Positions 1 to 64,000 of a DNA stretch of 64,000 nucleotides are shown one piece after another. The translations under genes and the position numbers were made by a program. Position 1 is the first letter of the stretch. Each line of letters opens with the position of its first letter. Location: positions 1,975,001 to 2,039,000 of the forward strand of contig NZ_CP036276.1 in NCBI RefSeq assembly GCF_007747995.1. The letters are read 5' to 3'. This stretch comes from Symmachiella dynata. Its GTDB lineage: Bacteria > Planctomycetota > Planctomycetia > Planctomycetales > Planctomycetaceae. The notes below the pieces were generated by a model. That model made no database searches. It saw nothing but the letters and a program-made list of their open reading frames with translations, and was not told where the DNA came from.

Positions 1-38
1 GCGGGACTGGGGGGGATCTAGGTTTTTGTACTTATCGT

Positions 39-971
39 TTATGTGGGGTCCGCTGCGATTCGTGCCGGCACATCTAATGCGGCGCGAAATGCGGCGGCTA
101 AGTCCACCAAGGTTTTGACGTCCAACTCCTCCGCCCGCGCCGTCTCCTTGAATTGGAACGGGGCCAGAATGGCGTCAATGTCTGGTTTGCTGAATTGTTT
201 ACGGTACATTCCCACCAACACGCTTCGCAGCAATTTGCGACGATGATGAAAGAGCCGGCGGACGAAATCTTGAAAAAAATCACGATCCAGAATCCGCTTT
301 TTCAACTTCGCATCGGGCAGCAGCCGCACGATGGCGGAGGTCACCTTGGGGCGCGGCCAAAATACCGACGGCCGCAACCGTTTGAGCGTCTTCACCCTTG
401 CCTGGGCTTGCAGCCAGACCGACAACGCGCCGTAGTGTGAAGATCCGACCCGAGCCCCCATGCGTTGTCCCAATTCCCACTGAATCGTGACGATTATCGC
501 TGACCAGGGGAGTTCGGTCTTGACCAGATTCGAGACCACCGGCGTGGCAATCACATAGGGCAAATTGGCGACAAGCTTCAGTTTGCGACCCGGCCGCTCT
601 TCCAGTTTTTCCGCGATCGCTGCCAGAACTTCCGGTGCGAAAGTGTTTTTGTTCTTCAGTGCGTCGCAGTTGAGCAACGTTACGTTATCGAACATCATGA
701 CCGCTTCGCCGGCCAATTTGTGCATCACTGGGTCGACTTCGACCGAAATCACATCCCCCGCTTCAGCAGCCAGCATGGCGGTCATGCTGCCTGTGCCGGA
801 ACCAATTTCCAGAACCAAATCGTCAGGCGTCAATCGTGCCTGTTCGACGATGTATTCCACCAGATTCAAATCGATCAAAAAGTTTTGACCAAGAATTTTG
901 CGCGGACTGATCCCACGTGAATCAAAGAGATCTCGCAGATGTGATTGCGTTTGCCGCTCGGCTTCGGACAT
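39..971 (-). CDS. rsmA: 16S rRNA (adenine1518/1519-N6)-dimethyltransferase RsmA (KsgA)
   Basis: SAM-dependent enzyme that dimethylates two adjacent adenines in the 3' terminal hairpin of 16S rRNA during 30S maturation. The 310-residue product has the family signature: GQNFL near residues 28-32, SAM motif I LEIGSGTGS at 54-62, the acidic VEVD at 77-80, NCDAL near 101-105, and the catalytic NLPY at 136-139. The C-terminal helical domain is basic, and the length is slightly above the usual 270-280 residues because of a short N-terminal extension. The ATG at 971 is the only sensible start. Just upstream lies a GGCTTGA heptamer array, then ribE on the same strand. Family assignment is secure. Confidence 0.96.
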   Translation of the reverse strand: MSEAERQTQSHLRDLFDSRGISPRKILGQNFLIDLNLVEYIVEQARLTPDDLVLEIGSGTGSMTAMLAAEAGDVISVEVDPVMHKLAGEAVMMFDNVTLLNCDALKNKNTFAPEVLAAIAEKLEERPGRKLKLVANLPYVIATPVVSNLVKTELPWSAIIVTIQWELGQRMGARVGSSHYGALSVWLQAQARVKTLKRLRPSVFWPRPKVTSAIVRLLPDAKLKKRILDRDFFQDFVRRLFHHRRKLLRSVLVGMYRKQFSKPDIDAILAPFQFKETARAEELDVKTLVDLAAAFRAALDVPARIAADPT

Positions 972-979
972 TCGTAGTA

Positions 980-1009
980 GGCTTGAGGCTTGAGGTTTCA
1001 GGCTTGAGG
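980..1009. repeat. GGCTTGA-type heptanucleotide array
   Basis: Three GGCTTGAGG units, two of them in tandem with a 7-base period and the third after a short interruption, fill the 53-base gap between ribE and rsmA. The same unit recurs at 24846-24875 and 45851-45884 and as a reverse-complement relative near 27662-27692. No coding potential. Confidence 0.75.
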
Positions 1010-1024
1010 AAAGTGGCAGCGTCC

Positions 1025-1621
1025 TTAACGGGTCGCACCCAACATTTTATCCATGTATTTTCCAATGATGTCTGTTTCGAGGTTCACGCCATCGCCAACC
1101 TGTTTTTCGCCGAGCGTGGTCACCTCTAGAGTGTGCGGAATCAGGGCGACACTAAATCGGTCGGTTTCGACTTCGACAAGCGTGAGGCTCACGCCCTCGA
1201 CAGTGATCGAGCCTTTGGCGACCATTTGATGGGTCAAGGCCGGCGGCGCGGAGAACCAAATCGTGATCCATTCACCATCGGATTCGATCTTTGCGACTTG
1301 GCCGACGCCATCGACATGCCCTTGGACGAAGTGCCCGCCCAATCGTCCGTCAGCGGGCAGCGAGCGTTCCAGGTTGACGTGACTTCCAACGGTCAGTTGG
1401 CCCAGCGTTGTTTTTGCCAGGGTCTCGGGTCCCGCTTGAAAACTCCAGAGGCCATCGTGTAGCTCGATGACTGTCAAACAACACCCATTAATCGCGATGC
1501 TGTCGCCCAGTTTTCCTTCGCCGGCAAATTCGGGGGGAACCTGAATCTCCAGGCGCACACCCACGTCCTCCTGACGAATTTCCCGCACAACACCTTGGCC
1601 TTCGATCAGCCCGGTGAACAT
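1025..1621 (-). CDS. ribE: Riboflavin synthase, alpha subunit
   Basis: Catalyses dismutation of two 6,7-dimethyl-8-ribityllumazine molecules to riboflavin and a pyrimidinedione, the last step of riboflavin synthesis in the cytosol. The protein starts with the invariant MFTGLIEGQG and consists of two lumazine-binding beta-barrel halves. The first carries NGCCLTV near residue 45. The second starts around FVQGHVDGVGQV near residue 97 and carries GVSLTLVEVE. At 198 residues it has the normal length. ATG at 1621 is fixed by the conserved N-terminus. No other rib gene is adjacent; rsmA follows on the same strand 53 bases downstream. Confidence 0.97.
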   Translation of the reverse strand: MFTGLIEGQGVVREIRQEDVGVRLEIQVPPEFAGEGKLGDSIAINGCCLTVIELHDGLWSFQAGPETLAKTTLGQLTVGSHVNLERSLPADGRLGGHFVQGHVDGVGQVAKIESDGEWITIWFSAPPALTHQMVAKGSITVEGVSLTLVEVETDRFSVALIPHTLEVTTLGEKQVGDGVNLETDIIGKYMDKMLGATR

Positions 1622-1914
1622 TGATGACTCGACTATCTTTGGAAGGAACGGACTGCCAACTCTGTCTCCCGAAACGGCACTGCCGCGGCCGACTTCGGGT
1701 GAATCACTTAGCTTGACGAGTTCAACACAATTCGTCTAGGCCAGCGACCGCCAAAATCCTGTTGTCGTGACGGATTTCCCGTCAGCGGACTAGATTTTTC
1801 GCAATCACCGCCAAACAATCAACCTTTCCGATTTCCCAACCGATCCATTGGCCCATGGATTGAGCTCGGTTTCTCCAATCTCTGACACCTTCAACAGAAT
1901 CAGTGTTCTCAACT

Positions 1915-2493
1915 ATGCGAATTTGCGTGTTTTGCGGCTCCCAAACGGGTGGTCGCCCAGAATATCAGCAGCAGGCAGCCGAATTGGGGCGACTCTTCGT
2001 CGAACAGGGTCATTCCCTGGTCTATGGAGGAGGGCAGGTCGGCTTGATGGGGATCATCGCCGACGCCGTTTTGGCGGCCGGGGGAGAGGTCGTCGGGGTC
2101 ATTCCCGAGCAACTGGCGACCAAAGAACTACTGCACACCGGTGTGACCGTCATGCATCGCGTGGATAGTATGCACGCGCGGAAGGCCAAAATGGAACAAC
2201 TCTCCGACGCCTTCGTCGCCTTGCCGGGTGGCTACGGCACGTTGGAGGAACTCCTAGAAATCATCACCTGGGGGCAGTTGGGCATTCACCGAAAAAACAT
2301 CGGAATTCTGAACACCGCCGGCTATTTCGACGGCTTGCTTGGTCTGGTCGATCACGCCATTGGCGAGTCATTTATTCGCCCAGGGCATCGCGAACTATTG
2401 GTTGTGGCAAACACACCCGCGGAACTGTTAGAACGACTTCAGGAGCATGAATTGCCAACGACGCGCAAGTGGTTCCGGGCCGAAGATTCCTGA
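1915..2493 (+). CDS. LOG-family (TIGR00730) Rossmann-fold protein, probable nucleotide 5'-monophosphate phosphoribohydrolase
   Basis: Homologues (LOG/YgdH/YvdD) cleave N6-modified or plain purine nucleoside monophosphates to base and ribose 5-phosphate. The 192-residue product has CVFCGS at 4-9, the YGGG nucleotide-binding loop at 37-40, a conserved MHARK segment around 86-90, and the catalytic PGGYGTLEE at 104-112. The ATG at 1915 places the first beta-strand at the N-terminus. An in-frame GTG at 1903 would add four residues, and neither start has a strong ribosome binding site. It is divergent from ribE across about 290 bases. Whether it makes cytokinin-like compounds or only salvages nucleotides cannot be told from sequence. 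Confidence 0.9.
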   Translation: MRICVFCGSQTGGRPEYQQQAAELGRLFVEQGHSLVYGGGQVGLMGIIADAVLAAGGEVVGVIPEQLATKELLHTGVTVMHRVDSMHARKAKMEQLSDAFVALPGGYGTLEELLEIITWGQLGIHRKNIGILNTAGYFDGLLGLVDHAIGESFIRPGHRELLVVANTPAELLERLQEHELPTTRKWFRAEDS

Positions 2494-2532
2494 AGCACAT
2501 TTTCAAATCACGTTTAACAACTGCCATCCAGC

Positions 2533-2557
2533 ATCCCGGAGCCTCGCCCTCCCATTT
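2533..2557. repeat. Half-copy of the GGAGG/GCTCC inverted-repeat family
   Basis: The segment reads as the reverse complement of AAATGGGAGGGCGAGGCTCC. It matches the arms of the 125-base inverted-repeat element at 6091-6215 with few differences. It lies between the LOG-family gene and the following lipoprotein gene. Confidence 0.55.
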
Positions 2558-2603
2558 CGCAGACACTCTCATAGTTGGCCCCACAAAAGGAAACGAATCA
2601 ACG

Positions 2604-3284
2604 ATGCCCCGATTTCTCATTGCCATGTTGCTGGTCGTCCCGCTGGCCTCCTGCACCGATAACGATTCGTCGTCGCCCCCTGAGGCAGCGGGGGTTGCAG
2701 GGCAGGACCGGGAACCTGACATGGACTCCTGGGACTGGGAGGCCGAGTTTCAAGAAATGAAAACGGCATTGGCGCTCGGCAAGGAGGATGCGGCGAAATT
2801 GCGGGCTGCTTTTGAATCGACAGGACAGGAAATCGAAAAGTGGTGGACGAACAAAGGGGGCGAATTGATCGAACGTGAGGCGAAGATCAAACAAGCTGTC
2901 AAGGAACGCGATTTAGCGGGAGTCAAATCGGCCACCGCTGCGGCGCGCCCACTCCGGCAAGAGATCAGACAGCTGATCAAACAACGCAAACAGGAATTGC
3001 TACTGGTCCTGCCGCCGGAGTCGCAAACACAATGGCAGGCGCACCAAGTCGCTAACATGTTTTTTGACATTGCCGACGAGCTGCAACTCACCGATGAGCA
3101 AGTTGAACAGGTTCAGGCAGCGGCGCTGGCTGCGGTCGAGTCTTCAACTCAGGAAACAAATCCCCGCGCCGCTGCCTATCTAAAACTCGAGAAAACGATT
3201 GAACAATCCATTCTCGAAGGGGGACAGGTCGCTCAATTTGAAGCCATCAAACGTAAAAACCCAATGCGGTCACTCCGTGAATAA
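2604..3284 (+). CDS. Exported lipoprotein with helical, LTDEQ-containing body, unknown function
   Basis: No family recognised with certainty. The start at 2604 is preferred over upstream in-frame starts because it follows AAGGAAACG at good spacing and begins a typical lipoprotein signal ending LASC. After a short acidic linker the roughly 226-residue product is almost all amphipathic helix and rich in Gln, Glu and Ala. It contains LTDEQVEQV near the C-terminal third. This motif resembles the LTxxQ repeat of Spy/CpxP-type periplasmic chaperones, but only one copy is visible. Likely a soluble, lipid-anchored envelope protein. It stands alone between the LOG gene and an aminotransferase gene. 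Confidence 0.72.
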   Translation: MPRFLIAMLLVVPLASCTDNDSSSPPEAAGVAGQDREPDMDSWDWEAEFQEMKTALALGKEDAAKLRAAFESTGQEIEKWWTNKGGELIEREAKIKQAVKERDLAGVKSATAAARPLRQEIRQLIKQRKQELLLVLPPESQTQWQAHQVANMFFDIADELQLTDEQVEQVQAAALAAVESSTQETNPRAAAYLKLEKTIEQSILEGGQVAQFEAIKRKNPMRSLRE

Positions 3285-3423
3285 TCAAGCGAACCTTTGA
3301 GTCTCAACGGCCTCCTCTGTCGTAGTCTGCCAAGATTCGCGGTTTGCCGTAACGCGCCGTCTCCGTACAATGATAGTTCAGGGCTAATGCCTGTTTATTG
3401 AACCGTTGAGCGACCTAATTTCG

Positions 3424-4734
3424 ATGAGTACCCAACAAGAGAAAACCAACGCACCTCCCCCGTCGCGGCTCAGTCTGCGCCGGCATTGGGGGGGCGATCA
3501 GCCGATTAGCTTTTTGATGCAGCAGGGGGTCGCCAATCCCGACTGTATTTCGCTAGCGGCGGGATTGGTGGATCAAGGAAGCTTGCCCGCTCGCGAAGTT
3601 CAGGCAGCGCTACAAGAGATGCTGGCGGACGATCATGTCGCCAAACGCGCTTTGCAATACGGCACGACGCACGGCAACGCCGAGTTGCGCGGGCAATTGC
3701 TTGGACATCTCGCGGGATTGGAGCACGTTGGCGTTGACCAGTTGGGCGTCGATGTCAATCAGGTGATCCTGACGACCGGTTCGCAGCAATTGTTGTCGAT
3801 CGTGGGGGAAATCCTGCTCGATCCCGAGGACATCGTCCTCGTGGCTGCTCCCACGTATTTTGTGTATCTAGGAACGCTCAACGGACTGGGCGCGCGGATC
3901 ATCCCCGTGGCGACCGACGAGGACGGCATGCGGATGGATGCGCTGGAAGCAAAACTCGAAGAAATCGAAGCTGCCGGGGATCTGTATCGCGTGAAATTGA
4001 TCTACTTGGTCAGTTACTACGAGAATCCCAGCGGCGTGAGTTTGTCCGCACAGCGGCGCGCTGAGTCGGTCGCGATTGCCCAACGGTGGTCGAAGTCGCA
4101 GCGGATCTACATTTTAGAAGATGCCGCCTACCGGGAATTGCGTTATGACGGCCCGGAATTGCCAAGCATTTGGAGTTTTGATGCCGACCGTCAAACGGTC
4201 ATTTTGGCGAAGACTTTCTCCAAGACCTTTGCGCCCGGATTGCGGATCGGTTTCGGTGTTGTGCCGGCCGAATTAGAACGGCCGATTTGTGATCGCAAAG
4301 GGAATGAAGATTTCGGCTCGGCGAATTTCAATCAACATCTGCTATCGCAGGTGTTCCGCATGGGGCTGTATGACTCACACGTGGCGGGGCTGCGAGAGAT
4401 GTATTCGGCCAAACGCGACGCCATGTTGCACGCTGCGGAAACTTATTTCGGTGACATTCCCGGGGTGAGCTGGGTTCATCCCCATGGCGGGCTGTATGTC
4501 TGGATGACCTTGCCTGAGTCGTGCGACACGTCGCTCGATGGCCAACTGTTTCGCGAGGCGGTGCAAACTCACGGCGTGATGTACGTGCCGGGCGAGTTTT
4601 CCTTTGCTGGCGAGCGCGCCGAGCGACCCAACCATCATATGCGGCTCAGTTACGGCGTGCAGGATGCAGCCGGGATCGACCTGGGGATGCAACGTCTCGC
4701 CGCCGCTGTCAAAAGCGTGCTGGCAGAGGCCTGA
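3424..4734 (+). CDS. PLP-dependent aminotransferase class I/II (2-aminoadipate/LysN-like)
   Basis: Fold-type I PLP aminotransferase of about 436 residues, starting from the ATG at 3424 (a TTG 18 bases upstream is in frame). Visible landmarks are AAPTY near 141-145, NPSG at 201-204, the cofactor-binding EDAAY at 232-236, the Schiff-base lysine in SKTFAPGLR (Lys267), and the substrate carboxylate arginine in the same segment. The N-terminal RLSLRRHWGG...SLAAGLVD resembles MocR-less relatives of 2-aminoadipate aminotransferase and of aromatic/branched-chain enzymes. Substrate is not decided by sequence. The gene is followed by a 12-base inverted repeat at 4758-4833. Confidence 0.88.
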   Translation: MSTQQEKTNAPPPSRLSLRRHWGGDQPISFLMQQGVANPDCISLAAGLVDQGSLPAREVQAALQEMLADDHVAKRALQYGTTHGNAELRGQLLGHLAGLEHVGVDQLGVDVNQVILTTGSQQLLSIVGEILLDPEDIVLVAAPTYFVYLGTLNGLGARIIPVATDEDGMRMDALEAKLEEIEAAGDLYRVKLIYLVSYYENPSGVSLSAQRRAESVAIAQRWSKSQRIYILEDAAYRELRYDGPELPSIWSFDADRQTVILAKTFSKTFAPGLRIGFGVVPAELERPICDRKGNEDFGSANFNQHLLSQVFRMGLYDSHVAGLREMYSAKRDAMLHAAETYFGDIPGVSWVHPHGGLYVWMTLPESCDTSLDGQLFREAVQTHGVMYVPGEFSFAGERAERPNHHMRLSYGVQDAAGIDLGMQRLAAAVKSVLAEA

Positions 4735-4757
4735 CATTCACAGGTTTCTTTGAACCC

Positions 4758-4833
4758 GTTTCAAAACCCGGTTGTGCTTGTTCGTGAATCTCTGAGAGAA
4801 GTTTGGAGATATTGAGTCAGAGGGTTTTGAAAC
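4758..4833. repeat. Inverted repeat (12-base arms) behind the aminotransferase gene
   Basis: GTTTCAAAACCC at 4758-4769 is matched by its exact complement GGGTTTTGAAAC at 4822-4833, leaving a 52-base loop. There is no T-run, so it is not a standard terminator. It could be a protein-binding site, a remnant repeat or chance. Confidence 0.45.
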
Positions 4834-5030
4834 CAGTTGTAAGATGGCCCCGCGCCGCCTGTGGCTGTCTCCAGATCGCCGCACTGCTCCTCTCAATAGT
4901 TGTCGAATCATCAACTTCGACTCAACCGATGGTATCGATTATTTCGATAACAACGTTTGAAGGGTGGCTCGATTTTCTAGTGTCCACCTCACTTGCCGAG
5001 GCGCTTGCCAAGAATCCGAAAGGGCCATCC

Positions 5031-5714
5031 ATGAGTATGTGTGACTCGTGCCATGCCGGCTGTTGTCGCTCATATGCCGTGCCGATTTCCGGTGCGGACA
5101 TCATTCGGATTACGTCCGATTTGGGACTCTCCTTTTGGGACTTCGTCTGCCGTTGGGAGGATCCCGACGGGGAAATCGCCCAAAAGTATGCTCCACATTT
5201 TCATTTTGAAGATGAACCGGAAATGCCGTTTGTGATGTGCCTGATCCGCGGCGAAAGTCAAACTTGGCCCGGCACCGGGAAATGCATGTTCCTGGAAGAA
5301 TCGCCCGTGACCAAAGAGCATCCCTTGGGGACTGCCAGTTGCGGTATCTACTCCAGTCGGCCCGCCGCGTGTCGAGCATTTCCCACAAAACTGAATCCGT
5401 CGTCCGAATTGGCCATCATCTCCGATGTGCCTGATCGCGGACGTCCCAGCACCGACCCGGTCTATGAACTCTGTCCCGGGCCGTGGGAAAAAGAAGATTT
5501 TGATGCCATTCACACGGTGCAAGATCTGATCGTCGCTGAATACGAGATGCAATTCTTCAATCGCATCGCCACAGTCTGGAATCGCCGACCCGGCCCATTT
5601 TCCGCATTCCCTGAATTTCTGAATACGGTGTATTCACAGCGGATTCGCAAGGAAACGGCCGAGGATCTTGCTCGCAACGACCGCCCGGATAGCGACCTCA
5701 AACACGCCGCTTAA
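5031..5714 (+). CDS. YkgJ-type cysteine-cluster protein
   Basis: The N-terminus MSMCDSCHAGCC followed by Arg is the typical CxxCxxxCC cluster of the YkgJ/CxxCxxCC family (Pfam zinc- or iron-binding clusters). Further cysteines occur in VMCL, GKCMF, ASCGIYSSRPAACRAFP and ELCPGP. The CxxY..RP..CR.FP arrangement is also family-typical. The function of the family is not established; an Fe-S or zinc cluster is presumed. The ATG at 5031 follows AAAGGG at good spacing. A longer in-frame reading (from 4929 or a TTG at 4803) would add a non-conserved leader and is less likely. The product has 227 residues and no signal peptide. Confidence 0.82.
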   Translation: MSMCDSCHAGCCRSYAVPISGADIIRITSDLGLSFWDFVCRWEDPDGEIAQKYAPHFHFEDEPEMPFVMCLIRGESQTWPGTGKCMFLEESPVTKEHPLGTASCGIYSSRPAACRAFPTKLNPSSELAIISDVPDRGRPSTDPVYELCPGPWEKEDFDAIHTVQDLIVAEYEMQFFNRIATVWNRRPGPFSAFPEFLNTVYSQRIRKETAEDLARNDRPDSDLKHAA

Positions 5715-5814
5715 GCGGAGACAACTCCCCTTAGGCATAACTTGAGCACGCGGACACCATTGCAGGTGATCAAAAATCATGCCGGCGCGTTGTCCGGTAA
5801 GGATCGCACAATGT

Positions 5815-5881
5815 GACCGCAAGCGGTCGGTTTGGGATTTCTGAGAGTCGCGCCCGAAATCCGTGTTCAATCTGTGGCTAA
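5815..5881 (+). repeat. Composite dispersed repeat: GACCGC-AA-GCGGTC palindrome plus GTGGCTAA tail
   Basis: The perfect 6-bp stem GACCGC/GCGGTC with an AA loop is followed by GTTTGGGA. About 20 bases later comes the tail ending TCAATCTGTGGCTAA (5858-5881). The same two parts in the same order occur at 58231-58308, and the palindrome alone at 24802-24824. Confidence 0.8.
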
Positions 5882-6090
5882 GAGAATAACCGGACGCACT
5901 TGATTGCAGCTCCTTTGCATTGCCTTCTCACTGCATCTGTCGACAAAGCTTCGCGCAATTTGCTAGGTTGACAGTCCGGCTTCTCCCGGCCGTTCACTCA
6001 GCAAATAAAAGTGAGAAATGATACGGACGTGGCGATTTTTGCCTGTTATAATGCCGCCAAGTTCGTAGTCACTTGAGTAGCGTGCCATTT

Positions 6091-6215
6091 AAAATGGGAG
6101 GCAAGGCTTCTGCCGAGTCGCGATGTACCGTATCGCTGGCCTGGGCCATGGAAATCTCCACCTTTACTTACATGAAACGTCCCAATGCGGCTCAGCAGGA
6201 GCTTCGCCCTCCCAT
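6091..6215. repeat. 125-base inverted-repeat (MITE-like) element
   Basis: The left arm (about 6091-6122) starts AAAATGGGAGG and contains GGCTTCTGCCGAG. The right arm (6187-6215) is its imperfect complement: over about 29 bases I count one indel and about five differences, mostly transitions. A single-arm relative is at 2533-2557. There is no internal gene. Confidence 0.65.
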
Positions 6216-6340
6216 GACGCAGCAAGGCGGTTGTATAGAACTATTTTGATGACGCACTCTTAAGATCTCCAACCCCGAAATTGTCAATCACGCTCTACCG
6301 CCGTCAGAGCGGCCCAAAAATAAATGCAGAGGATGCCAGG

Positions 6341-8881
6341 ATGAAGTTGCCAATGTCGTTACGGGCGCGCGTTTTGTTGCTTACGTTTAACCTCGTGGTC
6401 GTCTCTTGCGGAGTGGGGATCGTTGCGGCTGCCGAAGAGAAACCGGACGCGCAACATGAAAACCGATTGGCCGATGAAACCAGTCCCTATCTGTTGTTGC
6501 ATGCCCACAATCCTGTCGACTGGTATCCGTGGGGACCGGAGGCGTTGGCAAAGGCGAAAAAGGAAAACAAGCCGATCTTTTTGTCGGTCGGTTACAGCAG
6601 TTGTTATTGGTGCCACGTCATGGAACGCAAGGTGTTTTCCAATCCGGAAATCGCCAAGTACATGAACGAACATTTTGTGAATATCAAAGTCGACCGGGAA
6701 GAACGCCCCGATATCGATGAGTTGTACATGACGGCGCTGCGCGTTTATTACCAGGCCCTCGGCGCGCCGCAGGCGGGCGGGTGGCCACTCTCGATGTTTC
6801 TAACTCCCGATACCAAGCCGCTCGTTGGCGGAACCTATTTTCCACCCGTTAATGAAGGGGGCCGGATCAGTTTTCCTGAGTTGTCGGAGAAGGTGACTTC
6901 GATTTGGACCGACCAGCGCGAACAAGCGCAAGCCAACGCCGACTTTCTCACGACACACCTCAAGCGTGCGATGAAACCGCGTCCTGTGCTCAAAACGGTG
7001 ACGCTGGATCGCGAACTACTCGACGGCGTCGCTACGGCGATCACAGCCGACTATGACGAGCAATACGGCGGATTTGGTTTTAGTGCCGACAACGATCAAC
7101 AGCCGAAGTTCCCCACGCCGACAAAACTCGCCTACCTGCAATATCAAGCGGCCGCGCACGACGACAAGGCTGCGGCGGCGATGGTTAATAACACCTTAGA
7201 TCACATGGCCGACGGCGGTATCTGGGACCATCTGGGCGGTGGGTTTCATCGTTACAGCACGGATCGATATTGGCACGTGCCGCACTTTGAAAAGATGCTC
7301 TACGACAACGCGCAGCTCGCCGACATTTATGTCGAGGCATTCGCTCAAACCGGCAACGAAAAATATCGCCGGGTCGCCGAAGGAATCTTTGATTTTATCA
7401 AACGCAACATGACCGCAGCCGAAGGGGGATTCTACTCAGCCATCGACGCCGAGTCCGAAGCAGTCGAAGGCAAGTCGTACCTTTGGTCAGTCGAGGAAGT
7501 CAACGAGGTTCTTCCTGAAGCGGACGCCAAGATGTTCGCCATGGCCTATGGCCTCAACGACGAGCCGGAACTTGAGGGTCGGCACGTCCTGCGGCGCGTG
7601 GCTGACACCTCTGAGGTGGCCGAGGAGTTCGGCATCTCCGTTGAAGAAGCCGACCAATATCTCAAGAACGCTCAAGAGAAATTGTTGGCAGTTCGCGATA
7701 AGCGGAAGACACCGCTCACCGACGACAAGGTGATGGTCGATTGGAATGGGCTGATGATTCGCGCCTTGGCCAACGCCGGTGCCGTATTGAACCGGCCCGA
7801 CTACATCCAATCCGCCGAGACGGCCGCTGACTTTATCCTCAACACCATGCGCGACCCTCAAGGGGGGCTGTTGCACACCTATCGAGACGGCAAAGCTAAA
7901 TTCGCAGCCTATGCGGATGACTATGCCTTTTTCATTGAGGGATTGTTGGCCTTGCATGCCGCCACCGGCAAGGAGAAATGGCTGGCTGAGGCGCAGCGGC
8001 TAACCGATCTGCAGTTGGAATTGTTCTGGGACAAAGAGCAGGGGGGCTGCTATTTCACGTCGCTGGGACATGAAGAATTGCTGGCCCGTAGCAAACAGAC
8101 ATTCGACTCCGCTCGCCCGTCGGGCAACAGCATCACCATCCGCAATTTGCTGCGGCTCGCCGCACGGACGGAGGACGCGAGTTATCAAGAAAAAGCCGCA
8201 CAAGCACTCGAAGCCTTTACCCCGCTGCTGGAACAAGCCCCGCTGGGAGTGACCAACATGGCTCTGGGAGCGGCCGAATACCTCGACAAGCCGGACCTGG
8301 GCATTCGCAAATCCGCCAAGCAAGACCAGGGAGCGGTCACCGCCGCACAGCCGACGATTCTACTGGCTTCGGCACTGCAACAGAAAAAGAAGGAGCCGGA
8401 AATCGTTACCGGCAAGGCGTACCTGTCGGTCGACAAACTCCCGCCGGGCAAAACCTGTGAAGTGATCGTCGTGCTCCAAATCGACGGCGATTGGCACATC
8501 AACGCCAATCCCGCCGGCGACGAGTTTGCTTTGGCAACGGAATTCACAATGAAGTCCAAACTCAAAACCAAACTCAGCAAGGTGCAGTATCCCAAGGGCA
8601 AAAAAATGGCAGTCGCAGGCTTTGAAAAGCCACTGTCGGTGTATTCCAAATTCGCGGCCCTACGTGCCACACTGGAAGTCCCCGCTGCGGCAGCCGGTCA
8701 AAAGGAAGAACTACTGCTGAGTGTGCACTACCAAGCCTGCGACGACAAACGTTGCCTGCGGCCTACGAAAGTGGAACTCAAAGTTCCGATTGCCGTCGCC
8801 CGTGAAGGGGAACCAGTCAAAAAGATCAACCAAAAGTTGTTCGCCAAGAAGAGAAAAAGCAAAAAACGGGATGACAATTAA
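6341..8881 (+). CDS. DUF255 thioredoxin-like/(alpha/alpha)6-barrel protein (YyaL/SPATA20 type) with C-terminal DsbD-like domain, exported
   Basis: The start at 6341 is preceded by GAGGATGCC and opens a hydrophobic signal sequence; an earlier in-frame TTG is less likely. After the signal comes the DUF255 thioredoxin fold: [20 protein letters not shown], then [11 protein letters not shown] with CYWC at about 88-91, then DREERPDID. It is followed by a long six-hairpin-like helical barrel (to about residue 660). The last 170 residues resemble the immunoglobulin-like N-terminal domain of Dsb[10 protein letters not shown] and a paired-cysteine CDDKRC. The length of 846 residues exceeds ordinary YyaL proteins by this extra domain. 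Likely a periplasmic redox protein; the substrate is unknown. The C-terminus is lysine-rich. Confidence 0.88.
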
Positions 8882-9038
8882 TCGGTGCGGCGAAAACGAT
8901 GGCGAATAAGTTTGCATCACTGCGCAAAACCTGTTTAGACTTTGTGTGAGTTTCACAGTTGCTGCTGTCTTGTCCCGGCACTTCGCGCCGTTCTGCGAAC
9001 TGCTCAAGTCTCTCACACCCGCGCGGAGTTCTTACACT

Positions 9039-10121
9039 ATGTCGCAAGTCGGCGTTGCCCTGATCGGTTCGCAGTTCATCTCCACTATTCACTATGAGTC
9101 GCTGCAGCGCGTCGCCGCCGCCGAGGTCCGCGCGGTTGCTTCGCGGACCGAAGAGCATGTCCGCCAATTCGCCGAAGAACGCGGCATCCCCCATTGGACC
9201 ACCGACTACCGCGAACTGCTCAATCGCGACGACATCGACATGGTCGTGCTCGGCGTTCCGAATTATTTGCATTGCGAAATCACTGTCGCCGCCGCTCAAG
9301 CGGGCAAGCATGTTGTCGTTGAAAAACCGATGGCGATGAACGTCGCCGAGTGCGACGAAATGATCGCTGCCTGTCACATTGCCGGCGTGAAGTTGATGTA
9401 TGCGGAGGAGCTTTGCTTTACCCCCAAATACGTGCGGCTCAAAAAACTGGCCGACGAAGGAGCGCTGGGCGATCTGTTTTTGATCAAGCAATCGGAGAAA
9501 CACGATGGCCCGCACGCCCCTTGGTTTTGGGACGTGGAAAAAAGCGGCGGCGGCGTGATGCTCGACATGGGCTGCCACGGCATCGAATTCGCCCGCTGGA
9601 TGTTAGGCCGCCCGCCGATCACGAGTGTCTATTGTGATCTGAAACTGAACATGCACGCCGACAAAACCCGCGGCGACGACACGAGCATTCTTATTGTCGA
9701 CTTCGAAGGAGGCGCGACCGCCTACATTGAAGAATCATGGGCCAAACTGGGCGGCATGGATGATCGCGCCGAAGTCCACGGCACGGGCGGCGTCGCCTAT
9801 GCGGACATCCTGCAAGGGACATCGATCCAAACCTACTCCAAAGAGGGTTACGGTTACGCCGTCGAAAAAGCGGGCGACACCAAAGGCTGGAGTTACACAA
9901 TCTACGAGGAAGCTTGGAACTACGGTTTCCCGCAAGAGATGGAGCATTTTGTCCACTGTGTCCGCGACGACCAGCAACCGGATCTCACCGGCCACGACGG
10001 CCGTGCCGTCATGGAAGCCCTCTACGCCGCCTACGCCAGCGCCGGCCAAGGCCGCCGCATCGACCTACCATTTGAAACCGATGCAAAGACACCCTTCGAA
10101 CTCTGGGGCGGCGTGAAGTAA
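9039..10121 (+). CDS. Gfo/Idh/MocA-family oxidoreductase
   Basis: NAD(P)-dependent sugar or inositol dehydrogenase-like protein of 360 residues, cytosolic (no signal). The Rossmann part has VGVALIG at 4-10, a conserved NYLH near 75 and EKPMAMN at 95-101. The C-terminal part carries GGGVMLDMGCHGIEF and a typical closing HD.R...EA..A motif. Oddly, the usual GxGxxG/A loop is replaced by GSQFIS, as in some planctomycete relatives. The ATG at 9039 puts the first beta-strand at the N-terminus; an upstream in-frame start at 8946 would add a poorly conserved leader. The substrate is not predictable. The gene is followed closely by a 68-base hairpin repeat. Confidence 0.9.
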   Translation: MSQVGVALIGSQFISTIHYESLQRVAAAEVRAVASRTEEHVRQFAEERGIPHWTTDYRELLNRDDIDMVVLGVPNYLHCEITVAAAQAGKHVVVEKPMAMNVAECDEMIAACHIAGVKLMYAEELCFTPKYVRLKKLADEGALGDLFLIKQSEKHDGPHAPWFWDVEKSGGGVMLDMGCHGIEFARWMLGRPPITSVYCDLKLNMHADKTRGDDTSILIVDFEGGATAYIEESWAKLGGMDDRAEVHGTGGVAYADILQGTSIQTYSKEGYGYAVEKAGDTKGWSYTIYEEAWNYGFPQEMEHFVHCVRDDQQPDLTGHDGRAVMEALYAAYASAGQGRRIDLPFETDAKTPFELWGGVK

Positions 10122-10133
10122 CCGTGTCGTAAC

Positions 10134-10201
10134 GTAGGGCAGGCTCCCGCCTGCCATCGATGTGCGTTAGGCCAACCACGGCAGGCAGGAGCCTGCCCTA
10201 C
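10134..10201. repeat. 68-base hairpin repeat, complete copy
   Basis: The arms at 10134-10155 and 10180-10201 are complementary over 22 bases with a single C/T difference that still allows a G-U pair. They begin GTAGGGCAGGCTCC. The loop contains ATCGATGTGCGTTAG, which is also found unchanged in the copy at 11421-11482. REP- or MITE-like; it could also act as a transcript-end hairpin for the preceding gene. Confidence 0.85.
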
Positions 10202-10298
10202 GCGGCTGCCTACGGATTCACGACTTTGCAACCCGATGCAAGATGTGAGACAATTCTCATCAAGGTACACCAAAATTCCTACAAAGCGAGAAGAGCCG

Positions 10299-10829
10299 AT
10301 GACGACTAGCGATCGCGTTCAATTCATCGTCGGGGATATTACCGCGTTGGAGGTTGATGCCGTTGTCACTGCTGCGAATGAATCTCTCATTGGTGGTGGT
10401 GGGGTAGATGGAGCAGTACACGCTGCAGCTGGCCCCGGATTATTTGAAGAATGCCGGTCCATCGGGCTTTGTCCTGAAGGCGAAGCGCGCCTCACTGGCG
10501 GCTATCTCTTGCCCGCGAAACATATCATTCATACCGTCGGCCCAGTTTATGAGGACGGTTCATTCGGCGAAGCAAACGTGCTTCGCTCCGCTTACGAATC
10601 ATCACTGCGTTTGGCGGAAGAGAATGCGATTCGATCCATCGCCTTCCCTTGTATCGCCACTGGTACGTATGGATTTCCCAACGCCGCCGCCTGCGAAATT
10701 GCGGTCGATACGGTCACTAAATGGCTAGAATGTCATGAGTATCCCGAACTTATCGTATTCTGTTGTTTTGAAGAACCGGATATCTCGCTCTACCGCGAGC
10801 GACTGAGTAACGCAGGGCAGGCTCTCTAA
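10299..10829 (+). CDS. Macro-domain protein (O-acetyl-ADP-ribose deacetylase-like)
   Basis: A single macro domain of 176 residues, close to YmdB/MacroD-type enzymes that bind ADP-ribose and hydrolyse O-acetyl-ADP-ribose or mono-ADP-ribosyl esters. Seen are GDIT at 12-15, AANESL around 26-31, the glycine-rich GGGGVDGAVHAAAG at 32-45, TGGYLLPAKHIIHTVGP at 67-82, and CIATGTYGFP. The start ATG at 10299 follows GAGAAGAG; a longer frame from 10236 is not supported by homology. The final codons (SNAGQAL) read through AGGGCAGGCTC, a fragment of the neighbouring 68-base repeat, so the C-terminus appears repeat-derived. A lipoprotein gene starts 15 bases later. Confidence 0.92.
   Translation: MTTSDRVQFIVGDITALEVDAVVTAANESLIGGGGVDGAVHAAAGPGLFEECRSIGLCPEGEARLTGGYLLPAKHIIHTVGPVYEDGSFGEANVLRSAYESSLRLAEENAIRSIAFPCIATGTYGFPNAAACEIAVDTVTKWLECHEYPELIVFCCFEEPDISLYRERLSNAGQAL
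10811..10823. repeat. Fragment of the 68-base hairpin repeat inside the macro-domain gene end
   Basis: GCAGGGCAGGCTC matches the outer arm of the element at 10134-10201 (GTAGGGCAGGCTC) except at one base. It encodes the last residues of the macro protein immediately before its TAA stop. Confidence 0.5.
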
Positions 10830-10844
10830 CAGAGGAATCGTCAA

Positions 10845-11408
10845 ATGCAGCGCTCGCTTCTCATCGTCTCTTTATGCTTGCTGGCCGGGTGTGGTTCCGC
10901 GACGAGCGCGTCGCAATCAAAGTTCGGAAGCACCGGCGACCTGACCGCGAATGAATTGGCACTCGCACTCGGCGCGCGATGGTGGAATGTACAGATCCCA
11001 CCGGGGCATGAAAAAGATTTTCTCGCGGTGACCTTCGTTGATGAAACCGGCCCGATCGGCAATTCGGGTGGAAGTAGCGGTTGGAATCCCGACGGCGAAG
11101 TCGTCAAGTTTATACTGTTTGACACCAACAAGGACAGAATCCGATACGCCATCATTGGACGCAATGGAACGGGGCGTGGTGAAATGCCCAATGAATTAAT
11201 GAAGGCCAAGGGACCAGATAGTGAGTTTTTCACAGGCACACCTAAAGTCAATGATCCCGCGCAGCTAGGAGATATTTTGTTCAAGGCCGGTGCAGATGGG
11301 GTCACGGTAATTCCTAACGATATTGCACCCGGCGAAATTGGAATCACACTTCAATTCGAGAAAAGGACGACCGACCCCGGCGACAAGACGACCGACGAGG
11401 GGAAATAG
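10845..11408 (+). CDS. Lipoprotein of unknown function
   Basis: The 187-residue product starts with a clear lipoprotein signal (MQRSLLIVSLCLLAGC). The mature part shows no family I recognise. It has a WWNVQIPPGHE segment, a VTFVDETG strand and later FDTNKDRIRYAI, suggesting a beta-rich fold. The start has GAGGAATCGTCAA upstream, a good ribosome binding site. It is very close (15 bases) behind the macro-domain gene and could be co-transcribed. The C-terminus is charged (KRTTDPGDKTTDEGK). A damaged copy of the 68-base hairpin repeat begins 12 bases after the stop. Confidence 0.72.
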   Translation: MQRSLLIVSLCLLAGCGSATSASQSKFGSTGDLTANELALALGARWWNVQIPPGHEKDFLAVTFVDETGPIGNSGGSSGWNPDGEVVKFILFDTNKDRIRYAIIGRNGTGRGEMPNELMKAKGPDSEFFTGTPKVNDPAQLGDILFKAGADGVTVIPNDIAPGEIGITLQFEKRTTDPGDKTTDEGK

Positions 11409-11420
11409 GCTTCGCTCGAT

Positions 11421-11482
11421 TGGACTCCCGCCTGCCATCGATGTGCGTTAGACTGTCCACGGCAGGCAGGAGCCTGCTCTAC
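11421..11482. repeat. 68-base hairpin repeat, partly degraded copy
   Basis: The right arm at 11461-11482 differs from the copy at 10180-10201 at one base. The left arm is truncated and altered at its outer end (11422-11436 retained). The loop core ATCGATGTGCGTTAG is identical. It sits between two lipoprotein genes. Confidence 0.8.
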
Positions 11483-11511
11483 GCTCAAAGCTCGTCTACG
11501 GAGGGTCACGC

Positions 11512-11907
11512 ATGCTGCGAATCACGCTTGGAGGGCTGCTGCTCTGTCTCGCCGGTTGTGCCTCGGGGGATCAAGAACAGACCTCTCTCACAGCTCAATT
11601 CGAAGAGACAGTTTCCAAATCGTTGCCCATGTTGGCCTGCCTGCACCGCCTGTTAGACACCCCGGTTGCCGCCGATTCAGCGATTCCTCAAACGCTACCC
11701 GATAGTGTGGAGATTCCGACCCCCGAGGACCTGGCGCAAGACGGTCGCCGTTACACCTTGCACATCGACCGCAAATCGCAACTCGCCTGGATCTCGATCA
11801 ACGGCGGCATCGGCGACCACCTGCACGACACCGCCGGCCCCTGGCCGTTGTCCAATCCGCATGTCGAGAACCTGATTGCCTTGCTCGAAGAATCGGCCGC
11901 CGAGTAA
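11512..11907 (+). CDS. Small lipoprotein, unknown function
   Basis: A 131-residue product with a lipoprotein signal ending CLAGC and a ribosome binding site GGAGGGTC just before the ATG at 11512. The mature part has no recognised domain. It contains RRYTLHIDRKSQLAWISINGG, a two-strand segment, and a C-terminal PWPLSNPHVENLIALLEE helix. Only the lipobox cysteine, a nearby CASG context and one cysteine in LACLH are seen. It is convergent with the thioredoxin/CcdA-like gene at 11925, with only 17 bases between stops. Confidence 0.7.
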   Translation: MLRITLGGLLLCLAGCASGDQEQTSLTAQFEETVSKSLPMLACLHRLLDTPVAADSAIPQTLPDSVEIPTPEDLAQDGRRYTLHIDRKSQLAWISINGGIGDHLHDTAGPWPLSNPHVENLIALLEESAAE

Positions 11908-11924
11908 CACAGGGCCTCCCCCGG

Positions 11925-13778
11925 TTACACCAACCATTCCGGCCTGACGATCATCACAACGCCCAGCGCGAGAATCAGTGCTCCGCTGAGGAGTTTTAAC
12001 CAACGGCCTTCTTTCTCTTGAAGTTTGTGGCGTCCCAGCGTGACAACCGCAATCAAAACCATCACACCGTCATCGAACATATAGGCCAGGTTGTACAGAG
12101 CAATATAGGCGTAGTTCTTTGCGACCGGATAATCCTGCATCATGAGAACGTTGGTGTAGAGCGCCGGTAGACCGGCGGTGCATAACAGCTCCACGATATT
12201 GACAAGCACCGCCAGCACAATGGCGCCGGCCATGGCTGCCCACATCGTCTCAGCTGTCACAATACGACGCGTCCGCTCATAGATTCCAGGCTTGGCGGAG
12301 TCGGGAATCGACAGGGAGATTCCCTTCTTGAACGCGAAAAAATCTTTGACATGAATACTGCCCACCCCGATCGCTAGTACGCCCAGCGCGATTTGCACCC
12401 CCCGCAAGTAGCCCAGGAACATAAAGACGTTAAGCCAAGCCGCCATGAATGCAAAATAGGTGAGGCCACTAATCAGCACGAACACACCTGCAATCGCAAA
12501 CATGCGGCTGCGACTCTTGAGGTTCACGAGCAGCGACAGCAAAAACAACAGGACCCACATCGCACAGGGGTTGAAGCCATCCACCAAACCGATTGTTATC
12601 GTAAAAGCAGGCATGCCGATTTCAGATGCGTTCACCCGGCCAAAGAGTGGCAGGTCCACTGATTCGTCATCGAGCGGGGGCTCCGATAGATCCAGCGGCG
12701 CACCGTCATCAGCAGCAGGGAAGGGGGGCTGCGTATCGTCCCCCGGTAGAGGAAGGTCGTCATCCAGTCCAGGCAACGGCACATCCTCCTCGGGAATGGG
12801 TGGGAGCCCGTTGGATGGAATCGGAAGAGCCTCCGACGGCGACCCGGGAAGAGGTGCATCACCTCCGCCTGCCGGTAACGGCAATTCCTCCGGTTCTGCG
12901 TCCGCGTCAGTGGGTGTGGCCGCGGGTGGGTCAACATCGGCAAAAATTAAACCGGCCAGCAAGACTGAAGCTGCCATCGAAGATTGTGTCGAGGGAAACC
13001 GCGCTGCCGAGACTTCCCGACTATTGCGATCGACTGGCGGATTTTTTTTGACTGCCGGACAGGGCTTGGACCAGAGGTCCAACTTCTGCAGAATTTGCCG
13101 TCCGGTAGTCGTATCGTGATCGAAGCCGACCGAGAGTTCATTGCAGTAATGCACGACCGGCAGACTCGCAGCCTGTGGCTTATGGCGGCGAATCAACGCA
13201 TCCAACTCTTCGCGCGCTTTACTATCAGCGACAACGTCCTGGTGGACGATTTTCAGCGCCGGGTAACGGGACCCATACTTGCCCAAAAACTCTTTCGCTG
13301 CCGCGCAGTGGGGACAACCGCTCCGCACATAAACCGTGAGAGTCAGGATCCGTTCCAAACGTTTCTGTTGTTGTGCTTTTATCGACAAATCTGTGAGGAG
13401 GTTATTTAACCCATAGATGGCCGGCAGCTTCATCTCAGCGACCCCGAAATACTTCGCAATCTTCGCAGCCTTTTCTTGTGTTTTTTTGCTGTTGTGAAGG
13501 TCGCGAAAATAGATGCGGAGACCCGCACGCTTTGTGGCAAATTCCTCGAGAGCGGCCCGGAGTTCAGCGGCCTCGTCCACGCCGGAATCATAGAAAAAGT
13601 CCAGCGGAAAGCATCGCAGCTGCCTCGCGGGTTGCGCAGGTAGGTCGCTGCTGGCTGCACAGAGTACCGTTGCAGCCACAGCGATAAGCCAGACGTAGCG
13701 TCGGATACGCCGACGTCTCGCTGCGTTTTCAGACACTTGGATGGGATACTCGGGGTTTGGCTGCACGTTTCGATTCAT
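11925..13778 (-). CDS. Exported thioredoxin/glutaredoxin-like domain fused by a Pro/acidic linker to a CcdA-like membrane domain
   Basis: The 617-residue product begins at ATG 13778 behind GGAGATGG. After an N-terminal hydrophobic anchor comes a thioredoxin-like region. It includes the redox motif SGCPHCAAAKEFL (CxxC) and a second conserved cysteine in VVHYCNEL. Next is a roughly 110-residue linker of repeated LPLPG-type acidic/proline units. The C-terminal 240 residues form about six membrane segments, starting with VDGFNPCAMWVLLFLLSLLV, a CcdA/DsbD-beta-like segment with one reactive cysteine, and a later LLCTAGLP. This suggests electrons pass across the membrane to the attached domain, as in DsbD. 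The substrate is unknown. A hairpin with a T-run lies in the leader (13855-13893). Confidence 0.85.
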   Translation of the reverse strand: MNRNVQPNPEYPIQVSENAARRRRIRRYVWLIAVAATVLCAASSDLPAQPARQLRCFPLDFFYDSGVDEAAELRAALEEFATKRAGLRIYFRDLHNSKKTQEKAAKIAKYFGVAEMKLPAIYGLNNLLTDLSIKAQQQKRLERILTLTVYVRSGCPHCAAAKEFLGKYGSRYPALKIVHQDVVADSKAREELDALIRRHKPQAASLPVVHYCNELSVGFDHDTTTGRQILQKLDLWSKPCPAVKKNPPVDRNSREVSAARFPSTQSSMAASVLLAGLIFADVDPPAATPTDADAEPEELPLPAGGGDAPLPGSPSEALPIPSNGLPPIPEEDVPLPGLDDDLPLPGDDTQPPFPAADDGAPLDLSEPPLDDESVDLPLFGRVNASEIGMPAFTITIGLVDGFNPCAMWVLLFLLSLLVNLKSRSRMFAIAGVFVLISGLTYFAFMAAWLNVFMFLGYLRGVQIALGVLAIGVGSIHVKDFFAFKKGISLSIPDSAKPGIYERTRRIVTAETMWAAMAGAIVLAVLVNIVELLCTAGLPALYTNVLMMQDYPVAKNYAYIALYNLAYMFDDGVMVLIAVVTLGRHKLQEKEGRWLKLLSGALILALGVVMIVRPEWLV

Positions 13779-14161
13779 TGAACCATCTCCGACGATTCTG
13801 TGAACTATAATCTTCTGTGGCGAGGCCTTGCTATGACAGTGCCTCTCGGCCATGAAAAAAGCCCTTCCGGCACCATGTGTGCACAGAAAGGCTCTCATTA
13901 CCAGTTGTGTTAGCCAAACATCGGCTAGACAACCATGATTCTACCGACCAGTAGTCACAAATCAAACTGCTGGCATGGGACTGTGCGGCAAAACCTTGGT
14001 TTTTGGGTCACTACGCCTTCACCGCCCGAAACTGGGTGAAATCCGCAAAAGCTGGACAGGCTGCCACTAGCAAAATTCCTCTAACAATGTGGGCTACTGC
14101 GGCGTAGAATACCTTGAGAGGGCCTCACAATTCCGTCTTGTGTTCGTACTGGTCTTAAACC
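13779..14161. other. Divergent intergenic region with a leader hairpin
   Basis: 383 bases between the thioredoxin/CcdA-like gene (minus) and a short hypothetical gene (plus). It contains the terminator-like hairpin at 13855-13893; no other gene is seen. Confidence 0.5.
13855..13893 (-). terminator. Terminator-like hairpin in the leader of the thioredoxin/CcdA gene
   Basis: Read on the minus strand, AGCC...GCAC pairs with GTGC...GGCT (with two G-U pairs and one bulge) and is followed directly by six Ts. It stands about 80 bases before the ATG at 13778. It may be an attenuator of that gene or the end of an unrecognised minus-strand transcript. Confidence 0.5.
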
Positions 14162-14503
14162 ATGACTTCGCAACATCCCTTACTGCCTGAATGGCAACAA
14201 CGGATCGATGAGTTGAACGAACAGATTGCGGCGCAGACGCGGTCGAAATGGCTATGGGAGATTCGTGCCAAGATTTTGAAGTACTTTGTCTCCCGCTACG
14301 GAAAACAGCCGCCCCGGAAGATCGCAGCGTCTCGAATGCTATCCACCGCCGCGCGCCGCCCGGCTTATATTGCTGCCAGGGCCACGACTCTGCGCAGCGG
14401 CCATCTCAAGCCACGGGAAACAATTCGCATGTTGCTTGATCGAATTCATCAGACAGCGCACCCCCCGCGCAGCAACAATCCCCAAAACAAGTCGAATTCT
14501 TAA
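14162..14503 (+). CDS. Short basic hypothetical protein
   Basis: A 113-residue product with a regular N-terminal helix (LLPEWQQRIDELNEQIAAQTRSKWLWEIRAKILKY, shown in parts) and a basic C-terminal half rich in Arg and Pro. No signal peptide, no membrane segment and no family that I recognise. The frame is open from the ATG at 14162 and the composition is protein-like in the first 60 residues. The second half is less convincing (AARRPAYIAARATTLRSG). It is convergent with glnS. It could be a real planctomycete-specific protein, but without a strong ribosome binding site this is a moderate call. Confidence 0.45.
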   Translation: MTSQHPLLPEWQQRIDELNEQIAAQTRSKWLWEIRAKILKYFVSRYGKQPPRKIAASRMLSTAARRPAYIAARATTLRSGHLKPRETIRMLLDRIHQTAHPPRSNNPQNKSNS

Positions 14504-14538
14504 TTCTGCGGATCTCAGTTGCCGTGCAGGCAGGAATT

Positions 14539-16293
14539 TTATTTCTTGCCTTTATTCTTACCCTGGCCTTTACCTTTACCTTTACCTTTGCCCTGTCCGC
14601 CACCCTGCTTGGCGATCTTGGCCCAGGCATCCCGCAGCGTGACCGTGCGGTTAATCACCAGGGCGTCCGGCTTTGAGTCCTTGGCATCGATGCAAAAATA
14701 TCCCAGCCGTTCGAACTGCACGCGAGTGCCCGGTTCTAAGGTGGCGACCGAGGGCTCGACGATGGCGTCGCTGACGACTTCCAAGGAGTTCGGGTTGAGG
14801 TTGGTTTTGTAATCGACTCCCTCCTCCACGTCGCTGGGGTCGGGGACACTAAACAGATGGTCGTACAACCGGACTTCCGCCGGCACGCCTTTTTCGGCCG
14901 AGACCCAATGCAGCGTCGCTTTAACCTTCCGTCCGTCTGGTGAAGAACCGCCGCGGGTTTCGGGATCGTAGGTGCAGCGCAGCTCAACGATTTCGCCGGT
15001 CGCTTTGTCCTTGATGACTTCCTCACAGGTGATGTAGTACGCATACCGCATGCGGACTTCCCGACCGGGGGCGAGGCGGAAGAATTTTTTCGGCGGGTCT
15101 TCCATAAAGTCATCCCGTTCGATGTACAGCTCGCGCGAAAACGGCACCTTGCGACTTCCGGCCGATTCATCTTCGGGATTATTGACGGCGTCCATCTCCT
15201 CGATTTGCCCCTCGGGGTAGTTGGTGATCACAACTTTCAGCGGATCAAGCACCGCCATCACCCGTTGCGATGTCTTGTTCAAATCATCGCGCAGGCAGTG
15301 TTCCAACAGGGCAAAATCGGTGGTGCCGTCGAATTTGGTGACCCCGATTTTTTTGCAAAATGCCCGCAGCGCCGCTGGTGTGTAACCACGACGTCGCAAA
15401 CCGACAACCGTCGGCATCCGCGGATCGTCCCAGCCATTTACGAATCCCCCCTCGACCAATTCGAGCAATCTCCGTTTGCTCATCACGGTGTAGGTGAGGT
15501 TCAGGCGGGCGAATTCGGTTTGCTCAGGATGGTAGATTTCCAGTGCATCGAGAAACCAGTTATAGAGCGGGCGGTGGTCTTCGAATTCCAACGTACAGAT
15601 GGAATGCGTGATCCGTTCGATTGAATCGGACTGTCCGTGCGTAAAGTCGTATAGCGGATAAACGCACCACTTGTCGCCGGCGCGATAGTGATTCACGTGG
15701 CGAATGCGATAAATCGTAGGGTCACGCAAGTTCATGTTGGGGGACGCCAGATCAATTTTCGCCCGCAACACGTAAGCGCCATCGGGAAATTCGCCCGCTC
15801 GCATCCGCTCAAACAAATCCAGATTTTCTTCCACCGACCGCGAGCGACCCGGCGAGGGCTTGCCCGGTTCAGTCAGCGTGCCACGATATTCCCGCATCTG
15901 GTCGGCGCTCAAATCGCAGACGTAGGCCTTATCGGCTTTGATCAATTTCACCGCAAACTCGTAGAGTTGCTCAAAGTAATTCGAGGCATAGTATTCGTGC
16001 TCGCCCCAATCAAAACCGAGCCAGCGGACGTCGGATTTGATCGCTTCGACGAATTCGACACTTTCCTTCTCCGGGTCGGTGTCATCCAAGCGTAGGTGGC
16101 AGACGCCGCCGGGGAATTCCTGGGCAATCCCAAAGTTCAGGCAAATCGATTTGGCATGGCCGATATGCAAATAGCCGTTCGGCTCGGGAGGAAACCGGGT
16201 GACGACGCGACCGTCGAATTTGCCGGTGCGACAATCCTCGGCGACTTTCTCGCGGACAAAGTCAGAAACTGTTTCAGTATTATCGGCAGCCAT
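14539..16293 (-). CDS. glnS: Glutaminyl-tRNA synthetase
   Basis: Class I synthetase that charges tRNA-Gln directly. From ATG 16293 the product has 584 residues. It contains [15 protein letters not shown] (HIGH at 43-46), the ATP-site DTDPEKE near 71-77, [15 protein letters not shown] around 212-226 typical of GlnRS, and the KMSKS-equivalent VMSKRRL at 270-276. The C-terminal anticodon-binding barrels are complete. The product ends in an unusual Gly/Lys/Gln tail ([10 protein letters not shown]) produced by repeats of six bases (TTTACC on the plus strand at 14569-14590). It lies 74 bases downstream of gltX, likely one transcript. Confidence 0.95.
14561..14595. repeat. Hexanucleotide microsatellite at the 3' end of glnS
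   Basis: On the plus strand TTTACC repeats about three and a half times, flanked by related CCCTGG units. It encodes alternating Gly-Lys at the C-terminus of GlnRS and is a likely site of length variation. Confidence 0.7.
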
Positions 16294-16367
16294 TAACGGC
16301 GTCTCCGTTCGCGTGTAGGTTTTCCATTGAACTCTATCACCAAAACCGTTGGTTTCGGATTTCTTAA

Positions 16368-17930
16368 TTAAACGCGAGACAGCACCAATGTAATCCGTGA
16401 CACGCACCGCTCGCGGCCCAACAGCTCCAAACAATCAAACATCCCCGGACCGGCGGGTTTACCGGTGACGGCGATCCGCAGCGCGTGGATGATCCGGCCG
16501 ATTTTCGTGTCCTGTTCTTCGACAAACGACTTCAGCGCCGTCTCCAAGTTGGCCGCGTCAAACGGCTCCACAGTTTCCAAAACCGGCTGGAATTTTGTCA
16601 AGAGGTCTACGGCGTCCTCGGGCTTGGTGATTCGCTTGGCGAACGCTTTTTCATCGTATTGTAGCGCGTCGTCGGCGACGAAAAACTCTTCATAATCCAG
16701 AATGTCGCTGAACACCTTCAAGCGGTCCGCCACTGCGGCGATCAACCGGCCGATAAATTCCCGTGTTTTGTCGTCGTCAGGATCCTCGATAAATTTAGCG
16801 GCGGTCAAATACGGCAAACAGGCGTCCATCTTTTCTTCGTCCGACAGTTCGCCCATCCAGTGCGCCTGATAGCTGAGCAATTTATCGGGATCCAACCCTG
16901 CCGGGGATTTGATCACGCGATCTAGCGAAAAGTTATCGACGATTGTTTTCCGCGACATGATTTCCGTTTTGTCGTCCAACGACCATCCCAGCCGCGCGAG
17001 GCCGTTGACCATGGCGTCGGGCAGATAGCCCATCCGTTCGTAATACTCGACCATCACCGGATCGAGACCAGCCGAATCACCCAGACCGATTTTGGGTAGG
17101 ATCTCGTCCCCCCGCTCGAACAGGCGTTTGAACTGGGGATTGTTGCGGTATTTATCCAGCTTGCGTTTGCTGAGTTTTTCTTTGGTTCCCGGAGCAGCGA
17201 CATAGGGCACGTGGGCAAATAGCGGCGGGGTGTGGCCGAGCGCTTCGTGAATTCGCAGTTGAATCGGCGTGTTAGAAAGATGCTCTTCGGCGCGAATCAC
17301 GTGCGAGATTTCCGCGTGGGAATCGTCAATCACCGTCGCAAAATTATAGAGCGGCGTCTGATCGGTCCGCATAATCACCGGATCGGAAATCAGTTTCGGA
17401 TCGAATTCCACGCGGCCACGAATCAGGTCGTCGATCACGATCGCCTCGTCGCGGGGCATCAAAAACCGTACGACGTAGGGCCGGTTTTCTTCGTGGTATT
17501 GCTGGAGTTGTGCGTCGGTCAATTCCAACGACCGCCGTACATGCACATACTGCCGCTTTTCCGCCTCCGCAGCGGCGCGATCGGCGGCGATTTCTTCCGG
17601 GGTGGAATAACAGCGATAGGCCAAACCCTGTTCCAGCAGTCGTGCCGCGGCCGCTTGGTAAAGGTCGCCTCGTTGAGACTGAAAATAGGGTCCGTGCGGG
17701 CCGCCGACTTCGACCCCTTCGTCCCAATCGAGTCCCAACCAGCGGAACGCGCGAAGAATCGGCCCGATCGCCGCATCCATATTGCGTTGCTGATCGGTAT
17801 CGTCGATTCGTAGAATAAATTGCCCCCCGTTGTGCCGTGCCCACAGCCAATTGAACAAGGCGGTCCGCATGCCGCCGATATGCATATAACCGGTGGGACT
17901 GGGAGCAAAACGCGTACGGACGGCGGACAT
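16368..17930 (-). CDS. gltX: Glutamyl-tRNA synthetase
   Basis: Class I synthetase charging tRNA-Glu, 520 residues. The N-terminus reads [15 protein letters not shown] (HIGG at 17-20, the usual GluRS variant of HIGH), then [10 protein letters not shown] at 40-49, and the KMSKS-equivalent EKLSKRK at 251-257. It carries a helix-rich insertion after KLSKRK, giving slightly more than the normal 470-500 residues. The zinc-binding cysteine cluster of E. coli GluRS is absent; only YRCYST remains. The start ATG at 17930 is fixed by conservation. It is followed by glnS on the same strand. A discriminating GluRS would be expected beside a GlnRS, but this cannot be tested here. Confidence 0.95.
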
Positions 17931-18187
17931 CGAAATCTCGGTGGAAAACAGGGAAAAGCGATAGTGAGAGCCTAGGACGGTCGGCGATCATAGAAATCCC
18001 CGAGCCAACGGGTCAACCCCCACTGAACAAACTGGGGTTCCGGTCTGTCCTGTCATCGAATCCACGCTGAAAACAGCTTAGGATTCGGCATCAGCAACGT
18101 GGTTTGCTTGCAAACTCCCGCCCCGACTGCGACGCTATAAGCTGAACGCCCTCACCGAAATCCACTCGTTTCCCGGAGAATCGTGCT

Positions 18188-19513
18188 ATGTCCGCCGAAA
18201 TCACCCGCCGGAAATTTTTGGCGACCACCGCCACCACAGCTGCAGCCATCGCCGCTGCGTCGGAAGCATCCGCATTTGCACCACAGGCGGAACCGATCCG
18301 CGTGGGACTCATCGGTTGTGGCGGGATTATGAGCAGCCACGTCCGACGGATCGTGGCCCGCGGCCTGCCGGTGGAATTCACCCACCTGTGCGACGTGGAC
18401 GACCACCAACCGGAACGGCGGGGGATTGCTAAGGCGATCAGCGGATTTCAAAAACAGGAGCCCCAACGCACTCGGAATTTTGAGGAGGTGCTGGAGGACA
18501 AAACCGTGCAAGCGGTCATCGTCGCCACGCCGCACCACCAGCATGCGCCAATTGCCCTGCCGGCCATGCAAGCCGGTAAAGACATCTACCTCGAAAAACC
18601 GGGATCGCACGTCTTTTCCGAAGGCCCGCTGTATATCGCCGCCGCCAAGAAATACAACGTCGTGTTCCAGCACGGGTCGCAAATGCGATCCAGTCCGGTG
18701 ACCGAAAGCGCGGGGGAACTGTTGGCGTCGGGAATCATTGGCGAGGTCAAAATGACCAAAGCCTGGAATTGCCAAAACCGAGAGGTTCGCAAACCTGTCG
18801 CCGATGCAAAACCGCCAGCCGGAGTCGATTACGACCGTTGGCTGGGACCGGCCCCGGAGCGGCCCTTCAATGAAAACCGCTTCCATCAATATTGGCGGGT
18901 CTTTCGCGACTACGGCAACGGGGACATCGGCGACGATGGGATTCACGATATCGACATGGCCCGCTGGGGACTGGGCGTGACTAAGCATCCCAATCGCATC
19001 ACCGCACACGGCAGCACGATCGCCAAACAGGGGGACCGCGATTATCCCGACAACATGATGGTCGCTTTCCATTACGACGACGGCAAGGTACTGCTGTATG
19101 AGGACCGGTTGTTCACGCCGTATGGCTATCGCGGCTTCGACAGCGGAAACACGTTTTACGGCACCGAAGGCTATATGATTTTTTCTCGCCGCGGTTACTA
19201 TCAGGTGTATTTAGGGGCGAAGGAAAAAGAAGGGCCGACCGTCCCCCGGGAAATCCGCGGCGGCGCCGGACGGGGATACGATGAACACATGGACAATTTC
19301 CTAAAGTGCGTCCGCACCCGGGAAACAGCGAGCTGTACGCCGGAAATCGCGCACCTCTCTTGTTCGCTAGTGCACCTGGGCGAAATCGCCTTTCGCGCGC
19401 AAGACGTTATCAACTTTGACCCAGCGACCGAAACAATCCAAGACAATCCCGCAGCTACCAAACTACTGACCAAAACTTACCGTGCTCCCTACGGGTTGCC
19501 TGACACTATTTAA
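18188..19513 (+). CDS. Tat-exported Gfo/Idh/MocA-family oxidoreductase
   Basis: The 441-residue product begins with a twin-arginine signal: TRRKFLATTATTAAA, with RRKFL at 7-11, then an Ala-rich stretch ending ASAFA. The mature protein has the Rossmann motif VGLIGCGGIMSSH with a canonical GxGG loop, then an EKPGSH motif (the YLEKP position). Next comes GYxxWLGPAP-type planctomycete signature DYDRWLGPAPERPFN, and later DIGDDGIHDIDMARWGLG. Such exported MocA proteins are abundant in Planctomycetota and fold with bound NAD(P) before export. The substrate is unknown. A ribosome binding site GGAGAA precedes ATG 18188. It is a different subfamily from the cytosolic one at 9039. Confidence 0.93.
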   Translation: MSAEITRRKFLATTATTAAAIAAASEASAFAPQAEPIRVGLIGCGGIMSSHVRRIVARGLPVEFTHLCDVDDHQPERRGIAKAISGFQKQEPQRTRNFEEVLEDKTVQAVIVATPHHQHAPIALPAMQAGKDIYLEKPGSHVFSEGPLYIAAAKKYNVVFQHGSQMRSSPVTESAGELLASGIIGEVKMTKAWNCQNREVRKPVADAKPPAGVDYDRWLGPAPERPFNENRFHQYWRVFRDYGNGDIGDDGIHDIDMARWGLGVTKHPNRITAHGSTIAKQGDRDYPDNMMVAFHYDDGKVLLYEDRLFTPYGYRGFDSGNTFYGTEGYMIFSRRGYYQVYLGAKEKEGPTVPREIRGGAGRGYDEHMDNFLKCVRTRETASCTPEIAHLSCSLVHLGEIAFRAQDVINFDPATETIQDNPAATKLLTKTYRAPYGLPDTI

Positions 19514-19557
19514 CGTGGGATGAACACGAATTCCCCAATCAAGATCATTAGGTGCTC

Positions 19558-20043
19558 ATGATGGACGATGACAATGAACTGCGTAAGGCCAAGTGGCTGT
19601 TATTTATGGGAGTGCTGTTTCTCTTTTCGGCATTCTTTGCATATAGCGAGTTGCGGTTCGCGATTTGGGGGAAAACCACCGAAGCCGAGATCATCGAAAC
19701 CTTTGAAACCATTGAGCCCGGTCTCGGGCGGAAGGCCGTTGTACGCAACGTTGTGAATGGACCGGAGAAAGACATTCTCGCCGTGAAGTTCCGCTACAAG
19801 GAGGAAGGGGGGACGTTGCACGAAGAACGCGATGATGTGCCAATCACTTGGACGTTGGACGATCCCGAAAAGGTCACCGTGCAATACATTCCCGGGGAGC
19901 CTGAAAGTGCGCGGCTAGCCGGTCACAGCAACGATGGCAGCGTGTATTTGTTTCTCGCCATGCTCGCACTCCTGATGTTTTTTGGATATCGTCTGTATCG
20001 GCATGCCAGCGAAGCCGTCCACGGCAGCGGCCGCCGCCGTTAA
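19558..20043 (+). CDS. DUF3592-type membrane protein
   Basis: About 161 residues with an N-terminal membrane segment (WLLFMGVLFLFSAFFAY), a soluble beta-rich middle, and a second membrane segment near the C-terminus (VYLFLAMLALLMFFGYRLY). The middle includes TEAEIIETFE, VKFRYKEEGG and a VTVQYIPGEPESARL closing, the arrangement of the DUF3592 family (extracytoplasmic beta domain between two helices). The function of the family is unknown. ATG at 19558 is chosen; a GTG two codons upstream and an ATG one codon downstream are alternatives. It lies 44 bases after the Tat oxidoreductase and 77 bases before hisC, so it might share a transcript. Confidence 0.78.
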   Translation: MMDDDNELRKAKWLLFMGVLFLFSAFFAYSELRFAIWGKTTEAEIIETFETIEPGLGRKAVVRNVVNGPEKDILAVKFRYKEEGGTLHEERDDVPITWTLDDPEKVTVQYIPGEPESARLAGHSNDGSVYLFLAMLALLMFFGYRLYRHASEAVHGSGRRR

Positions 20044-20120
20044 TTCTCAATGAGCCTGATCGTTGGTTTTCGCATCAAGATTGGCGTTTCCCGAATATCG
20101 AATGAAGTGATATCCCTCCT

Positions 20121-21194
20121 ATGAGCCTTTTCCGTCCTAATATTGATCGCATCGAGGGCTACGTTCCCGGCGAACAACCGCAGACCACCGACTGGGTGAA
20201 GTTGAACACCAACGAAAACCCCTATCCCCCCTCGCCGCGGGTGTTCGAGGCCATCCAAGCCGCGGCGACCGATCGCTTGCGACTCTACCCCGATCCGATC
20301 GCCACAGAATTTCGGACGGTGGCAGCGGAGCTTTTCGGTGTCGACGCCGATTGGGTCTTGCCTGCCAACGGTAGCGACGAAAATCTGACGATCATCATCC
20401 GTTCCTTTGTCGACCCGGGCGAGTTGGTGGTCTCCCCGTACCCAAGTTACATCCTCTATGAAACGTTGGTCGAGATTCAGGGGGGCCGCCATCGTCGTTT
20501 GCCGCTCAATGCCGATTGGTCGTGGGACATGCAGACTTGTCGGCCGTTGATTGAACAAGCCAAGCTGGCGCTGGTCCCCAATCCCAATTCCCCCTCGGGC
20601 AATCGCTGGAGCTTAGACGAGATCGCGGAACTGATTCCGCCGCAGGGAATGTTCGTCCTCGATGAAGCCTACGGCGATTTTCCCGACCAGCCGCATTGCG
20701 GCGAAATCTTCTCCCGTCCCGCCGGTGAGCGGGTGATTGTCACCCGGTCGTTTAGCAAATCGTATTCTCTGGCCGGCATCCGCATGGGCTTCGCCGTCGC
20801 GCATCCCGATGTCATCACCGGCATGCGGAAGGTCAAGGACAGCTACAACTGCGACGGCATTGCTTTGGCCGCCGCTACTGCCGCACTGCGCGATCAACAA
20901 TGGATGCTGGAGAACACCGCCAAAATTCAAAAAACGCGGGCGATCTTATCGGCGACGCTGGTTGAACTTGGTTTCAACGTCGTCAACAGCCAAGCCAATT
21001 TCGTCTGGGCCACGCACCCGCAGCGTGAACACCGCGAAATCTTTGAAGCCCTCAAACAGCGAAATATTCTCGTGCGGTTCATGACCTACCCCGACGTCAC
21101 CTACCAGGACAAACCGCTCACCGGATTGCGGGTGACCATCGGCACCGATGAGCAAAACGAAATCCTCTCAGCCGCCCTGCGCGAAATCGTCTGA
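20121..21194 (+). CDS. hisC: Histidinol-phosphate aminotransferase
   Basis: PLP enzyme converting imidazole acetol-phosphate and glutamate to histidinol phosphate, histidine pathway step 7. The 357-residue product has the HisC N-terminus ([13 protein letters not shown], then [13 protein letters not shown] at 27-39), the cofactor region ANGSDE near 82-87, NPNSPSG at 154-160, the DEAYGDF at 181-187 and the Schiff-base lysine in [15 protein letters not shown] (Lys213). HisB is encoded about 200 bases downstream on the same strand. Other his genes are not in the window. Confidence 0.94.
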
Positions 21195-21396
21195 CGACCC
21201 CGTCCCTCGGATTCGTCGTGAGGGCAGGCCGCTGGATTCACGCGGCCACAACGGTTGTTCCGGTTATAGCGCACAAATCGCCGGCGAACCGGGGGTGAAT
21301 TTCCTCGGCCCCTACCGCGGCGCAATTCGCTGTGATACTAATGGGAAGAGGTTTCTCTCTCGACCGGACATTTTTTCTTTTGACGACGAGTCCACC

Positions 21397-21984
21397 ATGA
21401 GTCGCACCGCCAACATCGACCGCCAAACCGCCGAAACGCAGATCAAGCTCACGCTGAACCTCGACGGCACGGGACAATCCAAAATTCAAACCGGCGTCGG
21501 TTTTTTTGACCACATGCTGACGCTGCTCGCGCGGCATGGATTGTTGGATTTGGAGATCGACTGCAACGGCGACCTGGAAGTCGACCAACACCATACGGTC
21601 GAGGATGTGGGCATCTGTCTGGGGCTAGCGATCGCTGAAGCGTTGGGAGATAAAAAAGGCATCACCCGCTATGGCGGCAAGACATTGCCCATGGAAGAGA
21701 CGCTGATCACCTCAGCTGTCGATTTGAGCGGACGCGCGTGGTTTGTCTACAAGGTCGAATTTCCCACGGAGAAAATCGGCGAGTTCGATTCGCAATTGGT
21801 CGAAGATTTTTGGCAAGCGGTCTCGGCCAACGCCAAAATAAATCTGCATTTGGTCCTGCACCACGGCCGCAACAGCCACCACATCTCAGAAGGCATCTTC
21901 AAAACCACTGCCCGCGCCCTCCGCGAAGCGGTCAGCATCGATCCCCGCGAAACCTCGGTCCCCTCGACCAAAGGCACACTGTAG
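21397..21984 (+). CDS. hisB: Imidazoleglycerol-phosphate dehydratase
   Basis: Manganese enzyme that dehydrates imidazoleglycerol phosphate, histidine pathway step 6. The 195-residue product is a monofunctional HisB with the three metal-ligand histidine clusters: FFDHML near 41-46, [10 protein letters not shown] around 66-75, and [12 protein letters not shown] around 151-162. The ATG at 21397 gives the standard N-terminus ([14 protein letters not shown]). A longer open frame begins upstream at 21148, inside hisC, but that extension is not HisB-like. A 163-base inverted-repeat element starts 36 bases after the stop. hisC precedes it; together they are a split his locus. Confidence 0.95.
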
Positions 21985-22019
21985 GTGCGCAGTTTCAGCG
22001 GCTGATGTTCAGGGTTTTT

Positions 22020-22182
22020 AGCCACGGATTAACACGGATGAAGCACGGATAAAGTTGGCTGTTGTAGGTCTCTTAACAGCTGCCAATCCCGTGTCGATCG
22101 ACAGACGAATTTTGAAGATAACCAAGGAGCGCCACGGGACAAATCTTTTTTATCCGTGTTCGATCCGTGTTAATCCGTGGCT
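22020..22182. repeat. 163-base MITE-like element with 34-base terminal inverted repeats
   Basis: The left end (22020-22053) starts AGCCACGGATTAACACGGAT. The right end (22149-22182) is its complement with about four differences. The outer arms contain the unit ATCCGTGTTAATCCGTGGCT that appears, degraded, in the tails of the palindromic repeats at 5858-5881 and 58274-58308. There is no internal gene. No target-site duplication was clear to me. Confidence 0.8.
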
Positions 22183-22212
22183 CAGTCTTTTTTGAAATGC
22201 ACGTCACCGCTG

Positions 22213-22413
22213 CTAATAGCAGTAGGAGCGTTTTTCGTCGTCTTCGCGCGTATTCCAGGCGTCGCCAGGGACCGGATCTTCGACCGAGAAGAGGTAGTGA
22301 TCGCTGCTGGGGCCTTCGCCGCGGTTGAGTAGCTGGCCCGATTCACATCCGACCACAGAACCAAACATCAACGCTGCAAGCGCGCAGAGAGGCAGACATT
22401 GCCGAATTCGCAT
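22213..22413 (-). CDS. Small planctomycete lipoprotein
   Basis: A 66-residue product with a good ribosome binding site (AAGGAG, about 9 bases upstream) and a lipoprotein signal ending GSVVGC. The mature part of about 45 residues is polar and acidic, with a repeated Asp/Glu/Arg context (DAWNTREDDEKRS) and ends in YCY. No family assigned. It stands alone between hisB and the phosphatase/cytochrome gene on the minus strand. The signal peptide and the ribosome binding site make it believable despite its size. Confidence 0.68.
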   Translation of the reverse strand: MRIRQCLPLCALAALMFGSVVGCESGQLLNRGEGPSSDHYLFSVEDPVPGDAWNTREDDEKRSYCY

Positions 22414-22530
22414 GAGATTTTGCTCCTTGCCGAGGAAGTCCGGCGACAAGAATTGAGAGATGAAAGTAGAGTTGAGAGAGCGCGGATTCTATCGGCCACT
22501 GCCCAATGTGCCAAGACCAATCGCCGCCGT

Positions 22531-23520
22531 CTACTTTCCATCCCGAAACGCCGCATGGCATTGCGCGCAGTGGTTTTGCAGCCGCTGCATCAGTTTGGCA
22601 GAATCTTCAATCGTCGTTTGGGAACGGTCTTTTGCCAACGCGCTTAGACGTTTGCTCAGCGCCGTGGCTGCCTCGTTCGCAGCGGACAATTGGCGCAGGT
22701 AGTCACTGCCTTGTTGTTGACTATTCTCGTTGCGAGCCAGTTCGCGAAAATGTTCGGCCAGTTGCAACGCCTCCTGATCCGGCACGATATCGGGATGGTC
22801 GGGCAACGGGCGGAAACCATGCTTTTGAATTTCCTTCAGCAGTTCCCAACGAGTGTTAATTGCCACCATCGACTCAACCGTGGTGGAAAGCTGAGCGGTT
22901 TCGGGAAAGTCGGTCGGCACCTTAGCCAGGTCGTCTTTGGAGGGCATTTGAAACTCACGGACGACGCGAAACAGCCCCGCATATTTGGGCGAGGTCTCCG
23001 CTTCCCGCAACCAGGCCAGAGATTTCTGGTCATCCCATTTTTCCGTTGCCCGACAACAGATTGCTGCGGCAGCGGGACCGCGGTGGCGGCCGTGGTGGCA
23101 ATGCACGAAGACCGGACCAGCAAGCGTTTGCGCCGCTTTGACAATCTGCAACATCCGCTGCGATTCAATGCCATCGTAACCAATCGGCAAATGCACATAC
23201 CGCAGCCCATGTTTGCGCGCAGCTGCCACATCCGGCTTTGTCCCATCCACACTGATAATGGTTTTGACGCCAAGCTTTTTCAATTCACGAAACGCCGCCT
23301 CCCCCTCAGGTTGTGCTCCGCTCAAGAACTTGGGAGACAACCGATGCAACCGGTCAATGGTCGGCGATTGGATGGGCTCGGGAAATTCCTCGCTATGGCA
23401 AAGCACAGGATCGCTCAACAAACAAACCAGCAACCCAATCACCAGCACGCGCAACCGCCGCTGGTCTTTTGCAAAAAAGACGTCGCGCCATCGCGTGGAT
23501 TTCATCAACACAACCATCAT
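22531..23520 (-). CDS. Exported tyrosine-phosphatase-like domain fused to a c-type haem-binding motif
   Basis: The 329-residue product starts at ATG 23520 behind GGAGAGG. The N-terminal membrane/signal segment (RVLVIGLLVCLLSDPVL) is followed by a dual-specificity/tyrosine-phosphatase-like domain, with GVKTIISVDGTKPD and the active site VFVHCHHGRHRGP (Cys141, Arg147; CX5R). The C-terminal 120 residues are helical and end with HCAQCHAAF (318-322), a CxxCH haem-c attachment site as in cytochrome c'/CytC-prime-like helical bundles. Fusion of a phosphatase with a haem motif is unusual. It is the last gene on the phosphonate strand, beginning 69 bases after phnW. An upstream in-frame extension runs through a heptamer repeat and is not used here. 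Confidence 0.83.
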   Translation of the reverse strand: MMVVLMKSTRWRDVFFAKDQRRLRVLVIGLLVCLLSDPVLCHSEEFPEPIQSPTIDRLHRLSPKFLSGAQPEGEAAFRELKKLGVKTIISVDGTKPDVAAARKHGLRYVHLPIGYDGIESQRMLQIVKAAQTLAGPVFVHCHHGRHRGPAAAAICCRATEKWDDQKSLAWLREAETSPKYAGLFRVVREFQMPSKDDLAKVPTDFPETAQLSTTVESMVAINTRWELLKEIQKHGFRPLPDHPDIVPDQEALQLAEHFRELARNENSQQQGSDYLRQLSAANEAATALSKRLSALAKDRSQTTIEDSAKLMQRLQNHCAQCHAAFRDGK

Positions 23521-23543
23521 CGAGCGCCTCTCCTTCACTTTTC

Positions 23544-23579
23544 TGGCCACTGGCCACTGGCCACCGACCACTGGCCACT
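23544..23579. repeat. TGGCCAC heptanucleotide array
   Basis: The unit TGGCCAC repeats with period seven, with one CCGACCA variant in the middle, between phnW and the phosphatase/cytochrome gene. Related arrays lie at 24915-24944, 31151-31183 and 45922-45951. Confidence 0.75.
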
Positions 23580-23588
23580 CACAGCCTG

Positions 23589-24734
23589 TCAGCACGCAGC
23601 CACCATCGTCATGTCCAATTCCATCACCCCGATCGCATCTTCAATGGCCGCCAACAGGTTCTCCACATCAGCCGGGAACATGTGTCCAATGGTGCCGATG
23701 CGGAAACAATCGACGTCGCCCAGTTTGCCGGGATAGATGATGCTGCCCCGTTCTTTAAGCACATTGTAAAACGTGTTGAAATTGAACTTTGGATCCGCGG
23801 GGTAATGAAATGTCGAGATGATGCAGCTTTGTTGTTCCGGCTGTAGGTATTCACGAAAACCGAGCCGTCGCATCCCGGCGATCAGGGTGCGGCGATTTTC
23901 TTCGTACCGTGCCGCACGCCCGGCCATGCCGCCTTCGGCTTCTAGTTCGACCAACGCCTGTTCTAATGCCAGAAAACTATGTGTCGGCGGGGAGTAGCGA
24001 AACCGGCCGTGTGTTTCAAACGCCTGCCATTGATCGAGTAAATCCAGACACAGACTACGGGCATGGCCTTCGCTCGCTTCCAAGACCGCGCGCCGTGCCA
24101 GTACAAACGAGAACCCCGGCACGCCTTGCAGACATTTGTTGGCCGATGAAATCAAATAGTCAATGTGGCAGGCCGGCAAATCAATGGGCAACGCGCCGAA
24201 CGAACTCATCGCATCAACCGTATAAATCCGCCCCGCCGCAGCGACAACATTGCCGATTTCTTCGATCGGATTCACGATCCCCGTCGTCGTCTCGCAATGC
24301 ACGACGATCACGTTCGTAATCTCTGCGTCATCGGCCAAGGTTTGCCGCAATTTTTCGACATCGGGGATTTCATGTTCCTCAGTGCGCAATACCACCTGAT
24401 CGATTTTCAAGTGCTGCGCCATTTTGACAATTCGCTCGCCGTAGGCTCCGTTGACCAGCGACAACATTTTTCCGCCGGGCGGAACGCCGCATCCAATTGC
24501 CGCTTCGACGCCAAACGATCCACTCCCCTGGAGGGGAACCGCTTCGTAACCCGCTGCTTTCGAGACACCGGCGAGCGTCAGCAGTTGGCTGCGAATCCGC
24601 TGCACAATGTCAATAAATTCCTGGTCCCACGACCCCACATCGCGCAACATCGCCTGCTTAACCGTCGGACTGGTCGACAACGGCCCGGGCGTAAAGAGAA
24701 CTTTATCGGGTGGGGAGGTTGGTGTTGAATTCAT
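23589..24734 (-). CDS. phnW: 2-aminoethylphosphonate--pyruvate transaminase
   Basis: PLP enzyme that converts 2-aminoethylphosphonate and pyruvate to phosphonoacetaldehyde and alanine. The 381-residue product has the family opening KVLFTPGPLSTSPTVK (11-26), a cofactor pocket GSGSFGVEAAIG (70-81), HCETTTGIVNP (146-155), DAMSSFG at 174-180, and the Schiff-base lysine in SSANKCLQGVPGFSF (Lys200). The start ATG at 24734 is preferred; an in-frame extension upstream is not homologous. It is followed by TGGCCAC repeats and then the phosphatase/cytochrome gene. phnY and phnA upstream on the same strand complete a hydrolytic route from AEP to acetate. Confidence 0.94.
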   Translation of the reverse strand: MNSTPTSPPDKVLFTPGPLSTSPTVKQAMLRDVGSWDQEFIDIVQRIRSQLLTLAGVSKAAGYEAVPLQGSGSFGVEAAIGCGVPPGGKMLSLVNGAYGERIVKMAQHLKIDQVVLRTEEHEIPDVEKLRQTLADDAEITNVIVVHCETTTGIVNPIEEIGNVVAAAGRIYTVDAMSSFGALPIDLPACHIDYLISSANKCLQGVPGFSFVLARRAVLEASEGHARSLCLDLLDQWQAFETHGRFRYSPPTHSFLALEQALVELEAEGGMAGRAARYEENRRTLIAGMRRLGFREYLQPEQQSCIISTFHYPADPKFNFNTFYNVLKERGSIIYPGKLGDVDCFRIGTIGHMFPADVENLLAAIEDAIGVMELDMTMVAAC

Positions 24735-24801
24735 GAATCTAGTGTTCCAAGAAGAGTGATCCTGACCACCGGCCATTTTGTCTAAATCGCTCACCGATTA
24801 C

Positions 24802-24824
24802 GACCGCAAGCGGTCGATTTGGGA
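24802..24824 (+). repeat. GACCGC-AA-GCGGTC palindromic repeat, solo copy
   Basis: Same 14-base palindrome and following TTTGGGA as at 5815 and 58231 (here GATTTGGGA). It lacks the GTGGCTAA tail. It lies in the phnY-phnW gap just before a GGCTTGA array. Confidence 0.75.
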
Positions 24825-24845
24825 AAACTTCGGCCACTTGGAAGA

Positions 24846-24875
24846 GGCGTGAGGCTTGAGGGGACAGGCTTGAGG
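24846..24875. repeat. GGCTTGA-type heptanucleotide array
   Basis: GGCGTGAGGCTTGAGG followed by GGACAGGCTTGAGG. It shares the interrupted pattern with the array at 980 and is paired with a TGGCCAC array 40 bases further on. Confidence 0.7.
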
Positions 24876-24914
24876 TTGTGGTGGGAGAGCCACAAAACGG
24901 TGCGAACGTCTCTC

Positions 24915-24944
24915 TGGCCACTGGTCACCGACCACTGGCCACTT
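24915..24944. repeat. TGGCCAC heptanucleotide array
   Basis: TGGCCACTGGTCACCGACC followed by ACTGGCCAC, ending three bases before the stop codon of phnY. Confidence 0.7.
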
Positions 24945-24947
24945 AGC

Positions 24948-26378
24948 TTAAAAGGGCAGCGAAAACGTCTTCACGTTCGACATGCACTTCATCGCCTCGA
25001 TAACCCCCTCTTTGATGCCTAGACCGGAATCTTTGACGCCGCCGAAGGGTGAACATTCGATGCGGTAGCCGGGGACTTCATTGATGTTGACCGTGCCGGT
25101 ACGAATGCCTTTGACCGCCCGCAGCGCATGGTCCAGGCTGTCGGTGACGACGCCTGAGGACAAACCGAAATCGGTGGCGTTGGCCAATTCGATCGCATCA
25201 TCGATATCACGGACCGACATGATCGGCGCCAGCGGGCCGAACGATTCACAAACCACCATCTCCGCATCGCGAGGGACATCCGCAATGACCGTTGGCGACA
25301 ACTGTGCACCGCGCCGCTCGCCGCCCAGCAGTACCTTGGCCCCAGCAGCGACCGCATCGTTGACAACCGACTCCAATCGCATCGCCGCCGCTTCGTCAAT
25401 CACGGTCCCCACGCGCGTCTGTTCCTCGGCCGGATTGCCGACAACGTACTCTGCTGCCCGTTCCACAAATCGCTGTGTGAATTCGGCAAGGATTTTCTCG
25501 TGCACCAACAACCGTTTGACGGCCGTGCACCGTTGGCCGGAATTGCGGAAACACCCCTCGGCCGCCAAATGAACGGCCAAGTCCATGTCGGCATCGTCAA
25601 GAATGATCAGCGGCGAATTTCCGCCCAATTCCAACACGACCTTTTTGTATCCGGCTTCGTGGGCGATCTGTTTGCCGATGTTGACGCTGCCGGTGAAGGT
25701 GACCAATTCCACACGGGGATCAGTCACCATGGTTTTCGCCACCTCGTCTAATGGTCCCAGCAGCACGCTCAACATCCAACCGGGCAGTCCCGCTTCGTAG
25801 AGCAACTCCGCACAGCGAATGGCGGTGAGCGGGGTTTTTTCCGATGGCTTGAGCAAGACCGGCGCGCCGGCGGCAATTGCCGGTGCCAATTTGTGGACGA
25901 CCTGATTCAATGGATGATTAAAAGGCGTGATCGCCGAGATCAATTTCACCGGTTCGCGCACCGTGAATATCTTCCGCGCCTTGCCGGTCGGGGAGACGTC
26001 GCAGGAGAAAATCTGCCCGTCATCCTTCAGGGCTTCCATGGCGGCGAATTGAAACACATCGCTCGCCCGGCCGACTTCGTAGCGTGTTTCCCGCAGGCAG
26101 AGTCCCGATTCGGCACAGATCAACCGCGCGAAGGCATCGCTGCGTTCCAATAGTAGGTCGCGGGCTGCGTTGAGAATCTCGTACCGCCGGTACCGTGACA
26201 ACGGTTCGCCACCCTCAAGTGCCGCTTGGATGGCCTGCTCTGTCTCAGCCGGTGTGACCTGCGCAACCTGGGCGATGACTTCGTTGTTGTAAGGATTCGT
26301 AACGTCAAAAGTCGTGCTCGACGCAACAGCCTTGCCGGCGACGAAACAGGGGAATATGTCGTCCAAAATACTGCGCAC
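24948..26378 (-). CDS. phnY: Phosphonoacetaldehyde dehydrogenase, ALDH family
   Basis: NAD-dependent oxidation of phosphonoacetaldehyde to phosphonoacetate, the branch that replaces phosphonatase (PhnX). The 476-residue ALDH-family protein has the catalytic Asn in TPFNHPLN (Asn154), LELGGNSP (Glu250) and the catalytic cysteine in NSGQRCTAV (Cys284), plus GTVNINEVPG and an SPFGGVKDSGLG closing. Family (general ALDH) is certain. The phosphonoacetaldehyde substrate is inferred from being bracketed by phnA and phnW. It begins with a GTG at 26378. Other ALDHs such as a lactaldehyde-type enzyme would look similar. Confidence 0.86.
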   Translation of the reverse strand: MRSILDDIFPCFVAGKAVASSTTFDVTNPYNNEVIAQVAQVTPAETEQAIQAALEGGEPLSRYRRYEILNAARDLLLERSDAFARLICAESGLCLRETRYEVGRASDVFQFAAMEALKDDGQIFSCDVSPTGKARKIFTVREPVKLISAITPFNHPLNQVVHKLAPAIAAGAPVLLKPSEKTPLTAIRCAELLYEAGLPGWMLSVLLGPLDEVAKTMVTDPRVELVTFTGSVNIGKQIAHEAGYKKVVLELGGNSPLIILDDADMDLAVHLAAEGCFRNSGQRCTAVKRLLVHEKILAEFTQRFVERAAEYVVGNPAEEQTRVGTVIDEAAAMRLESVVNDAVAAGAKVLLGGERRGAQLSPTVIADVPRDAEMVVCESFGPLAPIMSVRDIDDAIELANATDFGLSSGVVTDSLDHALRAVKGIRTGTVNINEVPGYRIECSPFGGVKDSGLGIKEGVIEAMKCMSNVKTFSLPF

Positions 26379-26485
26379 CTATCAGAATTCAGCTTGGATG
26401 GAGCCAGTCGGCTATGGATTCGATGACGGTACAGGATTCACGCGCACCGTATAAAAAAATATTGAAATCTTACCACTCAGTAAAA

Positions 26486-27496
26486 CTATTCCGCCTTCGA
26501 TTCGGCAGTTGATTCGTCTGCTGCTTCTGTGGCCGGCTCGAGTACGTAACCTTCAATCGGATCAGCGGTGTCGGAGGACCATTCGCCATCCGGTCCTAAC
26601 TCTCCGCTAGTTTCCAAGGAGAAGGAAATATCGAGCGTCTTGCCCAACTCAACGATCGGCTTGCCATTTTCGTCGACCAGAAATCCTTTCATTGGAAAAC
26701 AGATCTCGGCTTCATGCTCGTCTCTAGAAATCGCTCCGGTCACTATCCCATGCACGATCGGTCCTTTATCGAGCACAAAGGTAATCGTGTCGTCCTTGTG
26801 GTAGACCCACTGCGTGTATTTTTTGTAGGTACCCGGTTTCAGCCGCATGAATCCCGCAGGGTAGGGACCATCCTTGCCCTTCACGTATTTCCCCGACGAT
26901 TGCTCCAAAAATGCTTCTTGCAACTCGGCATCGTCGAGGCAGCAGTGATTCAAATAGGGCGCCGCATTGAATTCGCCGTTGTACCATTCCACTTCGCAAT
27001 TCACGTCGTAGCCTCGCGAGGTGGGATAGTAGCCCCCCTCGTGTAGCCAATATCCGGTTTCGTCGTTGTTATCGACGTCGATGGTCAAGATGGCATAAAA
27101 CCGCCCGGCAACGCGTACCTTCGGGGCTTTGCCCCTCCCGCGCCTGCGACGGCGGCGTGTGTTGACCGGTCCGGTCGCGCCGCGCTGCGTCCGGCCGAAT
27201 TTTCCTGTCGTTTTAAAATAAGCGTAGAGATTCTCCGCATCGTGCGTGAATTTGAACTCGATCAAATCCGCCCCGGGATTCCGCACCGTCTTGGGTTTGT
27301 AGTCTTTGGTTTCTCCATCGGTATCGTGTGAGTCATACGCTGGATCCGTGTATTTGGGCAATTTGGCCCAGTCGAGAAATTTGCCATCGATCTTGATTTC
27401 CGAAGGCGGCGCAGCAACGCTCGTTATCGCCCCGCCCAAGGTCAGCACCATTACCGGCAAGATCCAGCTGCTCATTCGAATAAGTCGCGTGCTCAT
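26486..27496 (-). CDS. Secreted protein inside the phosphonate cluster, carbohydrate-binding-like beta-sandwich, unknown function
   Basis: The 336-residue product has a clean signal peptide (SSWILPVMVLTLGGAITSVAA) and no lipobox. The mature part starts SEIKIDGKFLDWAKLPKYTDP, the opening seen in CBM9-like/DOMON-related exported beta-sandwich domains (IDG...W). It continues with EFKFTHDAENLYAYFKT. An arginine-rich insertion (RRRRRRGRGK, near 117-126) separates two beta regions. ILTIDVDNNDETGYW suggests a calcium-type site. The C-terminus is an acidic tail. No catalytic signature is seen. It lies between phnA and phnY on the same strand and may bind phosphonate-decorated glycans or handle substrate outside the cell; this is inference. 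Confidence 0.8.
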   Translation of the reverse strand: MSTRLIRMSSWILPVMVLTLGGAITSVAAPPSEIKIDGKFLDWAKLPKYTDPAYDSHDTDGETKDYKPKTVRNPGADLIEFKFTHDAENLYAYFKTTGKFGRTQRGATGPVNTRRRRRRGRGKAPKVRVAGRFYAILTIDVDNNDETGYWLHEGGYYPTSRGYDVNCEVEWYNGEFNAAPYLNHCCLDDAELQEAFLEQSSGKYVKGKDGPYPAGFMRLKPGTYKKYTQWVYHKDDTITFVLDKGPIVHGIVTGAISRDEHEAEICFPMKGFLVDENGKPIVELGKTLDISFSLETSGELGPDGEWSSDTADPIEGYVLEPATEAADESTAESKAE

Positions 27497-27661
27497 CGAT
27501 CCCAAGTTCCTCGCTTGCAAACTCTTAACAGCGTAAAAAAAGTCACACACCGGACATTAAACCGGCAAGCCACGATTGTAACAGCCCACGCAGCCTGCGT
27601 ATCTAGGCTCGGGCGGGTTTCACCAGAATTTCATCGTCAGGTATTGGGCGGCACGAACGAC

Positions 27662-27692
27662 TCCTCAGGCCTGTCCTCGCAAGCCTCACGGC
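27662..27692 (-). repeat. Reverse-orientation relative of the GGCTTGA array, holding the phnA stop codon
   Basis: Over about 30 bases this matches the reverse complement of the array at 24846-24875 with about four differences. On the minus strand the TGA in GTGAGGCTTG is the stop codon of phnA. Confidence 0.6.
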
Positions 27693-28939
27693 TTTGTCCC
27701 ATTGACGGCGAAATCGAATACGTCGAAATTTCGCGGATCGCCACTCGCCTTGCGGCAGTACGCATCGTTCAATGGTTCCGAGACCAGCAGCGGGACCATC
27801 TCCTCGTATCGTCCGCCATGCGAGCGGAGTCCACTGGCAACGGCTTTGAGATCATGGTGCTCCGGGGACCGACCCAACACAACGTCGCGGCCCGACAGCA
27901 CGACCAAGTCGCCGATCCGATCGGGGGCCAGTTCCAGTTTACGGACCGCCGAAGCTCGGCAATGGACTTCCGTAATCCCCTCGATTTCCATCAGCCGAGA
28001 AATTACTGGATCGGTCCGCACCGAATCGGGCAGGTGCACCATAGCCAACGACCCCAACGCCCCGTGATGCGCGACGTAGGGATCGGTGATCGGCAGAATG
28101 ACCTTGATGTTTGCGTCGAATTCTTCGGCCAACAGCGGTTCAAGGTAAATCACATTCGGACTGCCGTCTGCAGTTTGTTTGGCGTTCATACCATGATCGG
28201 CGGTTGCCGCCACGATCGCACCGGCATCAAGCAGTCGTCCGATCTCGCGGTCGATCCCCGCATGGAACTCCAATGATTCTTCTTGCCAGGGATCAAACTT
28301 GTGTTGCATAAAGTCAGTCAGTGACAGATACAAAAAATCGGCCCGTCCCTGTTCGACCAATGCGGCTCCCGCTTGGAGCACATATAAACTGGCGTCGCCG
28401 CTATAAATCTCCGGCGTGGGGGCACCGACCAGTTCTTCGACGTCGTCGATACCGTGCGTGGACAGCTGGGCTTCGTTTGCCTTCTCCGCCGAAAAAGCGA
28501 TGCCCGTTAAGTTGTGCGACAAAATATCCCGCAGTTTCTCTTTGGCCGTGACCATCGCAACCTTGCGTCCCGCATTGGCCGCAGCAGCCAGAATCGTTTC
28601 GGCCCGTAGATATTTGGCCGAATTCATCATCACCTCTTCACCCGTATCGGGATCGAGGAAGAAGTTGCCGCAAATCCCATGCACCGCTGGAGCGACGCCA
28701 GTGCAGATCGATGAATTATTCACGTTCGTAAACGACGGCAACGCCCCGCGCACCAGCCCGCGATATCCCTCACCAGCAATTCGCGCCACGTTTGGCATGC
28801 GGCCTTTGGCGATCGAGATGCTGAGATATTCGTCCGCACAGCCATCGATACAAATCACCACAATCGGCCGCGCAGGCGGACGATAGGTGCGGTCATTGAT
28901 GGTAAATTCTTGGGTGGAGATGTCGCCGAATGTGGTCAT
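27686..28939 (-). CDS. phnA: Phosphonoacetate hydrolase
   Basis: Zinc enzyme of the alkaline phosphatase superfamily that hydrolyses the C-P bond of phosphonoacetate to acetate and phosphate. The 417-residue product has VVICIDGCADEY (metal ligand Asp32), the nucleophile threonine in LPSFTNVNN (Thr71), GVAPAVHGICGNFFLDP typical of PhnA, a FDP-containing DFMQHKFDPWQ segment with Asp and His ligands, and TADHGMN with a further Asp-His pair. The ATG at 28939 follows AGGA at short spacing; a TTG 24 bases upstream is in frame but less likely. First gene of the phosphonate cluster. The stop codon lies in a GGCTTGA-type repeat. Confidence 0.93.
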   Translation of the reverse strand: MTTFGDISTQEFTINDRTYRPPARPIVVICIDGCADEYLSISIAKGRMPNVARIAGEGYRGLVRGALPSFTNVNNSSICTGVAPAVHGICGNFFLDPDTGEEVMMNSAKYLRAETILAAAANAGRKVAMVTAKEKLRDILSHNLTGIAFSAEKANEAQLSTHGIDDVEELVGAPTPEIYSGDASLYVLQAGAALVEQGRADFLYLSLTDFMQHKFDPWQEESLEFHAGIDREIGRLLDAGAIVAATADHGMNAKQTADGSPNVIYLEPLLAEEFDANIKVILPITDPYVAHHGALGSLAMVHLPDSVRTDPVISRLMEIEGITEVHCRASAVRKLELAPDRIGDLVVLSGRDVVLGRSPEHHDLKAVASGLRSHGGRYEEMVPLLVSEPLNDAYCRKASGDPRNFDVFDFAVNGTKP

Positions 28940-29097
28940 GTGTCCTAATCGTTTTCCATTCAATCACAAGCATTTTCCAGTGGCGATGCACCACCAGAAT
29001 CAAATCTCAAACACAAACCAACACCGTAACGCCCCCCACCGATCAAGACAATCCACGCCTCCCAATTCCCAAGCCAGATTGTGCTCTAAGTTGAAGT

Positions 29098-29280
29098 TCA
29101 GCTTTTTTCAAAAAGAAAAGCTCTGGTCCAGGCAAACATCCCAATCAGCCCTAAGGCGCACCCAGCGAAACATACCCACGGCCTTTCAAGGGGGACCATG
29201 GGATTTCCATTTGGCAATTCGCTAAAGGAAATCAAAATACAACTGGATAGCACCAAGATCGCTGCACTAACACTTTTCAT
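29098..29280 (-). CDS. Possible small two-span membrane protein
   Basis: A 60-residue frame with two hydrophobic helices (SAAILVLSSCILISF and WVCFAGCALGLIGMFAW) joined by a short polar turn and ending RAFLFEKS. It starts MKSV as many exported proteins do. No close family is recognised and the ribosome binding site is weak. The helix-turn-helix layout and charged ends are better than random. Confidence 0.4.
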   Translation of the reverse strand: MKSVSAAILVLSSCILISFSELPNGNPMVPLERPWVCFAGCALGLIGMFAWTRAFLFEKS

Positions 29281-29372
29281 TCTCAGTTATCCCATCGATT
29301 GGTCAAAAATGTCGTCAATCTTCCACATGATCGTAGGGCCAGTTGTACCGGCCGTTGCAGGCTCAGGGCTCA

Positions 29373-29467
29373 GGGTGGCTGGGGACGAGCCCAAGCTCGC
29401 CCCCAGGTCGTTTGGCATCCCTACGCCCAATTCACTGGGGGCGGACTGCGTCCGTCCCCAGCCACCC
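29373..29467. repeat. 95-base MITE-like element with a hairpin nested in each arm
   Basis: The left arm 29373-29406 and the right arm 29435-29467 are complementary at both ends (GGGTGGCTGGGGACG and CCCCCAG against their complements). The middle of each arm has its own small hairpin: GAGC-CCAA-GCTC on the left and GGAC-GCA-GTCC on the right. The two inner stems differ in sequence yet both are paired. Confidence 0.75.
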
Positions 29468-29543
29468 GGTTCTATGTATGAGATTTACAACGTTCCACCA
29501 TTCATTTTTCGTGTCATTCGCGTCTTTCGTGGTTCTTCTTTCA

Positions 29544-30542
29544 TTACTCCACCGACACCAACGTTCGTCCAGCGACTTCGCCGCGTAAGATCTTTTGCAC
29601 CGAAGGCTCGATGTCGGCCAATGGCACTGTCTCGGTGAAGTCCGCTAGCTTGTCCAACCGCCATGCGCCGCCGAGTTTTTCCCACAACTTCAAACGCAAA
29701 TCGCGCGGATACCATCCCGAGTCGATCCCCACCAACACCGCTCCGCGGAGGATGAATGGAAACACGGTCATGTTCAATTTCGGCCCCGCCACCAAACCGC
29801 AACAGGTCACGCAGCCGCGCAGGTCGGTCGCTCGCAGGATCGATGTCAGCATGTCGCCGCCGACACAATCGACCGCCCCCGCCCAACGTGCGGACAACAG
29901 CGGCCGCGAACTGTCATCCAAGATCTCATCCCGACCGACGACATCGGTGGCACCAAATTCCTTAAGCTGCGCGTGCATGCTTTCTTTGCCGGTCACAGCG
30001 ATGACCTGATAGCCCAGTTGGGCCAGCAGCATCACAGCAATGCAGCCCACGCCGCCGGTCGCTCCGGTGACCACAATCTTTCCGCCCGCCGGTTCGATAC
30101 CGTGATCCACGATCGCTTGTACCGACATCGCCGCGGTGAACCCCGCCGTGCCGTAGTGCATTGCCGACTCCAACGTGAGTCCGTCCGGCAAGGGAATCAC
30201 CCATTCGGCCGGCACGCGAATGTATTCCGACCAGCCGCCCCATTGGCCGGCGCCCAGGTCATAGCCGGTGACAATTACCGATTGTCCGGCCTGAAAATCG
30301 GCATGGCTGCTTTCGGCGACCGTCCCGGCCGCATCAATCCCCGGCACGTGCGGATATTTCTTCGCCACCCCCGGCTGCCCCGTCGCTGCCAGCCCATCTT
30401 TGAAATTCAAAGAGGACCACTGCACACGGATCAACACCTCCCCCTCCGGCAAAGCCGCCAACGGCCGCCGCGTCATCCCGGCACGGACGGTGCCATCTTC
30501 GTCTTTTTCCACAAGATAACAGGCAAATGGTTCGGTCGACAT
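29544..30542 (-). CDS. YhdH/AcuI-type MDR oxidoreductase
   Basis: Zinc-free medium-chain NADPH-dependent reductase of about 332 residues; AcuI members reduce acryloyl-CoA. Seen are SSLNFKDGLAATG near 44-56, VPGIDAAGTV, TGYDLGAGQWGGWSEYIRVP, the dinucleotide-binding VTGATGGVGCIAV and GIDSGW near the end. All are typical of the YhdH/AcuI branch. Start ATG 30542 (residue 1 MSTEPFACY); upstream in-frame sequence does not look coding. It begins eight bases after the stop of the membrane-protein gene at 30551, so both could share a transcript. The CoA substrate is not proven by sequence. Confidence 0.9.
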   Translation of the reverse strand: MSTEPFACYLVEKDEDGTVRAGMTRRPLAALPEGEVLIRVQWSSLNFKDGLAATGQPGVAKKYPHVPGIDAAGTVAESSHADFQAGQSVIVTGYDLGAGQWGGWSEYIRVPAEWVIPLPDGLTLESAMHYGTAGFTAAMSVQAIVDHGIEPAGGKIVVTGATGGVGCIAVMLLAQLGYQVIAVTGKESMHAQLKEFGATDVVGRDEILDDSSRPLLSARWAGAVDCVGGDMLTSILRATDLRGCVTCCGLVAGPKLNMTVFPFILRGAVLVGIDSGWYPRDLRLKLWEKLGGAWRLDKLADFTETVPLADIEPSVQKILRGEVAGRTLVSVE

Positions 30543-30550
30543 ATTTAAGC

Positions 30551-31012
30551 TCACTTTTTGATGTTTTCTTCTCGTGCTTTCCGGCGATGACGACGTTCGT
30601 AAACGCTCGCGATGAACAGAGCAATCACAAGGTAACATAAGACAAAGGGCACCCAATGCACGTGACTGGCAAGCAGCCGTCCCTTGTGTTTGATGAACCC
30701 ATCTTCGTAGATGTTGCGAGTTTGGACAACGTCGTACGAAAACAAGTAATAATAAGCAAGTCCACTGCGGCACTGCGTCGGCTCACCAATCCCCTCGTTG
30801 ATCTCCGAAGGGCAGTCTTCCCAATCAGCGTATGAATAATTGCCAGCGTTGCTCGTCACCGAATCTAAGACACCAATCGGCATCAAAGCGAGTCCAAAAA
30901 TGGCGACGCAACCCATGACGAAAGCGCTGGCAATCACAGCACCAACAGTTTCATCAAACGTAATGTGAAACCAACGACGTTTTCCCTGATTGTCCACAAG
31001 AAGATGATTCAT
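30551..31012 (-). CDS. Membrane protein of unknown function
   Basis: A 153-residue product with two membrane helices (TVGAVIASAFVMGCVAIFGLAL and WVPFVLCYLVIALFIASVY), a roughly 70-residue extracytoplasmic loop with two cysteines (WEDCPSE and TQCRSG) that could form a disulfide, and a basic cytoplasmic tail (RRHRRKAREENIKK). No family recognised. It is followed by the YhdH-like gene eight bases downstream. Confidence 0.68.
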   Translation of the reverse strand: MNHLLVDNQGKRRWFHITFDETVGAVIASAFVMGCVAIFGLALMPIGVLDSVTSNAGNYSYADWEDCPSEINEGIGEPTQCRSGLAYYYLFSYDVVQTRNIYEDGFIKHKGRLLASHVHWVPFVLCYLVIALFIASVYERRHRRKAREENIKK

Positions 31013-31120
31013 AATTCACGGACCTCAAATGCCAAACGCCAAGCAAACAGACATCAATCAACACCATAATCAGGGTCTCATACACGAATCAACCACACAC
31101 AAAACCAACGGTCCCCCCCA

Positions 31121-31146
31121 TACTGCCTACTGCCTACTGCCTACTC
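31121..31146. repeat. CTGCCTA heptanucleotide array
   Basis: Three and a half copies of TACTGCC in tandem with period seven. A TGGCCAC array begins four bases later. A reverse-complement relative (GGCAGTAGGCGGTAGG) occurs at 41607-41626. Confidence 0.75.
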
Positions 31147-31150
31147 AAAC

Positions 31151-31183
31151 TGGCCACCGGCCACCGGCCACTAACCACTCACC
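31151..31183. repeat. TGGCCAC heptanucleotide array
   Basis: TGGCCACCGGCCACCGGCC and continuation ACTAACCACTCACC, period seven, about 90 bases before the sulfatase start. Confidence 0.75.
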
Positions 31184-31275
31184 CCCCCATCGTTGTACCC
31201 CACCACCACATCGGTCGCAATCACTTCAGCGACTCGTTAGCATGCACTAAGACCCATTTATTGCGGAGATTCTCG

Positions 31276-32523
31276 ATGAAACCACTCGCCCTGTGCTTGC
31301 TCGCCCTATTTGCATTACCGGTTATTGCCCAGGCTAAACCGCCCAATGTCGTGATGATCATCTCTGATGATCAGGCCTGGACCGATTTTGGATTCATGGG
31401 GCACCGGGACATCAAAACGCCCCATTTGGACCGACTGGCGCGCGAAAGTGCGGTCTTCACTCGGGGTTACGTCCCCGCCAGTTTATGCCGGCCTTCACTG
31501 GCGACAATGATCACCGGGCTGTATCCGCATCAACATAAAATCTCCGGCAACGATCCCCCCAAAGGGACCGATCGCCAATTGATGCTCAAGCATATTCAAA
31601 GCGCCCCCACATTGCCGCGACTGTTGGGAGAACAAGGCTACCGTAGCCACCAAAGCGGCAAGTGGTGGGAAGGCAATTACCGGCTGGGAGGTTTCACCGC
31701 CGGTATGACGCATGGCGACCCCAAACATGGTGGGCGACACGGCGATGATGGGCTAAAAATCGGCCGGCAGGGGATGGAGCCGATATTTGATTTCATTCGC
31801 GATTCGAAGGACGAACCATTTTTTCTCTGGTACGCCCCATTCCTGCCGCACAGCCCCCACAATCCTCCCGAGAGGCTGCTCAAGAAATACGAAAAACCGG
31901 GCCGCTCCATCCACGTGGCTCGTTATTTTGCCATGTGTGAATGGTTCGATGAAACTTGCGGAGAGCTGTTGGATTTTCTCGACAAGAACAATCTTGCCGA
32001 CGACACGCTGGTCGTTTTCGTCACCGATAACGGTTGGATCCAGAGCACCGATTCACGGCGCTACGCTCCCAAAAGCAAACGCTCCCAGTACGATGGGGGA
32101 ATTCGCACGCCGATCATGTTGCGTTGGCCGGGAAAAATCGCTCCCGGTGAAAATACGACCTTGGCCAGCAGCATTGACTTGGCGCCCACGATCCTCAAGG
32201 CGTGTGGCATCGATCCGCCGGCGTCTATGCCGGGAATTGATTTGGTCTCAGTCGCAACGGGTCATCCGACCCAAAGAACTGCGATTCACGGTGAAATCTT
32301 CGCTCACGACATCGCCGACATCGACAGCCCCCGCGCGAGTTTGCTATACCGTTGGGTCATTCAGGGGCATTGGAAATTGATCGTTCCCGCGGACAAGTCC
32401 GCTGGGGTGGAACTCTACGATCTAGATGCCGATCCGCATGAGACAAAAAATCTCGCGGCGGAACACGCTGACAAAGTTCGCGAACTGACTGCGAACATCA
32501 ATGATTGGTGGGCGGCCCAATAA
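31276..32523 (+). CDS. Sulfatase (arylsulfatase family), exported
   Basis: Planctomycete-type sulfatase of 415 residues that hydrolyses sulfate esters. It has a signal peptide ([17 protein letters not shown]), metal-ligand DDQAW (Asp31, Asp32), the formylglycine site [17 protein letters not shown] (Cys71), HQHKISGN, a [11 protein letters not shown] segment, FVTDNGW and the closing [15 protein letters not shown]. The arginine normally four residues after the formylglycine cysteine (CxPSR) is a leucine (CRPSL), a variant I believe recurs in planctomycete sulfatases. ATG 31276 has GGAGATTC upstream. The substrate is unknown. A cyclophilin gene follows at 48 bases. Confidence 0.92.
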
Positions 32524-32570
32524 GGGCAACGAACCACTACACTAGAACTTATCCTCACAAGGGAAGACTC

Positions 32571-32996
32571 ATGAAGACCGCGACCATCGTCACAAACAAA
32601 GGCACCATCACGTTGGAACTGTACGACGACAAGGTTCCCAACACCGTTGCTAACTTTGAAAAACTCGCAGGCGAAGGGTTCTACGACGGTTTGAAATTCC
32701 ATCGTGTGATCGAAGATTTCATGATCCAAACCGGGTGTCCGCAAGGCACAGGTACCGGCGATGCCGGTTACAAATTCGACGATGAATTCCACCCCGACCT
32801 CAAACACGATGGTCCCGGTGTCCTGTCGATGGCCAATGCCGGTCCGAATACGAACGGTTCACAGTTCTTCATCACTCACGTCGAGACATCTTGGTTGGAT
32901 GGCAAGCACTCTGTCTTCGGTCGCGTGACAGAGGGGCAGGATGTTGTGAACTCGATCGAACAAGGGGACAAAATGGAGAAGGTCTCCGTCGCCTAG
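32571..32996 (+). CDS. Cytosolic peptidyl-prolyl cis-trans isomerase (cyclophilin)
   Basis: A 141-residue cyclophilin with the catalytic FHRVI at 43-47 and [10 protein letters not shown] at 55-64, [28 protein letters not shown] and no signal peptide. Length and core match small bacterial PpiB-type enzymes. The ATG at 32571 is preceded by AAGGGAAGAC, and homology starts exactly here ([16 protein letters not shown]). An earlier in-frame start at 32505 lies within the preceding stop region and is not used. Convergent with the STAS gene. Confidence 0.95.
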
Positions 32997-33014
32997 TCCC
33001 GGTTGTGAAACCGA

Positions 33015-33524
33015 TTATTCCGCCAAATCCTCGTCGGCCAATTCTTTGGACAATTGGTCGGCGACCAGTTGAAACACCGCCGCCTGCGGGCCGCCGATTT
33101 CGGCCAACAGGCGGTGGCATTCGATGGCGTGCTGGGTGAAGTCGCGTGAATTGACCGGAGGCGTGGGGATGGGCGAGCGGTTTCCTGAACATTCCGGCGC
33201 GCGGTCGGTCAGTTTGAGAATCAAATCCAATCGCGCCGAGACCAGTAACCGAGCGCGCGATTCTCGCGATGCAGCGACGATGAATCGCGGCCGCTCCGAC
33301 AGAGAATACTTTTTGTGCAGCGAAATCAGGCCGCCCAAAAACGTACTGTCCATGTATTCGCAGCCATCGGCGCAGACGACCAATGCGGGTTCTTCCGCGT
33401 GATCGAGTAGTTGCGTTACGAACGTGTGAAAGGCAGGGCCTTCATTCATCGTCGCCCGACCCTCTAGAAACACGACGTAGCCAGCATCTGATCGCGCTAC
33501 CGTCAAAGTCGAGGGGTCTGCCAT
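33015..33524 (-). CDS. STAS-domain protein (anti-sigma-factor-antagonist-like) with extra C-terminal helix
   Basis: 169 residues. The N-terminal 100 form a STAS domain: beta-strand YVVFLEGRATM, then CEYMDSTFLGGLISLH with the conserved phosphorylatable serine context (DST), then RPRFIVAA. The C-terminal 65 residues carry a proline stretch and a helix (AVFQLVADQLSKELADED). Such proteins usually sit in partner-switching pathways regulated by a kinase or phosphatase, none of which is adjacent. Possibly part of a stress-response or stator-type system elsewhere. Start ATG 33524 is conserved. Confidence 0.82.
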   Translation of the reverse strand: MADPSTLTVARSDAGYVVFLEGRATMNEGPAFHTFVTQLLDHAEEPALVVCADGCEYMDSTFLGGLISLHKKYSLSERPRFIVAASRESRARLLVSARLDLILKLTDRAPECSGNRSPIPTPPVNSRDFTQHAIECHRLLAEIGGPQAAVFQLVADQLSKELADEDLAE

Positions 33525-33656
33525 GATCAGGTATCTCCAGGAACACGAGCAATCATTGCTGTGCCTGACATCATGACAAAATTTCAGGAACCGGCCAAGG
33601 TGATTTGTACGAACTTCCCTGGAATTTTCGGCAAATCCGACCGGTAGCAGGAAACC

Positions 33657-36116
33657 TTACTCCTTCTCCTGAGTGGCATCGGCCGCGGCCGGTTGGGGCT
33701 CCTCAGCAGGTTTTGCTTCGTCCCCCGGTTTTTCTTCCTTGGCTGGTTCTTCTTCGTTGGCCGGTTCCTCGATCTCATCCAGATATTCTAGATCGACGAT
33801 GGCGGACTGCAGTACCTCTTTGGTCTTGTTGTTCTGCACAAAAGCAGCGAGTTTCAGTCTCACCGGTCCGATGGGATAAATCCCATACTTGAATTCTTTT
33901 CCAAGCAGATTGCTACGCATCTCTTCGTACTCTTGCAGTTCGTCAAGCAATTGTTGACGGTAGTCTTCCAGCAAGAGCTCTGTTTGAAATGCCAATTTTC
34001 CATCTTGGGGAGCAATGCCCTCAGCTCCGCCCGGCATGATACGCACGAGATTTTCATGCAACAGCACACCGCTGGGTGTCTCGACTGCGACCTCTTCCTC
34101 CACCAATACCAACCGCAATCGGATGTCGTCTCCAAATTTTGAATTGGACAAAGCCTCGACATCAATCTTCATCCGATCTGCTTCGACCTTGGTGTTGAGT
34201 TTTAGCTCAATGTCGACGGTCTCTGCCAAGAGCGGTTCCACAAAGTTTCGGATGTTTTCATAGATTGTCGCAGAGTGCGACAGACGTCCAGGCTCTACAT
34301 AGATCTGTTTGCCATCTATGAACATCGATGGGACGACCCGTGAGTTGTAATAGCTGAGTCGATCCTTACACGGCGGACCAGCCATGGGATCGGGCTCTTC
34401 GGTGGGTAAATGGTAACGTAGGGCCACAAGTTCCGACGGGCCAAAAGCGTGCGTCAATCCCGACACCGCCACATCAATCCCCACGCCGAGAGGGGCGTCG
34501 GCCGTGGTGAAATATTCCAACAACACAACGCGGTTTTGAGTCCCTGGTTTTGTTGGCCGTGGCTCCATTTGGTCGGTCACAAAACTACGAATGCCATTGC
34601 GGTAGGACTTGAGGATATGTTGGATAAACGCGCCTTGATCACCGGCATTTTCGCCATGTTTCTCCCATAACTCCTTCAATTTTTTTGTCACCGGCGTATA
34701 ACCTGGCCGCCCTTCAAAAGTTTGATCCAAGCTTTGCTTCATGTTGGGCAAACAGGCCAGTTCCGAATAGATCTCAAGAGCGCCGGCAAAATCACCGCGG
34801 GACTCCAGCATCTCAGCGGCGTAGTAAGCGCCCAGCGGTTCAAAGGGATGCGCTTTATGAAAAGCGATCATTCGCTGCAACGCTTCATCAGTCTCGCCAA
34901 TTTCTTGGTACATCATTGCCGTATGAAACGGAACCAAGATCGTCCATGTCTGCGGCGACGTGTCGGACAAAAACTTTTCAGCTTCAAGAAGGTGTTTTAA
35001 GGCCAGTTGGGGGTGTTTCTTGTATTCGGCAATTGCGACGCCCGCTTCGACGACCGCTTGCTGACGCATCCGTTCCCCCCAGTATGCGGAGTTTTCGATG
35101 AGCGAATCCGCCAGTTCGCTGATTTCTGCCTCCTCCAAACCCCGGCCGGTTTCTGATTTCATCATCCGCATAAAAGTGTCCATCGCCAGTGGACTCTCTG
35201 GAAAATCCTTGGTGAATTGTTTATTCGCGGCAAATTCGTCTTCGGCGATGGTTGCATCGCTAAATTCCTTCAGTCCCAAGGAGGGTTTCACTCCGCCGGT
35301 TTGGGCCATCGATTTGGCTGCCGTCGCTCGCAACTTGCCGGGACGGGCCGCATTTTTATCGGCAATGAAATTCCCGATCACAGTTCCGTCTCGCAGTTGC
35401 CCTGTAAAGACATAGGTGTGTTCAATGGAGGAATTGACAGGCACCAGCACGACTCGGAGAGTTAAGATTCCGTCGTCGACTGCGATGGATTCGACACGCA
35501 CTGACTCATTTTGATTGTTGAAATCCACCACTTCGGCCGACACCATGCCATCTTCGTCTCTGATGTCCAGGATCCAAAAGGGAATGTCGCGCCCTTGGAG
35601 CGAAACCATTGCGACCCAACGGCCATTCAGCGAAGTCCGGTTGGCAAGCATGGCATCTGGGGAGGTGGGATAGCGGTCGACGAATCCGATCAAGTCGGAC
35701 AGTTGAACCGTGTCGGCCGGTTGGTCGTCCTCAGCCGGCAGGACCACCTCACCTGATTGGTAGGGCAGCACTGAACTGCCGACGTAAGTCCATCCCGCTG
35801 CGTTATCGAGGCTCGGTTGCAACAAAATCAGATATTGTTGCCCTTCGTCAAACTGCACAGTGGTCAACGCCCCGTCATGCCCCACGACGACCGTTTCCTC
35901 TTTTCGTCCCCGACCCCGCAAGGCGCGGTCGATCGCGACCTTCACGCTGCCTGCCTCCCGCAGATCTGCTGTCTCCAGAGCGGTTGCAATGAGAACCCGC
36001 TTGGCGCGAGGCAACAATTCGGGCAACTGGGATTCACTGCCCGCTACGCGATCCGCATAGCTGCCAAGCGTAACTGACGTAACGAACAGCGAAAACAACA
36101 ATCGTGAAAACATCAC
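33657..36116 (-). CDS. Large exported TPR/thioredoxin-like protein with missing redox cysteines
   Basis: The 819-residue product has a signal peptide (MMFSRLLFSLFVTSVTLGSYA). The first 250 residues are beta-rich, about 300-500 are helical TPR-like (SDATIAEDEFAANKQFTKDFPES, then pairs of amphipathic helices), and around 525-625 lies a thioredoxin-like domain (NRVVLLEYFTTADAPLG, later LVALRYHLPTEEPDPMAG, SRVVPSMFIDGK with a cis-proline-type VPS). Planctomycete relatives of this domain, as I recall them, carry CPPC at the place of ADAP here; no CxxC is visible. The C-terminus is an acidic, Pro/Glu/Lys-rich tail. No enzymatic role can be stated. It is one gene, with no obvious partner. Confidence 0.75.
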   Translation of the reverse strand: MMFSRLLFSLFVTSVTLGSYADRVAGSESQLPELLPRAKRVLIATALETADLREAGSVKVAIDRALRGRGRKEETVVVGHDGALTTVQFDEGQQYLILLQPSLDNAAGWTYVGSSVLPYQSGEVVLPAEDDQPADTVQLSDLIGFVDRYPTSPDAMLANRTSLNGRWVAMVSLQGRDIPFWILDIRDEDGMVSAEVVDFNNQNESVRVESIAVDDGILTLRVVLVPVNSSIEHTYVFTGQLRDGTVIGNFIADKNAARPGKLRATAAKSMAQTGGVKPSLGLKEFSDATIAEDEFAANKQFTKDFPESPLAMDTFMRMMKSETGRGLEEAEISELADSLIENSAYWGERMRQQAVVEAGVAIAEYKKHPQLALKHLLEAEKFLSDTSPQTWTILVPFHTAMMYQEIGETDEALQRMIAFHKAHPFEPLGAYYAAEMLESRGDFAGALEIYSELACLPNMKQSLDQTFEGRPGYTPVTKKLKELWEKHGENAGDQGAFIQHILKSYRNGIRSFVTDQMEPRPTKPGTQNRVVLLEYFTTADAPLGVGIDVAVSGLTHAFGPSELVALRYHLPTEEPDPMAGPPCKDRLSYYNSRVVPSMFIDGKQIYVEPGRLSHSATIYENIRNFVEPLLAETVDIELKLNTKVEADRMKIDVEALSNSKFGDDIRLRLVLVEEEVAVETPSGVLLHENLVRIMPGGAEGIAPQDGKLAFQTELLLEDYRQQLLDELQEYEEMRSNLLGKEFKYGIYPIGPVRLKLAAFVQNNKTKEVLQSAIVDLEYLDEIEEPANEEEPAKEEKPGDEAKPAEEPQPAAADATQEKE

Positions 36117-36682
36117 TTGATTCCTAACTTTAGATCACCGTTCGAATCGGGTCGGGTATTCAAACTGTCTACGCAAAATTCCGCCTGATTGTTGGCAAAA
36201 TCGAGGTCGGGCGGGATGTTGGCACTGGATTGGTCGATTAAACAGGGGGCACCATCATAAACCACGCGATCCGCCCTGCACAGCGTGACCGCTCCGGGCA
36301 AAACCTGCCGAAATCCAACCCCCCATTCAGTCGTGATCACAGCTGCAGGCTTGGTGAATCAACAGAGAAATTCTGGTGAGATTTTGAGTGAAAATAGGCG
36401 GCTATTGACGATTCTTCAGGACGGATCGCTCCTGCACCGCAAATTGAATTCCTCGACGGCGTATCGACCGGCATAAAAATCTGGTAAAAAAATGGTAATT
36501 GAGCACACGGATACACGCGGTCGGTCAAGGCCTCGAACGGAGCCTAAGACGTCACAACGAGGGGGATTCAGCGTCAGAATGCCTTAATCTGTTAGAGCGC
36601 GAGGTCGGGAGTCGTGTCCGCCGGTGCAGCGACAAATGGATCAGCCGGCAACAACAAAGCCCTTCAAATTTGAGACCCCTTG
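36117..36682. other. Divergent intergenic region before glgC
   Basis: 566 bases between the thioredoxin-like gene (minus) and glgC (plus). A minus-strand frame at 36113-36340 and a plus-strand frame at 36499-36960 exist but do not look like real proteins. I see no convincing RNA gene or repeat here. Confidence 0.45.
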
Positions 36683-37969
36683 ATGAAAAATATCATCTCC
36701 TTAATTCTCGGCGGTGGCCGTGGTACGCGACTGTTTCCTCTGACCAAATATCGCTCCAAACCGGCGGTCCCCTTCGCTGCGAAATATCGCCTGATCGATA
36801 TTCCGATCTCCAATTGCCTCAACAGCGGTTTGAATCAGGTTTATATCCTCACGCAATTCCTCAGCGTGAGTCTGCACCGCCATATCACCTCGACCTACAA
36901 ATTCGATACGTTCGCCGCTGGTTTTGTCGAAGCGCTGGCCGCGCAGCAAACCTTAGATAGCACTGATTGGTATCAAGGAACCGCCGACGCTGTCCGGCAA
37001 AACCTGCGATATATCCAACAGCGGGGGATCGAATATGTGCTCATTCTCTCCGGCGATCAGTTGTACCGCATGGATTACCGCGACATGTTCAAAACGCACA
37101 TGGAGAACGATGCCGATGTGACGATTGGCACGTTGCCGGTACCGCGGGAGGATGTGAGCGGCTTTGGAGTGGTCAAGTTGGATGAAAACGGCCGCGTCGT
37201 CGAATTCGCCGAGAAACCTCAAACCGAAGAAGATATCAATCATTACCGCACGTCACCGGAATGGTTGCGCAGCCGCGGATTAGAACCGCGCGGACGCGAG
37301 CATCTCGCCAGCATGGGCATCTATCTTTTCCGCCGCGACGTCCTCGTCGACTTGCTGACGCGCTACGAACATACCGATTTCGGCAAAGAGGTCTTTCCCA
37401 GTTCGATCGCCAGCCACCACGTACAATCCCATCTGTTTGACGGGTATTGGGAAGATGTTGGAACGATTCGCTCCTTCATGAAAGCCAACTTGGATCTCGT
37501 TTCCGAAAACCCGCCCATGGCGCTGGACACCGAAGAATTCCGCATTTATACCCGGCCGCGGTACCTGCCCCCCACACGAATGGCGGGCGCAATGGTCAAA
37601 GACAGCTTGATTGCCGACGGATGCACGATCGGCGCGGGGACAGTCATCGAAAATTCCGTCGTCGGCGTTCGTTGCCGTATCGGACGGGATGTGACAATCC
37701 GCGATTCCGTAATCATCGGTGCGGACTACTATGAATCTGACGAAGAATTGCAGCATAAATCGTCGTCCACTCCCGCTGTCGGGATCGGCGAACGAAGCGT
37801 CATTCAAGGGGCGATCATCGACAAAAACTGCCGCATCGGCAGCGACGTCCGCATTATCAACGACTCCGCCACTCAACAAAAAGAGTGCGACAATGTCACG
37901 ATCTGCGACGGCATCGTCGTCTGTGCGAAAGACTCCGTCCTGGCTGACGGCTGGAAACTAGAGCCGTAG
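36683..37969 (+). CDS. glgC: Glucose-1-phosphate adenylyltransferase
   Basis: Makes ADP-glucose from glucose 1-phosphate and ATP for glycogen or starch-like polymer synthesis. The 428-residue product has the nucleotidyltransferase start LILGGGRGTRLFPLT, KPAVPFAAKYRLIDIPISNCLNSG, SGDQLYRMDY, FAEKP, SMGIYLF, FDGYWEDVGTI and a C-terminal left-handed beta-helix (hexapeptide repeats around GCTIGAGTVI and SVVGVRCRIG). All belong to GlgC rather than GalU. Start ATG 36683 is next to a TTG. No other glycogen gene is in the window. Confidence 0.96.
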   Translation: MKNIISLILGGGRGTRLFPLTKYRSKPAVPFAAKYRLIDIPISNCLNSGLNQVYILTQFLSVSLHRHITSTYKFDTFAAGFVEALAAQQTLDSTDWYQGTADAVRQNLRYIQQRGIEYVLILSGDQLYRMDYRDMFKTHMENDADVTIGTLPVPREDVSGFGVVKLDENGRVVEFAEKPQTEEDINHYRTSPEWLRSRGLEPRGREHLASMGIYLFRRDVLVDLLTRYEHTDFGKEVFPSSIASHHVQSHLFDGYWEDVGTIRSFMKANLDLVSENPPMALDTEEFRIYTRPRYLPPTRMAGAMVKDSLIADGCTIGAGTVIENSVVGVRCRIGRDVTIRDSVIIGADYYESDEELQHKSSSTPAVGIGERSVIQGAIIDKNCRIGSDVRIINDSATQQKECDNVTICDGIVVCAKDSVLADGWKLEP

Positions 37970-38037
37970 CAGGAACACGATTTTGCGTTTCGCCACTAAA
38001 AAGTCTACGACGTTGTCGTGCGCCGGAATTCTCTCGG

Positions 38038-41000
38038 CTAGTCCTGCTCTTCCGTGGCCGCCGTTGCTTCAACCCGTGGTTGTCCCAGGCTTTGCAGATA
38101 CCGGTACAAATCCGCCAATTCCTCCGGCTGCAAATCCTTAAGCAGCCCCGCAGGCATCAGCGAGGTATTCACCAGACGTTGCGATTCGATATCCGTCGCT
38201 TCGATCCGATACGTCTGATTCAGACCGTTCCGCAGCGTGACGCCATCCACGGAATGGTAGACGACCAATCCGGTGAAGAGTTTGCCGGACTTAGTCTCCA
38301 CCACAGTCGTCTGATAGCGGGACGACACGTCACGATTGGGTTGTGCGATCGCCACAAACAAGTCGTCGCGGGAAAAACGCCGCGCCACACCTGCCAAGTC
38401 GGGACCAACCGATTTAGCTCCGCTGTGGCATTGGCTGCAGGAACGTGCTTTAAAAATCTCGGCACCGCGGGTGGCATCCCCCGCCTCCCAATCCACCGCC
38501 GCTAGACGCTGGCGAAGTTGCTCCGCATCTTCTTCGTTGCCGCCGGTCAATTCGGCAGCGCGATCGGGAAAGGTATTGGCCGCCCATTGCGTCCATTGAT
38601 CGATCACCTCCTGTTGAGGGATCGCACCGCTATCACCAAATGCAAAACCAAAGTCCTGCTTGGTATCACGCCGCAGCAACCGGATCGCTCGTTCTCGCAG
38701 ACGATAGTCCTGCTTCGTCCCCTGCAAGCGTCGCAGCACTCGCACCAAGGGGACCACTTCATCGGCTGAGAGATCCGCCGGCAATTGCCCCAAGGCGGCC
38801 AGCGACGAACTGATCACCTCAAATTGCGGTGACTCCAATCCGATCAGAAACTTCGAACGATCTTCGGCCTGTGGATCTTGCGACAAGGCGATCGTCACCG
38901 CTTCGCTGAGCGACATCTGTTCGTACAACTCCCGCAGGTAACTCCGCGTTTCATCGTTCATCACATTCGCAATGGCAAAGACGACATCGTTGTTCCAGGC
39001 ATAATTCTCATCCGCTTTGACAGCTTGCAACAACCGCTCGACCGCCCGCGGAATTTCCTTTTTGCTCAGACCATTCATGAACACCATGTGTCCCGGATGC
39101 CCAAATTTTTCCTGCTCGATCAACACCGCCGGCAATTCCGTATCGAGTTCCACCAATTGCAGATACATCTCGCGAATCCGATCGGTCCAGTTTGTATCTT
39201 CCTTCCAATCGCGTGCGGTCATCTTGGGTTCAATCTCCACCAGCGCCTTGGCAATGGCCGCCCGCTGCGTGGAGTTTCGCGCGACCGGAATCCGGCCGGC
39301 GATGAGCAAATGATGAATATCATCCGTCGGGCTCGATTCGTCCGTAATCTGGGCGAGCACTTTGTTGAGCACGTCGGGATTGTAAGAAGTCAAAACAGCA
39401 ATCAAGCGGCCCAACTCGTGGTCCAGCACTTTGTCTCCCGTGGGAAACAGATCGGCCAACACCGTGCGGGCATCGTCGAGTTGACGTTCCAGCGGCTCGA
39501 TATCCTCAGCAGCGGTATAACCCGACATCGCTGCCGGCACGCCGCGACGTTGCGCCAATCCTCCCAAACCGAGTTGCATCAGCCGTGTCGCGCGGATTTT
39601 TAATTCAGCAGGATGATCGCCTTTGAGCGCCAACTGAGCCGCCCGAACCGCATAGAGACTAATCCGAGTTTGCGCGGGATCGCGGCGAAACAAAAAGCCG
39701 GCCGTGTTAGAAATAATGCCCGACCAACCCAATTGCGGGACCGCTTTTCCCAGCGCGCGAAATGTGGCGTCGTCCAACTCACCCACAGCCCGCATTGCCG
39801 CGTGCCGTACAAACCGATCCCGGTCCACCAGCGATAACGACATCGCCGGCAACAGTTCCCCGGAGTTCGCAGCACCGGCTCCGCTGGCAAACGACTCCAC
39901 CGCAAACCGCCGCACGGTGGCGTCGGGATCGATCAAGTAGACCTGCAGTACCTCCGCATCCAATTCCGCATCCGGCTTGCGACCCAACGACCAAGCCACG
40001 GCAGCGCGGACCGCGGGCGACGCAGTCGTCGCAGCCTCGCTCGCCAATTCCCCGGAAATTCCGGTGTAGACTTCCGTCAAAATCTGCACCGCGCGAATCC
40101 GCTGCGCGTCGGACAACTGCGTGTCGAGCACCGCTTTCTCAAACGGTCCCACCCCCAATTTCTCCGCCACCGGCATCCACGCCTTGCGCGACCAACTGCT
40201 CAGTGGCTGCGGCGCATCCAAACAGGTCAGCAGTTCCTTTTGATCCGCAGTGGCTTCTTGGTCCGCAGCGACTTCGTCGCTTGGCTCTGCCGTGGTCTCC
40301 GCATCAGGTTGAGCATCACCTTCCGCCGTCGCTGTCTCCGGTTTCGGTTCGTCGCCGTCATATTGAATCCGATAAACCCCGCCCCGCGTCCCTCGTCCAC
40401 CCACGCTGACGTACAGACTGCCGTCGGGGCCCACTTCGATATCAGTCGGCGCGAAACCAAATTCTCCTTTACCCGTAATAAACTCCACCGGCTCGCTGGA
40501 ATAGGTCGAGCCTTCAGGCGCTAGCGGCATGGCGATCACCCGTCCGAAGGTCCAATCCTCGACGAACAACGCACCGCGATACTGTTCCGGGAACTGCGTG
40601 TGGCGATAAGAGACCACACCCGAGGGCGAACCCCGGCCGAATGCTCCCACCACGGGCGGCATGTCCAGAAAATAATCGGGAAATTTCCAATTCCGGCTGA
40701 CCCAACCCGCATCGCCTCCCGGCACAACATGAAAGACCCGCGTCGGCCGATACCAAGGGAGCGAAACCTCGCGTTCGCCGTCGCTGTCGAAGGTGAACAG
40801 ATCTCCAGCTTCGTTGAAGTCAAAGTCATAAGCATTGCGAAAACCATCGGCGAACACCTCGCCGCCCGTCAGATTTGGCTTGAGTCGCATCACCACACCC
40901 GCCCGTGGATGTTTCACCGGCGAACGGGGTAACGTCACATATTCGTCGTTCACTCCGCTCATATTGCCGGCAATCAGATACCACCAACCATCGGGGCCTT

Positions 41001-41445
41001 TGCGAATCGCGTGCGGACCGTGTTCGCCGCCGACTTCCGTCTTCAAAAACCGATCCGGCGGTCCGTCGGCGACTCCGTCAGCATCTCGATCGCGATAACG
41101 CAATAAGCCTTTCGCATCGACGCACAACAAATCATCGCCATGAAAATACATCCCCTGCGCGCCACTCTCGGGACCGTCAACAAACTGCTGAGCTTCATCC
41201 GCTCGGCCGTCCCCGTCACTGTCGATCAACCGTTTGACATACCCGCGTCCCGAAACGACCAACCGCCCCTGCGAATCGAACGTCATCGAGAACACATCGT
41301 GCGCCAAATCGTCATCGGCAAACAGCGTGGCCGTAAACCCTTCAGGAACCGTCAACGAAACCGGTTCGTCGGCCGGTAATGCAGCGGGCAGGAAAGCAGT
41401 AACGGCGAGAAAAAGCAAATGGCATCGCGAGGCAAGTCTCGGCAT
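38038..41445 (-). CDS. Planctomycete-type membrane-bound dehydrogenase-domain protein with HEAT region and C-terminal cytochrome c
   Basis: The 1135-residue product is the PVC/planctomycete type: an N-terminal signal peptide (RCHLLFLAVTAFLPAALPA), a beta-propeller (PEGFTATLFADDDL, DVFSMTFDSQGRLVVSGRGY, repeated SDGDGRAD and RDADGVADG loops, GPHAIRKGPDGWWYLIAGN, EDWTFGRVIAMPL), then helical HEAT-like repeats (AVAWSLGRKPDAELDAEVLQVY). The C-terminal cytochrome c segment has CSQCHSGAKSVGPDLAGV (haem ligands from about residue 1003) and the methionine in SLMPAGLLKDLQPEE. Family-typical calcium loops. The substrate of such proteins is unknown; a sugar or alcohol is suspected. Start ATG 41445 precedes the signal. 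It has no partner gene here. Confidence 0.93.
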   Translation of the reverse strand: MPRLASRCHLLFLAVTAFLPAALPADEPVSLTVPEGFTATLFADDDLAHDVFSMTFDSQGRLVVSGRGYVKRLIDSDGDGRADEAQQFVDGPESGAQGMYFHGDDLLCVDAKGLLRYRDRDADGVADGPPDRFLKTEVGGEHGPHAIRKGPDGWWYLIAGNMSGVNDEYVTLPRSPVKHPRAGVVMRLKPNLTGGEVFADGFRNAYDFDFNEAGDLFTFDSDGEREVSLPWYRPTRVFHVVPGGDAGWVSRNWKFPDYFLDMPPVVGAFGRGSPSGVVSYRHTQFPEQYRGALFVEDWTFGRVIAMPLAPEGSTYSSEPVEFITGKGEFGFAPTDIEVGPDGSLYVSVGGRGTRGGVYRIQYDGDEPKPETATAEGDAQPDAETTAEPSDEVAADQEATADQKELLTCLDAPQPLSSWSRKAWMPVAEKLGVGPFEKAVLDTQLSDAQRIRAVQILTEVYTGISGELASEAATTASPAVRAAVAWSLGRKPDAELDAEVLQVYLIDPDATVRRFAVESFASGAGAANSGELLPAMSLSLVDRDRFVRHAAMRAVGELDDATFRALGKAVPQLGWSGIISNTAGFLFRRDPAQTRISLYAVRAAQLALKGDHPAELKIRATRLMQLGLGGLAQRRGVPAAMSGYTAAEDIEPLERQLDDARTVLADLFPTGDKVLDHELGRLIAVLTSYNPDVLNKVLAQITDESSPTDDIHHLLIAGRIPVARNSTQRAAIAKALVEIEPKMTARDWKEDTNWTDRIREMYLQLVELDTELPAVLIEQEKFGHPGHMVFMNGLSKKEIPRAVERLLQAVKADENYAWNNDVVFAIANVMNDETRSYLRELYEQMSLSEAVTIALSQDPQAEDRSKFLIGLESPQFEVISSSLAALGQLPADLSADEVVPLVRVLRRLQGTKQDYRLRERAIRLLRRDTKQDFGFAFGDSGAIPQQEVIDQWTQWAANTFPDRAAELTGGNEEDAEQLRQRLAAVDWEAGDATRGAEIFKARSCSQCHSGAKSVGPDLAGVARRFSRDDLFVAIAQPNRDVSSRYQTTVVETKSGKLFTGLVVYHSVDGVTLRNGLNQTYRIEATDIESQRLVNTSLMPAGLLKDLQPEELADLYRYLQSLGQPRVEATAATEEQD

Positions 41446-41606
41446 GGATCGGCGATCTACGAAGCATGAATTAGGAAGAGCACCGCACACGTTTCGGCGG
41501 TGGAGGGCACAACAGAATGAAGAGACCGGCAACGGCCGCACCATTCAATGCCCCGCATCTTACTCGCAGACCCCATTTTCAAGCAATGCGGCCTTTTTTG
41601 GGGGGT

Positions 41607-41626
41607 GGCAGTAGGCGGTAGGCGGG
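41607..41626. repeat. Short GGCAGTA/GGCGGTA heptamer stretch
   Basis: GGCAGTAGGCGGTAGGCGG is the reverse-complement relative of the CTGCCTA array at 31121-31146, in two to three copies, between the cytochrome gene and the accessory block. Confidence 0.5.
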
Positions 41627-41703
41627 ACAAATTGGGGTGGTTGACTTGGTTTGAGTTCTTATTCCGCTGGATTTACTGGTGAGTCCTGACCAGGAATGTC
41701 ACG

Positions 41704-42237
41704 TTAGGAGAGCACTGCTTTGCGGATTGTTTTCACCAATTGTGGTTTTAAGCCCTCTTCTCGTCGAATCGATAGAAAGGAATTGATGACGTTGATGATT
41801 GACGATTGCTCCAACATTTCCTCATCCAGGAAGTTATTACCGTGAAGCCATGTTGCGACTTCTCCCCAACTCCACAGCTTCTGGCCCGATTTTGTGTCGC
41901 TCATGGGAGGCGGAAAATCCCCCGGGCCGCGTTGGCCCGAGACATATTGGTGCACCATTTGGCGGGAAACGGATAGACGGCGGGCGATGTCCGATTGCGT
42001 GACTTGGTCAGCCTCATCAATCCGCCACACTTGGTATCCCCCCCGATGCACGTCAGCGATGGCCGACAGCACGCCTTCAAGAAACGAATCCGCTTCTCGA
42101 TCGAAGGCGATGAAGACACGACCGCAACTTGAGCCGCACGTCCCATCATCGCAGCCCGCCTCAAACATCGCATTGGCAAATTCGTCCGTGGACTCGGTCA
42201 TGCCATCAATGAACAACGTGAATTCGTAGGTTTTCAA
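41704..42237 (-). CDS. HTH DNA-binding protein, probable antitoxin-like partner of the adjacent HicA-like protein
   Basis: About 177 residues from a TTG at 42237 that follows GGGGGA at good spacing; no ATG fits. The N-terminal 75 residues (KTYEFTLFIDGMTESTDEF, then the acidic FEAGCDDGTCG, FIAFDREADSFLEGVLSAI) resemble a widespread small domain found before HTHs. An HTH follows around 80-112 (VTQSDIARRLSVSRQMVHQYVSG), then GPGDFPPPM and a W-containing C-terminus. This protein type is often encoded beside a small HicA-like protein, as here. It probably autorepresses the pair and could neutralise it. Toxin-antitoxin function is inference. Confidence 0.72.
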   Translation of the reverse strand: MKTYEFTLFIDGMTESTDEFANAMFEAGCDDGTCGSSCGRVFIAFDREADSFLEGVLSAIADVHRGGYQVWRIDEADQVTQSDIARRLSVSRQMVHQYVSGQRGPGDFPPPMSDTKSGQKLWSWGEVATWLHGNNFLDEEMLEQSSIINVINSFLSIRREEGLKPQLVKTIRKAVLS

Positions 42238-42247
42238 AAATCCCCCT

Positions 42248-42469
42248 TTAGTGCGGGCAACGGTCAACAGCTCGCATCAGTCGTCGCGCATGGTTCTGTG
42301 CATTGCGCGGTGTTGAGTAAATGTTTTCGATGCAGCCGCCTCGTTCATTGTGCGGGCAAAACATTCTCCCCCATGTATGCCCGTGCGACATCACAATCAT
42401 CCAACCGTTTCGTTCCGCGTACTGGACGGCTTCTTCAATGTGCTGACTGGGATGTCGCGGTCGGCTCAT
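42248..42469 (-). CDS. Small HicA-like (dsRBD-fold mRNA-interferase-like) protein
   Basis: 73 residues from ATG 42469. IEEAVQYAERNGWMIVMSHGHTWGRMFCP matches the pattern of HicA-type RNases: an initial helix, then a strand with GW, then the S-H-x-H histidine element. The sequence continues GGCIENIYSTPRNAQNHARRLMRAVDRCP. Shares this C-terminal motif with a recurrent family that pairs with the HTH protein encoded 10 bases downstream. In HicA the histidine is catalytic; here His in SHGHTW is the candidate. Function as a toxin is inferred, not shown. The ribosome binding site is weak. Confidence 0.62.
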   Translation of the reverse strand: MSRPRHPSQHIEEAVQYAERNGWMIVMSHGHTWGRMFCPHNERGGCIENIYSTPRNAQNHARRLMRAVDRCPH

Positions 42470-42543
42470 GTGTATTTTGAATTGTATTGCCTGCTTGACG
42501 TTTGTCAATCTGATTGTCGCGAGGTACGCACCCAAAGGCAGTT

Positions 42544-43131
42544 TCACGCATATATAACGCTAGCCACAATCAAAACCACCGCGATACAAAAGCCCGCGGC
42601 GATGGCTTGTCCGATGGGAGTGCGGAAAAACGATTGGATGCCGACGGTGAGCGACCGTTGGGACGTGAACTCGAAACGATATCCCTGTTCGACGACGACA
42701 TCATCGAGAACTTCGACCTCCGCCAATGTATCCGACAACAGTTTGTCCTGATCCTCAAGCCGGACAGTAGTGATGTCGGCTAAACTGACCGGGTCGCTAA
42801 GCTGCCACGTCAATCCGTCTGCCGCAGAGGTGTCCGGTTTACTGCCCAACCTCACCTGATCGCCTCGATTGAGAAGCAAGATCAACCGGTAATCCGGCAA
42901 AGCTTCCTTTTGCTTGAAGAACGGCAACTCATGGTCGCGCGGTTCAGCTGCCGGGTCGAGAGCGGTCACCGTGATCGACGTCAAACCAGTGCTGCGTATT
43001 GCTGCCAGGATCACACACAATGACACGCTGATGACAATCACACCGACGGCTCCCCAACCGGCAATTCGCCAAGGGGAAGTATTTGGCGGGATGGCAGCAT
43101 CGGAATTCGGTTCAGCCTGAGTCGCCGTCAT
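42544..43131 (-). CDS. Membrane protein of unknown function
   Basis: 195 residues from ATG 43131 (good AAAGGAAACC upstream). It has two hydrophobic segments: AGWGAVGVIVISVSLCVILAAI near the N-terminus and IGQAIAAGFCIAVVLIVASVIYA at the extreme C-terminus. The middle 110 residues are extracytoplasmic, beta-rich and acidic (TSITVTALDPAAEPRDHEL, ADITTVRLEDQDK, VEVLDDVVVEQGYRFEF). No family recognised. The stop lies 75 bases before the HicA-like gene on the same strand; upstream is the ANSFG macro gene at 95 bases. A long upstream in-frame extension overlaps that gene and is not used. Confidence 0.68.
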   Translation of the reverse strand: MTATQAEPNSDAAIPPNTSPWRIAGWGAVGVIVISVSLCVILAAIRSTGLTSITVTALDPAAEPRDHELPFFKQKEALPDYRLILLLNRGDQVRLGSKPDTSAADGLTWQLSDPVSLADITTVRLEDQDKLLSDTLAEVEVLDDVVVEQGYRFEFTSQRSLTVGIQSFFRTPIGQAIAAGFCIAVVLIVASVIYA

Positions 43132-43158
43132 GGGGTTTCCTTTGGTTTCATTTAGTTC

Positions 43159-43183
43159 ACGGCAGACAGGAGCTTGCCTACGG
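43159..43183. repeat. Solo arm of the 68-base hairpin repeat
   Basis: ACGGCAGACAGGAGCTTGCC is close to the right arm of the element at 10180-10201 (GGCAGGCAGGAGCCTGCC) with a few changes. No partner arm was found nearby. Confidence 0.5.
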
Positions 43184-43225
43184 TCAAGTTTTTCTACTGA
43201 TCGAACGATTGCACGATATGCATTT

Positions 43226-43846
43226 TTAACGCACCACCTGTTTGGAACCATCATACGTAATCGCTTTATTTCGGTCGGCAACCATTTCCCAATCCATCCG
43301 GTGCGGTGGTTCCAGATAGTGTTGGTAAGCGACCGCCATCTGGCGTGCGACCTCCAAATACGGGACTCCTCCAAAGCCCGCGCCCATGGCCGGGAACACA
43401 ACAGTGTTGATCTTTTCGTCGCTAGAGGCATTGTGTCGGTATACCGTCAACAATGATGCCCACGTTGCCGCATAAACTTTGTCGGTGTTTTGAATCGATC
43501 CAGGCACCCGCATTGTTGGTGCGTGTGCTATGAACGGATAACCCACTTTTCCGGTCGGCTCGATCATCGCCGTGCCGATCGGCTGTTCGCCTAAATACTC
43601 GTCCAGGATTCGATTCTGGATTCGTTGCATTAAATTTTCACCGTGGAACCGAACGACCGCTGCGTCGATACCAGCGTTCATGATTCCAAAAGAATTGGCA
43701 GCCGTCACGAAGCAATCATGAGGCGGTAGATCCTCAAACCATGTCTCAATCACCGTCACGCAAGGTAAGTCCGCAAACCGCGTACGAAATGCATCGCACA
43801 TTTCCGCTTCCGGGTGAATTAGCCAAATGTCGATGGGTAAAGGCAT
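43226..43846 (-). CDS. ANSFG-type macro-domain-like protein
   Basis: 206 residues, ATG 43846. It shows the pattern of a distinct macro-domain branch: a first segment IDIWLIHPEAEMCDAF, then FVTAANSFGIMNAGIDAAVVRFHG (the ANSFG loop replacing the NAAN of classical macro domains), IGTAMIEPTGKVGYPFIAHAPTMRVPG and FPAMGAGFGGVPYLEVARQM (second ADP-ribose-type loop). Members of this branch often occur in phage or defence-type contexts. Whether it binds ADP-ribose is unknown. It heads a minus-strand block that ends with the HicA-like/HTH pair. It is distinct from the classical macro protein at 10299. Confidence 0.82.
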   Translation of the reverse strand: MPLPIDIWLIHPEAEMCDAFRTRFADLPCVTVIETWFEDLPPHDCFVTAANSFGIMNAGIDAAVVRFHGENLMQRIQNRILDEYLGEQPIGTAMIEPTGKVGYPFIAHAPTMRVPGSIQNTDKVYAATWASLLTVYRHNASSDEKINTVVFPAMGAGFGGVPYLEVARQMAVAYQHYLEPPHRMDWEMVADRNKAITYDGSKQVVR

Positions 43847-44250
43847 GCTTCAGGGATTTCGTTGAGAGGCGTGTGGAAATTTTCTGTGTGTTGGAATTAT
43901 TCGTCACTATATTAGACGTTACCTGCTTAAACTCGGTTCGTAGCAGACATGAGCCTTGTCCTTCGGAATTTCGTGCGCAGAACGCGACATCCTACCCCCT
44001 CCACCCCACCAAGTCACGAAATTTCCATCACCCCACCACCCGCGGTCGCAATTCCCCGTCCTAGCCACCATCGCCACCCCGGCAGCGTATACACTGCCAA
44101 ACTCGCCGCACACAGCCATTTCCGCTGCCAAGTTGCTTTTCTTCGGCCGCTGGATTTGCTAAGCATGGACCAACAGGAATCGGCGAAAGACCGCGGGGGA
44201 CGCGGCTGGATGCCTTGACGTCCGTAGACATCGCTAGGAGTGAACGCTTC
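43847..44250. other. Divergent intergenic region with pyrimidine-rich stretch
   Basis: 404 bases between the ANSFG macro gene (minus) and the antiporter (plus). The stretch about 43990-44070 is C-rich and low in G on the plus strand. A short CCGCG/CGCGG hairpin lies near 44191-44205. No gene or known riboswitch is recognised. Confidence 0.45.
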
Positions 44251-45858
44251 GTGTCCGGGAAGCTATCGCAGACAATCGAACCACTGAAACTGGCCAACAA
44301 TCCCCGCAATCGGCGTGGCGCCTGGACTTGGCGCTGGATGGCCCTGTTGCTGTTCGCCGCTCTGATAATTTCCGGCGGCCGGCTCAATTCCGCCTGGGCG
44401 CAGGCAACCGCTACAGACCATCCCCCAGCTGCCGGGGAACAAGCAGCGGGCGACGCCGCCCATGCAGAAGGCGCTGCGGAAGACCACGAAGAAGGTCACG
44501 AAGAAGGCCACAGCGGGGGGCACTCCGATCCGGTCGCGCCGCTATTGGCCGGAATCTGCATCATCCTGTTTTTGGCCAAAGTCGGCGGGGATCTCGCCGA
44601 ACGGGCCAAAATGCCGGCCGTCCTGGGCGAATTGCTCGTCGGCGTACTGATGGGAAATTTCTTGCTACTGACCGGCTCTGACGTCCTGGAATTCCTCAAA
44701 CCACCCAACGGCGAACTATTGATGGGGGAATTGGTATTTGGGCCCCAGGAAAAAATCGGCGAGTTTGTCTCAAAGCGGATGGAACCCGGCGCGACGCTCG
44801 ACATGCTGGCCCGCGTTGGCGTGATTCTGTTGTTGTTCGAAGTCGGTCTTGAAACCAGCGTGAAGCAGATGCTTTCCGTCGGCAAATCGTCATTGTTCGT
44901 CGCCGTGCTGGGTGTGATCGCCCCCTTCGCGTTGGGATACATCGTTTCCAGAATGATCATCCCCGACGCCGGTAGCAACGCTCACTTATTTATTGGCGCC
45001 ACATTGTGCGCCACCAGCGTGGGCATCACCGCCCGCGTGCTCAAGGACTTAGGGAAGCATCAAGATAAAGAAGGCCAGATCATTCTCGGCGCTGCCGTGA
45101 TTGACGACGTGCTCGGATTAGTGATTTTGGCAGTTGTGACCGGAATCATCGAACATGGCAGCGTTGATCCGACCGCGCTTGGCAAAACCATCGGCCTGAC
45201 GATGGCGTTTCTGGGGGGAGCTGTGCTGTTGGGGACCATGTTGATCACCCGCCCGCTCTTCAAATTCGCCAGTGTTCTCCGGGGGCACGGGCTGCTTGTG
45301 GCGACGGCGTTGGTAATCTGCTTCGGATTCTCGTGGCTGGCGAACGTGGTTGGTCTGGCTCCGATCGTCGGGGCTTTTGCGGCTGGGTTAATTCTAGAAC
45401 GGGCGCATTACAAAGAGCTTGGCCAGAAGGAACACTTCGAACTCGAAGAAGCTTTGGAACCACTGACCGCTTTGCTTGTCCCCATTTTCTTCGTGCAAAT
45501 GGGCATCCAGGTCGATTTACGAAGCTTTGCCAACACCGATGTCCTGACCTTGGCAGCCGGTATTACCATTGTGGCGATCATCGGCAAACAGGTCTGTTCA
45601 TTCGGCGTGCTTGAAAAAGGGCTGAATCGTCCCGCTGTTGGTTTGGGAATGATTCCCCGCGGCGAAGTCGGTCTGATCTTCGCCTCCATCGGCCGCGGCC
45701 TCAAAGCCCCCGGTACCGGCGAAGCGATCATCGACGACGGCACGTACTCTGCCGTGGTGGTGATGGTGATGGTCACCACCATGATCACCCCACCCGCGCT
45801 CAAATGGCAATTGACCCGCAAACAGAGCGCGCCGCCGCCTCCCCCGGAAGAGGTGTGA
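44251..45858 (+). CDS. CPA2-type monovalent cation/proton antiporter with His-rich extracytoplasmic loop
   Basis: Na+/H+ or K+/H+ exchanger of about 535 residues. The GTG at 44251 follows AGGAGTGAACGC, the best ribosome binding site here, so it is preferred over the TTG at 44215. After an N-terminal signal-like helix comes a histidine/acid-rich stretch (HEEGHEEGHSGGHSD), possibly metal-binding. Then 10 or more membrane helices follow, with CPA2 motifs LAERAKMPAVLGELLVGVLMGN, ILLLFEVGLETSV, ATSVGITARVLKDLG, GAAVIDDVLGLVILAVV (Asp pair DD), and GMIPRGEVGLIF. No NAD-binding KTN domain is present. The stop codon lies inside a GGCTTGA-type array. Substrate ion is not decided. Confidence 0.93.
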   Translation: MSGKLSQTIEPLKLANNPRNRRGAWTWRWMALLLFAALIISGGRLNSAWAQATATDHPPAAGEQAAGDAAHAEGAAEDHEEGHEEGHSGGHSDPVAPLLAGICIILFLAKVGGDLAERAKMPAVLGELLVGVLMGNFLLLTGSDVLEFLKPPNGELLMGELVFGPQEKIGEFVSKRMEPGATLDMLARVGVILLLFEVGLETSVKQMLSVGKSSLFVAVLGVIAPFALGYIVSRMIIPDAGSNAHLFIGATLCATSVGITARVLKDLGKHQDKEGQIILGAAVIDDVLGLVILAVVTGIIEHGSVDPTALGKTIGLTMAFLGGAVLLGTMLITRPLFKFASVLRGHGLLVATALVICFGFSWLANVVGLAPIVGAFAAGLILERAHYKELGQKEHFELEEALEPLTALLVPIFFVQMGIQVDLRSFANTDVLTLAAGITIVAIIGKQVCSFGVLEKGLNRPAVGLGMIPRGEVGLIFASIGRGLKAPGTGEAIIDDGTYSAVVVMVMVTTMITPPALKWQLTRKQSAPPPPPEEV

Positions 45859-45884
45859 GGCTTGAGCGGTGAGGCGTGAGGGAG
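45851..45884 (+). repeat. GGCTTGA-type array holding the antiporter stop codon
   Basis: AGGTGTGAGGCTTGAGCGG continues as TGAGGCGTGAGGGAG, period about seven. The TGA at 45856-45858 is the stop codon of the antiporter. It is followed by a TGGCCAC array about 40 bases later, as at 24846. Confidence 0.75.
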
Positions 45885-45921
45885 TAGGGTTGAACGTAAT
45901 GACCGTCCGGCCCCCAACATC

Positions 45922-45951
45922 TGGCCACCGGCCACTCACCACCGGCCACTC
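45922..45951. repeat. TGGCCAC heptanucleotide array
   Basis: TGGCCACCGGCCACTCACC and ACCGGCCACTC, ending ten bases before the kinase start. Confidence 0.75.
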
Positions 45952-45960
45952 TATTAAAAC

Positions 45961-47634
45961 ATGTCCGACGACCGCGAAGCCCGTTTGGCGCAACTGATTG
46001 ATGAGCTATTGCTGCGCACGCGCGATGGCGAACAGATTGACATCGAACAGGCTGCCGTAAAGCATCCGGATCTGGCCGAGGAGTTGCGCGAACTCTGGAC
46101 GACCGCCATGATTGCCGATGACCTGGGCTCCGTCGCCGCAGCTTTGCTCGAAGCGGACCTCTCGCTGACGGTCGATAGTCCCGAGAACGGCAACAATCCA
46201 TCGACTCTCCCGATGCAAATCGGCAAGACGGTCGGTGATTACGAATTGTTATCCGAATTGGGTCGCGGCGGAATGGGGGTCGTTTATAAGGCCCGGCAAA
46301 ACAGCTTAGGCCGAACTGTTGCCTTGAAGATGATTCTCCGCGGCGACATGGCCTCCGACATCGACTTGGCGCGGTTTCGCGGCGAAGCTGAAGCTGCGGC
46401 GCGGCTTGATCATCCGCACATTGTTCCGCTATTAGAAGTCGGCGAACACGAGGGTCGGCCCTACTTCAGCATGAAGTACATCCCGGGCGAAACGCTGTCG
46501 CAACGCCTGATTGCCGGGCCGCTCTCCTCAAAAGCAGCGGCGGAATTGTTGCTCCCCGTCTGCCGCGCCATCGCTGCTGCCCATGCGGGCGGAGTGCTGC
46601 ATCGCGATTTAAAACCGGCGAATATCCTCATCGATACCGAGGGCCGGCCACACGTCACCGACTTCGGCTTGGCCAAGCAGATGCGCGCTGCCGAGGACCC
46701 GAGGACGATGGCGCAAAGTCTCACCCACAGCGGCGCGATTGTTGGCAGTCCCAGTTACATGGCCCCCGAACAGGCCGCCGGGAATCGCGGAGACATCGGT
46801 CCAGCAGGCGACGTCTATAGCCTGGGCGCGGTGCTGTATCACATGCTCACCGGTCGTCCGCCGTTTCAAGCAGCTACGCCCGTCGATACGTTGTTGTTGG
46901 TCCTCGAACAAGACCCATTGCCGCCCCGTGTCTTGAATCCGGCAGTCGATCCCGACTTGGAATTGATCGCGCTCAAATGTCTGCAAAAGCCGATTGACCT
47001 GCGTTACTCAACGGCCGACGAATTGGCTGATGACCTCCAGGCGTACCTACGTCACGAACCGATCTCCGCTCGCTCCTCGCACATCACGCAAATCGTCGGC
47101 CGCTTATTTCGCGAAACACATCATGCGTCGGTGCTGGAAAACTGGGGCGTGCTGTGGATGTGGCACAGCTTGGTGCTGTTGGTGCTCTGCCTGCTCACCA
47201 ATTGGATGCAACTGAGCGGTATCGAATCGCGGTTGCCCTATTTAGCGGCTTGGGTGTTTGGATTGGGGACCTGGGCGGCCGTCTTTTGGAATCTCCGCCG
47301 CCGCTCCGGACCGATCACGTTTGTCGAACGCCAAGTCGCCCACGTCTGGGGCTCAAGCATGGTCGCCAGCACGCTGCTGTATCTGGTGGAATATTTAATG
47401 GGGCTCACGGTGCTGGAACTCTCGCCGGTGTTGGGCCTGATCACCGGCATGGTCTTCGCCGTCAAAGCGGGAATCCTCTCCGGCCGCTTCTATGTCCAAT
47501 CCGCCGCGCTGTTCGCCACGGCAGCAGTGATGGCACAGTTCCCGACCTACAGCATCTCAATTTTCGGCGTGGTCTCGGCGGCCTGTTTCTTCTTCCCGGG
47601 GTGGGAGTATTACCACCGGTATCGCGGGAGGTGA
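45961..47634 (+). CDS. Ser/Thr protein kinase with C-terminal multi-pass membrane domain
   Basis: 557 residues. An N-terminal acidic helical segment with a regulatory-type ELRELWTTAMIAD (residues 1-85) precedes the kinase domain. The domain has GRGGMGVVYK at 101-110, the ATP-lysine in VALKMI (Lys123), the catalytic loop HRDLKPANIL at 214-223, DFGLAK at 234-239, the activation loop with SLTHSGAIVGSPSYMAPEQ and a normal C-lobe. The last 170 residues are hydrophobic (about five or six spans) after a short linker. Planctomycetes encode many such kinases. The phosphorylation target is unknown. A REP-like hairpin begins four bases after the stop. Confidence 0.94.
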   Translation: MSDDREARLAQLIDELLLRTRDGEQIDIEQAAVKHPDLAEELRELWTTAMIADDLGSVAAALLEADLSLTVDSPENGNNPSTLPMQIGKTVGDYELLSELGRGGMGVVYKARQNSLGRTVALKMILRGDMASDIDLARFRGEAEAAARLDHPHIVPLLEVGEHEGRPYFSMKYIPGETLSQRLIAGPLSSKAAAELLLPVCRAIAAAHAGGVLHRDLKPANILIDTEGRPHVTDFGLAKQMRAAEDPRTMAQSLTHSGAIVGSPSYMAPEQAAGNRGDIGPAGDVYSLGAVLYHMLTGRPPFQAATPVDTLLLVLEQDPLPPRVLNPAVDPDLELIALKCLQKPIDLRYSTADELADDLQAYLRHEPISARSSHITQIVGRLFRETHHASVLENWGVLWMWHSLVLLVLCLLTNWMQLSGIESRLPYLAAWVFGLGTWAAVFWNLRRRSGPITFVERQVAHVWGSSMVASTLLYLVEYLMGLTVLELSPVLGLITGMVFAVKAGILSGRFYVQSAALFATAAVMAQFPTYSISIFGVVSAACFFFPGWEYYHRYRGR

Positions 47635-47638
47635 TATT

Positions 47639-47666
47639 CGGTAGGTCATGCTGTGCATGACGAAAC
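47639..47666. repeat. REP-like GTCATGC-TGT-GCATGAC hairpin
   Basis: A perfect 7-base inverted repeat with a TGT loop and conserved flanks (TAGG in front, GAAAC behind). Copies at 50611, 52522 and 53322. Confidence 0.8.
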
Positions 47667-47859
47667 TCTTTGCGGGTTGCCGCCATTAGAAAAGTCAGCA
47701 GTCGCACCGAGCGTCTTGGAAACCGCGTCCTCCCCTCCTAACCGCTATAACCGTTAAAGTCAAGCATCGCTAAGTGTCGAGACTGAAAGAGACGTCCTCT
47801 CCACTTCAGCGCGATTTGCCTCGCTGCATCTCAAAAACCTTCAAATCAGTAACTGCGCA

Positions 47860-49359
47860 ATGCCGTGCATCCGCCGGACTACGTCTTTCATTCTGCGAAC
47901 AATGCTGCTTGCCGGAGTGTTGTTGGGTTTATGCGCGTATGCGCAAGGTGACGATCAATCTCAAAAGTCCGAGCGTGATACGGTCTTGGAACTCTCGGAA
48001 CGAATTGATACGGCGGAATCGGAATTGCGCGGGCTGAGGCGACGACTCGAGGAATTGGGGGCGCCGCAATCGGTTGAGGCCGCTGGCGAGGCGGGCGTTG
48101 TTCAAATTGGGGAAGCGGCTTTCCCGGAAGAAGAACCCGCGCTGCAAACGAACTTCGTTCGGCGTTCCTGGCAACAGGGATCTTCGTTCATGGATTCGCT
48201 TCAAGTTGTCGACGGAGAAAACCTGGATCCGCGCTTCACCAACCAGCAATTCGAGGGGGAAGTCACCTTTGATAGTCGCGGAGCGCGGTTCTATCGCTCT
48301 CCTGATTTTGATAAAGGAATCATCATCGAAGGCGAAGGCGCCGCGATGAAGATTGGCGGATTTGTCAAAGCCGACTTGATTCACGACTTTGATCCGATCG
48401 ACTCGCAGGACACCTTTAACCCAGCCACAATTCCCATCGGAGCAGCCCCGCGACAAAACACGCACTTTCAAGCCAATACGTCGCGACTCAGTTTTGATAC
48501 GCGGTGGCCGACCGAATACGGGACGGCACGAGCTTATATCGAAGGGGACTTTTTCAGCGAAGGAAATCGCTTCCGCCTCCGCCATGCCTTCGGCGAGATG
48601 GGCAAGATCATTGTCGGCCAAACCTGGACGACGTTTACCGACATGCGGTCATTGCCACAGACACTCGATTTCGAAGGTCCGGTCTCAGGAATCTCACGTA
48701 GACAGGCACAGATTCGCTGGACGGAATCGATTTTTATCGAAGAGCTCACGTGGGCCACAGCGCTGGAAAATCCGCAAGTTATTTTTGAACTGCCGGAAAT
48801 GGTGCAAGGCGAACCGCGGACCGAGTCGCCGGATCTGGTTTCTCATTTGCGGTACACCACCGATAATGTGCAACTGCAAGCAGCCGGTGTCGCTCGCCAG
48901 CTTGGCTTTCAACCGACCGGCCAACGCGTGAAATCGGAAACAGCCTGGGGGTTCAACTTCACCGGTTATATCCAACCGACGGAAAGCGATGCTGCCTATT
49001 ATCAAATCTTGTTCGGCGACGGCATCGGAAGTTATCGCGGCCTTCCCGATGTCGCCCCGACCGGTCCCACATCCGCCTTTTTGTTGCCCACGTTTGGTTG
49101 GCTGGTGGGCTACAAACACAATTGGACCGAGGAGCTGATGTCGAACTTCATCTACAGCCAAAGTCGCTTGTACCCCTCCGACTTCCAGTCACCCGATTCC
49201 TTGCGCGAGACGACGTATCTGGCCGTGAATGTGATTTGGAATCCGACGGAGCGGTTTTTTATGGGCGTCGAATACCTCTATGGAACCCGTGAAGACGTTG
49301 ATGGAGGGCGGGGAGAGGCGAATCGCATCCAATCGAGTTTCGGGTTTTATTTGCCATAA
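47860..49359 (+). CDS. DcaP-like outer-membrane porin
   Basis: 499 residues with a signal peptide (FILRTMLLAGVLLGLCAYA). A short coiled coil (LELSERIDTAESELRGLRRRLEELG) is followed by a long beta-rich body: GGFVKADLIHDFDPIDSQDTFNP, NTSRLSFDTRWPTEYGTARAYIEGDFF, FGEMGKIIVGQTWTTFTD, YGFNFTGYI, FMGVEYLYGTRE and the C-terminal SSFGFYLP. This is the arrangement of DcaP-type trimeric porins: coiled coil, periplasmic part and barrel. It is likely in the outer membrane. Solute unknown. It is about 225 bases downstream of the kinase gene and probably independently transcribed. Confidence 0.88.
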   Translation: MPCIRRTTSFILRTMLLAGVLLGLCAYAQGDDQSQKSERDTVLELSERIDTAESELRGLRRRLEELGAPQSVEAAGEAGVVQIGEAAFPEEEPALQTNFVRRSWQQGSSFMDSLQVVDGENLDPRFTNQQFEGEVTFDSRGARFYRSPDFDKGIIIEGEGAAMKIGGFVKADLIHDFDPIDSQDTFNPATIPIGAAPRQNTHFQANTSRLSFDTRWPTEYGTARAYIEGDFFSEGNRFRLRHAFGEMGKIIVGQTWTTFTDMRSLPQTLDFEGPVSGISRRQAQIRWTESIFIEELTWATALENPQVIFELPEMVQGEPRTESPDLVSHLRYTTDNVQLQAAGVARQLGFQPTGQRVKSETAWGFNFTGYIQPTESDAAYYQILFGDGIGSYRGLPDVAPTGPTSAFLLPTFGWLVGYKHNWTEELMSNFIYSQSRLYPSDFQSPDSLRETTYLAVNVIWNPTERFFMGVEYLYGTREDVDGGRGEANRIQSSFGFYLP

Positions 49360-49580
49360 GTAGTCCAATTCTTCTTCTCAGATCTGGACTCCTGCAGAAG
49401 ACTGAATTCCCAAGATCGGGTCAATGCGCGACCGAAAGCTTGTCCGTTGTTCCAGCACGGCGTCATTGCACCGCTTGATCCGCGCGCCATGTATTTTATG
49501 GCAATCGCTCATCGGTTGGGGTACGATCGCTTCCGACAAGCATCGTCGACGGCAGGATTGCGTCGATTCCGATCGAGCGC

Positions 49581-50615
49581 ATGCTAGATATGTCTTTCTG
49601 GACAAATCCCCAAATGGACAAACCCGAAATGGATAACGATGAAACGGAACGTTGGTATCGGGCAAGACTCGAAACCGACCCCGACGACGCTCAGACAATC
49701 CGCCTATTTGCGATTTTCATGCAATATACGCGGAAGGACCTTGACGAGGCAGAACGACTCTACCGGAGAGCCTTCGACGTTTCACCCACTGATGTCAAAA
49801 TCATCGGGAGCCTTGCACGATTTCTTTCTTCGGTGCGAAATGAGTACAACGAAGCTGAACGTCTCTATCGGACCGGTCTCGAATTTGCCCCTGATGACGC
49901 CAGACTTAATAGCGGCTTGGCATTCCTTTTGGAACGTGCCCGGAAGGACTACGACGCCGCTGAGCATCTCTACCAGCGGTCGATCGAACTCGCTCCCAAC
50001 AATAGCATGTACCAGTTCCGATTCGCTGAATTCCTCCATCATGTGCGCAAGGATTACACCGCGGCGGAATCATTCTACCGTAAAGCTGTCTCTCTCCGTC
50101 CCGACGACGAATATCTCAACGGCCAACTCGCGGGATTTTTATATCATGTGCGGAAAGACCTTCAGGATGCGGGGCTGTTCTATCGCGCGGCACTGGAACT
50201 CGACCCCAACAATCCTAACACCATCGACGACTATGCCTCGGCCCTCCTCGAAAATGGGCAGGTCACCGAGGCGGCGGCGATTGTCGATCGCGCTTGCGAG
50301 ATAAACCAACAAGCCAATTCTCAAGCGGGAGCGATCGCCGTTCTGTATCAGTCGCTGATTCGTCGGTTGAGCCAAGAGGACGATCAAGCCTCGTTGGGAA
50401 CTCTAAAGTCGCTCTTGGCAGTTGGCTTCACTCGTTATTCCGGTGAGCTGGAAAGTCACCTCACCTCCCTTACTACCAAGCTGTGTCCGCAAGACCAAAC
50501 TCTGTACGAGACTCTCGGGGCAGCAATTCTTGACGAACAAAAAGTGGGCGATCTGGAGACCACCGAACGCTGGCAACAAATCCAATCACTGCCACCGAAT
50601 TCGCCAACCTCGTAG
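49581..50615 (+). CDS. Tetratricopeptide-repeat protein, cytosolic
   Basis: 344 residues, built from about seven 35-37-residue repeats each containing a DY/DL-x-AE-xLY-RR-A-E-L-PN pattern (for example KDYDAAEHLYQRSIELAPN, KDYTAAESFYRKAVSLRPD, KDLQDAGLFYRAALELDPN). Such repeats form a super-helical binding surface. No signal peptide and no catalytic motif. The exact start (49581, 49590, 49611 or 49629) is uncertain since no clear ribosome binding site decides it. The stop codon TAG is inside a REP-like repeat that begins at 50611. Confidence 0.88.
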   Translation: MLDMSFWTNPQMDKPEMDNDETERWYRARLETDPDDAQTIRLFAIFMQYTRKDLDEAERLYRRAFDVSPTDVKIIGSLARFLSSVRNEYNEAERLYRTGLEFAPDDARLNSGLAFLLERARKDYDAAEHLYQRSIELAPNNSMYQFRFAEFLHHVRKDYTAAESFYRKAVSLRPDDEYLNGQLAGFLYHVRKDLQDAGLFYRAALELDPNNPNTIDDYASALLENGQVTEAAAIVDRACEINQQANSQAGAIAVLYQSLIRRLSQEDDQASLGTLKSLLAVGFTRYSGELESHLTSLTTKLCPQDQTLYETLGAAILDEQKVGDLETTERWQQIQSLPPNSPTS

Positions 50616-50637
50616 GTCATGCTGTACATGACGAAAC
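50611..50637. repeat. REP-like hairpin containing the TPR-gene stop codon
   Basis: CGTAGGTCATGCTGTACATG followed by ACGAAAC; one base differs from the consensus (TGTGC to TGTAC). The TAG at 50613-50615 is the stop codon of the TPR gene. Confidence 0.8.
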
Positions 50638-50692
50638 GAAGTGAGACCCTCTACTGACTATCAATCAGGTAGCTGCTCGACTTGCCGAGCAG

Positions 50693-51151
50693 TTAGAATT
50701 TAAAATCCAAATCGTCCGCTCCGCTTTCCGGGACGGTGACTTCGAGCGTCGATGTCTTCTCTGTCGCAAATTCAGCCGGAAGGATCTCGGTGGCTACCTT
50801 ATAGTAGCTGGGCTCTTCTTCCGTATGGTGCTTGGTTTTTTTCTGGACATACTCACTTTTACGGACAGTCACAACGTGTTTGCCGGCAACGGCGCCGTCG
50901 TTGTCTTCATAGGTCGTGACGTAATACCGCCCATCCTCATCCGTCATGCCTTGAGCGGAGATGCTCTTTCTGACCGAGTGGAATATCACGGTGGCCCCTT
51001 CAACCGGCTGGCCGTCGAGTGTGACGACTCCCGAAGCGGGATAGACCGTTTCACGGGCTTCGACCCATTCATCCGTTCCACTACCACAACCAGCTAAGAA
51101 GAGTAGTGCACCGACGACAATCAATTGGAATTTTTGAATTCGTTTCATCAT
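50693..51151 (-). CDS. Carboxypeptidase-regulatory-like lipoprotein, DUF1559 partner
   Basis: 152 residues, ATG 51151 with GAGGAATC upstream. Lipoprotein signal GALLFLAGC. The body is a single transthyretin-like beta-sandwich (YPASGVVTLDGQPVEGATVIFHS, DEDGRYYVTTY, AVAGKHVVTVRK) typical of the small lipoproteins encoded after DUF1559 genes in planctomycetes. No catalysis expected; structural or adhesive role. It is transcribed after the DUF1559 gene, with a strong terminator between. Confidence 0.88.
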   Translation of the reverse strand: MMKRIQKFQLIVVGALLFLAGCGSGTDEWVEARETVYPASGVVTLDGQPVEGATVIFHSVRKSISAQGMTDEDGRYYVTTYEDNDGAVAGKHVVTVRKSEYVQKKTKHHTEEEPSYYKVATEILPAEFATEKTSTLEVTVPESGADDLDFKF

Positions 51152-51163
51152 GATTCCTCAAAC

Positions 51164-51199
51164 AAAAAGGGTGCCGTGTCGCGAAGCAATACGGCACCC
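51164..51199 (-). terminator. Rho-independent terminator behind the DUF1559 gene
   Basis: On the minus strand GGGTGCCGT pairs perfectly over nine bases with ACGGCACCC across a 13-base loop and is followed by TTTTT. It lies 30 bases after the stop of the DUF1559 gene and 12 bases before the lipoprotein start, so it would reduce read-through into that gene. Confidence 0.85.
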
Positions 51200-51229
51200 A
51201 CTATTTTAAACAAACCCATCCATTTTCGT

Positions 51230-52291
51230 TTAGAATTCTTGCGTTACTTCTCCGCCTTGCATCGTTCCCAATGCACCCCAGACGCCATACGGGCTGATCC
51301 CGGAGGTGACTTCAAGGGCACCTTGGTCGCCGGTGTCGATGTTTTCGTTGATGAAACGCACCGAGCCATCGGCCAAACAGGTGAATACGCCGCCGGTATG
51401 GCGACTTGACGGTGGAAACATTCCACCCGCCCAGTGGCTATCGGCTTCCTGGCAGGAAGGACCGTTCGGAGGCAGCATCGTATTAAACCGCGTAAAGATC
51501 GAAGCTCCATCATTCCAACGCGCGCCCCGGTAACCATCGTCAGTATTGATCGGGACCGCCGGTAGGAATTCACCATCGACAAATTGCGCCCGACAGTTGG
51601 CGGGCGTGTCCGTGGGGGCGCCGCCAATGTCCGCCACACGTCCCAAATCCCGGTCACCAAGAGGTGTCGCATGTTCGGACATCATGAGTGTGTTCGACGT
51701 GCCGTCGACGACGTCGCGGATTTGATTGAAGGATTGCTTGGAGAAGATTCCCCGCGCATTCGTGCAGTCACGACCATCCGACAGTTCATCAAATGAACAC
51801 ATCAGTTCGGATCCGTCACCCGAGCAGAAGTTGTAATTGGTCATCGCTTCACCGCCCGATCCGCCATTGAGCCGGTTTCCGTCCGAAGGACATTTCAATG
51901 CGGCAATCTGGTTGGCCCAATAAGCGGCGCCGCTCCAAGGTGCGGATGGTGCCGCTGTGTAGGCGTTGTGCAGGTTGGCTTGATCATAGTAGGGCATCAA
52001 GTCCACAAAGGCACTAATGCGGTGCCGTCCGGTCGTTGCGGTCGGGCAATCACTCGATGACCGGCAACCCGATCCCGTAGTCCCCCCTGGGAATCGCCTG
52101 TAAACGTCGTGATAGTTGTGGATCGCCAGTCCAAACTGCTTGAGGTTATTTCGGCACGTCGTTCGGCGAGCTGCCTCCCGCGCCTGTTGGACCGCCGGGA
52201 GCAACAAGGCAATCAAAATAGCAATGATGGCGATGACCACCAAGAGCTCGATCAGTGTAAAACCACGTTTCCGATTGCGCACGCTTACCAT
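51230..52291 (-). CDS. DUF1559 (prepilin N-terminal methylation) protein
   Basis: 353 residues, ATG 52291 with the strong GGAGG five to ten bases upstream. The N-terminus is a type IV pilin-like leader: RKRGFTLIELLVVIAIIAILIALLLPAVQQARE, here read in two parts, with the cleavage/methylation motif GFTLIE. The globular part has planctomycete DUF1559 landmarks (CRNNLKQFGLAIHNYHD, FPGG, the DGS near VFTCLADGSVRFINE). It is processed like a pseudopilin and probably assembled in a surface or periplasmic fibre; function unknown. Followed by a terminator and the partner lipoprotein. Confidence 0.96.
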   Translation of the reverse strand: MVSVRNRKRGFTLIELLVVIAIIAILIALLLPAVQQAREAARRTTCRNNLKQFGLAIHNYHDVYRRFPGGTTGSGCRSSSDCPTATTGRHRISAFVDLMPYYDQANLHNAYTAAPSAPWSGAAYWANQIAALKCPSDGNRLNGGSGGEAMTNYNFCSGDGSELMCSFDELSDGRDCTNARGIFSKQSFNQIRDVVDGTSNTLMMSEHATPLGDRDLGRVADIGGAPTDTPANCRAQFVDGEFLPAVPINTDDGYRGARWNDGASIFTRFNTMLPPNGPSCQEADSHWAGGMFPPSSRHTGGVFTCLADGSVRFINENIDTGDQGALEVTSGISPYGVWGALGTMQGGEVTQEF

Positions 52292-52673
52292 AGGGAACCT
52301 CCGGATTTCTTGAAAAGAAAACTCAGATAGAGAATAACGAGTCGCGTCTCGAAGGCTTGACCGACAAGGTGTCTACAGTTAGCGAATCAGGGAGCGACTC
52401 CGAACCTGCAACCTATTCGGTCTCTGGCCAAAGATCAACAAAAACTCACTATTTTCTGCAGGATTAACACTTCATTAACCAAGCAGTTGGCGTGCTTCAT
52501 GCCGGTTACGCAAGGCAAGGGCGTAGGCCATGCTGTGCATGACGAAACGACATTGGACGTCCTGGGCACATGCGCCAGGCGGCTGACTGGTTTGCTCTTA
52601 TACGCGCCGCTCGTTCCAATTCCGTGCGCACTTGCAGCGAAGTTGAGTTTGGGGATGAGGGGAAATGAAGTCG
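52292..52673. other. Intergenic region with one REP-like repeat
   Basis: 382 bases before the DUF1559 gene. It holds the hairpin at 52522-52548; no coding sequence is apparent. Confidence 0.55.
52522..52548. repeat. REP-like hairpin, variant copy
   Basis: CGTAGGCCATGCTGTGCATG followed by ACGAAAC; one base of the left arm differs from the consensus. Confidence 0.75.
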
Positions 52674-53282
52674 TTATTGATTCGGCTTCGATGCTGGTTT
52701 TTGTTTGATCTTGGCTGCTTTTGCCGTAAAATCGAACACGGCGTTGATCTGAAAACCGGATTGCAGCAAATACGTTTCCAAGTCAGGCATTCCGGGATGC
52801 GATTGCAACCTGTACTTGTATTTGTCCGTCCCCACCGGGATCACCGAGTTGAACTTCCAAAACGACTTCTCGAACCAGTGGTCAAGTTCCTCCTCATTCC
52901 GCCGTCCGTCACGCCACCCGATGTCAAACATTCGCAACCTGAACTCCACACGCCAATTCGGATCGAGCTTGACGTCATCGACAAAACAGGTTTCCGCGGC
53001 CGGTAGATCGCTCCCCGACTCATTCCACAAATAGTATGTGCCGACAAACCTGTCACCCTCATAAAAATCAAGACAATACTGTTTGATGATGTTATCAGTC
53101 TCGATGTTTTTGACGCGGTGAGCTGTACGATAATCGATCCTGAAGAATGGACGGTCCCCCTGCATCCACATCGAAAAGTCCCCTTTGATAGCTTTTCTAG
53201 TGGGTGACCTGTCCGTCTCGGCGGCTTTGGAAATACCAATGAAAATTGAAACCATGGAAATGCCGATTAGAAACGAACGCAT
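52674..53282 (-). CDS. Exported hypothetical protein
   Basis: 202 residues with a signal peptide (FLIGISMVSIFIGISKA) and no lipobox. The mature part begins TDRSPTRKAIKGDFSMWMQGD and is mostly beta (PFFRIDYRTAHRVKN, QYCLDFYEGDRFVGTYYLW). A central acidic/aromatic segment contains two cysteines (YCLDF and ETCFVDD) that could form a disulfide. A WFEKSFWKFNSV segment follows. No family recognised. Its own neighbours on the same strand are two further exported lipoproteins of unknown function, upstream. Confidence 0.7.
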   Translation of the reverse strand: MRSFLIGISMVSIFIGISKAAETDRSPTRKAIKGDFSMWMQGDRPFFRIDYRTAHRVKNIETDNIIKQYCLDFYEGDRFVGTYYLWNESGSDLPAAETCFVDDVKLDPNWRVEFRLRMFDIGWRDGRRNEEELDHWFEKSFWKFNSVIPVGTDKYKYRLQSHPGMPDLETYLLQSGFQINAVFDFTAKAAKIKQKPASKPNQ

Positions 53283-53321
53283 TGAATTTCTCGCAATTTG
53301 GTATTCAAAAGGTATCCGTCC

Positions 53322-53345
53322 CGTAGGTCGTGCTGTGCATGACGA
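53322..53345. repeat. REP-like hairpin, variant copy
   Basis: CGTAGGTCGTGCTGTGCATG followed by ACGA; the left arm has one change (GTCATGC to GTCGTGC). It lies between the two hypothetical lipoprotein/exported genes. Confidence 0.7.
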
Positions 53346-53402
53346 TATTCTGTTAGTGATCCATTGGCACCATGAAAAATAGCGGCTGCATGATTAACGC
53401 TG

Positions 53403-53972
53403 CTACTCAGTTTCGCTTTGTGGTTTAGAAAGCTGTACGTCCCCAAACGTGATGAAAACGTACGAACTTCCGGTGGGGCCGCGATAGACGCCTTGCGATT
53501 CACACAGCTTCGCGGCCAATGCTGCCATGGTCCAGGCATCCTTTTCCGTCCCCGTCCACTTGCGGGTCGTTAATCGCTCCACATTGTTTGTTTCGCCATA
53601 TTCCTTCACTTTGAGCGAATCAGCTTTCAGACTGTCCAAAATCGACGGATTGTCCCAAGCCCACAGCCAGGTATTGTCGTTGGTGCTAAACGAACCGATG
53701 ATTTGAGCCGGCGCAACCGCTTCGGTGCCGTCGGCGTTGGAGAATTTGAGCATGCCTGTTTCTTGGTCGAGATTCCACCCATCAAACGTCCCCAAGCCCC
53801 AGGCTTCATTCGCTTCTGTCTTGGCGGACAATTCTTCCAAACTCGCGTCCAGAAACTCGCGGAACTCTTTCGATTCAGACGCAGACAGATTAGCGGTTTG
53901 ATTCGAACCGCAACCAAGTACCGTCACCAACAATAAAATACTCACGATGCAGCAGGGGATTTGTTTGAACAT
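53403..53972 (-). CDS. DUF6882-like lipoprotein
   Basis: 189 residues from ATG 53972 (GGAAATAG upstream). Lipoprotein signal VLGC. Then a helical Ser/Glu-rich start (SASESKEFREFLDASLEELS), followed by AWGLGTFDGWNLDQETGMLKFS and IGSFSTNDNTWLWAWDNPS. This Trp-rich stretch resembles the DUF6882 family, which I recall as having W-x-W-A-W elements. A terminal beta region closes (YVFITFGDVQL). Function unknown. It starts 34 bases after the stop of the DUF3806-like gene, likely a pair. Confidence 0.7.
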   Translation of the reverse strand: MFKQIPCCIVSILLLVTVLGCGSNQTANLSASESKEFREFLDASLEELSAKTEANEAWGLGTFDGWNLDQETGMLKFSNADGTEAVAPAQIIGSFSTNDNTWLWAWDNPSILDSLKADSLKVKEYGETNNVERLTTRKWTGTEKDAWTMAALAAKLCESQGVYRGPTGSSYVFITFGDVQLSKPQSETE

Positions 53973-54006
53973 TCTATTTCCAATTTTTATTTTAAATGGC
54001 GGAGAT

Positions 54007-54585
54007 TTATTGGTTGGGATTATCAGTGGGACGCTGTTTATATTCGCCCGACTCAAGCATTTGTTTTAGACCGTAATAGAGCGGAGAAAAGAAATCAGTT
54101 TCACCAGAATCGATTCGCTTTTCGATGCTGTCGAACGGAAATGCCATGACCTCAACGCCTTTTGCTCGGATCGCAAATGAGGTGCCAAATGTATTCGTCA
54201 CGCGGACCCATTCCATATCAAAATCCTGAACACATTTCTCACCGAACAAAGCACCAAGAATTTCCACAATCTGGGTGCGGGAATGCCGTTTCTCTCCCCG
54301 CTTCATCCATTCGGCAAAGGCTACGTCCATGTCCTTGACATCCGAGTCGGATGCCTCGCTCAAATAGGCGGAAATCAACTCCGGCCCCTGCCCGGCGAGG
54401 ATCTTGAATTTCTTCCGCTCGTCATCGGTGACCAGACTCACCTCTTGGGGGACGGTTTCAAGTTCCGTCTTATGTGCGGTGGCGGGACCAGCTGGTGTTT
54501 GAATTGTGACCGGCTCGGGTTCACCAGCATTCTCAGAACATCCGGTCCCAGCAAGCAATACCATTAACGGCCAAATCTTTCGCAT
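54007..54585 (-). CDS. DUF3806-like lipoprotein
   Basis: 192 residues with signal GTGC at the lipobox. After a Pro/Thr-rich linker the body has a helical part (EISAYLSEASDSDVKDMDVAFAEWMK) and a C-terminal region GEKCVQDFDMEWVRVTNTFGTSFAIRAKGVEVMAFPFDSIEKRIDSGET. That pattern matches DUF3806 as I recall it (a Trp-Val strand, then a Pro-Phe...Arg...Glu motif). Function unknown. It heads a two-gene unit with the DUF6882-like gene. Confidence 0.68.
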   Translation of the reverse strand: MRKIWPLMVLLAGTGCSENAGEPEPVTIQTPAGPATAHKTELETVPQEVSLVTDDERKKFKILAGQGPELISAYLSEASDSDVKDMDVAFAEWMKRGEKRHSRTQIVEILGALFGEKCVQDFDMEWVRVTNTFGTSFAIRAKGVEVMAFPFDSIEKRIDSGETDFFSPLYYGLKQMLESGEYKQRPTDNPNQ

Positions 54586-54894
54586 TGTGTCCTCATTCGC
54601 AAACGCTCGAGTTCAAACTGAAATACGCCATTTGCCGTCTGTCGCTTTGCGTATTCGAACCCAGGGCGCGCGTCGAGTCAAGCAGATTCCTAGACGAAAC
54701 AAACTTCACCAAATCGCATTCCCTGGCGGAGCTTGCGTATCAGGGGAGAAGCGGAGCAATGTAACGGACGGTTTGACTCTCATCTCAACGATTTCACACT
54801 CGGAATCAGCGCCGCAATCTGATACCGTAGGAGCCAACGTCTTGTGGTGCTCGTTTTCCAATTGTTTATTATTCGTTCAGGAACCCCGCCTACC
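54586..54894. other. Divergent intergenic region, no gene seen
   Basis: 309 bases between the DUF3806-like lipoprotein (minus) and the Fur-family gene (plus). A GTATTCGAACCC motif near 54650 recalls a tRNA T-arm, but no acceptor or anticodon stem matches it, so no tRNA is called. Confidence 0.4.
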
Positions 54895-55329
54895 ATGGCT
54901 GATTCGCATGCCGATGAAGTCGCTGCTATTCGCGCTCGGATTCGTGGAACTGGGTTGCGGAGCACTTCCGCGCGGATTGCCGTGTTGCAACATCTGCAAG
55001 CCGCCTCCGCACCATTGACGCATGCGGAAATCGCCACAGAACTTGTTCCACAAGGCTTCGATAAAGCGACCGTCTATCGCAACCTCATCGACCTGACCGA
55101 TGCGGGGATTGTGTCGCGGTCCGAATTGGGCGATCACGTTTGGCGGTTCGAGGTCCGCGGCGAGGGAGCCGGGCACGATGGCGAACATCCGCACTTTGTC
55201 TGCGTCTCTTGCGGGTCAGTCACCTGCCTGGGCGATGTAAAAATCACGCCCACCAAGAAAAAAGAGTGGGCCGATATCGCCGACATTAGCGAAGTGCTGC
55301 TGAAAGGGCATTGCGTGAACTGCGCCTAA
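54895..55329 (+). CDS. Fur/PerR-family metalloregulator
   Basis: 144 residues. Winged-helix N-terminal domain: RSTSARIAVLQHLQAASAPLTHAEIATEL, then DKATVYRNLIDLTDAGIVSR (the Fur DNA-recognition helix TVYRNL). The C-terminal domain has HPHFVCVSCGSVTCLGD and the terminal GHCVNC, giving two CxxC pairs for structural zinc. The HxHFxC element fits the sensing site. Length is normal. Start ATG 54895 is preferred. The regulated metal and promoter are unknown; the neighbouring mrdA operon is convergent. Confidence 0.92.
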   Translation: MADSHADEVAAIRARIRGTGLRSTSARIAVLQHLQAASAPLTHAEIATELVPQGFDKATVYRNLIDLTDAGIVSRSELGDHVWRFEVRGEGAGHDGEHPHFVCVSCGSVTCLGDVKITPTKKKEWADIADISEVLLKGHCVNCA

Positions 55330-55341
55330 GGGCAGGGCGTG

Positions 55342-57615
55342 TTATTCGCCTGCGGCCAATTCGAGTTTGCCCTCAACGAAATCCAGCTCCACCAGTTTGC
55401 GCACAAATTCGCGAGCCAACGGCCCGGCGGCGTGGCCACCCGATCCCGCGTGTTGCAACACCACCACAAACGCAACTTGTGGTTGTTCAGCTGGTGCGTA
55501 TCCGGCAAACCATGCATGGTCCGCACGATTGGCACCGACTTCGGCGGTCCCCGTTTTTCCGGCAATCGCTACGCCCGGCAAGCGGACCGTTTTATATCCC
55601 GTTCCGTGCCGTTCCTCGACGACACGCACCAGACCGGCGTGAATTTGTTCCAAGGTTTCACCCTTCAGACCCGCCACGCGTTGCGGATTTCTGACTGTCC
55701 AATCGTACTCGGATTCAGAATCGTTGCCCGCTGCATGAATCGACCCGACATGGCTGACCAGATGTGGCGTGACCAGATATCCGCCATTGGCCACGACAGC
55801 CATCAAGCGGGCAATCTGCAGCGGCGTCACCGTTAACGAGGATTGACCGATGGCCAGTCCTAAGGTGTCGGCCACTTGCCAACGTCCATTCCGTCCACTG
55901 CCCGACTTCAATGTGGGAAGATGGCCGCCCCGTTCGCCCGGCAAGTCAATCCCCGTTGGTTGCCCGAATCCCAGCCGAGCGGCCCAGTCCACAATCGGCT
56001 GCGGTCCGCTGCGTCGTGCGGCGGAGTAGAAATAAACGTTGCAAGACTGCTCCAGCGCCGCCTGTAAATCGATGTGACCATGCCCTACGCCATAATGCCG
56101 GAAGATATAGCAACGATGATGCTCCGGATCATCGAGATACCCCTGGCAAAAGAAATCTTGGTGCACACCGATCGCACCACTTTCTAGCACCGCCGCGGCT
56201 GTCAATGTTTTAAAGACCGATCCGGGGGGCAGCGTCATGCGTGTTACCCGTGGTAAAAAGGGGCTGCGCTGATCCTTCCGGGCGGCTTCAAAGACTTCCT
56301 GGTCCCCTTGAGCCAACAGGTCCAGATCAAACCGCGGCGCTGAGGCCGCTGCCAAGATGGCTCCGGAGTGCACATCCAACGCCACAATCGCGCCGCCGGC
56401 GGGAATCGGCAACTCATCCTTTTCTTCTTCGTCCGTTTGCGTGGGGCGACGATTCAATGCCGCGTCCAGCAGTTGTTCCGCATGACGTTGCAGCCGCGTG
56501 TCCAACGTCAAGTTGATGTCCGGACGCACCATCGGTTTGCGTTCAATTTCGGTGCGAATAATTTCCCCACGGTGGCTCAGATACCTCCGTCGCTGCCCCC
56601 GCAATCCATGCAACTGCCGTTCATAGACTCGCTCGATTCCTGTTTTCCCAATTCGGTCCCCCGTCCGGTAGTCCAACGGATCGGCCGAGCCGAAACGTGC
56701 TTTCCGCTCTGCCAATGCCTCGCCGCTGATCGGTTGGCGATAACCGATGACGTGTGCCGCCAATTCTCCGTGTGGATAACGTCGCCGCGTCGACTCGACC
56801 AGCTTCAGCCCGGGAAACCGTTCCGGGTGCGCTTCGATGTGCATCCCACGTTTCAGGTCGATTTCAAACAGGATCGTATGATAGTCCTGTTGTTCCCGCA
56901 CAATAATCGGATCGAGACGTCCGCGATCCGGAGCTGTCGTCAACGCCTTCACAAAGGCGTTCCAGCCACGTTGCCAAGCAGATTGGCCGGATGGCTCCGA
57001 CGTCGAAGCAGTCTCCGACGCCTGTTCCTCCTCAAATCGCTCAGCACGACGTTTTTCAACCAACTCAACAATCCGTTCCACACGTCGTTGGATGTCGCCT
57101 CTGCGCTGGGTGAGAACCGTTTCATCCATCCCGCTCAGCGCCGCCAATTCCTTCCACATGCGTTTTTGCTGCGCTAGGACTTCCCGCTCAGCGGCTTCCA
57201 CAAGTTGCGTGTCGCGACGCTGTCCACGCGTGAGCCGTTCGCGGGCCTTCATCCGCAACCATTTGGGATCGGGAGGAGATTCCAGCCAGCGATAATACGC
57301 CGCCACTTGAAAATAGCCGACATCCTGGGCCAGAACTTGTCCATCCGCGCTGACAATCCGTGCATCCCGACTGGGCATCGATTCAACGGTTTCACGGATC
57401 GTGGCGAAGTCTTGTTGATACCCATCGGCCAAGTGAACCTGTAAATAGGCCACGCGGGCGATCACGATCGACAACAACACGAACACCCCGGCGAACAGAC
57501 CCCACAATCTCCCGCGCGGATTTTCGTCAGCTGTCCAGGCGGAACTCGCCGAGGATCTCGTCGTATCAAAACTAGTGACACGATTCCGCATGATTGGTGT
57601 ATTGGGTTTCCACAT
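55342..57615 (-). CDS. mrdA: Penicillin-binding protein 2 (peptidoglycan transpeptidase, elongation)
   Basis: 757 residues (ATG 57615 following the mreD stop). A membrane anchor (LWGLFAGVFVLLSIVIARVAYL) is followed by the PBP-dimer domain with a roughly 140-residue charged insertion (about 95-235) not usual in PBP2. The transpeptidase has SVFK (about residue 463), a SCN triad element in QSCNVYFY and KTGTAE about 685, i.e. SxxK, SxN and KTG in order. Typical PBP2 phrases (PPGSVFKTLT, GRNGRWQVADTLGLAIGQSSLTVTPLQIARL) confirm. It would cross-link lateral-wall peptidoglycan with the Mre proteins. Also possible start 57591. Confidence 0.94.
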   Translation of the reverse strand: MWKPNTPIMRNRVTSFDTTRSSASSAWTADENPRGRLWGLFAGVFVLLSIVIARVAYLQVHLADGYQQDFATIRETVESMPSRDARIVSADGQVLAQDVGYFQVAAYYRWLESPPDPKWLRMKARERLTRGQRRDTQLVEAAEREVLAQQKRMWKELAALSGMDETVLTQRRGDIQRRVERIVELVEKRRAERFEEEQASETASTSEPSGQSAWQRGWNAFVKALTTAPDRGRLDPIIVREQQDYHTILFEIDLKRGMHIEAHPERFPGLKLVESTRRRYPHGELAAHVIGYRQPISGEALAERKARFGSADPLDYRTGDRIGKTGIERVYERQLHGLRGQRRRYLSHRGEIIRTEIERKPMVRPDINLTLDTRLQRHAEQLLDAALNRRPTQTDEEEKDELPIPAGGAIVALDVHSGAILAAASAPRFDLDLLAQGDQEVFEAARKDQRSPFLPRVTRMTLPPGSVFKTLTAAAVLESGAIGVHQDFFCQGYLDDPEHHRCYIFRHYGVGHGHIDLQAALEQSCNVYFYSAARRSGPQPIVDWAARLGFGQPTGIDLPGERGGHLPTLKSGSGRNGRWQVADTLGLAIGQSSLTVTPLQIARLMAVVANGGYLVTPHLVSHVGSIHAAGNDSESEYDWTVRNPQRVAGLKGETLEQIHAGLVRVVEERHGTGYKTVRLPGVAIAGKTGTAEVGANRADHAWFAGYAPAEQPQVAFVVVLQHAGSGGHAAGPLAREFVRKLVELDFVEGKLELAAGE

Positions 57616-57617
57616 GG

Positions 57618-58154
57618 TTACCAGGGGATCGCCGGTCGACTCCACTGCCGGTCCTGCGCCTCATGCCCAGTGAGGTGTCGTGTGCCGCGGAGTAGGATGT
57701 TGTGCGCTAAAATCGAGGCTGTCGCAATCGCGAAGGTGTAGAGTGCATTGCCGGCCCACAAAACCCCCAACTGTTGAGCATGCTCGACCAACCTCCGCAA
57801 CGGCCAATTGGCTGCGATCTCGATCCCACACAGCAAGACCACCGCCGCTGCGGCCGTGAGAAGAATTCGCATAGGCGAAATCGTTTTTCGTGGCTCCACA
57901 CGTTGGAGTAAGAAGCCCACCAAGGTAAAGCCAATGAGGTTGATCCCCACAGGTCCCGTCCCCATCGCATCAACCGCCAGTCCCCAAACCGCGGCGCCGC
58001 AGACCGCCCATTGCGATCGCCGCCGATAAAAACAGGGCACGCACAGCGCGATCAGTAGATTGGGTGTGAACGGACCGAGAGCAATCGACGGGCTGAGCGT
58101 CGTTTGCAAAACCAGTAGAACATACGTCCCGATCACCCAAAACAGTATCTGCAC
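57618..58154 (-). CDS. mreD: Rod shape-determining protein MreD
   Basis: 178 residues from GTG 58154, chosen because AAAGGAATTC precedes it and homology starts at VQILFWVIGTYVLLVLQTTL. Five or six hydrophobic helices, including GPFTPNLLIALCVPCFYRRR and GPVGINLIGFTLVGFLLQR. Integral inner-membrane member of the elongasome. The stop TAA is three bases from the mrdA ATG at 57615, so the two genes are tightly coupled. Sequence identity to other MreD proteins is low as usual, and context decides the call. A longer reading to 58238 is less likely. Confidence 0.88.
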   Translation of the reverse strand: MQILFWVIGTYVLLVLQTTLSPSIALGPFTPNLLIALCVPCFYRRRSQWAVCGAAVWGLAVDAMGTGPVGINLIGFTLVGFLLQRVEPRKTISPMRILLTAAAAVVLLCGIEIAANWPLRRLVEHAQQLGVLWAGNALYTFAIATASILAHNILLRGTRHLTGHEAQDRQWSRPAIPW

Positions 58155-58230
58155 GCGAATTCCTTTTCCAACTTGCGAACGTACAACAAACAATCTGTCA
58201 GTGCGTCTTTTGGCATGGAGTACCGAATAC

Positions 58231-58308
58231 GACGGCAAGCCGTCGGTTTGGGAATTGAAGTGCGACGTCTTTGAATCTGTGTTTTATCTGTGTTCAATCT
58301 GTGGCTAA
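58231..58308 (+). repeat. Composite repeat: GACGGC-AA-GCCGTC palindrome plus GTGGCTAA tail
   Basis: The stem has changed on both sides at the same pair (GACGGC/GCCGTC instead of GACCGC/GCGGTC) while remaining perfectly complementary. It is followed by GTTTGGGA and the tail ending TCAATCTGTGGCTAA (58274-58308). It lies between mreC and mreD. Confidence 0.8.
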
Positions 58309-58346
58309 TAACATCGTCATCTGAGAATCGGCTCCGCTGCGTGAGT

Positions 58347-59300
58347 TTATTGTGCCATCATTCGCAGCGGGTTGAGGCTTTGACGCAACACATGCACACT
58401 GCGTAGCGCATCAAGATTGCCCGCTGGTTCGATGAGGATGTCCCATTCCACCGCACCGGGTCGCAGTTCTGCTTCAATCACTCGTCCGTAAAACATGGGG
58501 TGGGGCAGGGCACCGTCTCCCTGGACGGAAAAGACCAAATCGCCCACGCTGACCAATTGCGTCGCCTCGATGGACCGCAGCCGACAATGCGCCGCTCCGT
58601 CACCTTCTAAACGCCCCGCAGCGCCCCAAAGCATGCCGCGATCTGATTTGCGCGCCAGCCGCGCTAATGCCTGATATTCCGGATCGGTGATCAGACGAAT
58701 TGAACTGGTCCAACGCCCGACCGTATCAACTCGTCCAATCACGTTCCGCGCGCTATAGACATCCTGTCCGGCTTCAATCCCTGTCGTTGCACCCTGATCC
58801 AACAACGGTTGCTCGCCATCTAAAACGTACGCCAACGGATCCACGGCATCGCGATTTCCGACATCGATGGCTACCGCTTGACGCAGGTGATCGGCCGTTT
58901 TTTTGCTCAACACATTCGCACTTAACAAATTGGGGACAACCAACGGCAGACTGCCCCGCTTGGCGATAGGAATTCGCAGCTCCGCCTGCAATGTGTCGCG
59001 TTCCTGTTGCAGCGTAGCATTCTCGGCCAGCAATTTTCTTTCCCGCAATTCCGCACTGGCGAGATCTTGCCGTACCTGTTCCAACTCCGCGTATTCCTCG
59101 GCTTGGAATTGTGGAGCGGATTGCCAATCACGCACGCGCTGTTGCACGTCCACCAGAATGCGTTGTCCCGGTCTGAGCAGATCACGAAACGGACTGCGCA
59201 GCGCTGCTGCGGTCGACGCCGGTGATGCCGCCAGCACCAACCCGCCCAGGCAGAGCAGGCCCGCTGGCCAAATCGCGATATGTGAACGTTTCTGTCGCAC
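58347..59300 (-). CDS. mreC: Rod shape-determining protein MreC
   Basis: 317 residues from a GTG at 59300. A membrane anchor (IAIWPAGLLCLGGLVLAAS) is followed by a coiled coil (EEYAELEQVRQDLASAELRERKLLAENATLQQERD) and the MreC beta-barrel segments (LLSANVLSKK, AVAIDVGNRDAVDPLAYVL, NVIGRVDTVGRWTSSIRLITDPEY, DLVFSVQGDG). Periplasmic scaffold of the elongasome. It precedes mreD with about 190 bases between them, which hold a composite repeat. mreB is upstream, 29 bases away. Confidence 0.93.
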   Translation of the reverse strand: MRQKRSHIAIWPAGLLCLGGLVLAASPASTAAALRSPFRDLLRPGQRILVDVQQRVRDWQSAPQFQAEEYAELEQVRQDLASAELRERKLLAENATLQQERDTLQAELRIPIAKRGSLPLVVPNLLSANVLSKKTADHLRQAVAIDVGNRDAVDPLAYVLDGEQPLLDQGATTGIEAGQDVYSARNVIGRVDTVGRWTSSIRLITDPEYQALARLARKSDRGMLWGAAGRLEGDGAAHCRLRSIEATQLVSVGDLVFSVQGDGALPHPMFYGRVIEAELRPGAVEWDILIEPAGNLDALRSVHVLRQSLNPLRMMAQ

Positions 59301-59329
59301 GCCTAGAGACCGCTCCCTTTGCTCCCGGA

Positions 59330-60373
59330 TTACTCGTCACCGGCATCCAGGCTTTCGCGCCATTTCGCCAAATGCTCGACACAAATTGCCGTCCCGCGGG
59401 CGACGGTTGTCAGCGGGTCGTCAATCACCCGGACGGGGATTCCCAATTGTTCGTTCATCAACGAATCAATACCCCGCAGCAACGCGCCGCCGCCGGTGAG
59501 GACCAATCCATTATCCACCAGATCCGAAACCAATTCTGGATCACATTGTTCGATTACGTTTTTCACACCGGCGATGATTTTTTCCAACGGATCGAGCAAC
59601 GCCTGCCGGATTTCTTCACTGGTCACCATCGCCTTACGCGGGACGCCGCTGATTGTGTCCAGCCCACGCACATCGTGTGTCAATTCTTGTTCGAGCGGAT
59701 AAGCGTTCCCCAGACCAATTTTGAGTTTCTCAGCGGTCTGCATGCCGATTTTGAGGGAAAAGTGCCGTTTCATGTAGTCGACGATCGCCGCATCCATTTC
59801 GTCGCCGGCCACTTTGAGTGACGTTCCCGCCACGATGTCGGACAGGCTCATCACGGCAACTTCGGTCGTTCCCCCGCCTATGTCGCAAATCATGCTGGCC
59901 ATCGGTTCGGCAATGGGCAGGCCCGCTCCGATACAGGCGGCCGTTGGTTCTGGAATCACATACACGCGCCCCGCACCGGCGCGTTCGGCGCTGTTGAAAA
60001 CTGCGCGGCGTTCAACCGGAGTAATCCCCGCGGGAACCGCAATCACCACGCGGGGACGCAACCCACGGCGTTGTCGACTCGCCTTACGCATGAAATACCG
60101 CATCATCGCTTCGCACAGTTCAAAATCGGTGATCACACCATCTTGCAACGGGCGGGCGGCGACGATCGAATCGGGGGTCCGTCCCAACATCTGTCGCGCG
60201 AGTTTCCCAACAGCCGTACCTTGCCCCAGAACGCGGCGTGTTCCCTTTTGCAGGGCAACAACAGACGGTTCGTTGACGACGATCCCTTCACCGGGCACTG
60301 CCACCAATGTATTGACCGTGCCGAGATCAATGGCCAGGTCTGGGCAGGCCCATCTGCGAAATCTATCGAGCAT
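59330..60373 (-). CDS. mreB: Rod shape-determining protein MreB
   Basis: Actin-like ATPase of 347 residues that organises lateral cell-wall growth. Phosphate-1 motif LAIDLGTVNTLV, a conserved PTAACIGAGLP, phosphate-2 motif CDIGGGTTEVAVMSL, AEKLKIGLG, and the adenosine motif LTGGGALLRG are all present. Normal length for MreB. ATG 60373. First gene of the mreB-mreC-mreD-mrdA unit on the minus strand. The N-terminal FRRWACP may be membrane-proximal. Confidence 0.97.
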   Translation of the reverse strand: MLDRFRRWACPDLAIDLGTVNTLVAVPGEGIVVNEPSVVALQKGTRRVLGQGTAVGKLARQMLGRTPDSIVAARPLQDGVITDFELCEAMMRYFMRKASRQRRGLRPRVVIAVPAGITPVERRAVFNSAERAGAGRVYVIPEPTAACIGAGLPIAEPMASMICDIGGGTTEVAVMSLSDIVAGTSLKVAGDEMDAAIVDYMKRHFSLKIGMQTAEKLKIGLGNAYPLEQELTHDVRGLDTISGVPRKAMVTSEEIRQALLDPLEKIIAGVKNVIEQCDPELVSDLVDNGLVLTGGGALLRGIDSLMNEQLGIPVRVIDDPLTTVARGTAICVEHLAKWRESLDAGDE

Positions 60374-60734
60374 CCGTACTCTTAGGCGGGGTCAGGAGCG
60401 GCGTGACGTGCGGGCAGAGAAGGGGGGATTCCCGCGCGTCGCCACATTGAATTTCGGAAGGTTACGCAACGACGTCGTCCGCAACCTGTGCACTTTGTGC
60501 TGTCCAATCTGTAAATCAAAGCCGTCACGTGACTTGCAAGTCCGCAATTTGTACCGCTTGTCTCGAATTCTCGCAAGATGCACTTTGAACAGCACCGGTA
60601 TCTCAAAACTTGCCTGCGGTCACAGGCAAACGGACATTGCCCTAAAACGGCGGCGCAGGTCTAATTGTTATTAGAAACTGCGGCCGATTCGTTTCGAGAT
60701 AAGGCCGCCTTCCCGGCAATCAACTGTGACTACG
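60374..60734. other. Divergent intergenic region before the TPR lipoprotein
   Basis: 361 bases between mreB (minus) and the TPR lipoprotein (plus), likely holding the promoters of both. A TTGCCTG-CGGTCA-CAGGCAA hairpin lies at 60610-60629. I see no gene. Confidence 0.45.
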
Positions 60735-63323
60735 ATGAATCGACTGACACGACAACTCAATTTTCCGCCCTCTACGCTCACCCTAGCTTTGTTGTTGTCG
60801 GCCCTGGTTCTGTTGGCACCGCTGGGCGCTTGTGGAGACGAGGAGTCGCTCACAGCTCGCTATTTTGATGGACTGCGCAGCCGTCAGCTTTACGAAGTTG
60901 CCGAATTGTATGGCCGGGAGCAACTGCTTCGAGACGATTTACTGCCCGAAGAACGCCTGGAATTCACCATCGAATTGTCGCGGACTCTGGCCGACCATGC
61001 GATGCACGCCGGCGACGCACAGCAACAGGCAAAATTATGGACCGAGGCCCGCGAAATCCTCAACACGTTGATTCAGCAAACTCCGCAGCAGCAATTTTCG
61101 CTGGAGTTTCAATTGGCCCAGCTAGACGCCCTCCGCGGCCAATCGTTACGTTACCAGTCCCAAATTGCGCCCTACGATCACGTACTCCGCGACCAAGCGG
61201 CGAAAATCCTCGCCCAGGCGATCGAGCAATTTCGCGCTGTGCAACGTTCCGCAGACGCGGCTTTGAAAGGGTTGAGCCAAGCGACCAATTCCGCATCACC
61301 CTATACCGAACCGGAACTTGCCGGTTTGGTGGCGCAGGTCAAACAGTCGGAGGCAACGGCGCTGCTCGATTTGGCAATGGTGTTACCCAGCGATTCACCC
61401 GACCGCGCGGTTGCGCTGATCGACGCGGCGAAACGGTTAAAAGAGTTGCCCAGAAGCAGCAGTGGTCCGGGGAAAATCCGCGCTGCTGAAGTTCAGTTGC
61501 TGTACGCGCGCTGCTTGCGGCTGCAGCGTCACTATCAACAGTCGTTGGACTTGCTCAACCAGTTTTCCAAAGCCGGAGCGAATTCGGTGATCGGCGATCG
61601 CGCCACCGGTGAGCGGATTCGCGCCTTATTAGGCATGAAACGGACGGATGAAGCGGCCAAACTGATCGACGATTTCACAATCGCCGGCCGGGAACTTCCT
61701 GCAGAGTTGGAATTTCTCAACGTGCGGATCTTGTCCACGCAATGGCAACAACAAGTTGCTGAAGGCAATTCGGCCGCAGCAGCGGGCTTGTTGGAATTGA
61801 TTCATCAACAAGCGGAAAAAGTGCAACAGCAAACCGGCGGGTATTGGGGAGCGCGGGCCTGGGCCTTATGGGAGTCCAATCAAGAATCGAGCCAATACGG
61901 AGCGGAAGTCGCGCTGGCGATTCGCGAAGCCCGCGCCCTATATGGGCATGGAAAAGTACTCGACGCGATCGAACAGTACGGCCAAGCGGCCTCGACGGCT
62001 TTTAGAACGGGACAGCGCGACTTGGCATTCGATTTGGCATTCACCCGCGCCTCGTTACAGCTTCGCACCAAGCAATACGAAGTCGCTGCCCGCGCGTTTG
62101 GCGAGTTGTATGAAAAATTTCCACTAAACGCCCGCGCCGCCGATGCGTCCTTGCTCCGCGCGTTTGCCTTGGGACAGGTCTATAACACGCGGCGCACCCA
62201 AAACAAGCGGCAAGCCTATACAGAGGCGTTGGAGCAACATCGCGAACAATTCGCCGAGCATCCAACATCCGCCGCCGCCACGTGGATGTTGGCAGAATTG
62301 GAAGAGCAGCGGTTACAAACAACCGTCGCGCTCCAATTATATCAGACGATCCCGGCCGACCATGCTCGTGGCCCCGCTTCGCGCGTCGCCATTGCCCGTT
62401 GCTATGAAAAAATCCTCAGACGACTGCAATCGCTGGGGCGACCGACGGACAGTTGGCAGGAGATTGCCACCAACGAGATTCAGGGTTTCCTGCCGCCCCA
62501 GTCCTCCAATCTAAGTTCCCCGCTCACAGAGCCGCAGTGTGAGATTGCGACCTACTTGGCCAAGATTTATTTGCATGCGACGCCACCCAATTTTGCCGCT
62601 GCGGATGCCGTGTTGGCGCGAGTGTTCGACGGACGTTCCGCTGGGGCAGCAACAAACAATTCGCCGCAATTACGAAAAACCTTGGCAGCGGCAATGCAAC
62701 TTCGCGTGGTTTCGCTGGCTGGACAGAACCGGCTCGCCGATGCGGGCAAATTGCTCAATCAACTGTCGGAAACTAGCCCGGTGGAAATGTTGGGCATCCT
62801 GGGCGGCTTGTCCAAATTGGTGGAAGACGCCGGTGACGAAACAAGCCGCGATGTCGGGGCGCTCCAGCTGCAAGCGGTCGAAAAACTCGACACGCGACGC
62901 GAACAGCTGACCCCCGCCCAGGCAAAACGCTTAGACCAATGCCGAGCGCAAGCCTACGAAGCCCTGGGCCGGATTGATGCAGCGATTGAGCTCTATGAAG
63001 AGTTGCGGGAAACGTTTCCCAAAGATCGCGAGCTACAAAGAAATCTGGGGGAGGCGCTGATTCATTGCGGAACGCAACGCTGTTTGAATCAAGCAACGCA
63101 GTTGTGGGCGCGTCTGGAAACGGCAAATAAGTCGGGAACCCCGCAATGGCTGAACGCGCGCTACTATCGCGCTTTGACCGCCTTCAAGCTCAAGGATTAC
63201 GACCTCTGTTACAAATTGACAGGAATCGCTGCGCAGCTTTACCCCGAATTGGGCGGAGCGGAGTTGAAGCCGCGCTACGAAGAGTTGTCCAAGCAATGTG
63301 ACGCCCAGCGCGCAAAAAAATGA
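60735..63323 (+). CDS. Large exported TPR lipoprotein
   Basis: 862 residues from ATG 60735 (GTG three codons upstream is in frame). Lipoprotein signal ending LGAC. The rest is nearly all helical with many TPR-like pairs (for example AVALIDAAKRLKELP, YGHGKVLDAIEQYGQAAS, YEVAARAFGELYEKFPLNARAADASLLR, LGRIDAAIELYEELRETFPKD). No catalytic motif and no CxxCH. Probably a periplasmic scaffold. It is divergent from mreB and could belong with envelope growth, but this is only proximity. A perfect hairpin follows its stop. Confidence 0.85.
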   Translation: MNRLTRQLNFPPSTLTLALLLSALVLLAPLGACGDEESLTARYFDGLRSRQLYEVAELYGREQLLRDDLLPEERLEFTIELSRTLADHAMHAGDAQQQAKLWTEAREILNTLIQQTPQQQFSLEFQLAQLDALRGQSLRYQSQIAPYDHVLRDQAAKILAQAIEQFRAVQRSADAALKGLSQATNSASPYTEPELAGLVAQVKQSEATALLDLAMVLPSDSPDRAVALIDAAKRLKELPRSSSGPGKIRAAEVQLLYARCLRLQRHYQQSLDLLNQFSKAGANSVIGDRATGERIRALLGMKRTDEAAKLIDDFTIAGRELPAELEFLNVRILSTQWQQQVAEGNSAAAAGLLELIHQQAEKVQQQTGGYWGARAWALWESNQESSQYGAEVALAIREARALYGHGKVLDAIEQYGQAASTAFRTGQRDLAFDLAFTRASLQLRTKQYEVAARAFGELYEKFPLNARAADASLLRAFALGQVYNTRRTQNKRQAYTEALEQHREQFAEHPTSAAATWMLAELEEQRLQTTVALQLYQTIPADHARGPASRVAIARCYEKILRRLQSLGRPTDSWQEIATNEIQGFLPPQSSNLSSPLTEPQCEIATYLAKIYLHATPPNFAAADAVLARVFDGRSAGAATNNSPQLRKTLAAAMQLRVVSLAGQNRLADAGKLLNQLSETSPVEMLGILGGLSKLVEDAGDETSRDVGALQLQAVEKLDTRREQLTPAQAKRLDQCRAQAYEALGRIDAAIELYEELRETFPKDRELQRNLGEALIHCGTQRCLNQATQLWARLETANKSGTPQWLNARYYRALTAFKLKDYDLCYKLTGIAAQLYPELGGAELKPRYEELSKQCDAQRAKK

Positions 63324-63353
63324 GACGCAATCGCCCTAAGCAGCGATTGCGTC
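63324..63353. terminator. Bidirectional hairpin between convergent genes
   Basis: GACGCAATCGC pairs perfectly with GCGATTGCGTC over 11 bases across an 8-base loop, directly after the TPR stop codon and 45 bases before the convergent gene's stop. It lacks a long T-run, so it may act with Rho or as a simple transcript end. Confidence 0.6.
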
Positions 63354-63397
63354 CCGTCTGAAATTCCAATGGAACCTCTATAGCATAGACGCGTGGC

Positions 63398-63931
63398 TTA
63401 CCACGGTGTCCGCATGTAGTAGGCACCTTGTTGCATCGTATCGGTCGGCCAGTAGACCATGGCGGGAGAGTTTTGTCCCTGCACCATCTGAGGGCGGGTC
63501 ATTTGCCAGCCGAACGGAACATGTGTCTTTCGCGACGAGGGCAAGCCCCAGCCGTAATTGTATTGCTTGCAGACAACCGGCGCGAGCGGCACCGTGACCG
63601 GCACACCATACCCCTGTTGGGAATTGATGTATTGATCGCGGCAATCGTTGCGGCTAAACGGCTCATACCGGCAGTAGCGCCGACGGTAATCGGGAAGGAA
63701 TCGCCTGCGGTGGCCATAGCCTCCGCCGTAGCCGTAGCCATTGCATTCGGCGCCGACATATCCCTCGGAGACAACTGTCGATGAGGTCGTTTCGGGGGTG
63801 CTGGTGGTCACAGGGCCGCCGGTCGGTTCGGGGACCGGCTCCTGCGCTTGCCCGCTATTCAGGCTGAGTGCTGAAACCATCAGGCAGGCCATCCCGCCTG
63901 TGGCAAGCACTTGAAAAAATCTGATTTGCAT
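63398..63931 (-). CDS. Secreted Gly/Tyr/Arg-rich planctomycete protein
   Basis: 177 residues with a signal peptide (VLATGGMACLMVSALSLNSGQA) and no lipobox. After a Pro/Thr-rich linker come AECNGYGYGGGYG, a basic FLPDYRRRYCRYEPFSRNDCRDQY segment with several cysteines, and a C-terminal aromatic/Met-Gln-rich part. No family recognised. The composition suggests a cell-surface or matrix protein. The cysteines and Tyr-rich part could be cross-linked, which is inference. It is convergent with the TPR lipoprotein gene. Confidence 0.7.
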   Translation of the reverse strand: MQIRFFQVLATGGMACLMVSALSLNSGQAQEPVPEPTGGPVTTSTPETTSSTVVSEGYVGAECNGYGYGGGYGHRRRFLPDYRRRYCRYEPFSRNDCRDQYINSQQGYGVPVTVPLAPVVCKQYNYGWGLPSSRKTHVPFGWQMTRPQMVQGQNSPAMVYWPTDTMQQGAYYMRTPW

Positions 63932-64000
63932 AGGTCAAATCCTAGGTCACGAGACGGGGGATTATTGGGAATGAGGCGGTCCGCATCACACGCGATTCCG

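Follow-up and report, generated by a model that had tools for sequence, protein, structure and literature searches.

The analyzed window (64,000 nucleotides of the Symmachiella dynata genome) carries a five-gene cluster that, at a probability of about three in four, is best explained as the PhnWAY route of 2-aminoethylphosphonate (AEP) use, into which a beta-sandwich gene came incidentally and downstream of which, behind phnY-phnW, a gene for a putative phosphatase-cytochrome c' fusion (DSPcyt) has been retained in the genus. The pathway itself is ordinary and its location is new, as PhnWAY is now placed in a planctomycete genus devoid of PhnX, although the PhnX route is common among members of the order (87/170 genomes). 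Many relatives thus have PhnX where this genus has PhnWAY.

Organization of the phn locus

All five genes are intact open reading frames (ORFs) of the minus strand, found at the positions assigned to them in a preliminary description of this DNA and separated by gaps of 189, 107, 153, and 68 bases. Their order, i.e., phnA, phnY, and phnW on one strand with a predicted secreted beta-sandwich protein between phnA and phnY and a phosphatase/haem-motif fusion at the end of the cluster, was confirmed. A foreign base composition of the five genes was ruled out, since their GC3 (0.62-0.70) resembles that of the 24 window ORFs longer than 350 residues (mean 0.653, sd 0.036). The promoter scan returned 5 sites (shuffle mean 4.2) and the terminator scan 12 (shuffle mean 10.6).

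For comparison, 80 PhnA loci from other bacteria were used, with PhnY in 74/80 and a PhnW in 39/80; flanks of at least 5 kb on both sides were available for 54 of them. Three proteins that accompany PhnA elsewhere, i.e., an XRE-cupin regulator, a membrane protein of 436 residues, and an MFS transporter, served as probes and gave no match in the window at E 1e-4, in line with the earlier remark that no phosphonate transporter or regulator is visible there. The acrylyl-CoA-reductase-like gene located upstream (29544-30545) was rejected as a phn partner, since nowhere in these 80 loci did it give the best match (threshold E 1e-15).

The pathway enzymes and other phosphonate genes

The product of phnA (28963-27686, minus strand; likely ATG start at 28939) was recognized as a phosphonoacetate hydrolase by the TIGR02335 model, with 522.2 bits against a curated cut-off of 407.55. 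It can be aligned over its length with the solved structures 1ei6 and 3szy and retains the metal-site motifs, whose residues are presumably the metal ligands. The phnW gene (24794-23589, minus strand) encodes a 2-aminoethylphosphonate--pyruvate transaminase, which exceeds the cut-off of TIGR02326 (486.3 vs 400.8 bits) and scores 383.3 bits with the structure 1m32. The putative phosphonoacetaldehyde dehydrogenase encoded by phnY (26378-24948, minus strand) is 2.25 bits short of the curated cut-off of TIGR03250 (633.4 vs 635.65 bits), which counts against the assignment; this model is nevertheless 191 bits ahead of the next NCBIfam model (442.2 bits), and the nearest solved chain is the PhnY structure 4i3t (462.7 bits, runner-up 328.6).

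The route assignment made previously agrees with the family scores, with the active-site motifs seen in the alignments, and with the genes found around each other, and, at the level of sequence, the identification of the cluster as the known PhnWAY route from AEP to acetate and phosphate is supported. From family membership and active-site motifs we infer three steps: PhnW would convert AEP and pyruvate into phosphonoacetaldehyde and alanine, PhnY would oxidize phosphonoacetaldehyde with NAD to phosphonoacetate, and PhnA would hydrolyze the latter to acetate and phosphate. Judged by eye, these three enzymes appear cytoplasmic, while both companion proteins appear exported. The PhnW-PhnY-PhnA systems described in two reports (PMC10574752, PMC8154272) consist of the same three clustered enzymes and likewise miss PhnX and C-P lyase; in contrast to them, the window holds neither transporter nor regulator, phnA and phnY are separated by the beta-sandwich gene, and DSPcyt follows phnW.

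The absence of PhnX and C-P lyase, previously noted for the cluster, extends to the entire genome, where neither PhnX nor PhnJ was matched at E 1e-20. PhnD-type binding proteins had no match in the genome at E 1e-10. In the congener G152, two PhnD-type matches below the cut-off of 112.05 bits were observed (80.4 and 54.8 bits). It was also considered that PhnW serves AEP biosynthesis instead of breakdown, as PhnW and PepM share a contig in two genomes (G018 and G049). We rejected this reading as very improbable: the PepM matches of the source genome (119.2 and 118.1 bits) are far below the cut-off of 319.55 and below-cut-off matches occur also in 5 of 14 control genomes, and the presence of PhnY and PhnA beside PhnW suggests breakdown.

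The beta-sandwich protein

The gene between phnA and phnY (27496-26486, minus strand) encodes a putatively exported protein (an export-type N-terminus, judged by eye), which is assigned by fold to CBM9/EbdC-like beta-sandwich proteins. No relevant Pfam family was found up to E 1 and no NCBIfam family, and a PDB profile search gave a sole hit (E 0.023), treated as chance. Its predicted model, a beta-sandwich, has fold matches with Z of 9.3-11.6; CBM9 chains reach 9.9-10.6, against a background of at most 6.8, which places the protein in the CBM9-type fold, though it lacks a CBM9 match in Pfam. CBM9 modules and the gamma subunit of ethylbenzene dehydrogenase (7nwn, 1i82, 2ivf) share this fold with it (Z 9.9-11.5), but at 8-12% identity. 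A CBM9-type fold holds sugar, and the same fold in the ethylbenzene dehydrogenase gamma subunit holds haem.

Relatives of the beta-sandwich protein were found in 14/170 genomes of the order (alignment A2 holds 27 rows taken from 32 places). In the loci that were read, they form parts of giant surface proteins or are located beside sulfatase, BNR, or M23/PKD genes. Beside phn genes, the gene was seen only in the source genome and in its 97%-identical congener G151. Its absence from the 80 outside PhnA loci (no match at E 1e-3) and from the phn loci of other genera of the family (no match at E 1e-6 in G005, G099, G100, G101, or G073, where the locus is split) ruled it out as a conserved phn gene. 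The sugar-binding-type domain is therefore probably at the phn locus by chance, and the gene most likely represents an incidental insertion of a carbohydrate-type binding domain between phnA and phnY.

The putative phosphatase-cytochrome c' fusion DSPcyt

The last gene of the cluster (23520-22531, minus strand) encodes DSPcyt, a putatively exported protein with a phosphatase of the PTP/DSP fold and a C-terminal cytochrome c'-type domain. The HCX5R phosphatase motif (HCHHGxxR) and the C-terminal CXXCH are each invariant in 28 aligned relatives, in agreement with the proposed phosphatase/haem-motif fusion. This alignment (A1) comprises 28 rows from 36 loci, all among the best-scoring 30 places; six duplicates (L106-L111) were excluded, as were L084, L091, and the window's own entry L062. 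In structure comparison with the PDB, which concerned residues 49-204 of the model, i.e., the phosphatase, and hardly probed the C-terminal part, DSPcyt matched TpbA (4r0s) with Z 17.1 over 154 residues and 24% identity. According to PMC4409338, TpbA is a periplasmic dual-specificity phosphatase of Pseudomonas aeruginosa; it shares with DSPcyt the PTP/DSP fold, the HCX5R motif, and export, whereas DSPcyt carries an additional haem-motif domain. The score with Pfam DSPc (PF00782) is 17.4 bits vs a gathering score of 33.5, and those with the remaining PTP/DSP families are likewise below the cut-offs; the protein is therefore not filed in these families.

The C-terminal part is predicted to be helical, with CXXCH near its end, as in cytochrome c' (PF01322; 3vrc), from which it differs in being fused behind a phosphatase. 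The window protein scores 19.1 bits with PF01322 (gathering score 26.5); at E 0.01 this profile matches 20 of the 28 members, and reciprocally, a profile of 24 DSPcyt C-terminal parts recovers cytochrome c' chains (best E 7.4e-6). DSPcyt is present in 102/170 genomes of the order at E 1.6e-30 or better, a hand count of the 106 genomes found at E 0.001 minus four with weak matches (G001, G035, G051, and G089). Judged by sequence, it is a widespread and apparently uncharacterized family of putatively exported phosphatase-cytochrome c' proteins. DSPcyt would most probably remove phosphate from extracytoplasmic targets, with its phosphatase perhaps modulated by the putative haem.

Linkage of the companions to the phn genes

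DSPcyt lies beside phnW in all three members of the genus (G000, i.e., the source genome, G151, and G152). In G152, the pair is found in another chromosomal context with a 12-base gap, and between this genome and the other two the identity falls to 74% for PhnW and to 45% for DSPcyt. As the G152 contig stops inside phnY, its phnA and beta-sandwich genes cannot be judged; a search of this genome with the first 200 residues of PhnY returned only aldehyde dehydrogenases at no more than 37%. The expected conservation of neighbours in related genomes thus had a divided outcome: it held for DSPcyt within the genus, and the beta-sandwich gene was seen beside phn only in G000 and G151. DSPcyt, like the beta-sandwich protein, had no match at E 1e-3 in the 80 outside PhnA loci; the phn loci of the five genomes from other genera of the family (G005, G073, G099, G100, and G101) gave none for it at E 1e-6 either. 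Missing from the 80 loci, the companions are therefore not general phn genes, which bears out the view that they are not standard members.

The five genes might form one functional unit, in which the beta-sandwich protein would capture extracellular polymers bearing phosphonate, and the material set free would be processed or sensed by DSPcyt. The common strand, the gaps of at most 189 bases, the apparent export of both companions, and the DSPcyt-phnW adjacency in three of three congeners fit this idea. We consider it quite unlikely, as neither companion occurs in the 80 outside loci, relatives of the beta-sandwich protein, in the loci inspected, belong to proteins or lie beside genes unconnected with phn, and no gene of the set cleaves a phosphonate polymer. 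The suggestion that the companions handle phosphonate-bearing polymers found no backing, with nothing tying either protein to them.

That both companions are unrelated passengers, the DSPcyt-phnW linkage being inherited by chance, is a serious alternative, to which we give somewhat less than even odds. DSPcyt is common in the order, and the 22 genomes with both DSPcyt and PhnW have them adjacent in the three congeners and, as far as seen, in none of the other 19 (in nine of which the two are on separate contigs, so that adjacency across a contig end is possible). Moreover, the three linked copies form a single clade (support 95/89), and the linkage may therefore have arisen once. Against this, the pair was retained while its surroundings changed and both proteins diverged. 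We thus regard DSPcyt as a genus-level candidate accessory of the phn pathway, based on three genomes, one genus, and two contexts; it would have become the gene downstream of phnY-phnW in the genus and then been retained there.

A more specific proposal, which we find doubtful, is that AEP use in the genus truly involves DSPcyt as an accessory, namely as a haem-dependent (redox, NO, or CO) exported phosphatase coupling extracellular phosphorus scavenging to the respiratory state. If the haem-dependence is true, the DSPcyt family would represent haem-controlled periplasmic phosphatases, and no such family was found described in the open-access PMC literature. Its function is directly testable.

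Distribution of the phn genes

PhnA is rare in the order (6/170 genomes and one split copy); phn loci of other genera of the family are those of the five genomes listed above. PhnA looks repeatedly acquired, with signs of more than one entry into the family. The PhnA tree was built by a quick method and has 27/80 forks open. The records L177 and L210, taken as G099 and G100, were counted among the 80 PhnA loci and excluded from this tree. PhnY occurs in 11 genomes, three of which (G092-G094; 53-54%) are without PhnA or PhnW nearby. Another planctomycete, Gimesia maris, is said in PMC10574752 to have a PhnY*/PhnZ pair.

Organization of the phn cluster and identity of its enzymes

Within the single-contig, 7.77-Mb genome of Symmachiella dynata, which carries the window, five genes are transcribed from the minus strand in the order phnA (28963-27686), a gene of an exported beta-sandwich protein (27496-26486), phnY (26378-24948), phnW (24794-23589) and DSPcyt (23520-22531), the last encoding an exported PTP/DSP-fold phosphatase with a C-terminal cytochrome c'-type domain. 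The consecutive intergenic gaps are 189, 107, 153 and 68 bases long. This confirmed the cluster as drawn in the preliminary description, and its reading as a 2-aminoethylphosphonate (AEP) degradation pathway was supported by family scores, nearest solved chains and kept motifs. PhnA and PhnW exceeded their NCBIfam cut-offs. PhnY fell 2.25 bits under its own, and the second-best model trailed by 191 bits. The nearest solved chains were phosphonoacetate hydrolase 1ei6 for PhnA (399.6 bits), PhnY 4i3t for PhnY (462.7 bits) and AEP transaminase 1m32 for PhnW (383.3 bits), and in the alignments with these chains the catalytic cysteine, the metal site and the PLP lysine all lie within kept motifs. 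No export signal was found by eye in PhnW, PhnY or PhnA, and all three should act in the cytoplasm. As outlined in PMC8154272 and PMC10574752, the PhnW/PhnY/PhnA chain converts AEP through phosphonoacetaldehyde and phosphonoacetate to acetate and phosphate.

For this route, AEP uptake would have to rely on a transporter encoded elsewhere. PhnD-type binding proteins gave no match at E 1e-10 in the S. dynata genome, and two matches, both below the cut-off, in its congener G152.

Short repeat arrays of the GTGGCCA type (10 matches versus 0.01 expected) were found at window positions 23543-23578, 24916-24942, 31152-31178 and 45923-45949, the first two being located in the phnW-DSPcyt and phnY-phnW gaps, respectively.

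Phosphonate genes across the order

The survey covered 170 genomes of the order. The cluster had been described as lacking PhnX and C-P lyase, and this holds for the whole genome: PhnX gave no match at E 1e-20 in S. dynata or its congeners G151 and G152, and PhnJ was found in none of the 170 genomes (the E. coli control was positive). Over the cut-offs were PhnX in 87 genomes, PhnW in 34, PepM in three (none in the genus) and PhnA in six (S. dynata, G151, G099, G100, G101 and G005); in another genome, G073, PhnA is split across two contigs. None of these seven PhnA genomes has a PhnX match (hypergeometric P = 0.005), but they represent only four genera, so the effective sample is smaller. PMC9381506 lists Planctomycetes among the carriers of substrate-specific phosphonate catabolism, with Planctomycetia named for phnX.

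In a tree of 83 PhnA proteins, constructed with a quick method, the Planctomycetaceae copies fall at three places. G099 and G101 form a pair (98) inside a branch with Verrucomicrobiales (93), G005 is sister to a Verrucomicrobiales sequence (100), and the S. dynata and G151 proteins share a branch whose placement is not fixed by the tree. The simplest reading is that PhnA was acquired horizontally more than once.

The two companion genes

The suggestion that both companions belong to the pathway is for the most part not supported; DSPcyt remains a genus-level candidate.

For the beta-sandwich protein, neither Pfam nor NCBIfam gave a relevant family. A model built from 27 rows (pLDDT 81.4) gave Z 9.3-11.6 against Sas6/CBM74, the ethylbenzene dehydrogenase gamma subunit, CBM9, nitrite oxidoreductase C and glucodextranase; background matches to immunoglobulin folds were well separated from these, at Z 6.8 and below. 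Relatives occur in 14 of the 170 genomes, S. dynata included. The two large ones scanned (1,210 and 2,166 residues) also carry PKD and RTX, or FG-GAP, GEVED and DUF11 domains, and in G042 a 633-residue ORF ends in this domain and has, by eye, an alpha/beta-hydrolase-like front. Standalone copies adjoin a sulfatase (locus L103) or M23/PKD, BNR and beta-helix genes (L104, L105). The protein should act outside the cytoplasm. Its position between phnA and phnY was seen only in S. dynata and G151 (97% identical); among 80 PhnA loci elsewhere, 74 have a PhnY-type gene (in one, L171, only 30% identical), and the two genes are usually close together. An incidental insertion is favoured.

The DSPcyt protein has an export-type N-terminus (by eye), and HCHHGxxR of the PTP/DSP domain and CXXCH of the C-terminal helical domain are invariant in 28 aligned rows. 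The best match of its model (pLDDT 91.1) was TpbA (Z 17.1, rmsd 2.9, 154 residues); a profile of the C-terminal parts found cytochrome c' chains (best E 7.4e-6), and the Pfam cytochrome c' family matches 20 of the 28 members at E 0.01. DSPcyt should act outside the cytoplasm and cannot substitute for any step of the PhnWAY route; most plausibly, though with low confidence, it is a phosphatase for extracytoplasmic phosphoesters, possibly haem-modulated.

Counted by hand, 102 of the 170 genomes have a DSPcyt match at E 1.6e-30 or better, and 22 have both PhnW and DSPcyt. S. dynata, G151 and G152 have the two genes side by side. Of the remaining 19 genomes, 9 have them on separate contigs and 10 on a single contig at a distance of more than 450 kb. 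Outside the genus, no DSPcyt neighbour recurs in more than five of 36 loci (most with 1.5-kb flanks). Among the 28 rows, the three from the genus group in a single clade (95/89). Next after DSPcyt in S. dynata and G151 comes a small lipoprotein-like ORF (66 residues, 22413-22213, minus strand; 91% identical in G151), with hisB-hisC beyond it. In G152, a 51% identical copy of this ORF lies beside hisB on contig C41, together with hisC; the 19 kb read there showed neither a phn gene nor DSPcyt. Contig C19 of G152 carries phnY, truncated where the contig ends, together with phnW and DSPcyt, the last two being 12 bases apart. Thus phnY, phnW and DSPcyt remained together in two different chromosomal contexts even as their proteins diverged to 87, 74 and 45% identity, respectively. 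This argues modestly for a unit that has been kept, as distinct from any role in phosphonate use.

Other phn loci

In G101 (L094:9399-11534) and G100 (L095:5446-7581), phnW is followed by genes of a 437-residue protein, for which no Pfam or NCBIfam family was found, and of a creatininase-family protein. In G073 (L097:16458-19687), phnA-phnY precede an iron-type alcohol dehydrogenase gene (best NCBIfam model TIGR03405, 188 bits versus a cut-off of 423.7), and PhnW is on a different contig. In G005 (L096:9575-14531), phnA is in one row with a gene for a GlpT-like MFS protein, one for an HpnZ-type alcohol dehydrogenase (312.8 bits versus a cut-off of 328.1) and phnY, and the genome gave no match to PhnW at E 1e-90 or to PhnX at E 1e-20; this row would fit a route starting from 2-hydroxyethylphosphonate rather than AEP. 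Finally, in G075 (L228:7754-11459) and G013 (C35:16320-19877), the genes of a PhnA-like protein (172 and 181 bits, respectively) and a PhnD-like binding protein (109 and 99 bits) lie close to each other. All four scores are below the cut-offs, and the ORFs between the two genes resemble, by eye, ABC transporter parts.
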